NCBI GenBank assembly: GCA_026874595.1
Contig: CM049321.1
Coordinates: 47,829,297 to 47,893,296 of the forward strand
Length of the DNA: 64,000 bases
Source of the DNA: Sipunculus nudus
Taxonomy: Eukaryota; Annelida; Sipuncula; Golfingiida; Sipunculidae
Direction of reading: 5' to 3'
This document shows, one piece after another, positions 1 through 64,000 of this stretch (its first letter is position 1; every line of letters starts with the position of its first letter). Position numbers and translations under genes: made by a program. Under the pieces are notes generated by a model that had not been told where the DNA came from, searched no databases, and was given only the letters and a program-made list of their open reading frames with translations.

Positions 1-1109
1 TGTGTCATATGGACATTATATTTGACAAAACACACCAATTTTTTTTTTATCAGAATGCAGCAATTAGCCCTTCATGATAATGTCACTGACAGATCATTAT
101 CAATCATATTCGCAATTACACGAGGTTATGAAATTTATTTAATTGCAAAGTTATTCCTTGTTTGTGCGTGAATTAACATTAACCTACTATTTCGTTACAT
201 TACACATAACATTTTAACCTCACATGTCGAGAAAATGTCAATGGTATTAGTGAGGGAAATCGTTATAGATCAGTTACATGTTTGATCCATGCATGGATAA
301 ATAATATGACATGTTCCATTTGCTTCCTGAGCCCGGTAAGCTGAAAAATAAATATGGTGTGGACACAATTTAACTGACCTCAGTAGTTCATCAAAATGTA
401 TAGTTCATATTGACTTGATAAGAGTGCGACTGGCTTCAAATGGCTTGAAAGAGTTTGCTCGTTTGACAATGTAACACAGTATGTGTTAAACGTACATCAA
501 GATGATTGTAGCGTTTACATACTACATTGTTAACGCTTGTGGTTAAGTCAACCAAACAATAGAGTTCCCTTTGTAGATTGATTTTTTTTATTCTAGACAA
601 GGTTGACTAATGTCGGCTCCATTAAGATTCACTAAGAATAATCCACTAAGTAAGGACCAACGCTCTGTCACTTAGTTCCAAACCGAAATGGTATTCTACA
701 GATTTACATACTTTAGATATGTACAAGAATGAGGACAATAATTAGATAAGTCAACATAAAAATTAAATGGGGACGTCACATCAACCAGAAAGATCTTTCA
801 TAAGTGGAAGCTTATTCAAACTAGGTTGAACATTATCGGTTCACTTAAACGTAGTGAAATTACTGTGTACATTTTTTTAGGGAAAATAGGTCCATTATTC
901 TTGATTATGCATAACAGATAATGATTTGTTAGGAAAAGGGATGTTGGGTTGCATCATTACAAATTAATAATGTTATCTGGTACATGCACTAAGCAAATTA
1001 TGTTTCGTTTACAAGGAAGTTTCTCCGAGCATCTGAGGCTTCCGTCTCTCAGCCATTTATATAATATCCTCTCATGATAATGAGGCAGTTTCAGACTTCA
1101 TTTTGAGTG
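1..1109 (+). promoter_or_regulatory. Conserved 5' flank of lectin unit 0
   Basis: This stretch has no gene. It aligns by eye with the sequence upstream of lectin units 1, 2 and 3, for example the block around 95..130 with the motif ATTCGCAATTACACGAGG, which recurs near 7870 and 33405. A TATA-like TTTATATAAT lies at 1057..1066, about 45 bases before the presumed start codon, and a TTTCAG initiator-like run follows near 1089. The promoter role is inferred from position and conservation. Confidence 0.45.
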
Positions 1110-1441
1110 ATGTATCATGTATTTTGGTCCACTTTGTTACTGGAGGGATTGTTCCGCTTTGCAGAAAAAGGTATCACTTTATGTCAGTTCCACCTCTCCT
1201 CTTATAAAACAAGTGTACTCTATAGGCGCCAATAAAATACATTAATTTAAATATATGTTTGTTTCAGGCGTCATTACTTTCGGGTCCAGGAACTTCAGTT
1301 CGGCTGAAGTAGCAGGCAGAATGGTCAACAAACCGTTGCCAGCAAGTAAAAAGTCCTTGACCAGCTCATTACAAAACAGTAAATATTGTCTTTCTTTCAG
1401 GAAGAGGAGTTTTAACTGGACCTCTATCGGTGCAGAATCAA
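1110..1441 (+). pseudogene. Lectin unit 0: signal exon and first half of CTLD1 only
   Basis: Two exons of the C-type-lectin-like family are visible. Exon 1 (1110..1170) starts MYHVFWSTLLLEG, a signal-peptide-like stretch, and ends in phase 1 at GTATCA. Exon 2 (1268..1441) begins after TTTCAG and matches the CTLD1 first-half exon of the intact unit (KRSFNWT motif kept). The conserved CTLD cysteine is lost: ETCRLV in the intact unit is VAGRMV here, and YWLSF has become YCLSF. The donor is GTATGG in phase 1. No matching exons for the rest of the protein follow before unit 1, only repeats. It is probably a relic; a less likely reading is an alternative 5' end splicing into unit 1. Confidence 0.65.
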
Positions 1442-2917
1442 GTATGGATAGAACAACCATTGTAGGAATAGGACGCTAAAATATTTGTACAACATACACG
1501 TATTTGAAGTAATGTGTTGTCCAGACTTATAATATTATATTCAAATGCTGTTTGTAAATCGCTATGTATATAGAAAATGTAGATATATGTATGATTAACA
1601 ATGTATTAAAGCCATTATTAGTTGTTTAGTATGATAGTTTATCGATATATATATATATATGTGTGTGTGTGTGTATGTATGAGCTGCAGAAAGTAATTGT
1701 TGTGACTGGCTTTGATGGTTATTATTTGGTTGTATTTTATCTACATACCCATATTTTGGAGTGCAATTAGAGTCCAGCCCAGTGATCCAGCATATGCATC
1801 AAATTTCTGCTTTTTCCTGTGCGTTTATTCGACAGAAGCCAATAATTTCATGTTACGCTTGGTTGATCGCACAAACCATATGTAGTGTTTACTCTATTGA
1901 CAATTGTGCTCGCTGACCAGTAAACCAACAATGCACAGACTACTGGTTAAGAACTCTTGAACTCAGCTGAGAGTATCACGTGGGTCATTAAATGCATCAT
2001 CTACTCAGAATGTATACTAACTAAATTCTGCATGCTACAAGAATGCGGACTCACAAGGTTTTATCAGGCTAGCATTCATAACCCATAGGGGATGTAGGAG
2101 AGGTGCAAAACTACAACTACCCATACCAGTTACACCATTCTCTTCCCATAGGCGTACTTTTGATAAGAAACCTGAATTCTTCGGCTGAGTGGCTAACACG
2201 TCGAATCTGCGTGTTTTATGGTGACTTTATTCAGACTCTAATCATCCCTGGCAGATAGTCATATTGTCAGTCTTCTAAATCAGTACAAAATGCATTTTGG
2301 TAAAAATACAACCTGATGTTGCTAGTTGCAAATTACCATAAGAAAATTCCTTCCAGTTAAAATGCACAATCAGTCAAAAATAAAATAAAAACTTCAGATG
2401 ACTACGTCCTTGCAATGACATTGATGATAAAACTGAATATTTATTAACTTGAACCATCAGCTTCAAGTCCAGTCATGTTATTATTTGGGAAACTACTTTC
2501 CGCCAAAAACTGGTGTCATATTTGATAACAACATGAACATGATATGTCATATCAACAATATCTGCCTTTTTACAACTGAAGAACATTTCTGAAATCCGAA
2601 AAAAACTTAAATATACTTAACCCGCTACAGAGGCAATAGTTCATGTATTCATCTCGTCCAGGAGACAACTGTAACAGCCTGCTCTGTGGGGTACCTTCTA
2701 TTCAATTTTAGAAACTTCACCGTCCACAACGCTGCTGCCAGGTTGTTGCTTAGGATGAAGAAGTATGAGCACACGATCCAGTATAGAGTTATGTTTAGGC
2801 CTTTGCTGCTTACCTATACGCATTTTATGGTTTGCTTCCAAATTATCTGTCTGAACTGCTGGATATACAGATGCCTGTACGATTTTTAGGTCATGGTCTT
2901 TCAAAAGATTATTTATG
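1442..2917. other. Intergenic, no gene seen
   Basis: No coding exon was recognised. It holds a (TA)n/(TG)n microsatellite at 1643..1680. The 2640..2917 part directly borders the LINE fragment on the right and was not assigned. A tRNA-like A-box look-alike near 2185 lacks a partner B box. Confidence 0.4.
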
Positions 2918-3310
2918 CACCTTAGTTGCCCAGTAAATTCAAGATGAGTTCATTTGAAACAAGCAATAATATGCTTGTTTTGGTAAACGTCTGTTTTACA
3001 TATGTAATATTTTACCCAGAAAACCTGCCATATTCACCTAACACAACCGGGTTAGGAGCCGCTAAATTAAAAAAATTATTTTGTACCCCCTCTATTTCCT
3101 CACAGTCATTCCATCCCCATATTTCACTACCATATAACAGTACTGACCCCACCATCAAATCGAACATATAAAACAGTTGTTGCGGAGTAACATATTTGCA
3201 TTTCAGCCAGTATCTTTTTATCATCCCAGCTGCTTTCTGTGCCTGATTTACCTTGTATTTTTGAGATATTGTCCATTTTCCAAAACTTGTGTATATTGTC
3301 CCAAGGTTTT
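2918..3310 (-). mobile_element. LINE ORF2 fragment, 3' part (left of a nested insertion)
   Basis: On the minus strand this encodes pieces of the region after the RT domain of the same LINE family as 18190..24430: the short frame 3224..3012 matches the LQYxP-like stretch KCKYVTPQQLFYMFD and NPVVLGEYGR of the better copy. It is cut at about 3310, where a 2.4-kb repeat is inserted, and continues at 5735. The 1.7 kb of 3' end present in the related copy at 29193 is missing here. It is non-functional. Confidence 0.8.
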
Positions 3311-5734
3311 TAGCTCAGCTGACTTTCAGTCATGCTGGGCTATAGCGATGGGTCTTTGTCCGTCGTCCTTCCGTCTGTCCGTCCGGCCGGCCGTCCGTCC
3401 GTTAGCAGGGTACAAATCGTAACCATAGGGGCTAGGGCCATGAACCCTATGCAGTCTTAGAGGTTATAAAAAGATCTCCTTGCAAACCTGAAATTAGGTC
3501 ACTGCGACCTATATTCTCAAAGTTATGGGGTGTGTTTGCACCCCCCAGAAATAACTCTTTGAGACAAAATTTTCATCCCAAACCTTCCATCTTTCACATA
3601 CAGCTCACCTACCAACAGGGGAAGAACCATAATTTTTTTGAGGTCAAAAGGTCAAAGGTCAAGGTCACAGGAGCCTCTTCTTTGAAAAGCCTGTGGATGC
3701 ATTTTAAGCCAACCCTTTCATCCCAATTCTTTGATCTTTCACATACAGCTCACCTACTAAGTTGGAGAAGAATCCTATAGATTTTGAGGTCACAAGGTCA
3801 AAGGTCAGGGTCACAGGATCCACTTCTTTGAAAAGGTTGTGGACACATTTCAAGCTAGACTTTTCATTCCAAACCTTCCAGCACTGATATCGCTTCTCTG
3901 CCAACAGTGGAAAAGACCTGTTGATTTTGAGGTCAAAGGTCAAGTTCACAGCACCCACTTCTTGCGTGGAGTCATTTTCAGGCAAACTTTTCAATCTGTA
4001 CCTTCCATCTGTCAGATATGGCTTACCTACCAATAAGGGAAGAAGCCTATTGATGTTGAGGTCAAAAAGTCAAAGGTCAAGGTCACAATATTTAATTGTT
4101 CTAAATGCTTGTGAGCATATTTCAAGTGTTACTTTTCAACCGAAACCTTCAGTCTTTCACATATGCCACATCTATGCATCACTCAGTTTGACTCAAACTT
4201 CATATTTATGGGTCTTTTTGCTTGAATAAATAACTTATTGATTTTGGGGTCAGCTGGTCAGCAGGTTAAAGGTTGCAGGTCAAAGTTATTCACCCATTGG
4301 TTGCCAAGTAATTACACCAGATTTAAGTGGTTAGTAGTTACCCATCATTTAGAAAGAATCCAGTTGATATATGGGCAAAAGGCCAAGGTCATAGGTCAGG
4401 GATGTTCACAATTACTTATTTTATAGACCATCTCTATTTTTCTTGTATATATAACCATCCCACTCCAGCTGGTATATCTCCCTGTGTGGCTGTAATTGTG
4501 AGTGACACTGGTGACATATGACTCCCTTTTGTATCAGCCTATTAAGTGATAAGGCTCAGTGATAAGTACCTCGTTACTTCATAACAAAAACACTGTTGTC
4601 ACAATGCTTCAGCCAGGCACTAAGACTATGAGAGTATAGTATTAAGGTTTAGCTACTGATTTATAAGATGATGGGAACATTTTGCAGTTTATTTTATGGA
4701 ATCCTAGCAATAAACTTAGTTTCCTAGATATCTGAATATTTTAATATATATCACCACATATAAAAGCAAGTGTTTGTTCTCATAATATGTAGATGTGTAC
4801 CTTGATTTAGGATGGCTTTTTGTTTCATTTCAAGACTCTTAGTCATGCTTTCTGCATTTCTTTTCTTTCAGGTTTGGCAGTTTACCTACCCTGCTGACCC
4901 CATTGAAAAGCAGAGTGATAATAAAAAATATTGGACTTACACTTTTTACAATTGCATATCTATAAATCTGATAAGAGGGCCTGGACATGCCTTTTGAATT
5001 ATTTTGGGCATTCATTACTGGATAATTTGCCCAAAGTTTGGTCTCTTATTGGAGAATGTGGGATATCAAATGTCATACTTGTCAGAAATCCATTATGTCT
5101 GCCAGTTAGCCACCTTAGAAATTCTTTCTTTAGTGCAGTTTCAGTAATTTTTCTTTAATGTTTGGTCTGATTTAGAGAATGTTTGTTGTCTGATTTCAGA
5201 CTTGTCAGAAGTCCAATATGGCCACCAGGCAACCATCTTTTAATTCCTTTTGATCATATTATCTCAAGAACAGTTAAAGTGAATGCAGTTGGATGTATAT
5301 TTATGTAATCTTGTAAAGGTTTGGGTCAAATATTTCTGAATAAATATTACCATCATTTATAAAAGTGCAGTACAGTTGGCTTGTATTAAATAAAAATTCA
5401 TACAGAAGCACATGTTTCTCAATAATTCTTGCATGTATTTCCTTGATTTTTGCTATATATTTTGATCTTATATTTGCCCTTTGTGGTGTTCCTTTGAGAC
5501 TGACAGGTTTCAAGCAAGCTGTTGGAATAGTTCCTGATAGCTTAACAATCATGCATTTTCCTCAGACCATCAATTCACTGTGTTTTAACCAGACATAGGT
5601 GATATATATTTCTGTTGTCATAGAAAATTTTCAACAAATTGGCAAATTGGTTCTTCAAAATTTGACTGGAAGTTGTGAATCTCAGTCCATGATGTCACAG
5701 GTCATGCTTGGCAGCTGAGCGTCATGACCCATGG
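3311..5734 (+). mobile_element. 2.4-kb interspersed repeat rich in AGGTCA, nested in a LINE
   Basis: This block interrupts a LINE fragment. Joining the flanks GGTTTTTA and TATAATGAC restores the continuous LINE sequence seen at 31273..31290, leaving a two-base TA duplication. It starts GCTCAGCTGAC and ends CCCATGGGTCACTTGT. No long coding frame was recognised. A diverged copy lies in opposite orientation at 61823..63930; both carry the landmark CTATAGCGATGGGTC or its variant near one end and GACCCATGGGTCAC at the other. The TA duplication suggests a cut-and-paste DNA element, but clear terminal inverted repeats were not found beyond the shared 8-mer CTCAGCTG near both ends. The class is therefore unknown. 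Confidence 0.6.
3560..4270 (+). repeat. Degenerate tandem repeat, about 140-base unit with AGGTCA clusters
   Basis: Four to five units are recognisable. Each has a cluster of the form TTTTGAGGTCA followed by AAGGTCAAAGGTCAAGGTCA variants, starting near 3641, 3787, 3930 and 4059, then CTTCCATCTTTCACATA-like sequence. Direct repeats of AGGTCA spaced by one base resemble nuclear-receptor DR1 sites, and TCAAGGTCA resembles an extended monomer site. Any binding function is speculation. Confidence 0.7.
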
Positions 5735-7650
5735 GTCACTTGTTATAATGACTTGTCACCTGGATGTCATTTCCCATAAATTTCCACCTTTTATTATTTT
5801 CAACCCTGCCATCATTCCTAACGACCATGGCTTTTGTTTTACTCAGATTTACTTTCATACCATAATTCAGACAGAATTTTTCTAGAATTTTCTTCATGCT
5901 TTTGTAACTCAGGAACCGTATCGCCAAACAGCACTATATCATCTGTATACATTAAAAAAGACAGATTTGGCATTCCTTGTGATAAGAATATCCTCCTGTT
6001 ATTAAATTGTTTAACTTTTGTGTGCCTCTCCTGATATTTTTCATTGTGCGCCACATTTCATTGTTGGTATGACATGATATAAATTGTCCTGTTGTTTTCT
6101 TTTCAAACAGTTCACTTTTTTTATTTACAGGTTTCTATTAAAGAGTTCCTTCTTTCTTTGATAGTCAATAAAATTATTTTTTTGCTATCAGTCAATTTAG
6201 AATTATTAAAAGCTTTATATTTTGCTAGTCTTGCTGACTCGCATGCCAATTTCCACCACCTTCGTTGTTTGATACACTTCCTTTTAGTGTTGGACTTCTA
6301 TATAAACGTATTGTCTGCCATGTGCTGCATCATTTGTGCTGATATTTCAGCAGCCTTGTTACGATCATTGTTAACAATACCGTAAAAACACTAACGTTTC
6401 TTTAACTGTGTTATCTTTATCCCAACAGTAATGATAAGATTTTCTGTTTCTATACCGTACCCATACTATTTCTTCCTTTTCATCAAATTGATAAATGAAT
6501 TTGTATTTGTTGTAATTACCATTTCTGCTGCCACTGGAAAATGATCTAACATATTCATATTTAACATTGTGTGTTTATAAAATTTAGAGTATAACCTGGA
6601 ACTAACAATTATATAATAAATTTGGCTCTTGGACTAAGGATGAACAATATGTGTATGCACCTTGCATATCTGGATTGATACGACCATTTAATATTCTCAA
6701 GTTAAGCACTTTGCATAGTTCCTGCAGTGATTTGCCACATAATTGACTGTTTGATACTTACCATTTCTCTTAATTTAAAATTATTTAGGTATACAGCTAT
6801 TCCTAAATATTTTGTATCATCATCTCTCAGATAGTCTTGCAAATATCCTATTCTGGCGTTAAATTCCCCCATCATTATGATTTCCAAATCTTCATATTCA
6901 CATAACAATTCAGATATAATATATTCTAGTCTCATCAAAAACGCAGTATACAGCTCAATGTTTAGGTGCAATATATACAGACAGTAATAAAAACATCTTT
7001 CAACAGCCCCAGTCGATCCCCTTTTAAATAATATCAACATATCTGTATACCTGGTTATGACAGTCTTAATATAATCTTTGTACTAGTTTTTCACATAAAC
7101 CCTTTTACCCCCACTTTTTATATTTATACACCTCACTGCGGAATAGCCGGTATACCCATAGAATGAGCTCCTAAATTCTTGTGAATTTTCTGCCCATGTT
7201 TCAACAACTGTGATCACATCATTATTTAAAATAAGATGCCTCAATTCATTTTGCCATATATGTTTTCTTAGACCATTTGCATTCCAGGTTAGTAACCTAA
7301 AAGGTATCTTATCAACATGATTACTTACTGCTGTGGAACCTCTCTTAACTAATGTATTACTCAATAGCTCACCACGTTTTGTTGATTCTATGTTAGTAAA
7401 TTGGCCGTCAGCTCTGAGTCCCTTGTTTAATGTTTTAGTAAGAGTGCAAGACTGTGCGCTGTGCAGATAGGTCAGTGAATCACCTGAACACATGAGACAG
7501 AAACATAATTACTATCACCATCCTTATAAAAATGTAATTAATTGTCAGCATCAGTAATACCATTACCATTATTCACTGCTAATTTCAAACGAACAACAGT
7601 ATTACAAAGATTTGAAACATTTTGGTTCTTGTTATTAGCACATAGAAGAT
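5735..7650 (-). mobile_element. LINE ORF2 fragment, 5'-truncated with internal deletion
   Basis: This continues the fragment at 2918..3310. On the minus strand it encodes the NANGLRKHIWQNELR endonuclease start (frame 7493..7083), the GEFNAR region (7040..6702) and the YTDDIVLFGDT polymerase remnant (6054..5839). About 850 bases, including most of the RT core, are deleted near 6010 relative to 18190..24430. The copy at 29193..33190 has the same deletion and the same 5' truncation point. The copy is non-functional. Confidence 0.85.
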
Positions 7651-8376
7651 ATTATGCATAGTGTGTTACAAACCGTGCAGTTAAAATAAGCAACTGTAAT
7701 TATTTATTTTCGTCCAGATAAGAAACGCAGCAAACATGTTAACAGTAAAGCTAACGTATAATTATGTCACACGCACACTACATATATGACAAAACAGACC
7801 AATTATGAGTAAAATGTACAAATTTTCCTGCGGTGATAATTACACACACAGATCATTATCAATAATATTCGCAATTACACCAGGTTATTATAACAGTTGA
7901 AATGACAACGCTCTTCCTTGTTTGTGCAATGATTTACATTAATTTATTATCTCGTAACATAATACGTACAACTTTAACCTTACATGTCACGAAATGACAC
8001 TAGTATTTGTGACGCAAATAGCCATAGCAGAGATATCCAACTAGTCACAATGTTAACAAATGTATGCAGACATGATATTATAATTTCATCTATCTTGACC
8101 TTCAACCACGTAAAATGGATCCATTAAAAAGAGTATCCATATGTTTTATCACATTCTGATTATTATCTTGGAATATGCTTTGGGGAAAATAATTTGATAG
8201 CAACGGGGATGCTAGTATCTGTCAATACAAATTACCAATGTTGTTTGGTGCATGCATTTATAAAAGAAATTTCGTTTACAAGGAAGTATCGATTTCGTAC
8301 GGGAAACATCCGTCTCTCGTTCATTTATCTCATATGCATGCTTTAAAAAAGTCAGTTTCAGGCTTTATGTGGAGTG
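7651..8376 (+). promoter_or_regulatory. Conserved 5' flank of lectin unit 1
   Basis: No coding sequence. It matches the flank of unit 3 (33191..33910) nearly base for base and the flanks of units 0 and 2 more loosely. TCAGTTTCAGGCTT at 8352 looks like an initiator about 25 bases before the start codon. There is no strong TATA box. Confidence 0.45.
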
Positions 8377-11300
8377 ATGCATCATGTGCTGTGGTTCACT
8401 GTGTTACTGGATGTGTTGTTGTCTTGTTTTGCAAAAAGCGGTATCATTTTATTTCAATACCCTTATCATTTTGCTTGTAAGTTTTAAGACCATAGTGCCG
8501 TAGAGAAACGTAATATACAAATCGGAAATTGTCAGTATATGTTTCAGATGCCATTGCTTACGAGGCAAGAAACTTCACTATGGCTGAAGAAACATGTAGA
8601 CTGGTGAACAAAACATTACCCCATGGACATCACATGAACTTCCCATTAGAAGAGAAAAAGTACTGGCTCTCGTTTAGAAAGAAGAGTTTCAATTGGACAT
8701 TTATTGATCAAGATTCAGGTAAAGTTGTTTTAAAATTATTATAATGTCTTCCAAATGTTTGTCTTTGTAAAATGAACAATAGGAACTTATATCTTCTAAA
8801 CTCATATTTGATGTTGAGGCGAACAACATCGTCAGTTAGTAACAGTAGTAGGTAAACAGAGAATTTAATTATGCTTTTTTCTTAAGTTTAATGCACATAT
8901 TGATATCAGGGTATGCAAGATATAGATCCAAAGGTTAACCAAAAAGCTTTAAACATAAACAATATAAAATAGTAAGCATCATATGACAAGTAAAATTAAG
9001 GGACTCTTTCCGTATGCCTGGATTCTTCAGATTTTTTAAGATGTCTAAGCAACAATTGTTTAAGACTAATCAGGAATATGCACCACACCATTTGGCAATG
9101 AATATTATAATCATTTCTTGTCTGTTTTCTCAGGAAAACCTATAATTAGGATTTTAGTTACTGCACCTGCCAAATAAAGTACGGCAGCTATAAGCAATTC
9201 TTCTTAGAATATATAAATAATTGGTTAATGTTATTTTACTTAATCCTAAAATGAGAATTTGATACAACTGACTGTCAGTTTAAATGACTGTTGGACAAAG
9301 TCATATTTATTTATTCTTTCAGGCGTCGTGCCGATCCCCAAAGCTGAAGGTGACTGTGCATACATCGGGTACAGTCGTATATATTCGACCTCTTGTTATC
9401 AGGAACTAGAATATGCTTGTATGTCCAAAGGTTGGTTGTTTGCAGCAGACGAAGTTTTAACAGTAACTCTTTTATTTCGTACACAAACATAACCAAGACT
9501 ATTCTTAGACATGAAATGAAACCGCCAGACGTTCTACCGCTTCCCTAATAAAGCAAGCTTCACTAGCGAGTCCAGTGGGAAAGTTTTTGTGTGTCCGGTT
9601 ACATTCACCCCATCTCCGAGGACGTTTTGTCCCCAGAACGTGGGATCGATACTAGGGTCACACACGTGATCTGGGTGGGGCCTCATGCCACGACACCAAC
9701 TCCCCAGATCCCACCGCTGCCACCATTAGTAACGGGTAAAAATAGAAACCAGGCCCGAATGTGGGTTTGAACCCGTGACCAGTGACACACAAGTCAGACG
9801 ATCTACCGCCTCGCTAATAAAGCAAGCTTCACTAGCGAGGCCAGTAAGAACGCTTTTGTGTGTCCGGTTACATTTATATTCGAGGAAATATTATTATGAT
9901 GTAGTTCACCGCGGGCAATGATGTATAAATCATGCTTTTTGATGCAACACACATGCTGTGACACGCTTTCACATTTTTTTTGGATCCAGGATCCTGTATT
10001 CCTTGTCACGGAGGAACATGCATTCAGACAACGGATGCCTGTGTACATTTCATATTAGAGAAGGTAAATTGGTACAGAGCTTACCATTTGTGTAAAATCT
10101 TAGGTTGGGACATGTTAATCCCTATCGTAACATCTTTGAGATCCCCAATGGACGGCCACTCATATTGGATAGGTCTCCGAAAGTCCGAATGGTTTCACAA
10201 TGATCAGCCAGGTAATAATCTTGTTTTTCATTTGCCATTAAGATACAATTTACTTTCCCCTATCTCTGCCCAGATTAGAATATAACCTTTTATCCCTTTA
10301 AAGTTTTTAGATATTTTAAATATAAATTTTACTTGATATGTTTTGTTTGTGTTTAGCATATTGTGCGTGTTTTTATAATTTTATAATTTACACAAATATA
10401 AAAAAAAATATTTGGAAAATGATTTGTTTTCGTTTAAATAAAGAAAACTTAGTAAAGTAGATTTTATTTGTCGAGTTTTACAGTGAATAGCAGTATAAGA
10501 ATATTTTGGTATTACTGCAGTGAGAAATTTTAAAGAATCAAAATGGGTATCGGCAGAGAGAGGAATCGACTACAACAGCGCCACCTGTGCTGTAACTTAT
10601 GAAACTTTTTGGGAACCAGTTCCATGTGATTCTTTCTTCCACACCATTTGTGTTGGCAGTGGTGAGTATCATTGATTTCATTGAAAAACCTTTTAATTAT
10701 GATATATCTGACTAAAATTACTTCATTATTTTTCTCGTTTGTTCTTTTCCTCACAGGATATAATTATTTTAATAGGCTTGCCCTAAATAAGCCAGCATAA
10801 AGTGGGTAGCAATTTTGAAGTTATATTCGAAAGGGATACATCTATGATCTGCGAGATAGGCGCATTTTGGAGTGGCTTAATTGAACTTTGAACTGTATAA
10901 GACCACCTTTCATTATGATACACTGTCTTCTTAAGAGGCGGGGATAGGAAAGCTGGCTCTCTTTCTAAATGAAAGTGTGCCATTTAGTGTCTGTTAGAGA
11001 GCCAACATAAATTTCCCCAAGCAACCAAACAGTGGAACCGCACAAGTATGGACAATTTTGGTAAATGGCAAACGGGTCTTTTTATGGTTGATCCTATTTG
11101 TGACAGTCTTACCTTGCACCTTCCTAGCCTGTAATATGCCTTGATGTTTGTGTCAACAAAAGGTTACACGTGACAGAGCAGTCATCGTGTTGAATGTGTA
11201 TAGCGTGTTGTTACAATATACTTGAACAATGCTAAATTAGGTATGAGTACATATAAATGAAATCCCGCATTGAAGGAGAAAGTAACACTGTCGGTAGATA

Positions 11301-12177
11301 ACCGGTGCTAAGTTTACAGCAATATATTGATAATTATGAACACCTTCATTATCCGCGCAGAACGGTAAGCAATCAAGAGTCACCTTCGATCTATTTTGTT
11401 TGGGCGCAATTCACTGACCCATGAAAAAATATAATTACATTACCTTGCCTTTGTATTTGAGGTACTAGATTAAAATTATTTGTATCTGTGGTCTCAACCG
11501 CTCGGTGGTCGCAAGGCGATTCCCCCCTGTTTTTTTGTATGGTCTACTTCCAAGAAAATATTCATTTAAGTTTGAAGAGTCAAGATTTTAGTCATACAGC
11601 ATCACGAATTAATGTTGAAACAGATTAAAAATGTTCTACATTTTATTAAACGAAACGATATTCATAAAGAATACTTATGTTTGCAAGTTCCTTTTTTATA
11701 GTTATGAAGGATATTATGAATACTTCACATGAATATAACCCCCCAGTTTTTCATGTAACATATTCGTATTAGGAATGTAAGCCTACTCTTAAGCATGTTC
11801 TGTAAGACAAAGTGATATTCGTAATTTTCAGAGGACAGTGATAACACAAGCGTGCACATTTCCCATGAAGAATCTTTGTTTTCACAAAGTAAACCTTACT
11901 CCACATCTGAAGCCATTTATGATACAGGTGAGATGCTTGTTTGAGTGACTGCATTTACTCAGACATATATTTAATTGTATTTCACGCAAATGCCCCAGTT
12001 TAATATTTACCATTTTACATTTACGTTTTGTGCATGCTATCTTTACAAAACTATTGATCATAATTTCCATCCGGTCATAGGCTTTCATCATTTGTTTTAG
12101 CTTGCTACAAATTAATCTTTGTCACAGGGGCAATGCCGTCAGCAATGTTCACTCTGATAATATTAGCAGGGATCTGA
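8377..12177 (+). CDS. Lectin unit 1: two-CTLD protein ending inside the membrane exon
   Basis: Seven exons join in phase: 8377..8440 (signal peptide), 8548..8718 and 9323..9430 (CTLD1), 9990..10211 and 10521..10661 (CTLD2), 11832..11927 (stalk), 12128..12177. All introns up to the stalk are phase 1 with AG acceptors and GT donors. The translation is 283 residues. It begins MHHVLWFTVL and contains CTLD landmarks AEETCRLV, YWLSFRKKSFNWT, EGDCAY, NWYRAYHLCK, SYWIGLRK and FWEPVPC. In the membrane exon the intact unit reads ATC GGG TTA; here it reads ATC TGA TTA, so translation stops at 12175..12177 after about 12 hydrophobic residues, and a second stop follows. The cytoplasmic exon is absent. It may make a secreted lectin-like protein, or be a recent pseudogene. 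Confidence 0.7.
9527..9874 (-). mobile_element. tRNA-derived SINE in intron 3 of lectin unit 1
   Basis: On the minus strand there is an A-box-like TAGCGAGGCGGTAGA (9802..9816) and a B box GGTTCAAACCC (9763..9773), the internal RNA polymerase III promoter of a tRNA-derived SINE. The two ends share a near-identical direct repeat of about 80 bases (AGACGNTCTACCGC to CCGGTTACATT). The same element sits in the same intron of unit 3, and is absent from unit 2. Confidence 0.75.
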
Positions 12178-13604
12178 TTATTTATGATAATGACAATATT
12201 TATTTAAGTGACTGAAAGACGCAGACTATTAGTGGGTCCAGAAATATGCATGAGGACCTGGAAAGGATAAAAAGACAATACTTCAGAAATTTACTGGAAA
12301 ATTGGGAAATCTATGGAGGTTTCGACAGAGACAAGGGGCTAAGGTCGAAACCCTAGGGACACCTGTAATGTGGAGGCTCAATCTACATGCTTGTGGGGGT
12401 GCCATTGTGATGGGGCGCGCTGCGCCAAGCTCCAGCTTTGTTGGGGCAAGTGATAACAGCGTTTTTTAGCCGACGACGCAAGTCTATGGCCTAAAACCTA
12501 GGTCCACAGCAGTCTAACGGGATTATTGTTTCCTGACTGCCATGGCTCTGCAAATTTTAACCCATTCCAAAATAGTCAAATGATAAGAAAATGTATTCTT
12601 TCTTGCCGATATAAACAACCCGAACACCCAGTGTTTGTCTTTGTCAACAGGTATCACTGGTGTGGTAGTGAAGTTCGATTATGATGGCAATTTAAATGTA
12701 CATTATAAGTGCATTGTACATTTACCTAAAAAAGAAACTTGAATTATACTTAAAAGTTAGGAAAATGGAATCTTCTGAATGACAAGAGAATAATTTGTAG
12801 ATGAGTGTTGTGTTATATGTATAGATACATGACACTCTGAAACATATAAAAATATTTAAACTGGCCCAATTACCTATAAAGCAGGTTGAATTGACATGAA
12901 AAATAGATTCTTCAATTTAAAATAAATTTTTACCTGCCAAAATATTGCCCTGAAGCCGCATTACTTACTCCTGTAAACGAATGTTGAAAAAAGTGGACCA
13001 GGAGCGATCAAAGGTATCGACATAAACACAGCACGTGAATCACCCGGCCGCACCACGTCAATCAGGAGATTCCCTGACTGACTTGACCCCAAAAACGCTA
13101 ATAAATGTTTCCACTGAATAAAACACCGAGTGTTAAGGCTCACAATCGGACCTCTGGTCACACGGCCTTGTCATGGTAAACAGACCCACGTTGACTGTGT
13201 TTACCAACACGCATACCCACAGCAAAGTATCAAACGGCCAAATACAAGGTACTTAGACTGTGTTGGGGTAGTTTTGCTGGGAAACATTTGTCTAAAGAAA
13301 AACTGAACTGAGACTGTGGAAGAATAGGTATCATATTGCTCCTGATTATGTCCCTTTAATTAGTTATATATTATAATACCAGTATATATCCCAGTAAGTG
13401 GAAAATTACATAATTCCCTATTAAACATGCACCCACTCTCTTTCGGACATCTAGTTCATTGCATAAAGGATTTATCATTTTGTTTTTCTGTTTCCTGAGC
13501 GTCAAATAAAATTGTACAAGACTTTCTGACAGGCCGCACCTCGGCAAGTATCTTTGGGTATGGCAGATCAAATATAAGAAAGCTAAGATATAAAACCCCA
13601 CCCT
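12178..13604. other. Intergenic between lectin units 1 and 2
   Basis: Homology to the region after unit 2 continues to about 12316 (GTGGGTCCAGAAATA and following). A short inverted repeat, GAGGTTTCGAC at 12318 against GTCGAAACCCT at 12345, follows. No gene or recognisable element was seen in the rest. Confidence 0.4.
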
Positions 13605-14135
13605 GCAAAGTGTGTTACAAACAGTACAATTTAAAATAACCAACTATACTTATTTACTATCGTCCGTATAAGGAACGCAGCAAATATATTACCAGTAAAT
13701 CAAACGTATAATTATCTCCTCGTCTTCAACCACGTAAACTTCATAATTATGGCTAGGGCAAAATATGAATGTGTCAATCCGACTTTCATGGCTCGAGTCT
13801 ACTCTGCAAAACAAACATATATGCAACATGCACGATTGCAATATAGCTACTATAATAAAATTAAGTGATTAATGGATCCCTGAAGAAAATTATCCAAAAT
13901 GTTCACCACATTATGATTATTAACCTAAAAGATGCTTAGCAGAAAATAATATGATGGGAATGGGGATGTAGATATCTGTCATTACTAATTACCAATGCTG
14001 TTCGGTGCATGTATTTATCAATTTAAGTTTCGTTTACAGGGAAGTATCTATTTTGCACAGGAAACTTCCGTCATTCGTCGATTCATCTCATATGCATGCT
14101 TGATATCGAGTCAGTTTCAGGCTTCATTTTGAGTG
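13605..14135 (+). promoter_or_regulatory. Conserved 5' flank of lectin unit 2, LINE-free
   Basis: From TGTGTTACAAACAG at about 13611 this aligns with the flanks of units 1 and 3. In those units the bases just upstream are LINE; here they are unrelated, so this looks like the unoccupied state of that insertion or a different duplication edge. TCAGTTTCAGGCTT is kept near 14110. Confidence 0.4.
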
Positions 14136-15787
14136 ATGTATCATATGCTGTGGTTCAATGTGTAACTTGATGTGTTGTTGCCATGTATTGCAACAAGCGA
14201 TATCATTTTGTCAATACCCTTATTATTATGCCTGTCAGCTTTAAGACAATAGTGCGCTAAAGATACGTAATATACAAGTTGGACATTGTCAATATGTGTT
14301 CCAGATGCCATTTTTTACGAAGCAAGAAACTTCACTATGGCTGAAGAAACATGCAGACTGGTGAACAAAACATTACTACATGGACATCACATAAACTTCC
14401 CATTTGATAACAAAAAGTACTGGCTTTCGTATAGGAAGAAGAGTTTTAATTGGACATTTATTGATCAAGATTCAGGTATATGTGTTTGGAAATTTTAGGT
14501 CTTCCTAATGGTTATCTCCTTAAAAATGAACAATAGGAACTTATATCCTCTAAATTCATATTTGATGTTGATAATAACAACATCGTCAGTAAGTGACAGT
14601 AGTGGGTAAACCGAAAGTTTAATGATGCATTTTCCTAAGATTAAACCACATATTGATATCTGGAAATGCAAGATATGGATCCAAACGGTAACCACAAAGC
14701 GTAAATAATATGAAATAGTAAGCATCATATGAGAAGGCAATCTTGCCGTATGCATAAAATCTTCAGATTTTTTTAAAGCGTCTCAGCCACCATTTTTTAA
14801 TACTCATCAGCAATATTAAATACAGCGTTTGTCAATGAGTATTATAATTATTTCTTGCCGGTTTCTAAGGAAAAACTATAATTGTTTTTTTTTTCAATTA
14901 CTAAGCTTGCAAATAAGAGTACTTGAATTGATTTGTAAACAGTCTTTCTAGAGCAGGTCATTATAAATTCAGTGACTAAAAACTCTCTCTCTGCTTTGAG
15001 GTCATTATTAATGTTTTTGCATCGTATTTTCTGATCACTTGAAATGTAAAACTTATCAGTGATTTGAGAACTAAAACAGTAGCAGGTAATTTAAATAAAA
15101 GAAACTTAAAAAAAGCAATTTTTGTAAGATTTTTCAATAATGGGTTCATTTCTATATCAAGAGTAATAACTTTATATTATTTAACTTAATACTTATATGA
15201 GAATTTTGAGCAGTACAGCTGTCAGTTTAAATGACAGGTCAACAAAGAAATATGTTTTTTATTAATACAGGCGTCGTGCCGATCCCCAAAGCTGAAGGTG
15301 ACTGTGCATACAATAGATACAGTCGTATATATTCGACCTCTTGTTATGAGGAACTAGAATATGCTTGTATGTCCAAAGTTGGGTTTTGCAGCAGAAGTAA
15401 TTTTTTCAGTAAACCGTTTATTTTGTACACAAACATAAACAAATATTAGTATTTAACACGAAATGAGGCCGTATATACATGTATATTATATATATATATA
15501 TATACATACATATATTTATATTTATATATATATATGTTTGAGGATATACTATTATGATGTATGGCATGTATAAGTCATGCTTTTTTATGCAACACATGTT
15601 GTGACACGTATTTTCCTCTTTTTCGGGCTTTAGTATCCTGTATTGGCTGTCATGGGGGAACATGCATTCAAAAAATGGATGTCTGAGTACATTTTATATT
15701 AGAGAAGGTCAATTGGTACAGAGCTTATCATTTGTGTAAAATCTTAGGCTGGGACATGTTAATCCCTAACGTTTATTATATATACGT

Positions 15788-15841
<54 letters not shown>

Positions 15842-18110
15842 CATATATATATATATATTTATATATATATAGGTTTGAGGAAATACTATTATGACGTATG
15901 GCATGTATAAGTCATGCTTTTTGATGCAACACATGTTGTGACACGTTTTTTCCTTTTTTCGAACTCCAGGTTCCTGTATTGGCTGTCATGGAAGAACATG
16001 CATTCAGACAACGGATGCTTGTGTACATTTTATATTAGAGAAGGTAAATTGGTACAGAGCTTATCATTTGTGTAAAACCTTAGGCTGGGACATGTTGATC
16101 CCTAACGTAACATCTTTGAGATCCCCAATGGACGGGCACTCATATTGGATAGGTCTCCAAAAGTCCGAATGGTTTCACGATGGTCAGCCAGGTAATTATC
16201 TAATTTTTCATTTGCTATTAAGATACAATTTACTATCCCATATCTCTGCCCAAATCAGAATATTAGCTGCTATCTGCATCAAATATATTTAACTAAAATA
16301 CAAAAAAATCCTTTTAATTTTTTTTAATAAATTATACTTGATCTGTGTTGTTTGTGTTTAGCATATTGTGCATGAGTGTTTTTATAATTTATAAAATTTA
16401 AACAAATATTAACAAAATCCTTTATTTGGAAAAAATGAAGTTTTTCGTTTTAAAGGTAATAAAATAGATTTTTTGTCGAGTGTCAAGGCGAATAACAATA
16501 AAATAATATTACGGTTTTACTGCAGTGAGAAATATTAAAGAATTAAAATGGGTACCGCCGGGGAAAGGATATGACAACAACAGCGGCACCTGTGCTGTAA
16601 CTAATAAAACATTTTGGGAACCAGTTTCATGTGACTCTTTCTACGACACCGTTTGTGTCGGCAGTGGTGATTATCCTTAAAAAAGATTAAGGAGATTAAA
16701 AAAACTCTTAATTATGATCAGAATTTTACTAAAACTACTCTATTATTTTTCTCTTTTGTCCTTTACCTCAAATAATATAATTATTTTAAAAGGCTTACCT
16801 AAAATTAGCTAGCCTAAAAAAGGGTAGCAATTTTGAAGTTATATTGGAAAAGGATAAATCTACGGGCTGCGGATTTGTCGCATTTTTGAATGGCTAAATT
16901 GAACTTTGAACTGTACATCAAATATGACCATCTTTCATCTTGACTCAATGTCTTCTTAAAAGGCCAGGTAAAGAAATCTCTCTTTCATTATAAATAAAAG
17001 TGTGCCAGTGAGTGTCTTTTAGAGAGCCAAAATAAATTTCCCCAAGCAACCAAACGTTGGAAGAGCACATTTCTGGATCTTTTCTTAGGTAACACTGTAA
17101 AGAGAAAACCACTGCTCAGTTACAGCTATATATTTGTAATTATGAATACCCTCATCAACCAAGCAGACCAGAAAGCAATGTGGAGCCGCGAATCAATCAA
17201 CAGTCATCCTCGATCCTTTTTGTTTTGGCGCAATCATTGACCCATGAAAAATATTATTATATTACCTTGCTTTTGTTTATGAGAGACTAGATTAAAATTA
17301 ATTGTATCTTTGATCTCAACAATTCGGTGGTCGCAAGGCGAGTTCCCCCTTTGTTTCTTTTAAAGACTATATTAATGTAAGTTTGAAGAGTCAAGATTTA
17401 AGCATGCAGCAACACGCATTAATGTTAAAATAGAATAAAAATGTTCTACATTTTATTAAACGAAACAATATTCATAAATAATATTATTTTTGCAAGTTCC
17501 TTTTTTTATATTTATGAAGGATATTTAAAATAGTTCACATGAATATTACAACGACAGTTTTTCATGTAACATATTCGTATTCGGAATGTAAGCCTACATT
17601 AAACATAACCCATTAGACATGATGAAATTCGTAATTTTCAGAGGACAGTGATAGCGTGTACAATTCCCATAAAGAAGCTTCGTTTTCACAAAGTAAATCC
17701 GACTCAACATCTGAAGACATATATGACACAAGTGAGATGCTTGTTCCAGGGACTGCATATACCCAAATAGATAGCTAATGCACCAGTTTAATATTTACCA
17801 TTTTACATTTTCTTTTGTGCATGCTATCTTTACACAACAATTGGTAATATTTTCCATCCGGTGTGAATGAGCTTTCATCATTTGTTTAAGCTTGCTACAA
17901 ATTAATCTTCGTCAATACTTGGAATGCCGTCGGCAATGTTTACTTTGTTTAAATTAGCAGGGATCGAAATATTCATGATAATGACAATATTTACTTTAAT
18001 GTCTGTAAGACGTGACAGTAAGTGGGTCCAGAAATAGGCATGAGGACCTGGGAAGAATAAAAAGACAATACTTCAGAAGTTTACTGTAAAATTGGAGGAT
18101 CTATGAATAA
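14136..18110 (+). pseudogene. Lectin unit 2: inactivated two-CTLD receptor gene
   Basis: All exon types except the tail are recognisable but several are broken. The signal exon starts at 14136, hits TAA at 14163 and has lost its donor (GCGGT to GCGAT). CTLD1 exons are 14305..14475 (open) and 15271..15377; the latter lost one base at the donor (AAAGGTT to AAAGTT). A partial, stop-containing copy of the CTLD2 first-half exon lies at 15634..15770, followed by a complete one at 15970..16191. CTLD2 second half is 16526..16666 (open), stalk 17642..17731. The membrane exon near 17925..18024 is open but its acceptor AG is lost and the helix gains Lys and Glu. An AATAAA lies at 18106. It cannot give a secreted receptor as it stands. 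Confidence 0.8.
15470..15872. repeat. (TA)n arrays bracketing a duplicated exon segment
   Basis: AT dinucleotide arrays at about 15470..15534 and 15778..15872 flank a copy of intron plus partial CTLD2 exon that is repeated to the right (15535..15770 against 15870..16110). The arrangement suggests that the duplication arose by slippage or unequal exchange between the arrays. Confidence 0.75.
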
Positions 18111-19348
18111 AGTATTTTGCGTGTATTATTAAATGATTCAGTTGCCCAGTTTGGTCCTTGTCTTCGTAGTAGCCGAAGAAGATTTTATATGAATGAATAT
18201 ATTTTTTAATTCTGGTTTAAAGGCCTCCGGCCCACAGAACCAATGAGAAGTACAACTGCACTTGTTTATATATATATGCAAACATTACATCAACAATATA
18301 ATAAATACAAAAAAATAAATGAATAATAAATAAGAAATACAAAAATCTTGCATGCATTAGATTATGCGGAAACGTAGATATTCAATGAAATATAGTATAT
18401 TATTAAATTAAATAATAAAAATAATACTCATAATAATAATAATACCAATAAAAAGAATGATTCAATGATAGCATAATACACTCCAAATGCCCCTAATGCA
18501 AGCAGTACACAGAAAAAAAAATACATAGCATTCAAAATACATAAAAGCAATTAATACAATGCATAACCTTACAATAAATAAGAATAAGATAAAAATAAGA
18601 TAAACAAAAATAATGCAATGATACCATAATACACTTCGAAGAGCCTAATACAAATTGTACAAACGACAATACACATTAATACAAAATACATAATACAAAT
18701 AAAAATGAGAAAAAACAAAACAAAAAAAAAACCATACAGATAAAGAGAACTGATGCGATAGCAGCTCATTACACTTCACTAGATCCTTATACAAAAAATT
18801 GGAAATTAAGGAATAACAAGAATATGTGACAAAAATTAACACTTAATGCATACCATATACATGCAATAAAAAAAAAGAGTTTATACTCACAAAGAACTGT
18901 ATTTATGAGAGTAATCGACAAGTATATAAATATTTCTTATTTACACATGAAAAATTCATTTTAGGGCGAACAAATCATGACAGATTGAACATGTTTCATA
19001 ATATGATCATTTGTTTTGAAAATATTCATCTGTGAATTACTGGACATACAAACATATTGCATCCATTATTTGTATTCAAATATTAGCCACCATTAAATAG
19101 AAACATAATCTATGATAGATGTACATTCTTACATTTTAACGGTTCTACTCTCTTAACACACTGGTTTCACTGCATAAATGACTGATTGAACCGGGTTCCA
19201 GTTTATTTTCATTTATGCACACGAGTAGGCATAAAGCTTAAGAAATAAATATATAAATACATATATATAGGAAGATACCATTATACTTTAAGGAGAGAAC
19301 ATTATACATAGTGTATCTTTAACATATTGGGTATAGTAATAGGTCCCT

Positions 19349-22300
19349 TTAATTAATTCCTTGGGCTAAATAGACTTTCCTTTTCTCAGTTGCCCAATAA
19401 ATGTATAAGGCCAGACTGTTTATAACTTGTATGTTACTGCTGGACATCAGAAATGTAAAGTTATCCATACCAGCTCCTGTTATTTCATTTTCTATATATT
19501 TTCTCCTGATAATATTGTATAATCCACATTCCATAATAAAATGATTTTAATCTTCAACAATATTAAAACCTTTATTGAAACAATATGTGCATAACCGGTT
19601 CTCTCTAGGTGTTTTATGTCTTCTCCCCATTTCCACTTCTAAATCATGTATTGAGCATCTGAACCTGGCCAGGTACAGTATGTTCCTTTTTTGGGGTATA
19701 CATGTTAAGTATTTTTCTATTTCCAACACTGATTTAAAATGCCCATATGTTTTGAGTCGCTTGTTATTAGTTATTTGTTGGTGCCATTCCTGTATACCAA
19801 TGTCCCTTATTCTTTGTCTAAATTCTCGAATAAATTTATTACAATCACCTACATCCTGAAAAATCCACACATACCCAAACCCATATCTGTATAAAATTTC
19901 TTTCACCTTAGTTGCCCAGTTAATTCTTCCTGACGTGTCCATTTGATACAAACAATAATATGCTTGTTTGGGTAAACGTCCGTTTTGCATATATAATATT
20001 TTCACCCAGTACAATATTACCTTTATTATACCCTTGAGCTTTAAAGGTAACCTGCCATATTCACCTAACACAGCAGGGTTAGGAGCCGCTGAATTTAAAT
20101 GGAGTAAGCTTTTACAAAATTTATTTTGTACCCTCTCTATTTCCTCACAGATATTCCACCCCCATATTTCACTTCCATAAAAGAGTACGGACTCCACCAT
20201 CATATCAAACATATAAAAAAGTTGTTGTGGTGTAACATATTTGCATTTCAGCCAGTATCTTTTTATCATCCCAACTGCTTTCTGTGCCTGATTTACCTGG
20301 TATTTTTGTGTTTTGTTCCATTTTCCAAAACTTGTGTATATGGTCCCAAGGTATTTATAATGACTTGTTACCTGGATGTCATTTCCCATAAATTTCCACC
20401 TTTCATTATTTTTAACCCTGCCACCATTCCTAAATACCATGACTTTTGTTTTATTCAGATTGACTTTCATACCATACTTCAGACAGAATTTTTCTAGAGT
20501 TTCTATATGCCTTTGTAACTGACCAACTGTATCGCCAAACAGCACTATATCATCTGCATACATTAATAAAGATAGGTTTGGCATTTCTTCCGATAAGAAT
20601 ATACCCCTATTGTTAGATTGTTTAATTAGTAGATTGAGTTCATTCATAAACAAAGTAAATAATGTGGGGCTGATCATGCATCCTTGCCTTGTGCCAGTTT
20701 GACACTCAAAATATGTTGTTAATCCATTTTCTGTTAGAATGCATGAACTTAGTTTAGAATATAAGATTCAACAGTCATATAAAAGTTTCCAGAAATTCCG
20801 TTTTTTAACAATACATATTTTAAAACATTGTGATTTATGCTGTCAAAAGCCTTGGAAAAATCGACATACAATACATATACTCTTCCTTTTTGTCTGGAAA
20901 TGTATTTTTTTATCACTGCCATGAGTGTGAACATATTGTCTATTGTACATCTTCCTTTTCGAAACCCTGCTTGCTCCTCTGCTAAAATATCTCTTTCATC
21001 TAACCAGCTTATAAACCTGTTATTCATAATTTTACAAAATATTTTACCTATACAGTTTAATAAAGAAATTCCTCTGTAGTTGTTTACATCTTCAGTATCG
21101 CCACTCTTATACAGAGGCATAATAATAGCTTTGGCCCAGTCCCCTGGATATGTTGAATGTTTAAACACACCGTTAAAAAGTGCATGCAACAATGGCAGTA
21201 ATTTATCTATGAAATCTTTAAAAAATTCTGTTACCAGTCCATCAGGTCCAGGTGCTTTACCTGATTTCATTTGTTCAACCACAGTTCTTATTTCTGTAAA
21301 AGTTATTTCCTTGTTTAAAGTTATATTTTCTGGACCTGTAAGGTATTTAGCATCTGAATTCAACACCTTTATAACCTCCTGCTCAAATATAGGATCTAAC
21401 TTTATCTGATTATCTTCTAGGAGATTGTTAAAATAATCAAACCATTTTTGTTTTGAAATATTATTTTTTCTCTGTGTGCCTCTCCTGATATTTTTCATAG
21501 TGCGCCACATTTCATTGGTGGTCTGACAGGATGAAATCTGTCCTGTTGTTTTCTTCTCATACAGTTCACTTTTAAATTTACAGGTTTTTTTAAAATGTTC
21601 CTTCTTTCTTTGATAGTCAATAAAATCATTTTTACTATCAGTCAATCTAAACTTATTTAAAGCTTTATATTTCTCAATTCTTGCAGACTCACATGTCACA
21701 TCCCACCATCCTGGTTGTTTGATACACTTCCTTTTAGAATTGGTCTTCTTTAAATATGTATTTTCTGCAATGTGCTGCAAAATTTGTGCTAATGTTTTGG
21801 CAGCCTTGTTAGGGTCATTGTTAACAATACCGTAAAAAACACTAAGCATTTCTTTAACTGTGTTATCTTCATCCCAACAGTAGTTATTAGCTTTTCTGTT
21901 TCTATACTGTACCCACATAATTTCTTCCTTATTATCCAAATTAATACTTGAATTTGTATTTGTTGTTATCACCATTTCCGCTGTCACTGGAAAATGGTCT
22001 GACATGTCCATATTTAACACTGTCAGTTTATTAAATTTAGAGTATAACCCTGAACTAACAATTATGTAATCAATTTGGCTCTTGCCAATAGATGAACAAT
22101 ATGTGTAATCACCTTGCACATCTGGTTTGATTCGACCATTTAATATTCTTAAATTAAGCATTATGCATAACTCTTGTAGTGATTTGCCAAAATTATTGAC
22201 TGTTTGATCCTTACTGTTTCTCTTTATTCTAAAATTATCTTCTAGGTATGCAGATATTCCTAAATATTTAATATCATCATCTTCCAGATAATCTTGCAGA

Positions 22301-23217
22301 TATCCCATTCTGGCATTAAAGTCCCCCATCATTATTATATCCAAATCACCATATTCACATAACAATTCATATATAATATTTTCTAGTCTAATAATGCCTT
22401 TATCCTCTTCAAAAACACTGTATACAGCTGAATATTCAGGTGCAATATATACAGACAGTAATAAAACATCTTTCAACAGTCCCATTTTATCCCCTTTTAA
22501 AATAAATATCAACATATCTGTATACCTGGTTATGACAGTTTTAACATAATCTTTAAAGCAGTTTTTCACATAAACCACTATACCCCCACGTTTTACATTT
22601 ATATCCCTCACTGAGGCGTAGCCTGTATACCCATAGAATGAGCCCCTAAATTCTTGTGAATTTTCTGCCCATGTTTCAACAACTGTGATCACATCATTTT
22701 TTAAGAAAAGAGCTCTCAATTCATTTTGCCATATGTGTTTTCTGAGACCATTTGCATTCCTGGTTAGTAACCTAAAAGGTATCTTATCAATGTGATAACT
22801 TACTACTGTAGAATCTCTCTTAACTAACGTATTGGTCAAAAACTCACCACTTTTTGTTGAGTCTATGTTAGTAGACTGGCCATCAGTTCTGGTTCCCCCT
22901 TTTAAGGTTTTAGTAAGAGTGCAAGACTGTGCGCTGTGCAAAAATGTCAATGAATCACCTGAAACACATGAGACAGAAACATTATTACTATCACCATCAT
23001 TATAATGATATAGCTCCTCTTCAGCAACAGTAATATCATTAACATTATTCACTGGAGAATTCAAATTAATAACATTATTACAAAGATTTGAAACATTTTG
23101 GCTATTGGAATTAACACGTTGTAACTGAGAATTGAAGGAGGCATGTTCATTACACATAGTAACCTTGTCTTCAGACAATGAGAAATTATTAACGGTTCTA
23201 GGGCTTTGGCCACAACC
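19349..23217 (-). pseudogene. LINE ORF2: APE endonuclease and reverse transcriptase, two lesions
   Basis: The protein copies element RNA into DNA at a nicked target. The N-terminal half has APE endonuclease motifs in order: NANGLRKH, TVVETWAEN, IIMMGDFNAR, KSQIDYIIVSS and MSDHFPVTAEM. The RT half follows: KSGKAPGPDGL, NNYRGISLLNCIGK, AEEQAGFRKGR, YVDFSKAFDSINH, GTRQGCMISP and LLMYADDIVLFGDT. A C-terminal LCTYCFNKGFN and HFIMECGLY stretch resembles the cysteine/histidine tail of many LINEs. One single-base frameshift lies near 20755 (before GTRQGC), and one in-frame TAA at about 19537 splits VED from NHFIMEC. There is no ATG at its start: it follows ORF1 in the same frame after a single TAG, and its first Met is about 22 codons in. 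Confidence 0.9.
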
Positions 23218-24180
23218 CTATTTGCTTGTGTCAGTGTCACTAATGCTAAACGCCCCTCTTGTCACATTTCTTGTTTCTTTGAGTTTTTGCACACAGTTTT
23301 GCTCTTCGTTCCACTTATAAACCTCACTTTCAATGACAAGTTTGTCGTATCTTAATGATGCTTTCAGTCCCCCTTCAATAGCCTCTGTCAACTTGACTTT
23401 CAGATTACGTCTGACATGCCTGATATGTTCTGCAAAGTCCTCTTGTATAAAGATAGGTGATTTCTTGTTTCTGAAAGTCTTGCGTGCATTCTGCAGAACA
23501 AGGTCCTTGTCCTTATAGCGCTCAAACTTGACTATCACTGGTCTGGGTTTACCACTTTCATTCCATGGAAGTCTGTGAGCCCGGTCGATGTTTATATTGG
23601 TTTCCTCATCTTTCATATTTAACTTTTCCCTAATCACTTCTCTAACTTTCTCTTCACACTGCTCCCAACTTTCCCTACCATTCTCCTCCTCTAGTCCATA
23701 AACTATCAGGTTATTTCTCCTTAATTGTTCCTCATGTTTATTAACCTTGGTCTTTAATCTTTTGTTTTCTTGCTGTAACTGTTCTATTTTGGATTCCATA
23801 TCTGACATTTTCTTTTGCATAATGTCTAACTGACTCAAAATATCTTCTAATCTATTCTGTGTTCCCTGCTTTGACTGTTTTGTTACCTGTTTACCTGGGG
23901 TGACAGTGTCTTTACTTGACACCTCCTGTTCTTGTATGTTCACGTCAATTATGTCTTGCCTACTGGCCGTCACACTTAATTCCCCACTTTCAGATCTATT
24001 TAATCTTGCCTGTGTTGCTCTGAATGTTCTCTGTTGCCCTTGGTTGTCTGTTTTATCCTTTGCCCCTGTCGGTGGCGGGCCTGGGTTAGTTTCGACATCC
24101 CCACTGCACATGAGCGTCAGGGCGATAATGAGTGCAGTTGCTATACAAACACGTACATGTGTACATGGCAACACCAACAT
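23218..24180 (-). CDS. LINE ORF1 with N-terminal hydrophobic segment and 2A motif
   Basis: This 320-residue frame is intact. Residues 11..25 (VCIATALIIALTLMC) are hydrophobic and signal-like; residues 28..35 are DVETNPGP, the consensus of 2A ribosome-skipping peptides. A charged linker is followed by a coiled coil (about 107..155, heptads such as KKMSDMESKIEQLQQENKRL), then an RRM-like region (156..230: RRNNLIVYGL, IDRAHRLP, RPVIVKFERYKDKD) and a C-terminal domain (EDFAEHIRHVRRNL). That architecture matches RNA-binding ORF1 proteins of L1-like and CR1-like LINEs, which coat element RNA. If 2A works, chains would separate between Gly34 and Pro35, and unskipped chains might enter the secretory route. 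The stop is TAG at 23218..23220. Confidence 0.9.
   Translation of the reverse strand: MLVLPCTHVRVCIATALIIALTLMCSGDVETNPGPPPTGAKDKTDNQGQQRTFRATQARLNRSESGELSVTASRQDIIDVNIQEQEVSSKDTVTPGKQVTKQSKQGTQNRLEDILSQLDIMQKKMSDMESKIEQLQQENKRLKTKVNKHEEQLRRNNLIVYGLEEENGRESWEQCEEKVREVIREKLNMKDEETNINIDRAHRLPWNESGKPRPVIVKFERYKDKDLVLQNARKTFRNKKSPIFIQEDFAEHIRHVRRNLKVKLTEAIEGGLKASLRYDKLVIESEVYKWNEEQNCVQKLKETRNVTRGAFSISDTDTSK
24076..24099 (-). other. 2A-like translational recoding motif DVETNPGP
   Basis: This encodes residues 28..35 of LINE ORF1. All consensus positions D-V/I-E-x-N-P-G-P are met. Known 2A peptides cause ribosomes to skip the Gly-Pro bond; versions are published in non-LTR retrotransposons of sea urchins, molluscs and trypanosomes. 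Activity here is inferred. Confidence 0.85.
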
Positions 24181-24380
24181 GGGGGCTCTCCATCGAATTT
24201 GTTTGCGGGGCCCTGGTCCATACAGACCAATACGGGCTCAATACATTTCTAAGCTGACTCCCATTAGTCACACTAGGTTCTATTTCAATAAACAGACAGT
24301 TTTTAATATCTGGTTTGGAGTTTTTAGTATATTATTTACCTATATCAGCGGGAGCTCTTGAGCAAACCTTCTCACTCCTT

Positions 24381-24428
24381 TCTCACCAGGTGGCGCCCCC
24401 TCTCACCAGGTGGCGCCCCCTCTCACCT
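24381..24428. repeat. 20-base tandem repeat at the LINE 5' end
   Basis: The unit TCTCACCAGGTGGCGCCCCC occurs twice in a row (24381..24400, 24401..24420), then a partial third copy. Its position at the 5' end of the element resembles monomeric promoter repeats of some LINEs. The promoter role is inferred. Confidence 0.7.
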
Positions 24429-24479
24429 CTCGCCCTCTAATAATAATATACTGTTATTAAAAAGGTACGTTGTTTATTA

Positions 24480-27400
24480 AAGACTGTGCATAGATGATTG
24501 AATGATTTCTATAATTCTTCCATAAATATACAGTTGAAGAACCTATGTTCTAATGATTCTTTCTCAATCTTGCAGATGTTACACGTTGGCTTTTCAATCA
24601 GTTTTTACAATGAAGCCTTTCATTTTAAGGAATAATTCTATGCATACATTTGAAATGGAAATGTTGTAGCTGAATCCTGTCTATATAAATCATGGCTCGC
24701 CTGATAGCTTTGTTAAAGTCCTCCACTGTCATATGATAGTGCATTTGTCATTGTAAAAGACCTGTGGCCTCTTCATATTTTGATTTTATGAAATGATTGT
24801 ATAACAGTTTACTTTTCCATTTGTTCACATGACTTAGGTTGTTGGATGGGTAATTGTTGGTATCATTATTATCATAATTTAGACGCTTATCTATAATATT
24901 AGCATATAACATAGTTTTCCATGTCTTTGGTATCGAGTGTACAGTGGAGTAATACTCTATAATGTTTGTTTTAATATTATAATGTAAAATCAGTTGCTCC
25001 ATCGACAATACATTTCTTTGCTGTCGTGTATATCATCCAGGAAACATATTCCCGCATTATACTAGTGCGAATAAAACAAAGTCGTGTTATTTGGTAGTGA
25101 CACGTATGGATTATGCCAAATCATTTCGATTCGTACGTCTCCCACGTTTGTGGGGGACATGTTTGTTTGAATCGATTGTATGGCTTTAGAATATCTTTAT
25201 AGAACATTAGAAGTTCATTTGGCAAGGTAAATTAGCATCTACCTCGGAACAACATGAATTTATTGTTGGAGAACGAATCGATTAGTGATCCAAGAGTGGG
25301 TGCTTAGTTGCTGAGAGTACGTTTTACCCAGGAAATTTCAAAGCTATTTTTTTTTGTATTTAAATATGTGTATCAGACCACCTTCGTTAAGTTTTTTAAC
25401 CATCACACTACACTTTCCCATCTTAAAAGTAAATCTCAATCTTCATTTCCTACCCGAAAACCGACCGATGTCGCTTCTGTTTTGTCCATATTGGCTTTTA
25501 AACCTGAATAATGTTCAAATAAGTTAAAAGTATGTAATAATACTTTTGCGGAGGATATATTTTCTACGAAGCACGTGGTGTTATTTGCTAAATGTGAGAT
25601 TTTTATTTCGACACAATATTCTTATTTTTTCTGATATATATATTGCCAGTAATTCAACCGCTAGTATAAAAAATATTGGTGACAGGGACATCCCTGTCTT
25701 ACTCCCCTTTGTGCAGGAGAGAATTATGACATATATCCATTATTCTGTACACAACCATACACATCCTTGTACAGGGTTTCATCCATTAGATGAATTAATT
25801 TGGAATATTGTTAACTTCTAATGCTGATCCCAGGAAGTTTCATTACAGAGTATCAAAAGCGGTGTCAAAATCAATTGTTAATAATATATAAGCCTGTTAG
25901 TTGTGTCAGAAAGGTTTAACGTTTCTTGAATTATGCTTATGTTTTCTCTTATGTACCTGCCGGGGACGAATCCGGTTTGATTTAAGTGAGTAAGTAATTT
26001 AAGAAGGGGTTTAAGTCGATTTGATATGGTTTTAGCTATGATGTTGTAGTCTCAAGGGAGCATAGAGATTGGCCATGAGTTTTTTAATAGTTTTTTTTCT
26101 ATTTTTCTTTATAGGAATTAAGGAGATCCCGCCTCTCCTTTGTTTAATAGAGAAGAAACCCTTTTCATGCGGGTAATTAAGACACTGAATAAATGGTTCA
26201 GTCTGAAAGTCTAAAAGAACAAATAAACTTGACAGTTATAAGCCGTCCGGGCTCTTTTCCCGGTTTAAATTGTTTTAAAGCATATAAGGATTCTTGAGTT
26301 GTAATTCGGGCGGATAATTTACTTAATTCAATATCTGCAAGTTTTGATGTAGTAGACTGATTAAAAATGGCAAGGTACCATTGTTTTTGCTCTTCTTGTT
26401 TTGTAATTTATAAATATTACCAAAGTATCTATGATTCTTGTATTATTTGTCAATTATCAGTTAGGGTTTATTTTCTGTTTCCAATGCGGTTGTTGTTTTT
26501 TTTTATTTATACTGTTTCTCTTTTCTAGTTTCAGAAAATATTTGATGTTCTTTTCTCCTTGTTCATACCAACGTATCCATGGTGTGACAATGGTGCCTTT
26601 TGTTTTCAAATCGTATAAGGTATCTAGTTAAGACTTCAATTGTGTTACATGTAATTGTTATTTTTCATTGTCCGGATATTTATTAACTTTATCAGTAAAT
26701 TCTTTGGTGAGCATTTCTTCTTTTTCTGTCTTTATCTAGTCTGTCTCTTTGAATCCTGAATTGTGTATCCTCTTATCTCGCATTTTATTGCGCCCCAGAC
26801 AGTCTATTTTCCATATGGTTATATTTTTTTCTAGATTTAAAAAATCTAGAATTAATTGTTTTATGTTCTAGACATAATCTTTAAATTTTTTAAAATAGCT
26901 CATTGGTGAACTTATAATAACCCTTACCTCTCTGAGCATCTGATTTACCTTTATAAGTAATATATATAAGGCTATGATCTGAAAAAGGAGGTTTTAAATA
27001 CGATGAAAAAAATATCTGGCACAATACTATTTGTACCTAAAAAGATCTATCTCTGAAGAAATTCTTGGATTAAATTGAACTCTAGTGTATCCCTGTACTG
27101 TAGGATGTAACATCCGCCAGGCATCACAAAGAGAGTATTTCTCCATGAAAAATGATTAAAAAGTTTGCTGCCTGACTCGGTAATTCAACTCGGCCTCCTG
27201 CTTTAGCTAGTTCAAGGTTCAGGGTTTTATTCAAGTAACCTCCAAGTATAATTGTTTCATCAGAGTGCGGTTCCAGATATTCCCCGAGTCTCTCTATAAA
27301 AAGGAAGTTGGTCAGCAAGATGATCTTTAATAGTAAAGTATACATTGCACAACATTAATGGCGTATCATAAAAAAAATCTACAATTGACAGCAGACCATC

Positions 27401-28860
27401 TTATTCCTTTACGCTGTTCGATATAACATTATTTAAATCCTGTGACTACACCATCGCTACTCCCCTACTGCTCCTTGAACCATGATAAGATATAATTTCG
27501 GAACCCAATTCATGTGTCCATATATTTTCATTATTTGTGTTACTGTGAGTCTCTTGTAGGAATGTGACGGATGTTTAATTATTTTAACCAAATGAATGCT
27601 TTCCTTCTTTTGAATTTATTTTGCAGCCCTCTTATATTGAAGCTATTTATGGTGAAATTTGACATTAAGTGTAAATATGTTTTGTACAGGTATCTTGTGG
27701 TGATCATCTCCTCAAGTTGTAGGAGATGATTGAGAGAGGGTATTTAGTGGTGGAATACTGTGGCTGGCTTCATATTCGCGAGGCTGAAATTTTGCGATTT
27801 CTCGATTGTTAATGTTTCGCGAAGGTTTCATTTTCGCGATCTCACCAGAAATAATATCAAAACTTTGGTAAAGTCATACCTGTGTGTATTATAAAATGAA
27901 AATAAGTGATGAGTTTGTGATATTCTTATCATTTTCTGATGAGACGGTACACACAGCACAGTTAGTTCAGTTCAATCTAAGGAAATTTTTTTCCTATACC
28001 TGCATGGTTGTAATTTATTATAAAATTTTTCACTGTTCTAACCTATTCCCTTACAAGTATTGGCTATACTTAATAAGAAGGACATACTCAATTGGCCAAT
28101 TGTTCCCGAGGGTTTTATTTTCTCGATTATTTTCCATTCGTGAATATAGCGAATTTAAACCCTCGCGAACAAAAAGGAATCCACAGTATCAGGCTCCGCT
28201 ATTTGTCAAGAATATAATTGTCAGACTTGGCCTGAGTGTGGCTTAACAGTAATGTTTATTGAAGATAGAAACTTTATAGTTGGAATATTATCAACTGCTT
28301 GGAGTAGATGTGGAGAACTCGGATGTTGCTGCACTTGCCTACTGCCGGGGAGGGTTCGCTCGTAGCTCGACCGCCCAAGAGTTAGGGATTCGGGGATTTG
28401 TGAAAAAGGCCACCTTCGTTTCATGGTCTCGTATGGTAATATTTCCCTCTGTTGTCCAGCAATCTGAGGTCAGTCGCCGTTTCAGTAACCTCGCTTTCTT
28501 TAACATTTGTTTGCGGGTCTGAGTTAAGACTTAACTTATGAAGGTATTTCTCGTTTCAGTGCCATCAAGCTTGAGTTTCATGCGTGCTCATAACATTGTG
28601 GATCGTGCACGGTAGGAGACAAATTTAACAAGGATGGGCCTGGGGTTTTCATTACCCTGTGGTTTCCCTACACGGTGTGATCTATCAAGGTCATTATTGT
28701 CAATATAAATGTTCAGGAATGTTTGAGCCAGGTGTGTAACCTTTTTGTCTGTATTTTCATTTTTTCCTTTCTGGCCAATGGTTTATTTTTCGAAATGAGG
28801 TTCCTCCAGAATATTGTTGCCGATGTCTAATCTGATTTTGGAGTGACTCGATTGTTTTAC
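24480..28860 (-). mobile_element. Old, degraded L1/Tx1-like LINE
   Basis: No long frame survives, but landmarks appear in the right order on the minus strand. ORF1 remnants read HRVGKPQGNENPRPILVKF near 28700..28640; the endonuclease gives SVTFLQE near 27560 and ETIILGGYLN near 27240; the RT gives GKEPG near 26250, GQSLCSLE near 26060, GVRQGCP near 25700 and FILAVELLAI near 25640. A C-terminal frame lies at 25008..24748. GVRQGCP followed by a Phe-x-Leu-x-x-Glu stretch is typical of L1/Tx1 elements. A MITE is inserted at 27756. The element is inactive and older than the LINE on its left. Confidence 0.75.
27756..28188. mobile_element. MITE with about 28-base terminal inverted repeats
   Basis: The left end TACTGTGGCTGGCTTCATAT and the inverted right end TACTGTGGATTCCTTTTTGT match, both continuing into TCGCGAGG. 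TA dinucleotides at 27756..27757 and 28187..28188 fit a TA target duplication as made by Tc1/mariner-type transposases. It has no transposase frame, so it would be non-autonomous. It interrupts the old LINE. Confidence 0.75.
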
Positions 28861-29192
28861 TCAAAGGGGTGAACTGGTCTTCTAGTACACTGACAAGATC
28901 TTCGAGCATTCAAGCAATTTAGCACAGGGTCCGTTCCAAGAGCCTCGGTTAGGTTATGAGTAAATTTTTGGGATTCAAGATGGTGGCCCTCGATATCTGA
29001 TGAAATTATTCATTGAGAATGTGGGTGCGGGTCCAGAATTTCAACGCTGTCATTTGTGTTTCGTTCTTTGGTGTTTGGATGGGTGTTTGATGAGCTGTCA
29101 CCCAAGAACCTTTTGATACTTTTCTTTGGAATGGCACCAGATGTTTTTGTTTGGGACGTACTCGTGCAACCTTTGCCGTCATTATGTCACCT

Positions 29193-32100
29193 ATTGAATG
29201 AATATGAATATATTTTTTATTCTGGTTTAAAGGCATCCGGCCCATAGAACCAATAAAAGTACAACTGATATTGTTTATATATATTTAAACGTTAAAGTAA
29301 CAATATAGTAAATACAAAAATAAATAAATTAAAATAAATAAAGATTATTGCATGCATTTGGTTATACGGAATAGTAGATAACAATGAGATTTAGTGTATT
29401 TTTAAAAATAAATAACAATTATAATAATAATGTTAACAATAAAAAAAGAGTGTTGGAATGATACCATAATACACTCCAAATACCCCTAATGCAAGCAGTA
29501 CACAAAGAAAGTGCAAAGCATATAAAATACATAAAAACAATTAATACAATGCACATAACCCAACTGTAATAAGAAAAGAAAAAAAGATAATAAAAATGAT
29601 CCTATGATACTATATTACACTTGAAAGAACCCAATACAAGTAGTACAAATGACAGTGCAAATTAATACAAAATACATAATACAAATTTAAAAGGGAAAAA
29701 GGAGAAAAAAAAGAAAAAAACATACAAATAAAGAGAACTAAAGCAATTGCATCACAATATTATTTACAAGATCCTTAAACAAAAATTGAAAATTAAAAAA
29801 AAATTAATAACACAGAATATGTAACAGCAATTTACACACAATGGACAAACATGCTTAAAACTAAGTTTATATTCATAAAGAACTGTACGTATGAGAATAA
29901 TAATTAAGTATATAATTATTTCTTATTTGCAGATGAAAAATACATTTTAGAGCAAACATATCATGATACAAATTAAACATTTATAATATAATATAATATA
30001 ATATAATATGTTCATCTGTTTTGAAAATATTCATCTGTGACTTACTGGACATACAAACATTTTGCATCCGTTATTTATATTCATGTATTAGCAACCATTT
30101 TACAGGAACATTAACAATGATAGATGTATTATCTTAAAGTAAAGGTTCTACTCCTTTAACACAAAAGTTCCCTTGCAGATTGGCATGCTACAATATTTCA
30201 TGTTTTATTACACTAACTGAGCCGGGTGCAAGTTTATTTTCATTTATGCACACGAGTAAGCATAAAGTTTCAGAAATAAATATATAAATAAAGGCAGTAT
30301 AACTTTAACATATTGGGTATGTTATAAGTCCCTTTAATAAATTTCTTGGTCTATATAGATTTTTCTTTTCTCAGTTGCCCAATAAACATATGAAGCCAGA
30401 CTGTTTATAACTTGTTTGTTACTGCTGGACATCAGCCATGTAAAGTTATCCATACCAGCTCCTGTTGTTTCATTTTTTTATATATTTTCTCCTGATAGTA
30501 TTGTATAATCCGCTTTCCATAATAAAATATTTATTAAAATGATATAACGATAACACCTTTATTGAAAAAATATATGTGCATAACCGGTTTTCTCTTGGTA
30601 TATTAATGTCTTCTCACAAATTCCACTTCTAATTCATGTACTGAACATCTGTCCCTAGCCAGGTAAAGTATATTCCTTTTTTTGGGGTATACATGTTAAG
30701 TATTTTCCAGTACTGAGTTAAAATGCTCATATGTTTTAAGGCTCGTGTTATTAGCTATTCGCTGGTGCAATTCCTGTATACCAACGTCCCTTATTCTTTG
30801 AATTCTCGAATACATTTATTACAATCGCCTACATCCTAAAAAATCCACACATACCCAAATTCATATCTGTAAATAATTCCTTTTACCTAAGTCGCCCAGT
30901 AAATCTTCAAAATGAGTTCATTTGATACATGCAATAATATGCTTGTTTTGGTAAACGTTTGTTTTGCATATGTAATATTTTCACCCAGAAAACCTGCCAT
31001 ATTCACCTAACACAACCGGGTTAGGAGCCGCTGAATTACAAAATTTATTTTGTACCCCCTCTATTTCCTCACAGTCATTCCATCCCCATATTTCACTGCC
31101 ATATAACAGTACTGACCTCACCATCAAATTTAACATATAAAACAGTTGTTGCGGAGTAACATATTTGCATTTCAGCCAGTATCTTTTTATTATCCCAGCT
31201 GCTTTCTGTGCCTGATTTACCTGGTATTTTTGAGATACTGTCCATTTTCCAAAACTTGTGTATATTGTCCCAAGGTTTTTATAATGACTTGTCACCTGGA
31301 TGTCATTTCCCATAAATTTCCACCTTTTATTATTTTTAACCCTGTAATCATTCCTAAAGACCATGGCTTTTGTTTTACTCAGATTTACTTTCATACCATA
31401 ATTCAGACAGAATTTTTCTAGAATTTTCTTTATGCTTTTGTAACTCAACAACCGTATCGCCAAACAGCACTATATCATCTGCATACATTAAAAAGACAGA
31501 TTTGGCATTCCTTGTGATAAGAATATCCCCCTATTATTAAATTGTTTAACTTCCACGTGCCTCTCCTGATATTTTTCATTGTGCGCCACATTTCATTGTT
31601 GGTATGACAAGATATAAATTGTCCTGTTGTTTTCTTTTCATACAGTTCATTTTTTTATTTACAGGTTTCTATTAAAGAGTCCCTTCTTTCTTTTATAGTC
31701 AATAAAATCATTTTTGCTATCAGTCAATTTAGAATTATTAAAAGCTTTATATTTTGCTAGTCTTGCTGACTCGCATGCCACTTTCCACCATCTTCGTTGT
31801 TTGATACACTTCCTTTTAGTGTTGGACTTCTATATAAATGTATTTTCTGCAAAGTGCTGCATCATTTTTGCTGATATTTCAGCAGCCTTATTAGGATCAT
31901 TGTTAACAATACCGTAAAAACACTAAACATTTCTTTAACTGTGTTATCTTTATCCCAACAGTAATGATTAGATTTTCTGTTTCTATACCGTACCCATATA
32001 ATTTCTTCCTTTTCATCCAAATTGATAAATGAATTTGTATTTGTTGTAATTACCATTTCTGCTGCCACTGGAAAATGATCTAACATATTCATATTTAAAA

Positions 32101-33190
32101 TTGTGTGTTTATAAATTTAGAGTATAACCTGGAACTAACAATTATATAATCAATTTGGCTCTTGGCTATAGATGAACAATATGTGTATTCACCTTGCATA
32201 TCTGGATTGATACGACCATTTAAAATTCTCAAGTTGAGCACTTTGCATAACTCCTGCAGTGATTTGCCAAATAATTGACTGTTTGATCCTTACCATTTCT
32301 CTTAATTTAAAATTATTTAGGTATTCAGATATTCCTAAATATTTAATATCATCATCTCTCAGATAGTCTTGCAAATATCCAATTCTGGCGTTAAATTCCC
32401 CCATCATTATCATTTCCAAATTTTCATATTTACATAACAATTCAGATATAATATATTCTAGTCTCATCAAAAACGCTGTATACAGCTCAATGTTCAGGTG
32501 CAATATATACAGACAATAATAAAACATCTTTCAACAGCCCCAGTCGATCCCCTTTTAAAATAAATATTAACATATCTGTATACCTGGTTATGACAGTCTT
32601 AATATAATCTTTGTACTAGTTTTTCACATAAACCATTTTACCCCCACTTTTTATATTTATACACCTCACTGCGGAATAGCCGGTATACCCATAGAATGAG
32701 CTCCTAAATTCTTGTGAATTTTCTGCCCATGTTTCAACAACTGTGATCACATCATTATTTAAAATAAGATGCCTCAATTCATTTTGCCATATATGTTATC
32801 TGAGACCATTTGCATTCCAGGTAAGTAACCTGAAAGGTATCTTATCAACATGATTACTTACTGCTGTAGAACCTCTCTTAACTAATGTATTAGTCAAAAA
32901 CTCACCACGTTTTGTTGATTCTATGTTAGTAGATTGGCCGCCAGCTCTGGGTCCCCTGTTTAATGTTTTAGTAAGAGTGCAAGACTGTGCGCTGTGCAGA
33001 AAGGTCAGTGAATAACCTGAACACATGAGACAGAAACATAATTACTATCACCATCATTATAAAGATGTAATTAATTGTCAGCATCAGTAATACCATTACC
33101 ATTATTCACTGCTAATTTCAAACTAATAACAGTATTACAAAGATTTGAAACATTTTGGTTATTGTTATTAGCACATAGAAGATATTATGC
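29193..33190 (-). mobile_element. Second LINE copy, 5'-truncated with the 850-base RT deletion
   Basis: Same family as 18190..24430. The 3' region (29193..30300) matches that copy, including the terminal TGAATGAATATG motif. ORF2 pieces on the minus strand include frames 31463..30981 (KFCLNYGMKVNLSKTKAMVF), 32092..31862, 32527..32189 (GEFNARIGYLQDYL) and 33026..32796 (SAQSCTLTKTLNRG). ORF1 is absent. It shares its truncation point and internal deletion with 5735..7650, so the two are one insertion copied by segmental duplication. Confidence 0.85.
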
Positions 33191-33910
33191 ATAGTGTGTT
33201 ACAAACCGTGCAGTTAAAATAAGCAACTGTAATCATTTATTTTCGTCCAGATGAGAAACGCAGCAAACATGTTAACAGTAAAGCTAACGTATAATTATGT
33301 CACACGCACACTACATATATGACAAAACAGACCAATTTTAAGGAAAATGTACAAATTTTCCTGCGGTGATAATTACACAGACAGATCATTATCAATAATA
33401 TTCGCAATTACACGAGGTTATTACATCAATTGAAATGACAACGCTCTTCCTTGTTTGTGCAATGATTTACATTAATTTATTATCTTGTAACATAATACGT
33501 ACCACTTTAACCTTACATGTCACGAAATGTCACCAGTATTTGTGACGGAAATAGCCATAGCAGAGATATCTAACTAGTCATAATGTTAACAAATGTATGC
33601 AGACATTATATTATAATTTCTTCTATCTTGACCTTCAACCACGTAAAATGGATCCAGTAAAAAGAGTATCCATATGTTTTATCACATTCTGATTATTATC
33701 TTGGAATATGCTTTGGAGAAAATAATTTAATAGCAACGGTAATGCTAGTATCTGTCATTACAAATTACTAATGTTGTTTGGTGCATGTATTTATAAATTA
33801 AATTTCGTTTACAAGGAAGTATCTATTTTGCACGGGAAACTTCCGTCTCTCGTTCATTTATCTCATATGCATGCTTGAAAAAGAGTCAGTTTCAGGCTTT
33901 ATGTGGAGTG
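33191..33910 (+). promoter_or_regulatory. Conserved 5' flank of the intact lectin gene
   Basis: No coding sequence. Near-identical to 7656..8376. Conserved blocks include ATTCGCAATTACACGAGG at about 33405 and CATATGCATGCTTGA near 33866. TCAGTTTCAGG at 33886 is an initiator-like candidate 25 bases before the ATG. TATA is weak (TTTATCTCATA). Confidence 0.5.
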
Positions 33911-36900
33911 ATGCATCATGTGTTGTGGTTCACTGTGTTACTCGATGTGTTGTTGTCTTGTTTTGCAAAAAGCGGTATCATTTATTTCAATACCCTTATC
34001 ATTATGCTTGTAAGTTTTAAGACCATAGTGCCGTAGAGACACGTAATATACAAATCGGACATTGTCAGTATATGTTTCAGATGCCATTGCTTACGAGGCA
34101 AGAAACTTCACTATGGCTGAAGAAACATGTAGACTGGTGAACAAAACATTACCCCATGGACATCACATGAACTTCCCATTAGAAGAGAAAAAGTACTGGC
34201 TTTCGTTTAGAAAGAAGAGTTTCAATTGGACATTTATTGATCAAGATTCAGGTAAAGTTGTTTTAAAATTATTATAATGTCTTCCAAATGCTTGTCTTTG
34301 TAAAATGAACAATAGGAACTTATATCTTCTAAACTCATATTTGATGTTGAGGCGAACATGATCGTCAGTTAGTAACAGTAGTAGGTAAACAGAGAATTTA
34401 ATTATGCATTTTCTTAAGTTTAATGCACATATTGATATCAGGGTATGCAAGATCTAGATCCATAGGTTAACCGTAAAGCTCTGAATATAAACAATATAAA
34501 ATAGTTAGCATCATATGAGAAGTAAAATTAAGGGACTCTTTCCGTATGCCTGGATTCTTCAGATTTTGTAAGATGTCTAAGCAACAATTGTTTAAGTCTA
34601 ATCAGGAATATTCACCACACCATTTGGCAATGAGTATTATAATCATTTCTTGTCTGTTTTCTCAGGTAAAACTATAATTAGGATTTTAGTTACTGGGCCT
34701 GCCAAATAAAGTACTGCAGCTATAAGCAATTCTTCTTAAAATATATAAATAATTGATTCATGTTATTTCACTTAATCCTTAAATGAGAATTTGAAGCAAT
34801 ACAACTGACTGTCAGTTTAAATGACTGTTCGACAAAGTCATATTTATTTATTCTTTCAGGCGTCGTGCCGATCACCAAAGCTGAAGGTGACTGTGCATAC
34901 ATCCTTTACAGTCATATATATTCGACCTCTTGTTATCAGGAACTAGAATATGCTTGTATGTCCAAAGGTTGGTTGTTGCAGCAGAAGTAATTTTAACAGT
35001 AAACCGCTTATTTCGTACACAAACATAACCAGTACTATTCTTAGACATTAAATGAAACCGCCAGACGTTCTACCGCTTCGCTAATATAGCAAGCTTCACT
35101 AGCGAGGCCAGTAGGAAAGTTTTTGTGTGTCCGGTTACATTCATCCCATCTCTGAGGACGTTCTGTCCCCCAGAACGTGGGATCGACCTGGGGGTCACAC
35201 ACGTGAACTGGGTGGGGCCTCATGCCACGACACCAACTCCCCAGATCCCACCGCTGCCACCATTAGTAACGGGTGAAAATAGAAACCAGGTCCGAATGTG
35301 GGTTTGAACCTGTAACCTGTGACACACAAGTCAGACGATCTACCGCCTAGCTAATAAAGCAAGCTTTACTAGCGAGGCCAGTAGGAACGCTTTTGTGTGT
35401 CCGGTTACATTTATATTCGAGGAAATATTATTATGATGTAGTTCACCGCGGGCAATGATGTATAAATCATGCTTTTTGATGGAACACACATGCTGTGACA
35501 CGTTTTCACATTTTTTGGGATCCAGGATCCTGTATTCCTTGTCACGGAGGAACATGCAGTCAGACAACTGATGCCTGTGTACGTTTTATATTAGAGAAGG
35601 TCAATTGGTACAGAGCTTACCATTTGTGTAAAATCTTAGGTTGGGACATGTTAATCCCTAACGTAACATCTTTGAGATCCCAAATGCACGGACACTCATA
35701 TTGGATAGGTCTCCGAAAGTCCGCATGGTTTCACGATGGTCAGCCAGGTAATTATCTTATATTTTATTTGCCGTGAAGATATAATTTACTATCCTATATG
35801 TCTTTCCAGATTAGAATTTAACCTTTTATCTGTATTAAATACATCTCCCTGAAATAAAATTTAATAAAATCTTCATATTTTTTCCATACTCATTTAATAT
35901 TTAAATTTGATTTAATCTGTTTTTGTTTGGGATACTGTGCATAAGTGTCTTCATAATGTTTAAATTTTTAAAAAAATATTTACAAAATCTTCTTATTTGA
36001 AAAATAAAGTTGTTTGTATAGATTTTGTTTGTCGAGTTTCACAGCGAATAGCAGTATAAGAATGTTACGGTTCTACTGCAGTGAGAAATTTTGAAGAATC
36101 AAAATGGGTATCAGCAGGGAAAGGATACGAAAACAGCAGCGCCACCTGTGCTGTAACTAATAAAACATTTTGGGAACCCGTTCCATGTGATTCTTTCTAC
36201 GAAACAATTTGTATCGGCAGTGGTGAATATCATTTATTTTATGGAAAAACCTCTTAATTATGATCTATATTACTAAAACTAATAAATTATTTTCTTTTTT
36301 TTAACCTAACAAAATATAATAATTTTAATCGGCTTGCCTCAAATTAGCTGGCGTAAAAAAGGTAGCAGTTTTGAAGTAACATTCAAAAGGGTAAATCTAC
36401 GGGCTGCGGGTTGGTCGCATTTTGGAGTGGCTTTATTGAAATTTGAACTTTACATCGGAAACGACCACTTTCATCATGATAAACTCTCTTCTTAAAAGGC
36501 AGGGGAAGGGAATCTGTCTCTCTTTATAAATAAAAGTGTGCCAGTGAGTGTCTGTTAGAGAACCATAATAAATTAACCAAAACAACCAAATAGTAGAACC
36601 GCACTATTATGGAAACTTTGGGTACAAGGCAAACAGGTCTTTTTGGGAATGTTCCTATTTGTAACAGTCTTACCTTGAACATTCCTAGCTTGGAACATGA
36701 AACGCCTTGAAGTTTGTGTCAACAAAAGGTTTTGCGTGATGAGCAGTCAGGGTTATGAATGTGTATGGTGCGTGGTTACAATAAACTTGAACAATGCCAA
36801 ATGAGGTATGAGCACATTTAGAATTAACCAGCACATAAATTGGACCTGTCAGAAAAGACCAATATGTTATGAAGATAAATAGTGAGCTGAAATCCCGCAT

Positions 36901-38437
36901 TTTTGGGAAAGGTAACACTTTCAGTAGATAACCGGTGCTCAGTTAACAGCTATATAGGCAATTATGAATACCTTCATCAACCGCGCAGAACGGTAAGCAA
37001 ATTGGAGCCGCGAATCAATCAACTGTCATCTTCGAGCTATTTAGTTTGGGCGCAATTACAGTCCCAGGAAAATATAAATACATTATCTTGCCGCTTCAAG
37101 TTCCCATTGTATTTTTTTTCTGATGGTCTAGTCACAAGAATACAATGTTGTGAGTTATTTAAGTCATGCAGCATCACGAATTAATGTTGAAACAGTGTAA
37201 ACCTGCCCTAAATTTTGTTAAACGAAACAAGATTCTTAAAGAATATTTATTTTTGCAAGTTCCTTATTATCTTCAATAATTATGAAGGATATTAAGAATG
37301 GTTCACATGAATATAACACCAGCAGTTTTCATGTAACAGAATTGTATTGGAAATGTAAGCTTACTCTCAAATGTCCTATAATATATTATGAAATTCGAAT
37401 TTTCAGAGGAAAATAATAGCACAACCACGAACATTTTATCTACAGCAGCGTCGTTTTCGCTAAGTAAACCCGACTCAACATCTGAAGCCATATATGAAAC
37501 AGGTGAGATGCTTGTTCCAGGAACTACATATACCTAGACAAATATTTAAGAGTATTTTACGCTGATCTTCCAGTTTAATATTTACCATTTTAGATTTTCT
37601 TTTTGTGCATGCTATCCTCATACAACTATTGGTTATATTATCAATCCGGTGTGAATGGCTTTTCATCATTTGTGGAAGCTTGCTACACATTAATCTTTGC
37701 CAGCAGGTGCAATGCCGTCGGCAATTATTACTTTGGGAATTTTAGCAGGGATCGGGTTACTTGCGATAACGTCAATATTTTTTTGGATGACTGTAAGACG
37801 TATTAAACCAAAAGAAAGGTTAGAAAACCTTGGTTTATGTGAATCTTCTTTTGTATCATCTATTTTATTTTTATTTTTTTGCATGCAATCTCTACTTCTT
37901 TTAAGAGACTTTAACGTTAAGCATCATTTCCGTGAAAGCCTGCCGAGTTCCTTTTTTTTCCTTTCAAGCATCAAAAGCGGTTCGTAAATGCAACAGTTTT
38001 TATAATCCAAGAAGTACTAACGAAATTAAAATTTCAATAATATACTTAGTGCAACTTATGTGTCATTAAACTATCAAAACAGGTACCCTGGGTACCGGAG
38101 TACTATTCCAGACCTCCAGCAGCAGAACATACCCTTGTCACATTTCAGCATGGAAACACCAGGCGTGGGAGCCATATATTCAGAGATTGATGAGAGGTTC
38201 GTTGAACAAAGGAGGGGATCACTCGCTCATGGCTGCTTCAGAGTTGACCTAGAACCAGTTAGGACTTCATTATTAAGTTCTACATCAGTGGAGACGTCGG
38301 ATGACTCATACACTGTAATGTCGTCATCGAGTTCAACAGGAACAATCATTGTGCAAAACCCAGTGTATGAATGCGGACAGTTTACTGATGTTAACAAGAT
38401 GGACCTCCTACCTGCCCCTAGATCAAAGAGTGCTTGA
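33911..38437 (+). CDS. Lectin unit 3: intact two-CTLD transmembrane receptor, 422 aa
   Basis: Eight exons join without a stop: 33911..33974, 34081..34251, 34860..34967, 35526..35747, 36082..36222, 37407..37502, 37707..37818, 38083..38437. The first six introns are phase 1, the last phase 2. Layout: signal peptide (about 1..20, MHHVLWFTVL), CTLD1 (22..114; Cys 38, 90, 103, 111), a CIPCHGGTC linker (117..125), CTLD2 (132..235; Cys 149, 211, 224, 232), Ser/Thr stalk (236..267), membrane helix (273..297) stopped by RRIKPKER, and a tail to 422. The usual calcium and sugar motifs are degraded: the EPN/QPD position reads QPV and WND reads WEP, so calcium-independent ligand binding is likely. Tail motifs are YSEI (337), YTVM (381) and NPVY (400). 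An immune or cell-adhesion receptor is plausible; the ligand is unknown. Confidence 0.85.
35063..35411 (-). mobile_element. tRNA-derived SINE in intron 3 of the intact lectin gene
   Basis: Same element, orientation and intron position as 9527..9874, including the flanking 80-base direct repeat. The B box, read on the minus strand, is GGTTCAAACCC at 35299..35309. Shared position shows it was inserted before units 1 and 3 separated. Confidence 0.75.
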
Positions 38438-39910
38438 AAATACGAAAAGTAGTTTGAACAGGAAAAACTTCAGAATGAAGGTATGGCATAAATAGATGAG
38501 TAGCCTGAGCCTGCAGAAATCTCCCCAGAATCCTAACTGAAAGTTTGTTGCGTTCAACACTAATAGATCTATGTGTTTGCAGGTTTACTTATAGTTTGAT
38601 TACAGTTGTAAATGCAATGGAGAATGCAGTGAATGGCAACGACTCTCTGGAGGAAATGCTCTCACAATGGACAATTAAAAATCAGAATTTTATGGATTAT
38701 TAGATTCAGCTGTTCACCTACCTCAGTTGAAGAATTTACTTGATCTGTGGCTTGCAATGGCCACATATTCATGAACCATAGGTTATTCCTGCTGAGAAAA
38801 GGTGAAACTCCCACGATGGATTTATGAGCTTGTTCAAATACAAGCTGTTAAAAAGCACGGTTCATGCGTTAATGTTGACAAACAGAACACACATGTAGTC
38901 CAAGGTGGTGACCTGCCACCAGATGTCCTTGTTCAATATATTAAGATTTTTAGAGGGCTCCCCATCTGTCATAAAGACGTGTATAAAACAAAATGAGTAG
39001 CCTGGGTGCACTGGAACAAGCGTTTCTGACCTATTTTTATAAAAGTTTCAAGGGATAACCTTTAGTTAAAATACTTCAGATGTTGGACTAGGCCCATTAA
39101 ACCTGGTGTTTCCCTAACTCCCGTGAAACCTTTATAACTTATTCAGTAAAACTTCTAACAAAAAATTCAACTAGACAAGTTAATAATCAAGTGAGAAAAA
39201 AACTATTAATATAATAATAAAAATTTTATTATAGTAATCATACTTTTAATTTAACCCCAGTCAAAATTGGGACAATATTTACTTCCGATAGAAATGATTA
39301 TTTACGTTGGGCGTTGAAAGCATATGAGAAAATATTTTTTAGTTAGATACAGAAACAAAGGATATATAAGGGATTTCGAAATAATGCAGTAACACATTCA
39401 ACTTATTATTGCGTGGGAATTTATTTTATTTATTTTTATTGAAATTTTATTTATTCACTGTATCATGTAAATAGCAATTATATGAATTTGTGTGTGAAAA
39501 ATAATCAGATTAATATTCACTTAACTATTGGTACAAATTAATAATGACTTTAGTCATAAGGTATGCCCTTGCATATATGTTATTGACAACAGTATTTTGG
39601 AAGAATACTATTCGTTTAAAGTGTAACCTTTAATCAAATTTTTTCTTAATTAATCACTGTGTAATATATATACATTGTAAATTGTTGTATGGGTCATGTT
39701 GTGAATATACCTGGTCTCTTTTTTACTAAAAACCGGAGTAAATTTTAAGATACATTTGATAACATGTGATTTGATTTAATGACTATAACCATCAATATAT
39801 GCAATATATAGGCTATATTTGGTGTTCTTTAGGGTATGCTGTAAAAATATCCAGGCTGTCTGTATCTAAGTTGCAGATTAAGCACGGAGAAATGTGTTAA
39901 AATAAAGCTG
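38438..39910 (+). other. Probable 3' UTR of the intact lectin gene
   Basis: No coding frame of note. Candidate AATAAA signals lie at 39216..39221 and near 39901. Which is used cannot be told from sequence alone. Confidence 0.35.
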
Positions 39911-41454
39911 GGATCCTGTTGCACTATGGCTAGATTTATGGAATATTAAGATAATTTCGAGATGAATTCAATAAATTGACGGGATGGTTATGTCAAGTTT
40001 AGTTCTGAGGTAATTTTCTGAATATACAAAATAGACACCGTTTAATGGTAAACATTACGAAAAAGCCCTCAATTACATTCTGAAGCTTTCCTGTGTTATA
40101 TAGGTGCCTTGCCCTCTTCCTTAATTATAACTTACTTTATTCCTCTCCTCAATGATTGAGCATTTCCAGTGTATTTAATAAATGAAACTTATTTCGGTTT
40201 TAATTTGAACTGATAAAGACATGTATAACTGTCTGTCATATAAACTTGCCATTGACTTACACTTATATATTGTAAACGAACATACTTTTTTCGATGGTTT
40301 AATACATAATGTCTGTTTGTGATGGTATGGCCTTTGCTCCATATGGTGATAGTCAAATCTGTTCAGAGAATGGTCGCAAAACTACTATAAACTCAAGATA
40401 AATTTTCTTGTTCAATAAATTATTTTTTATTTTGGATTTAACTGTATGGCTTGGAATAAAACATGAAAACAGCTGTATAGGATTTCAAGATTGATATTCA
40501 AGTAGGCATAAAAATTCCGCCAAATGCTCCAAAAAAGTGTATATGTTCCACAGATCATTCCCCGATAGTTATATATATATATATTGGATATGGAGCCAGT
40601 GAAGCTTCCCATTCTTCAGGAATCGTCCCGTCGGACATCGATTACTAAATCCCACTACAGAACTCTGTTTCATGTACAGGACGTAGATAAGTTATTATGC
40701 GTTTGACTTTGAAACAGGAATTTTCGTTAGAATTTCAGATATCCACTATAATGTCTTAATGTAATACATTCTCGTTAACACCTAGTCGTGTCTCTGAAAT
40801 TCAATGAGAAATAAGGACCTAACATTGTCTTATGATTCATATCATAAGGTTACCGTCACACTCAATCAATAATAAAGGCTACCAACAGGCCACGGACCTA
40901 AACCACAAAACATATTTCCCAGTGATAATGTTCACCCGTTTCTAAAATAACCTTTATTTCTGGAAGCGATTAAAAGGGGATGGGAAGAGTGGAATCTAGA
41001 TAAGTGAAAAGACAGAGTTACAAAGGTATTCGCTCTTAATGAAAGCATAAGCATTAGTTGCGTTCATATCATGATCATCACCTGTTTCTCAGAGAGCTTG
41101 CGCCACAGCAGCTCAGTGGCCTGAGTTTTTATGGAGAGAAGTTATTTTAAACACGGGTTTAACACATATGATCTTTTTTGTGAAGCCCAGCTTTTATGTA
41201 GCATGCGGAGCCGCCTCAGCTGATCACCTTTCCCGTAAATAACTCTCTGGAAGTGCTTCTTGTCAATTGTTGATTGGTTTCATGTCAGCTTTAAAGTTCT
41301 GAGCATGCGAAGCGGAAATAGATCATCACATTTCCTTATTTATTTTGGTTTTTCATGCCGATTGAAATTCAGATTTTTATGGTTCATGAGAAGATAGCCG
41401 TGATATCATGAGCTGCATTTTATTGCGTTAACAAGGAGATATAGCCTGCTTATG

Positions 41455-41655
41455 TGGCCGTCTGTGCTCAGGAGCAGATCACAGGACTCAAAGCCGCGCG
41501 AGCGTGATTTCGAATCTCAGCCGAGAGGGTAAGTTGTTTCGTGGTCGCCCCCACCCAGGGTGAGCGCTGTACATATAGGCCTACGCGGTTACGTTAGCAT
41601 AAACAATGGCGGCGGGTACCGCCACAAATACAATTAAAAATAAATAAATAAACAA
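41455..41655 (+). mobile_element. Probable tRNA-derived SINE
   Basis: A tRNA-like segment with a B-box-like GATTTCGAATCTC (near 41509) is followed by a GC-rich body and an A-rich tail with AAATAAATAAATAAAC at 41638..41653, a usual SINE layout. The A box is weak (TGCTCAGGAGC). Confidence 0.5.
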
Positions 41656-42867
41656 GGGAACTTATACCTACAGCAGACATTGTCAGTACTTAGCTATTCT
41701 TTAGATACAGAGGATTATTAGTTATTTAAAAAATACAACCTGTGGGGAAAAAAGAACCTGGCTGTGATGTGTGGAATATGGATGTTGCTCGACCTTGCCT
41801 GCTTTTGTGCAACTGACAGTTAATTTGGTGACAAGTCAGATAATTTTATATTACCCATCTAACAATACTCTGAAGAAATCTTTAAGGGTAACTTCAGAGT
41901 TTATTATAAATTGTAAGACAGAACTTTTTTCTTAACTTGCGCAATATTTAAAAATCTCAGGTGTGTTACAAAGGTGGCTGTATGGAGTATTTGCCCAGAA
42001 AACCATCTCGTTGATATAAGACCGTCAAAGCGGAGCTCGTTAAATTAAGCTTTGGACTACACAGGGTACATTTGCCTGTTAATTGAACATTGGAGTTCAT
42101 ATTCCAGATATCACATGCCTTATGAGACTGAAGCCACATCTAGCACATTGAGATGACACTGAGGATCTGTTTCTCTTGTGTTGATGAACACCAACAGTCA
42201 TCTCAAGTGTCTGTATTAATACCAACTAATGTGTAATATAGATCTATAGTTCAGGTGTGCAAAACAATATATTTTTACTTACATGTATGCCAAAGACTAT
42301 AGATATGTTGTTACCTTCGGTTGATCATCAGGTGTCACTGTGACAACTATTTGTGTTAATTATGTGGAACTGGCTAATTTGGCATGTCTAGCTTTCGCGC
42401 TTATTTCATTTTACAGTATCAGCTCAGTTCGATTTCTCGCACAAATAAGTATGTATAGGTAATCCATATTGTATCAAACTTTTTAAAATATTTAAACAAT
42501 AACATCAAAGAGAGGTTGGCGGCACTACATACCTCTAAACTAACAAGCTGCAGGTGATCGTGTACTAGCAATGGGCGACTGGGTACCGTACATATATATG
42601 TATACAATACTTAACAAACCTCTACACGTTTGATGATACAATGTTACAGCACCCTGCCATGTTGTTTGACATCTGAGTAAGTTGTAGAAATACTCAACAA
42701 CAACTGTGATTACTTACTACCAGCAGCACATTATGTGTGAACAATAAATAGAGCTGACGACAATCGCGGGTGGCTCTCCGTCGTACTCCGTCGTAAAAGC
42801 CATTCGGAGGGGATTCTAAGGTCTTCCAAGGCTGCTTGTTTCACAATTAATTTACAAATCACTATAA

Positions 42868-42893
42868 ATCGGGGGGGGGGGGGGGGGAGGGGG
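42868..42893. repeat. Poly-G tract
   Basis: A run of about 17 G followed by AGGGGGG. It could fold as a G-quadruplex, and is a place where assembly length may be wrong. A similar G run is at 48124..48139 and a C run at 59566..59578. Confidence 0.8.
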
Positions 42894-44823
42894 GTTAATC
42901 TAAGAAAAGTCTTGGTTGCCTGAAGTAACGTGTTTTTATTGAGCGCAAATATAGCTCCCGCTATAAAGCGCGAAAATTAAAACCCCGCTAACAATGCCAC
43001 TTACACAGTATGTTCATCGGTTGATTGATCTTGGTTAGATAACATGAGTGTAAGGACTGTCCAATTAAATTTTCTTCTTGAAATTGATACCAGCTGTGTT
43101 TGTATGGCTCGATAAATATTCACATTGGTTGGCATGTAACACATTTACTTGAATATAATACAGACCGAACCACTGGTTCATATACTGAATATGTAAATTA
43201 TACCGATAAGCTGTCGTGATTACAAATCAACAGCTAATCCGTCGAAAGAAAGCTGCTTTATTCCAAATTTTAAGAATTTGGTACCGACTGTGATAACATT
43301 TGTGGTTTTAAATGTGTAATGATACTTTTTTTTAATATATCGATGGAACCTAATTAAATGAGCGCCCAATGAATATTAATGGATAACTGGTTTAGTTGAA
43401 TATAGAAAGACCATTACACTTGCATTTAAATAATGATATAAATACGGTGTCATGCCGACAATTAGATAATATAACAATAAAAAGTTTGCGTAATTATTAG
43501 AAATATGGACAAATATGTCATGTATTCGCAAACAGTTGAAAAATATTATCCCACATGTAATTTTTATTTGATAATTTAAAAAAAGTTATCTTACATGTTT
43601 AATAACACTGGCAAAATAAACTCTTGCTTATCCAACACCTTACATTTCTTAAATGAAAGGTGATCATTGCACCGGCTTTTCAACAGGACTTTTCGAAGTA
43701 TTTCTGATCAGCAACGTACACTGCAGCATCTGAAGATGTTGTCTTGAGTAACTGCAAAGTATATATTTAAATATGTGTTACATAGACTCTCAGAAGCGGA
43801 TGCAACTATGAGCGGAACATTTAATAGACACATTGATCATTTGTCTGATATATAAATTTGGCGCAACTCTTGTTTTCTTTGACCAAAATCATGCACGTTT
43901 TGCATAAAGTAAACATAAGCTGCACTTAGATCTTTTTGAAAATTGTAGAAAACCATGCTGGTTCTCAACTTACCCTACAGTCATTTTTCTCTTTAGCTTA
44001 TACGTATGGTATTGGTATTATGGTATTCGTTTTCTCCCGTAGCTCTTCAAGCATTCCTAACAACAACCACAATAAAGTGTGATAAGCAGGTTGTGTAGGA
44101 ATGTCTAAAATAGTTAATTTACATAGTAAAATCAATTAGTACCAGTAGAAATTTTCTCTGACACAATTGAACAAGACATGCAGCTTTAACAAATCAACCA
44201 CCATATTTATAATTTTCTGTAAAATGTACTCGGAAGACTAGGTATAATGTATATTGTAATGGATTTTACAATGAAACCAGAATGAAAATAAGGAATCCTG
44301 TCCTCCTATTCTGTTTTTCAAATGAAAACTCTGTCCTTGAACCAGCCCCCTCTGAATTGTATTACAAGAAAGGAGCAAACTAACTATATCCCAAAGCTTT
44401 TTTTAAAGTTATATAACAAGAAGAAAACTTTTAATAACACAATGCACACATATTAAAAGACCTTTACATCCTGTCGGCGACTGACACTGATTGTGTGGGG
44501 TCCTTTTTTCGACAGGAATTATCAGGTATTGTTGTCCCAGTTGATTTAATCTGATAAATCTGGTTTATTGTTACCGGTAAGGTTCTTGTCAGACTTTCTT
44601 AAATTAAAATTAATGTTCTGCTGGAATATTAGACCCGAACAAAGAAATATTAGAAGGGCACCTTCAATGTGTGCATGACCAGACACGAACTTACTCATTC
44701 TCTGTTACCCCTGAAACCGCTAGATCTGATTGTCAGTTTATGAATTGTCAGAGATAATACCCTCATAACTATTTATTATTTGCATGACCAGGTAAAAAAC
44801 AGTACCGGGCGTCATTAAGAGTG

Positions 44824-45165
44824 ATGTGTTGTCTGCTTTACTCTGTTCCTAGGTATATGAGTATGATTCGAAGAAACATTCTTGAATATTTCTACGTTTT
44901 TTTATGGAAATAACAACATATCAGTAGATTTCTTTAATCATTCTCCCGTTTACTTATTTGATGGACTGCTGCCAAAACAGACCTAGATTGTGATCCACCG
45001 AACTAGATGTCTGTCACACGATACTAATTCCAGGACACGACACGTAACTTTGGTTGGAACATGCCGAATACGTCTTGACGAAACGTTGCCATATGGCTAT
45101 CATCTGGACGGATCATCACGGCGAATTGTTTAGACAGAGAAATTGTACTTGGACTTTTGTCAGTG
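44824..45165 (+). pseudogene. Lectin relic on plus strand: signal exon and CTLD1 fragment
   Basis: GAGTGATG followed by MCCLLYSVP (44824 onward) corresponds to the start-codon context of the other units (GAGTGATGCATC), and the upstream TTATTATTTGCATGA fits their flank. A diverged first-half CTLD exon begins after CCAG at 45034: TCRIRLDETLPYGYHLDG resembles TCRLVNKTLPHGHHMNF. It then shifts frame, hits a stop, and resumes as FRQRNCTWTFVSD. It is an old dead copy. Confidence 0.6.
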
Positions 45166-45871
45166 ATATATTATTGCATTTTAAATATGTCCGTATGTAT
45201 AAGGAAGAAATAATGACATTGTGCCAAACAGCTTTTGCAAAAACGTCTACAGATATAGGTTCTAATGTGTCGCAAAATGAGATGAACCGACAATTAAATA
45301 ATCTAAGTTTCATTTTCAATTAACCAAGCCTAGTAGCTTTGACTAAACGCACCTTTAGACATACAAGCAGTATGTCTAATGCAGTAACTGGTGACAAGAG
45401 GCAGTATGCACGATTAAATAGGAGGAATGCGTAATCACCATCACCCCTCAAAATCAGATCGAACCCTGAAACGTTAAACTATTATAAATGCATCGACCAA
45501 TTATTTAAACTCGTGTTTGTTATCTCCATTTTTGCAAAGTTTTTCTAATTCCCCGTCTTAATCACATTAATTACAAATCCTTCGACATTCTCTGTTCTAT
45601 ATTTTTTGTTTATTATCTCTAAGTTTAATTTTTATGCGCTCTATTGTTTACATATAACATGTGAATCTTGTTGTGATTTCCTTTATTCCACATATTAACA
45701 AAATGGGATATTTCGTCTCGTGAGCATTTAATTCTTATAAACTTTTTTTTGCGTTTCCTAACATATGTATATCACCATGTTGGTGACAACTGTATTAAAA
45801 TGTTTGTTTTACTGCTATGTTAATTTTTCATTTTTTTTTTCACACAAGAAGGACACAAATTATTAATCTAC

Positions 45872-46039
45872 CGAATTCTTCACCAACATATGTCCAGTTA
45901 AAACTCTTCTTTCTGAAAGAAAGCCATTACGTTTTATTTTGCAATGGGATATCCACGTGCTGTCCATATGGTAATGCTTTGTTGTCAATTCTACATGTTT
46001 CTAAAGCCAATGTAAATTGTCTTTTTCCGAAAGAAATAT
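45872..46039 (-). pseudogene. Lectin relic on minus strand: single CTLD1 exon
   Basis: A phase 1 to phase 1 exon of 168 bases between TTCAAG and GTAGAT. It reads DISFGKRQFTLALETCRI then LPYGQHVDIPLQNKT, a TAA in place of the conserved Tyr codon before WLSFRKKSFNWT, and GEEFG. One nonsense change separates it from an open exon. No companion exons were seen around it. Confidence 0.75.
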
Positions 46040-48152
46040 CTTGAAAAATATAATGAAGGACTGATGTTTAATGTTTGTCTTTTCACAATGTTTTTCTTTA
46101 TTAGCCAGCATGACAAACAATCGAGAATTGCAGAGGGTAAATATTTTGCCTGATGCAGCTGCAAAATGAGCCAAAACAAATTGAACATCGTTCATGTCTC
46201 CCAATGATGGACTTCCGCGTAAAAGTAGAACAAACAGCTTATCTTGTTTACTTATTATCCAATTATGTAATAACGAAACTGACATTCCTGTTTCCTACAA
46301 GCGGTACTGATTGTAATCAACGTTTACATCCGTGTCACTGGGAGTGAAGAAAGCAATAATATAGTGGTACATTTATGAATATTAAAGTTTCCTTGATACA
46401 ATACAAAGAGTATTTAATATAATAAAGACATATAATTCCACAATAAACAACTTCATTGCCATCAAGGAAGGTTAATAAGCAATTTGTATTCAGAATTACC
46501 TTTAAAGTAAACGTTTGTTTTCTTGGAAAGTTCCTATTTAATGCATACTATATACACTTCCCAGTCACTGCTATTAACAAAAATTAATTTGCCCAGACAT
46601 GAGATGGAAAATATAAAAAGGCAAAATGGCAAGAGTCTGAATCATGTCAATGTATTTGTTGTAATTTACAACAAAATGTCATAACTAAGGAAGGAATTCT
46701 CATAGATTTAAAACTACTAACTCCTAGTTAATTTTAATGAATAAATTGTAGTTACCACACTTAATATTTATTAGACGTATTGTTTAAATCCCTTTTCCGA
46801 TGACAAAGGAAGAATATCTTTATGAACCTGCGCTCTTTCATTTTACATTTTGGGCAATAGGTCGTAGACATCACTTGCAACATCTAATTTGTTGACAGGA
46901 GATATAAGAAAAGAAGAAGTGTCTTCTCAACAAATATAACATGAAAATAATTATGAAAATTCTTAATTCTCCTTACAATTAGAAGTACTTCTTCTTATTC
47001 TGTAAAAGCCCTGGATATCAGATTGGTTTTCCGCTGCCAAGAGCGCTATCCTATCATTGCTGTGTTCTTGAGTTCACCAAGTTTTAAATAGAGAAGTCAT
47101 TATTTGGGTCGTCTTGAAAAACAACATTATACACATTGCACATTTTGTGTTGTACGAATGCAGACGTTAGGAAGAAAATAAAATATTTCACATTTGTTAA
47201 GTTTCTGTTTTAATTTTTTTGGTAAATCAAAATGTCATGTCTTTACATGAATATCATTACAAAACATCTGAATATCATAACAAAAGGCAATTAAATTTAA
47301 AGGATCACAGAATATAAGTCACAACTCCATTCCAGTTGTGCCACCAGTAAACTAAAATGATTTTATAGTTAAAGAGACAGGACTCATCCTTCGGGAAACA
47401 ACTATACCGAACATGTTGTTCCAAAATATGTCCCCAATGACGCCCTTAATTAGTCTGTAGTTTTAGAATGACATATTACATGCATAACAGAAAAGGCACA
47501 GGAGGCCATAGCAAGCAGAATGCAGAAAAGCGCCACCTGGAGGCATAACAGATCACAAGTCAGTTGGAAGTTAATATCGCACTTTTAAAGCCTTCAGGAT
47601 GCTTCAGAAAAACATGACTGTCTGAACAGTTGTTTTGAAATATATATGAATAAATGATACCAGGATCATATTCCAATATTCTGTTTTTAAATCCTATATT
47701 CCCGGATTATATTTCAGATATTAATTACCACGTTGAGATTGGCCATCATCGACCCTTACTCAATTCATTATTCACATCTTAAAATTTTAAATCACTTTAT
47801 AATTGAGATGTTAACTCTAGCAAAACAGAAAATTGAGGTGTTTTTGTCATTGCAACAAGATTAGAACTGAATTTTACAATTGACAGGCATTTGTGTATAT
47901 GCTGTGCGTTCACCTCTCACTTCTTCGTAGTTTGTCACTTCCTCACTAAGCCCCTTAAGCAAAATCTCAACTTCTACCTGGCATTACAAATGGCTACCGC
48001 AATAAGTGCAGTCAACACATTGTGGGCCCTAGCGATATGATAGCTAAATATGTACCGGTTTTGTAGCGTACCCAGGGAGCCAATCCCGGGAAGTAAATTG
48101 TAAAGCTTTCTGACCCAGATATTCGGGGGGGGGGGGGGGTAGGGCTTTTTAC
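46040..48152. other. Stretch with no firm gene
   Basis: No recognised exon. A short hydrophobic frame at 48032..47988 on the minus strand (NVLTALIAVAICNA, ending at a GT) might be a remnant of a membrane exon for the unit on its right, but the phase does not fit simply. Confidence 0.3.
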
Positions 48153-48542
48153 CTCCAGGAACACAGATGGTATAGTGTTCTGATTCACATAATACGGGTT
48201 TCCAGATTTCTCCGTTTGATACTGCACAGGTGGCGCTGTCGTCGGCACTACCTGTTGATATCCATCGTGAGTTCATCATTTTGTGGACTGCAATAAATGT
48301 TAAGTTTTAAACACGTATTGTCAGCTGTTTTTCTTTAAATGGATTCAAAATCTTAAACGTTTTGGTTCCTCTCAGGATCAAATCCCAGAGTAGGCATTGA
48401 TCGTAGGCTTTGTACCACGTGACCCTTCCTATCTTGTAGTGTACACAGGAGCCTTTAATGTTATGGCAAGTTTCCACATCACAGCCTCTACAGGCCCCTG
48501 AAAATAAACATTATCGTATTAATTTATGATATAGAAATAGCA

Positions 48543-48545
<3 letters not shown>

Positions 48546-48619
<74 letters not shown>

Positions 48620-48676
48620 TGGGTTCGAGTGGCTTTACATGTTTATGGCTACCTGAGGTTTCATGTTGCATTTATG

Positions 48677-48709
<33 letters not shown>

Positions 48710-48710
48710 C
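48546..48710. repeat. (TA)n microsatellites
   Basis: Two arrays, about 48546..48611 and 48679..48710, in the intron between the CTLD1 and CTLD2 exons of the minus-strand lectin unit. Confidence 0.9.
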
Positions 48711-49366
48711 GGTAAGTTGGAAGTTACAGGAAATTTTCAATGGTTAGCAACTATTCTATGTACATAAAATGCCCATTGTCCAGAATCGGAAAAAAATCAT
48801 TCCAAATCGGATATAAGCAGCTTGTATTTAGATTATATTTCACATTTAAATAACTGTTGCTGAATAATCAAACTTGTGGCAACATGCCTTCGGTCATACA
48901 AGCATAGTTCATCTCAATATGACAAGAAGCAGAATAGATTTTACTGAACTTCAGGTATGCACAGTCCCCTTCAGCTATGGAAATAGGCATAAAGTCTGAA
49001 AGATAAATTATGTTTTAATTTTATCCACAGCAGTCTCACTGTCTCTCATGTAAGATTTTATTCATGGAAAGACCAGAGAGATATTAGCCCATGTTTATCT
49101 CGGTGTTGCACAGCATAGGAAACAGCCACGGTGATGAATGTCCATGAATACTACAAATATTCTGTGTGTTACTTCATCAAATGCCTGAGTGAAAACAGTT
49201 GCAACAGATGCGTTTAAACTTTGGGAATTATCATTGTTCCCTTTCTTCAGGATCTGACACTAGTTTCTTTCAAAGAGTTTTTTTTTTGGTATTTTTGAAA
49301 ATGTTTATTCGGAGTACCTAACCAAACTACCTCATAAGGCTATTTTTATATAAAAAATATTACAGT

Positions 49367-49980
49367 TGTCTCTTTTATTGTGCGCGCTTGACATTCTGAT
49401 TCGTGTTGGGCTCAAGCCCTGGGCGTTGTTATGCTACAGCGCTCGGTTTAATCCGTACTGGTTGAACTCTCGCGGAGTGTAAACACAGCGATCGCTGTCG
49501 TGCTAGTCTGGAATGTGTAAGTGTTCATGTGCAAGTGTATTGTTCTTTCGATTGTCCGTGAAATAGAGGTTTCTTGAATTTTCGGATGAAAAGTTATAAA
49601 TAGGGGCTATGTTTAAGCACCGGGGAGAAAGCGAGAGAGAAATATTCCAGCGGACACGGAAGCGTGTGAGTTAGTTTTGGATCTATCCGATAATTACAGT
49701 AGTTACAGTGATTATATGCAGATTTAGTGCGGGCTGTCTCCAGTTTTCTTTCGGGATTATTACAAGAGCTTTACTTTGGACTATTTGAACTGTTTACGTG
49801 GATTATTAGTTTTAAAGGACTCGTTGTCGCTGTGACAGTGGTGGTATCTAGGTCCCGTACACTTTATTTATACTTGTTTTGATTTACTGTTGAACTGTTG
49901 TTATACTGTGTAATTGTATTGATTTAGTGTATTATAATGTTAGGATTGTTTTAAGAATAAATTATAATTATTTGTTAACA
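49367..49980 (+). mobile_element. Possible solo LTR or unclassified repeat in a lectin intron
   Basis: The stretch begins TGTCTCTTTT and ends TTGTTAACA, has a TATA-like TTATAAATAGGGG near 49594, and AATAAA near 49956, an order that fits a long terminal repeat. It is GC-richer at its left end than its surroundings. No target-site duplication or internal retroelement coding was found, so this is tentative. Confidence 0.35.
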
Positions 49981-50679
49981 GGGGGCCACTGACTTCTTTA
50001 TTCATTCTTTATTAAATTTTTTGTATCCCCATTACAAACTTTAAGTTCGTCACGACTACGTAATCTGTTGATATTAGGTTCCATAACAATAAAAAGACAT
50101 TTACCTTGAGGAACGGTATCCTCATTTATAAAGGTCCAGTTTATGTGTTTCTTCCTAATTGAAAGCCAAAATATCCCTTCCTGGAATATGCTGCTCACAT
50201 CCTGTCCAAACGGCAACACTTTGTTTGCCAGCTGACAGGTTTCTTTCGCTGAGGTGTAGTTCCGTGGTCGCAGAAATCCAATGATACCTAAAGGCATGGA
50301 TATACAGAAAAGGTTCGGAGTCCTGGTTTCCTTTACACAGATTTTTTTTTTTACATTTTTCTGAGAGACATAGGCCTTCTTTAAAAAAAAAAAAAAAAAA
50401 AAAACGGAAATATACCTCTACCTGACTTGTCTTCATTTTAAAACTATGGACGGGCAGACATTATTTTTTAATACATGCTCTTATTTACTAAATAAGCCCA
50501 GGTCTAAAGAGCAGATACGTTATTGATAAAAAGCATGATTGTTCAAACAATCTAATAACGTTTATCCAACATTTTAACGACTGACCGAAATGCTCATATA
50601 AAATAAGGTTTACTGTACCTTGATTTGCAAGACATTGTAAATTCAAAAGCACCAGTAACAAAAATATTATGCAATACAT

Positions 50680-52910
50680 GACTAGCCCTGCAGAAAATGG
50701 ACATGAATTAAGAAATATTTGGGTTAATATTACAAAGCCTAATCGGATACCTTATAAGGAAATGAATAATGGGGATGGATAATAATTTATTTGTGCAAAA
50801 CGTTCACGGATAGTTCCAAGATAGTAATTAAGTACCCAAAAATGCTTAAAGAGTTAATGGGACAGTTAATAATTTATTGATTTCCCCATCATTCGAGCCA
50901 GCGGGATTTCAGTATTTATTTATGTTCAACAATTGCCATAACTTCCTTTACTCTCCATTGTGTTAAATCAATATGATCTCGCGATAAAGCGGTAACACTT
51001 TCACCATATGCTTATAACTATTGTTTGTAGTTTATTGTTTGTGAAATTATACAAGTCGGATATTGCAAATAACGACATACAACATGTTGATAGGGATAAC
51101 ACTATATCGAGCCGATCATACAGTAAATGGAACTTGATGTAGTTACAAAGATATACATGTATATTCTGAATAACAAAACACTTCCCCTCACCGGTAATTA
51201 AAACTGATAATTTCATGCTGTACATTGAAAGTTGTACACGCAGAAAGATATATTTACCAACATATTATATGGAAAAAACCCAACTTAATGATCTGACAAG
51301 GAAGTTTCCTGGAAAATATTGTCAATAGTTAAGTGTCAGGCTATAGTGTAATTTTCATGTTAGCATGTAGAATATAGCGGACTATGAAAGCGTTAGTTAA
51401 AGATTACCATGCCCTGCGTGTTAGTATGTCTTGATTTAATGCCTGCAGAAAGAATAGAAGGATTAGATCAGTAAATTCAAAAGTTAAATTTTAAAAATAC
51501 TGAAGTATTTCCTTTGGTTGTTTGATATGGAAATACAGTAATGTTGCCCATTATTACAGTCAAACTTCAGTCAGCTGATGAGCCGACGAGGCCGACGGTC
51601 GTGATCCAGATTCATCACATACCTCAGCATATGATGCTCTGTTGCAAAACATAGAGCACTGTGTGACCGCGGAGGAAAGACGGCATACCCGCAGATCATT
51701 TCTACTTATATATATATTAGACCTACAATATATAAATAAAATTTTGCTAAAATATCTGCTTTACTGAATATAAAGGTAAAGAATGACCACTTTAACAGGT
51801 GAATTCTTTTTTTTAAAACGGTGATATATAATGTTAGCAAAACGTTTTTTGTGATAAGTTGGGTATGAACCTACTTATTCACATATTTTTATAGATAAAG
51901 ATTATATGAATGTTTAACAAAACTAAAACCTTTCGTACTCGTCTTATGGGAAGAGCCATAAGTTTAAAAAAAACATATACAGTTGAGTAAAAAGAGGAAC
52001 ATGCGGTCAAAGACAAACCGTTTGGTCTTGTTTAAGCGACGTGACATATATTTATGTATACTGCATTACAAAATTATATAATGTCAGCGGAATCTGATTT
52101 TAAGATTTAATAAGTTTTGCGGGAGTTATAAAAAATCTGAAATGCTGTAAAAAAATGTCTGGCGATGTGATGAGTGTTCTGCACACTCATCCCATGCTAT
52201 TCTACACATGGCGAAACGCTCCAGACGCCGTTTGTTGCCATAACAGTTTACGAGTTTACCCAACATAATCAGTGATGCGGGTAAGTATAATACATAAGCT
52301 CTCTTTAATCAAATGAGTGATATTTCTTATGTTACAGAAGGATTCCTTGAGTCACATCGCCAATAGGTTTTTTGAGGATAATAAATGTGGAATCTATGAT
52401 GCTGCAGAGCCTCGACCGGGGTTTATTTGTTTTGATAACGACCACATTGTGTTAACCAGTCATGTTGGAAATGAAACCTTGTGATAATCATGAACATAAT
52501 TATTTCTACTGGCGTGCTGTCGGAATTTATTCAATATTCGAAGATAAGACAGTGAACGGTTTAAAAAAAAGACTTGTTACTTGGATCTTGGTAAGCGATA
52601 ATATATGAACCTACCGTTGCAGTTCGTAAAATCCAGTTAACTTGTGTTTTACAGACAAAAACCTATGTTTAATCTCTGTTACAGGTCTTTTTACACAACG
52701 GCCCACCACATACAGAAAGAAATAAAAAATATTTCTTATTTAAACCGAAGCATGAACTAAGGATGTCTTAATAAATCTGGTATGTAGTCATTCCTAGAAA
52801 CCAATGATGCCTTTTCCTGATTGGTTAATGGCTGATAATCTCTATAACATAAATAATAACTTTTATTTAAACTGAGGCAAATAAACTGTGTTCTTCTTCA
52901 CATGAAGATA

Positions 52911-52972
<62 letters not shown>

Positions 52973-53185
52973 AGCCGTAAACGTACTTTGGGTCTCCGTT
53001 ACATGAGCTCGATGACCTTTAGTGAGATGTGCCCGCATATATTAAATACAAAGAGAGACATTATATACATGATTAATCACAATGACTTGCCATTTGAAGC
53101 AATTTTGTTTTCACAATCTACGGCATTTATGAAGTTATAATGGGAAACATCAGCACCACCCCCAGACTAATAGCTGTAAAAGTCT
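50680..53185. other. Intergenic between lectin unit 4 and the six-cysteine gene
   Basis: No coding exon was recognised. It contains a (TA)n array at about 52915..52969 and otherwise AT-rich sequence. Confidence 0.4.
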
Positions 53186-53194
53186 TATATATAA
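53186..53194 (+). promoter_or_regulatory. TATA box of the six-cysteine precursor gene
   Basis: TATATATAA lies 60 bases before the start codon, with TTCCAGTTG near 53221 as a possible initiator. Spacing fits a TATA-driven promoter with a 5' UTR of about 25 bases. Confidence 0.6.
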
Positions 53195-53245
53195 TGTGCT
53201 GTTCACTGGCTGGTTACAGCTTCCAGTTGTGTTAGTCCAGCTGTC

Positions 53246-56053
53246 ATGATGAGGGTATTACTGTGCGTCGCTGTGTTGTTTGTCATACCACTGACATTGG
53301 CAGATTCAGACCTTGAACAAGAAGACGAAATCGTAAGTTGGTTGATAATCGTTTGATTTTTGGTTCCGGAGTAATGCGTCTGTTCAGATTTTAGCTCCTA
53401 ATGTGTGTATTTTAAATGTTTAGTGATGTTTTGGCCTGTCACTTCTTATTGTTAGTTAGGAACCAGATACTTTAATAATGGTTTGTTCTTTTACAGATTT
53501 ATCTTAGGACCATTGCGCTGAATATATGTATTCGTATACAAATGTGTGTGTATTTGTGTGTATGTGATTACTGCTAGTCCTTGGCTAAATACGTTCGGTG
53601 TTTTCTGGCCCATTTTCATAAAAGATTTAAAGGAGTATTTTAGTTAATATGCGTCAAATATCAGAATAGAACATATAAGCAAAAAAGAGTTAGTTAACAG
53701 TACGGTCCCCAGCCTCTGCAACTAATATGCGACGTCATTGTGGCCATAAGATTAATTGAATATGACGGTATTTGAATTTTAAAGCGTATTTTACGGTTAT
53801 ACCTCATATTATGATGACGTCATCACTTGTCAAATGACGTCGTTACTTATATCAAAACCGCATATTAATTACCTACAATTTGACAAATTAAACAATTGTC
53901 TAACTTTTTTAAGACTTTGAAGTGCCTTTCATGTGGTCTCCAAATATGCATTGGTTGCCATGGAAACAATTAGAAAGCACATTTCCGTCCAGATACAGAT
54001 CATAAGCTTTTCAGATAAAGTGGTCGCTACCAGTCGCATATCGGTTGGAACGGGAAGCTTAAACAAGCGACTTTATTTCATTTATTCCATTAAAAAATAA
54101 CCAGCATTAATATTTAACTTGAACGTAACAAATACTTTATTTGGGCCTCTTTTGTCAGTCGCTGCCGATACTGATGAAGATCATTGGAGTTTAAAAAACA
54201 AAAGGCATGCAATAACTGCCGCATGCAATAATACTTATAAAATGCCTTTAAAATAATATGAGAACTTAAACAACTGAGAACACTGAATACCTGAATTGGC
54301 CTCTGTGAATTCACCCTACCTGTTTGAAATTGCTTTTTTTCGTTAGAAAGAGGTCGTGGTCGAAACAGAGGTTGGACTGACCGCTGCAACTGCGTTTCAG
54401 GTGTCACACGTGGACAAGAGGGGTAGGTGCTGTGTACAAAATTCATCCAGACCTTAACTAGATATGCATATGATGCCTGCCATATTGAATCAGAATCCAT
54501 AGCCGATTTTAAGAAGGGTAATAGTGAAGGCCATAAGCTTGAGGTTCTAAATACCTAACTGATACATGATGATTTGTAGACGCTATGGGCTCAATTAATT
54601 TCATTTGATCAATACTGCAGCTACTCCCTGTTAAATTCCTGGACTTGGGCAGCTCGTAACCGCTGGGTGACCGTGACAGCTTGGTGATTGTGACGGCTGA
54701 TACCGCAGTGCAGTCTGCGAAATCTCGATGGTTGTATCAGCTAAATGGCCGTAATAGTTGGGGTTCTGACAGCGGTGTAATAATTTTAAATGAGTATAGC
54801 CGCGACTGCAAGGGGCACTGCCAATTAGCTATCCGTGATAGCTGGGTGCCAGTGATATTGGTGTGACTCTGACAGAGGTGTGGCTCTGATAGCTGGTCAT
54901 AATAACAGAGTGGGCGTGATACCTTGGTTTCGGCTCGGTGATCGTGACAGGCGGATGAGTTATAGCTTGGTGATTCTGTCAGCTTCGGCGGTCCTGGCAG
55001 GTTCGTGGTCGTGACAGATGGGTGGTCGTGAAAGCTGGGTAGTCGTGACGGCTCTGTAACCATGACACCTATATATGTGATCGTGGGACCTTGATAGTCG
55101 CGGTAATATGGTGATCATTACAGCTTGGTTGTCGTGGCAACTTGGTCACCATGAAACCTGGATGGTCTTACAGAACTCATTATGAGTGCCGGGTGAATAC
55201 AGACGGTACCTCCAAAAGTTAGGAAATCGACAAATAAAATAAAATAAAATATTTTAAATGAACATTAAAATTTAAAACTTAATCCTTGTAGGTAGATGCA
55301 GATCATTGGACATGCAGTTAGTGGTCGCCTGTTTTGATGGTATTCCGGACAGAATTGGAAGCTTGAAGGGCGTACCACCTTGCAGGTTAGTCATGCTTCC
55401 CGTTTAATACACTCAAGGTCCGTTACAAACCATACATTTATTAATACACGTGGGTGCTCTCTGGGACCATATAGTTAGAGCAAACATATTGACGATGACC
55501 TCTTTGTTCATCAGATTTCTACCAATTTTTCATTCTCGTTGTTTCTCTTTCTGCTCTTGTTTGTGCATTATATTTACACAAAACATTTTGTACAGAAAAT
55601 ATCAATGCCTCTGAATCATGGAATCATGGAACTTTGCAGTGAGAAAGGTCTTAAAAAACTAGATATTCTGCATTCTAAGGAATGTAAGGAATGTAGTTGT
55701 GGGGATTCCCAAAACCTATCAATCATAAGTGCGTAATTTGTGCCCTTGTCTCATTCCTATTATAGGTGTTACAAGTACAAAAACTTTTTTTTAATTATTA
55801 ACAAATCAAATCATATACTTACAAAAAATACATTACAGGCAAGGCATCAATTCACTTAACAAAATGACACAAATACACAATCATAACACAAATGGTACGT
55901 TTTGGTATAAAGGAATGAATTATATACTAAGTGTATATATATACAGATCTAGTACTAATACAATCTATTTTTAATGTTTATACTGCTTCACCTATGCAAG
56001 TATCAATGTTGTAAAATATATCCAGAACTCGCGATAAATTGTAATTATTTTTG

Positions 56054-56093
<40 letters not shown>

Positions 56094-57014
56094 TACATAT
56101 ATATATTTATATATATATATATATATAATATATATCTTCCGACTATTCCGAGATTTCAGCTCTGTTAATAGAGACTATCCTGTTTCTCTTTTAGAACACG
56201 CTACCGTCTCTTGCTCGAGTTCCAGACATGCGCATTGAAGTATGACTGTCAAGATAACTACTACGTGAAGAAAGCCATCCGTCTCTCGATGGAAAAATAC
56301 GACAATTTCCTGAAGTCGCGGGGTAGGGATTACACAACCGCTTTACTTATCCCCCTTTATCACATTTTATCTGATATTCAGCGTACTCTTTTTAATAATA
56401 TAATGAAGAGAAGCTTAAGTATAACTTTAAACGTAAAGATTCCATAAATATATAACTTGCGAATTAAGTTAAAATCTGATTTACGAATAAGATGTGGAGT
56501 GTTTAATGTTACAAGACAGGAAAAAACTTTTGATTCATATTTAAATGTAACTATTCATTGAATGTACTACTTAAATTGATATCCAATTTACAAAGACAAC
56601 GGCGAGTGTTTCATTGTACCTTAATGGGCACTTTTCATATTCAGGATTGGTTACACGGCAGTTCTCGTAAATATTGGATTTTCATTCGCTCCTATTGATT
56701 CAAAACACAGAATTTAAATTTATATATAAAAATAAAAATAAGTTTTAAATATTAGGTTTAAATACTAAAGGAATCTAAATGAAGATATTCATAAAGTTTA
56801 TCTTTTGCTGTAAGAGGATTAAACCCATAGTGTTCTTCACATCCTTTGATCAATATTATATTTTATTGAGACACACATCGTAATCACAACGGAGAGGATA
56901 AGTTTTGAATATATGAGTAATATCCAGCTATGATATATATCATAGCTGGAATTATCTAATGATAATTTAACGTTCTTTACATACATGAATTTCTTTCCAG
57001 ATATCTTCTGTTAG
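53246..57014 (+). CDS. Secreted six-cysteine peptide precursor, 132 aa, family unknown
   Basis: Five exons join in matching phases (0, 1, 2, 1): 53246..53332, 54347..54422, 55292..55385, 56195..56322, 57001..57014. All have AG acceptors and GT donors. The protein begins MMRVLLCVAVLFVIPLTLA, a clear signal peptide, then an acidic stretch (SDLEQEDEI) and a propeptide ending HVDKR, a dibasic site for a prohormone convertase. The mature part of about 78 residues starts GRCRSLDMQLVVACF and ends SRDIFC with six cysteines spaced C-10-C-16-C-12-C-5-C-26-C. This layout fits a hormone, growth-factor or defence peptide; I do not recognise the cysteine pattern. CHH/ITP, insulin and macin spacings were considered and do not match. 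AATAAA follows 28 bases after the stop. Confidence 0.75.
54640..55180 (+). repeat. Degenerate minisatellite in intron 2 of the six-cysteine gene
   Basis: A unit close to TGGTGATCGTGACAGCT, about 17 to 20 bases, recurs with drift across some 500 bases (for example near 54666, 54685, 54948, 54970, 55011 and 55083). It is GC-richer than the surrounding intron. Confidence 0.7.
56058..56135. repeat. (TA)n microsatellite in intron 3 of the six-cysteine gene
   Basis: Imperfect AT dinucleotide array ending about 60 bases before exon 4. Confidence 0.9.
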
Positions 57015-57042
57015 GGTGGTCCCTTGATGCACCTACGAAGGC

Positions 57043-57048
57043 AATAAA
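57043..57048 (+). terminator. Polyadenylation signal AATAAA of the six-cysteine gene
   Basis: Canonical hexamer 28 bases after the TAG stop, followed by a GT-rich run near 57062..57086 that fits a downstream element. Confidence 0.65.
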
Positions 57049-57108
57049 CATTTCCGACTGGCTGTGTGTTCCTGTGTGTGTGTGTGATACAACATCAGAA
57101 TTATGTTA

Positions 57109-57355
57109 CCTTCGCCGGGGAGGTTATGGTTTCGCCCATGTCTTCTTTGTTTGTTGTTCCTATGTTTGCTTAATTACGTAAAATTACACAATCAATTTCC
57201 ATGAAACGTTTTGGGGTGGGCGAGGGATGAATCCTTTTTATTTCCATATACATATATGCCATAAATATTAAGAAGTAGAAAAGATTAATCCTGCAAACAT
57301 ACAAACCAACAAACAAAAAAAAAAGACATGGGCGAAAACATATTTTCCAGGAGGA
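57109..57355. mobile_element. MITE-like element with inverted ends
   Basis: The left end has CCGGGGAGGTTATGGTTTCG then CCCATGTCTT; the right end inverted reads CCTCCTGGAAAATATGTTTTCG then CCCATGTCTT. Such GGAGGTTATG-TTTCGCC ends are a common non-autonomous DNA repeat in marine animals. It has no coding capacity. Confidence 0.6.
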
Positions 57356-57512
57356 TCACATTGCCTGTGCTGGGAACTGCGCTCTGTTGAATGGCACTCT
57401 AGTTTAGTTATGTATCTGTGGCATGTCTCTCTCGTGGGCAGGCCCTGGAAATATTTGATTTTATTATGAAGATGAAAAGGTTGTGTATGTTAATCATGAA
57501 TATTATTGAGTA

Positions 57513-57590
57513 GAACAGGTAAGAGCAGCTGCCTGCTATTCGACTGATTTTTGGGTTCTAATCCGAAGGCTCTGCCAAACATGACTTGAA
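57513..57590 (+). repeat. tRNA-like fragment, likely SINE head
   Basis: TAAGAGCAGCTG resembles an A box and GGGTTCTAATCC a B box about 30 bases later. The anticodon arm does not pair well, so a true tRNA gene is unlikely. Confidence 0.35.
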
Positions 57591-57599
57591 CGATCTGAT

Positions 57600-58655
57600 T
57601 GAGCGCAGTAGCACTGGAAGATTCATCCATTACAAATACGCATAACATGGCCGGAGAGCGAGTTCACTGTAACGGATTCAATAAATGTTATCGGCACACA
57701 AGTGCTGAATTTGCGTTGATTATACGGTCAGCGAGTTTTCGGTAGGTTGTAAATAATATCTCCGTGGGCTCCTACAGTTTAAAAGTTCTCACCAAGTCAG
57801 TTTTGCCAGAGGTCACTCCGGTACATGCTCTCGCTACAGTCACTTCTGTTAAAGGCTACGGACTATCTCCATTTGACCAGGTCATGGCCCCGTGTCATCA
57901 TGACCAAACCTGTTGTCAACAGTTAGCCACATGGCTAACTTAGATTAATACTTAACCTTCTCGATAAATTGATATAACTATAGTTCCCATGCATTCAGTA
58001 TAATTATTCAACATGCAACAGGTCTGTAGGTTTACCTGTGCGACCAGTTGTCCAAGTGTCTTTATTTTGGGTTGATTGATGAATATTTGCCTGGACACAA
58101 CGACAATCGTCTGCTAAGCCTAAGCGTAACGTAACTGTATTATAGTTCAATTGCCTGCGACTCTTTATCTTAATCATCACTTAAACCAGTAGCCTATGAA
58201 TGCATGTATACTCAGCGGATGTAATGTTATTAGTGAAGTAATCTGGGGTTTCAAAGAAAATTTTACTACAGTCTGCATTTAAAGCTTGAACTGCCCAGGT
58301 CTATAAAGCTAACAGTTTATGCCACACTGCGGGTCAGAATTCTGAGACACAGAAGTATTAAAACATGTTTCTGCATCGGTTCTATTCATCCTTCCTGAGA
58401 AATATCACAATTTCTTATGTGAATCCGGGACTTTGTGTCTGACATTTACCATTTTATCCCCTGCTAAAGCAGGAACTAATGCTATTCTGAAAAATATAAG
58501 TGCAAATGCAAAAATATATTATAGGCGCCTATGGCCATTTAGACCGGCAGCAATGCTTATATCCCGATTAGCAAACCAATTATGATGACGATCAGTCTGC
58601 TCAAATATTCCCCTCCTCATGCATTTCTACAATTATAATAGTCTAACTTTAGAGG
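57600..58655. other. Intergenic, no gene seen
   Basis: No coding exon or known repeat was recognised. Confidence 0.4.
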
Positions 58656-58850
58656 TGCTGAAACGTTATCCCGTAACGGTCGAGGGGTAAAACGCTCGAC
58701 GCTCTCCGCTGGCGACCCGGGTTCAATCCCCGGCGTGGCAATGAGAGTGGGTTGTAGTTGCCCGTCCAAGGCCGGTAGTTTTCTCCGGGTCCTCCGGTTT
58801 ACCTCACCTATAAAGATTACCAATCGCCACAAAGCCGTGCCAGGTAGAGT
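58656..58850 (+). mobile_element. tRNA-derived SINE
   Basis: A tRNA-like head (CGAGGGGTAAAACGCTCGA, then B box GGGTTCAATCC at 58719..58729) is followed by GTTTTCTCCGGGTCCTCCGG at 58780, a conserved central motif seen in several SINE families of marine animals. Confidence 0.65.
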
Positions 58851-58859
58851 GCCTCGTAT

Positions 58860-60345
58860 TAGTTATTTTAACCAGCAGTACAATACATGTAAAACAACTA
58901 AACGTTTATAACACAAAGAATAAAGTTCAGGGTGACGTGTTTTCCACTTTCTACAGAGGACATATACGGACCTACCATCACGTGAAGTTTGAAAAGGTGC
59001 AATTAATAAATTTGAGAGATCAATTAATGATATAGATTTCATGGGAATTCATACACTGAGAAATCATTTATATGAATTTCATTCACATTAGCTTCTGAGG
59101 CACCACACGTGTTTTCGTCATATAACACAGAAAAAAATCGCCTAAAGGGTTCATTTTGGAGCAGATGAAGTTTGAAACTCTTGGGTCTTAATACGGTTAC
59201 GATTTGTGCTCTGTTAAATGACGGATGGTAGCCTCTGTGGTTTTCGCTCCTTATTTCGGAGATTAGAAGCCACAGCGATTTCCTTTTTCGTTTTCCATGG
59301 ATGACATACAGGGACCTGTGAATTCCCGTGCCCTGTTAGGGTACGGTCAGAGAAATGGCGGATTCCGTCGAGCTGGGACATCTTTCATATTATCGATTCA
59401 TTTTATCATTTATTCGTTTTTTTTTGTAAGTTTCAGTCTTCAGCTTTTTTGTTCGTCTGTAAATCAACAGTTTATTATACTTTCTAACTCACGAGTTAGT
59501 TTAGGATATTAATAATTAGCTGTGTAATTTGCACATTAAAGATGATTCATAAAAAGGATTAAACCCCCCCCCCCCCCAATCGCACTAGTCCACGAGTAGG
59601 GCACGTCCTCAAAATGTCCTCTTTGCACTGCTTATTTAATAATATACCTATAATTAACTTAAAACACTACATATGAACATTAATAATAACAGTATTTAGC
59701 AGAGGCTGTAGAGTAGCAATATAGCGACTTCTGGCAATAACGTATACCCAAGCGGCCTTTACATAATAAACGGGTCAATGCTGACGTCAAGGGCCTGTGG
59801 TTATACAATGAACCAACAGGAGCAGTATATTTAGGCCTATATATGCTTCGGATTCTGTGGAGCCTTGCAAAACGTTTTCGTTTGACTGAATTTCAAAACT
59901 GCCTCAGCCATTTCCTTTGTCAATATACAGATCTTGTTGTGACAAACAGACATGACGACCATCAGATTGAACATGAATTGATCAGGAGTAAAAAGGAGTC
60001 AGGAGTCCTCCGCTAAACCTGACTGCCACCTTTTAATAATATTTACTGAAGGCTCGTTCAGAATTTGTTTCGATATTGTGAAGGTAAACAGTGCATCTCA
60101 ATACACACAAATGGGGATGGATGGTACACTCTTGGCGTATCCAATTAAGGTCAACAACTAAAATGTAATATTTAATCCAATTAAAAAAAAAAGTTAGTAC
60201 AGGTGTCTATACGTTTACACGAAATTTGTGCGTATCCTCTAGTAAATCAGTTTCTGGTGATAGCCATTAGATCGGTATCTGTATTTTAATGAACCAGCAT
60301 GCACCAAAACTGTTTTACTTAACAGCAGACATTTGAGCACGTAAT
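58860..60345. other. Intergenic, no gene seen
   Basis: No coding exon was recognised. A poly-C run lies at 59566..59578. It may include part of the 3' UTR of the minus-strand gene to its right. Confidence 0.4.
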
Positions 60346-61104
60346 TTATTTTGCAATCTTTGGTACCAAGTTTTCTTCAAAATGTGCTATAGCATTTGGT
60401 AGGTCATCACCGTACAACAAGAAGCCATGATTCTTTCTTATATAAACCTTGTCCTTTGGATAAGGATATTCCCGGATAATCTGGATTAAAGCCGCTGTAT
60501 CTTCCGGGGTGGAAGCCATGGTTTCATCTGTGGAGCATGGAAACCCGCATGCGGCAGCCTCCTCTTCCGTTGCTAAGGCGTGACCATGGAGACACGCGGT
60601 GGTTGCTCCAATCAAATCCTCGTTTTCAATGCTGGCTTCTCCATTTTGTAAATGTTGACTATTTGTACCTGGGCCCTCTGTCTTTGTCAGCGGAAGACTT
60701 CCCGACAAGTCTTGCCCATTTAAGAACTTAAGGCCGCAGTAATGCAAAGGAGTATCACAAGTCGGGAGAACTGCAGGATTTGACGAATAATATTTGCAGC
60801 TCCAATCATAGACCCCGAAATCTGTGACGACACAGAAATCTGTGTCAACGTTAGGACGTTTTCCTGGCAGTTTGCCAGACTTGCTGACAACAAGCATACC
60901 TTTATACAAAACCGCCGCGTTCCCGCCAACTTTACCGTCGGGTAATACTGGGGTGACACCTGCCGACTCCATTTGGAACAATATATCAGCCAGCTGGTCG
61001 CAGAGTTTCCTGACTTCTGTGTAATCTTCAGATGATAAGTTATCTTTCAGTGTCCCGAGCCAGGTCCGTGTGAAGCGGACACGCACGGGTCCATGGCCCT
61101 CACC
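60346..61104 (-). CDS. Class II aldolase/adducin-domain protein, last exon
   Basis: An open exon of 252 codons plus TAA, starting in phase 0 after a TTGTAG acceptor (reading GEGHGPVRVRFTRTW). The fold is recognisable: VGGNAAVLYKGMLVVSKSG (near residues 59..77) matches the GN-S-R-mlI-SG core of class II aldolases, DTPLHYCG (118..) matches the substrate-loop His segment, ACLHGHAL (171..) gives the metal-binding His-x-His, and YIRKNHGFLLYGDD (221..) the third metal His. So Zn binding residues are kept and an enzyme, for example a fuculose- or ribulose-phosphate-type aldolase or epimerase, is possible; adducin-like members lack them. An insertion of about 35 residues separates the LH and HGH segments. 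Upstream exons were not found in the remaining 2.9 kb. Confidence 0.75.
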   Translation of the reverse strand, partial: GEGHGPVRVRFTRTWLGTLKDNLSSEDYTEVRKLCDQLADILFQMESAGVTPVLPDGKVGGNAAVLYKGMLVVSKSGKLPGKRPNVDTDFCVVTDFGVYDWSCKYYSSNPAVLPTCDTPLHYCGLKFLNGQDLSGSLPLTKTEGPGTNSQHLQNGEASIENEDLIGATTACLHGHALATEEEAAACGFPCSTDETMASTPEDTAALIQIIREYPYPKDKVYIRKNHGFLLYGDDLPNAIAHFEENLVPKIAK

Positions 61105-61822
61105 CTACAATGATCAGTGTTTTACTTTATTTTGCATAATCAAACACATATCAAGTGATGAATATATGTGTTATAAACAGTCCATCATTAGGAGGTAAAT
61201 ATATGTGTATGGGATTCATGGGCGTCAATACAGGGGTGGTCAGGAGGTGGGTGGATATCCCCCCTCTCAGGAAGGGGTGTATGTGTGTGTGTGTGTGTGG
61301 GGGGGGTTAATGTTATCGTCCCCCTGCTATTCAGAGAATAATATTCATATATTGATGAAATATATTGATAATGAGAATTGCAGACTTTGGTTCAATTTCT
61401 GAGTTTATCATGAAAAATTTTATATTTTAATCTAAGCCAGCGTTCGTGGTTGTCTGGCGCAATATAAATATAAATATATATATATACACATAAGTGTCTG
61501 TGTGTATGTGTTTAAAAGAAAGATTTCTTAAACATTGATTAGCCTCCCATTTGGAGTCACATACCCACACACACACACACATATACTAACCAGTTAAATT
61601 TCCAAACGTCACTATTGTTTCGGTTATATATACTGGTAGTGATTTTTGACGTTTCTTAATAAAATGTAACAGGCCATGTGTAGGCCAAACAGTTAAGTAC
61701 TTCACATCTAACCTTTGCCATACTTTTCTACCTCAACGAGGAAAAAGCGAGCTTATTTTCAAGAATAATGTATTCCGATGAAACGGCTAGCCTCTGCACG
61801 CACTTATGCGACAGATTAAACA
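61105..61822. other. Upstream intron or flank of the aldolase-domain gene
   Basis: No exon was recognised. It includes a (GT)n/G run at 61272..61306 and short TA and CA repeats near 61465..61580. Confidence 0.4.
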
Positions 61823-63930
61823 AGTGACCCATGGGTCATGACACTCAGCTGCCATGCCTGACCTGGGACATCATGGGCTTGATTCACAACTTCCAGTCAA
61901 ATTTTTGAAGAACATATTTGCCAGTTTTGTTGAAAATTTGTACGATGACAGAAATATATATCACGTATGTCTGGGTAAAACACAGTGAGTTGATGGTCTG
62001 AGGCTAAATGTATGGTTGTTGAGCAATCAGAAACTAATCCCATAGGTTGCTTGATACCTGTCTGTCTCAAAAGGAACACCACACAGGCAAAATATAACAT
62101 CAACATTTATAGCAAAAAATCAAGGAAATCCATGCAAGAATTATTGAGAAACGGGTGCTTCTGTATGAATTTTCATTTAATACAAACCAACCGTACTGAA
62201 CTTTCCTAAATGATGGTAATATTTTGAGAAATCTCAAGATTACATTTATATACGTCCCACTGCATTCACTTTAACAGTTCTTGACATAATATGTTGAAAA
62301 GGAATTAAAAGATGGCTACCTGTAGCCATATTGGATTTCTGACTGGTCTGAAATCCGACAACAAACATCCTCTTAAAGGGACGTAACTTTAAAAAAATAT
62401 CACAGAAACTGCACTGACAAAAAGATATCTGAGATTTCTGGCAGACATAATGGATTTTTGACAAGTCTGACAATTGATAGCACATCCTCCAATACGAGAC
62501 CAAACTTGTGGCAATTGTTCCAAAGAATATTGAAGTAATGAATGTCCAAAACAATTCAAAAGGTATGATCAGGTTGGAGAGCTCTCATATCAAATTTATG
62601 GACATGCAAATGTTAAAAGTGTAAGTCCAATATTTTTTTATTATCATCTTGCTTTTTATTTGGGTCAGCAGGGTAGGTAAACTGCATAACCTGAAAGAAA
62701 AGAAATGCAGAAAGCATCACTTAGAGTCCTGAAAAACAAATAAAGCCATCCTAAATCCAGGTACTGACCCACATATTATCAGAACAAACACTTGCTGGTA
62801 TATCTGAAGATTTGTATAAATATATTTAGATATCTAAGAAACTAAGTTTATAGCTATGAATCCATAAAATAAACTGCAAAATGTTCCCATCATCTTATTG
62901 TTCAGTAGTTAAACCTTAATACAATACTCTCATTGTCTTAATGCCTGGCCGACACATTTAGTAATACTTAGTACCTCCGGCAACAGTGTTTTTGTTATGC
63001 ACTAATGATGCTCTTATCAATCAATGCTGATACAAAAGGGAGTCATATATAACAAGTGAGAGGAACTAGTTGGAGTGCAATGGTTATATATACAAGAAAA
63101 ATAGAGATGGTCTACAAAGTAAGTTTTTATTGTGGACATCCCTGACCTATGACCTTGGCCTTTAGACCACATATCAACTGGATTCTTTCTAGAGTGATGG
63201 GTTTTACTAAACACTTAAATCTGGTGTAATCACTTGGCAACCAATGGGTGAATAATTTTGACCAGCAACCTTTAACCTCCTAACCAGCTGACCCCAAAAT
63301 CAATCAGTTATTTCTTCAAGCCAAAAGACCCATAAGTATGAAGTTTGATTCAAATTGGGTATTGCATAGGTGAGGCATATGTGAAAGACTGAAGGTTTGG
63401 GTTGAATAGTTTCACTTCAAATATGTTAACAAGCATTTGGAACAATTTAGTATTGTGGCCTTGACCTCTGACCGTTTGGACTCAACATCAATATAGTTCT
63501 GCTCCTATTGGAAGGTAAGCCATATTTGACAACTGGAAGGTATAGGTTGAAAATTTTGCCTTAAAATGACTCCACGCAAAAAGTGGGTGCTGTGACCTTG
63601 ACCTTTGACCTTGCGACATCAAAATAATTATGGTTCTTCCCCTGTTGGTAGGTGAGCCTCATGTGAAAGAAGGTTTGGAAATAAAATATTGGCTATAAGA
63701 ATTATTTCTGGGGGGTGCAAACACTGCCTGTAACTTGAGAATACAGGTCGCAGTGACCTTATTTCAGGTTTGCAAGGAGATAATATTAAAACCTCTTTGA
63801 CTGTAAAAGAATCATCATTGTAGCCCCTAAGGTTACAATTTGTGTCCTGCTTATGGACGGACATCCAGCCGGAAGGAAGGATAAAGACCCATTGCTATAG
63901 CACAGCATGACTGAATGCCAGCTGGCCTAA
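61823..63930 (-). mobile_element. Inverted relative of the 2.4-kb AGGTCA-rich repeat
   Basis: On the minus strand it follows the same order as 3311..5734: CTATAGCAATGGGTC near 63890, AGGTCA clusters near 63610, 63470 and 63150, and CCCATGGGTCACTTG near 61830. Diverged by substitutions and small indels. No coding frame was recognised. Confidence 0.75.
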
Positions 63931-64000
63931 AACACTGGCACAGGCGGCAAATTTTGTTGAATAGCTGTGGATTTTGGAGAACTTTGGTGCATAGTATGTA

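Follow-up and report, generated by a model that had tools for sequence, protein, structure and literature searches.

Peptides of the crustacean hyperglycaemic hormone (CHH) type are 72 to more than 80 residues long and contain six cysteines, and in Carcinus the CHH gene carries an intron behind residue 40 of the mature peptide (PMC7560641). PMC10138031 describes the genes of the CRP-I cysteine-rich peptides of Mytilus as multi-exon genes encoding a signal peptide, a propeptide, a KR or RR site and a six-cysteine mature part, lying in clusters on more than one chromosome and accompanied by pseudogenes. The CRP-I array is of the knottin type, C(X3-6)C(X1-7)CC(X3-4)C(X3-5)C, and the mature part is reported to be under positive selection (PMC10138031). 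The eclosion hormone precursor of the oyster is secreted, contains a dibasic site and carries two ligands with six cysteines each (PMC8398477).

The window analyzed here is a 64-kb stretch of DNA (C16:47829297-47893296) from a genome of 1.43 Gb, and it contains a gene built on a comparable plan. Its likeness to CHH and to CRP-I is incomplete, since each of them fails a tested feature. The gene almost certainly belongs to a real family of secreted six-cysteine proproteins that is uncatalogued in the libraries searched. To the overall statement, that such a family exists and that it has the role of a defence-type secreted effector, we assign a probability of about 0.45.

Structure of the gene and its precursor

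A preliminary description of this DNA had proposed five small exons with matching phases, and this model was confirmed: the exons, when spliced, give a single frame encoding a precursor of 132 residues, with junction phases of 0, 1, 2 and 1 (Table 1). The donors read, in order, GTAAGT, GTAGGT, GTTAGT and GTAGGG, and AG closes each of the four acceptors. No second copy of the gene was found within the window. The next best match, at 59873 (E 1.5), was rejected as a paralogue, as no family-like exon was seen nearby by eye. Intron 2 contains a degenerate repeat (window 54637-55159, + strand) with a step of 17 nt, in which eight copies of a 45-nt reference were counted at 60% or more.

The precursor consists of a hydrophobic leader, an acidic propeptide with a net charge of -9, a Lys-Arg site and a mature part of 78 residues, which is basic (net +5) and contains six cysteines. 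The putative signal peptide, also proposed earlier, is recognised by its hydropathy (best 11-residue mean 3.62). The cysteines are located at positions 3, 14, 31, 44, 50 and 78 of the mature part, corresponding to precursor residues 57, 68, 85, 98, 104 and 132, so that the sixth is the final residue of the protein. They are spaced C-x10-C-x16-C-x12-C-x5-C-x27-C, and no two of them are adjacent. Two introns interrupt the mature part, one after residue 31 and the other within residue 75.

When the exon 4 piece alone was folded by AlphaFold2 without an alignment, two helices were obtained, at residues 2-16 and 23-42 (mean pLDDT 78.7, pTM 0.43; the last residue of the folded piece was Gly, which is Asp in the spliced protein). 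Exon 4 is therefore predicted to encode a helical hairpin. No informative model came from exon 3 folded by itself (mean pLDDT 47).

Table 1. Elements of the window gene (window positions) and family loci elsewhere in the genome (contig positions). The complete genes are the window gene and the five loci so marked.
Feature	Position	Strand	Details
TATA motif (TATATA)	53186..53191	+	starts 60 nt before ATG
Exon 1: putative signal peptide, propeptide start (MMRVLLCVAVLFVIPLTLADSDLEQEDEI)	53246..53332	+	ends in phase 0
Exon 2: remainder of acidic propeptide and Lys-Arg (54416-54421)	54347..54422	+	ends in phase 1
Exon 3: first part of mature protein, Cys 1-3	55292..55385	+	ends in phase 2
Exon 4: Cys 4-5 and predicted helical hairpin	56195..56322	+	ends in phase 1
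Exon 5: end of Asp codon, Ile-Phe-Cys, stop (TAG)	57001..57014	+	14 coding nt
AATAAA polyadenylation signal, then GT-rich stretch	57043..57048	+	starts 29 nt after stop
Complete gene	C16:39619782	+	
Complete gene	C16:39627122	+	
Complete gene	C16:39646996	-	
Complete gene	C16:39702592	-	
Complete gene	C14:17153083	-	
Partial locus	C16:39630786		exon 1 outside the DNA examined
Partial locus	C16:39658825		exon 1 not found
Partial locus	C16:39598295		exons 1, 2 and 5 not found
Partial locus	C7:45816910		exon 4 and possible exon 5 only
Damaged locus	C16:39676521		exon 4 shorter by 12 nt; exon 5 reads past last Cys
Altered locus	C16:39688904		Phe replaces last Cys
Altered locus	C16:39694801		Tyr replaces fifth Cys; model without exons 1-3
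Damaged locus	C16:39682403		stops
Damaged locus	C14:17147183		exon 4 shortened; splice sites missing by eye
Damaged locus	C14:17142595		no acceptor for exon 3 seen by eye

A family of paralogous loci

Searches of the genome with the mature part of the window protein, with the corresponding regions from two paralogues and with one further exon 4 revealed at least 16 family loci in this genome, including the window gene; the final search returned 12 matches, all of which were already in the family. Eleven loci are clustered on contig C16 within about 110 kb (about 39.596 to 39.705 Mb), three are located at 17.14-17.16 Mb of C14 and one at 45.82 Mb of C7; the window gene sits by itself, 8.2 Mb away from the cluster on C16. 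The preliminary description was right about the gene itself and missed that it is one diverged member among 16 related loci, the majority of which form a tandem cluster.

The mature part of the window protein alone matched ten paralogous places (best E 1.3e-5), its own two exons and two unrelated places. One composition-matched shuffle of it gave two places, with a best E of 0.757. Matches on C5 and C3 (E 1.68 and 6.63), which were without the family residues and splice frame, were dropped, and those on C8 (E 5.65) and C12 (E 3) were dropped by E-value alone. All five exons, including the last with its 14 coding nucleotides, recur at other loci. Because related copies exist in the same genome, these are a genuine gene family and not chance open frames. 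It could be argued that open frames and splice motifs happened to line up here with no gene behind them, as every exon is small and isolated splice motifs occur often in AT-rich DNA. The entire exon chain, however, repeats in paralogues that are under purifying selection, and the shuffled control gave only weak matches. This explanation, whose likelihood is practically negligible, was rejected because the paralogues already refute it.

Complete five-exon genes were modelled at 6 of the 16 loci, all with the phases of the window gene; four loci are partial and six carry lesions or altered cysteines. Among the six complete genes, exon 1 measures 78-87 nt, exon 2 64-88 nt and exon 3 94 or 97 nt; the lengths of exon 4 (128 nt) and of the coding segment in exon 5 (14 nt) are constant. 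Counterparts of exon 1, with a leader of the MKVLLCVAVLL type, were found in the five other complete genes, whose exon 5 ends in G-[IV]-[ST]-C-stop. The TATA box and AATAAA noted earlier also recur: the former lies 56-65 nt before the ATG in five of the six genes, the latter 29-48 nt past the stop in all six. Small secreted multi-exon genes with a last coding exon of 14 nt can be missed by automatic annotation. Here the reading of the raw sequence was upheld exon by exon through the paralogues and led to a family unrecognised by Pfam, NCBIfam and PDB.

The claim of an acidic propeptide closed by a KR site is also borne out, as exon 2 terminates in KR in all complete genes. The pro-piece, counted from residue 19 on, has a net charge of -6 to -12 in 6/6 complete precursors, and that of the mature part ranges from +2 to +10 in 11/11 compared (three counted without exon 5). 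In an alignment of eight mature proteins with exons 2 to 5, built from spliced models, the six cysteines are invariant, which supports the six-cysteine mature region of the preliminary description; P30, R34, A45, Y48, N53, A59 and D68 are invariant as well. Identity between the window protein and the remaining seven sequences ranges from 26 to 41%. In the tree, the window gene groups with C14:17153083 with a support of 91/91, and its precise position is unsure because its branch is long and this support lies below the mark for a firm fork.

Eleven mature regions gave 55 pairs. In 50 of them dS could be estimated, and each of these 50 had a dN/dS below 1 (0.11 to 0.94), individual ratios being rough because dS is often high. 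The damaged copy 39676521 takes part in all six pairs with the highest dN/dS. The mature region of the family is thus under purifying selection on average. This result bears on the idea of a reproductive or chemical-communication protein, a tandemly duplicated product of a gland, egg mass or seminal fluid acting on a conspecific. Small secreted proteins that were duplicated in tandem and diverged would suit such a function, but selection that is on average purifying, not positive, speaks against it, and we regard it as quite unlikely.

Comparison with known families and possible role

No family of Pfam-A was matched at E up to 10 by the full precursor or by the mature part. Weak Pfam matches of one of ten members (E 0.099) and one of eight members (E 0.14, to an unrelated family) were taken as chance, as were one of ten members in NCBIfam (E 0.29) and four PDB matches (three at E 1.3-1.5, one at E 4); a further PDB search gave no match. 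The NCBIfam query was the early alignment only, in which some residues at the exon 3-4 junction came from unspliced frames, and the same alignment underlies the ten-member Pfam search and the PDB search with the E 4 match. Hence there was no significant match to the family in Pfam, NCBIfam or PDB. Against them, the earlier statement that the cysteine spacing fits no family held. Six motif strings of the family were absent from 5.39 million open-access papers (sequences in figures or supplements would escape such a search), and no named match to the family was found in the literature. On viral contigs, 57 stretches fit a pattern and none of them encodes a family relative. The term "undescribed" holds as far as Pfam, NCBIfam, PDB and open-access motif strings are concerned.

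The CHH / ion transport peptide superfamily resembles the family in precursor plan, size and number of cysteines, and CHH proteins are helical (PMC7560641). Here, too, a precursor-related piece and a dibasic site precede a mature part that lies within the range of about 72-80 residues and has six cysteines. On the other hand, the intron after mature residue 40 is absent, with introns at 31 and within 75 instead, and neither the precursor, the mature part nor the eight members gave a significant profile match in Pfam-A. A CHH profile exists in Pfam, and we take the cysteine spacing of CHH to differ from that of this family.

These features weigh on the proposal of a neurohormone or cytokine-like molecule, in which the Lys-Arg cut would free a three-disulfide helical hormone laid out like CHH and the paralogues would form a hormone family. 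The shared plan, in which a leader and a precursor-related piece are followed by a dibasic site and about 78 mature residues with six cysteines, favours it, as does the position of the window gene as a lone copy outside the cluster. It is opposed by the lack of a significant Pfam match, by the split after residue 31 and not after residue 40 as in the Carcinus gene, and by the cluster, since eleven loci with decaying copies are unusual for hormone genes. We regard a hormone or cytokine as fairly unlikely. The oyster eclosion hormone is similar in its secreted precursor, dibasic site and six cysteines per ligand, whereas the window precursor carries a single mature part and has no Pfam match.

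The likeness to the CRP-I genes extends to the multi-exon structure, the order of leader, propeptide, dibasic site and six cysteines, the clusters on more than one chromosome and the pseudogenes. A dibasic propeptide site is present in our family, as KR in 6/6 complete genes. In contrast, the C-C-CC-C-C knottin array is absent, with no adjacent cysteines in the eight aligned proteins, exon 4 is predicted to be helical and selection is purifying on average. The family also shows a trait of cationic antimicrobial proteins, namely a basic mature part (11/11) and an acidic pro-piece (6/6).

From sequence features, we tentatively favour an extracellular defence-type effector, antimicrobial or immune-modulating, over a hormone, a preference held at somewhat less than even odds. 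It is based on the tandem array with decaying copies and on the basic mature part under an acidic pro-piece. The loci show a birth-and-death pattern, 11/16 lying in one cluster and 6/16 having lesions or altered cysteines, and the tandem array may be maintained by such birth and death of copies. Judging from the anatomy of the precursor, signal peptidase would remove about the first 19 residues, and a furin-like protease or prohormone convertase would cut after Lys-Arg. The acidic pro-piece, masking a basic three-disulfide protein that is helical at least in part, would then be shed. The cysteine that ends the protein probably completes the third disulfide; alternatively, it may link two chains.

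Several points weigh against the defence role. On average, the mature region evolves under purifying selection, as opposed to the positive selection reported for CRP-I, a defence-type family of mussels; basic charge on its own is weak evidence; hormones are just as typically processed at dibasic sites; the window gene lies by itself, away from the cluster and on a long branch; and there is no known family from which a function could be transferred. Taken together, the roughly 16 loci may, at a little under an even chance, represent a new secreted immune or signalling class, encoding an unclassified three-disulfide protein, helical at least in part, that is released from an acidic pro-piece and has an obligatory C-terminal cysteine from an exon with 14 coding nucleotides. 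If the family serves defence or signalling, it would extend the known cysteine frameworks of invertebrates by a new one and offer a defined gene set for experiments.

Other features of the window and the assembly

Pieces of a LINE-type retrotransposon lie in two adjoining open frames at 19547-23217 (- strand) and match the PF03372 endonuclease (E 1.6e-11) and the PF00078 reverse transcriptase (E 1.8e-12 and 1.2e-21); shorter similar pieces were seen by eye at 6702-7508 and 30981-32530 (- strand). Open frames that resemble C-type lectin exons were also noticed by eye at 15942-16292 (+), 47974-48306 (-) and 49998-50417 (-), and these three gave no Pfam match at E up to 10. An open frame of 252 residues at 60346-61104 (-) gave a sub-threshold match to Aldolase_II at E 0.024 (15 bits, the cut-off being 22.2) and had no PDB match at E 0.001. 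The stretch at about 58680-58860 (+) presumably resembles a tRNA-derived SINE, with a box B-like GGTTCAATCC recognised by eye; ARAGORN found no tRNA in the window.

In the assembly, ten full-length matches to the COX1 family are open in the standard code, on contigs C60, C61, C62, C66, C72, C74, C75, C89 and C123, and a COX1 fragment was found on C5. The assembly seems to hold bacterial contigs, because the two COX1 matches that were read (C60 and C123) look bacterial.
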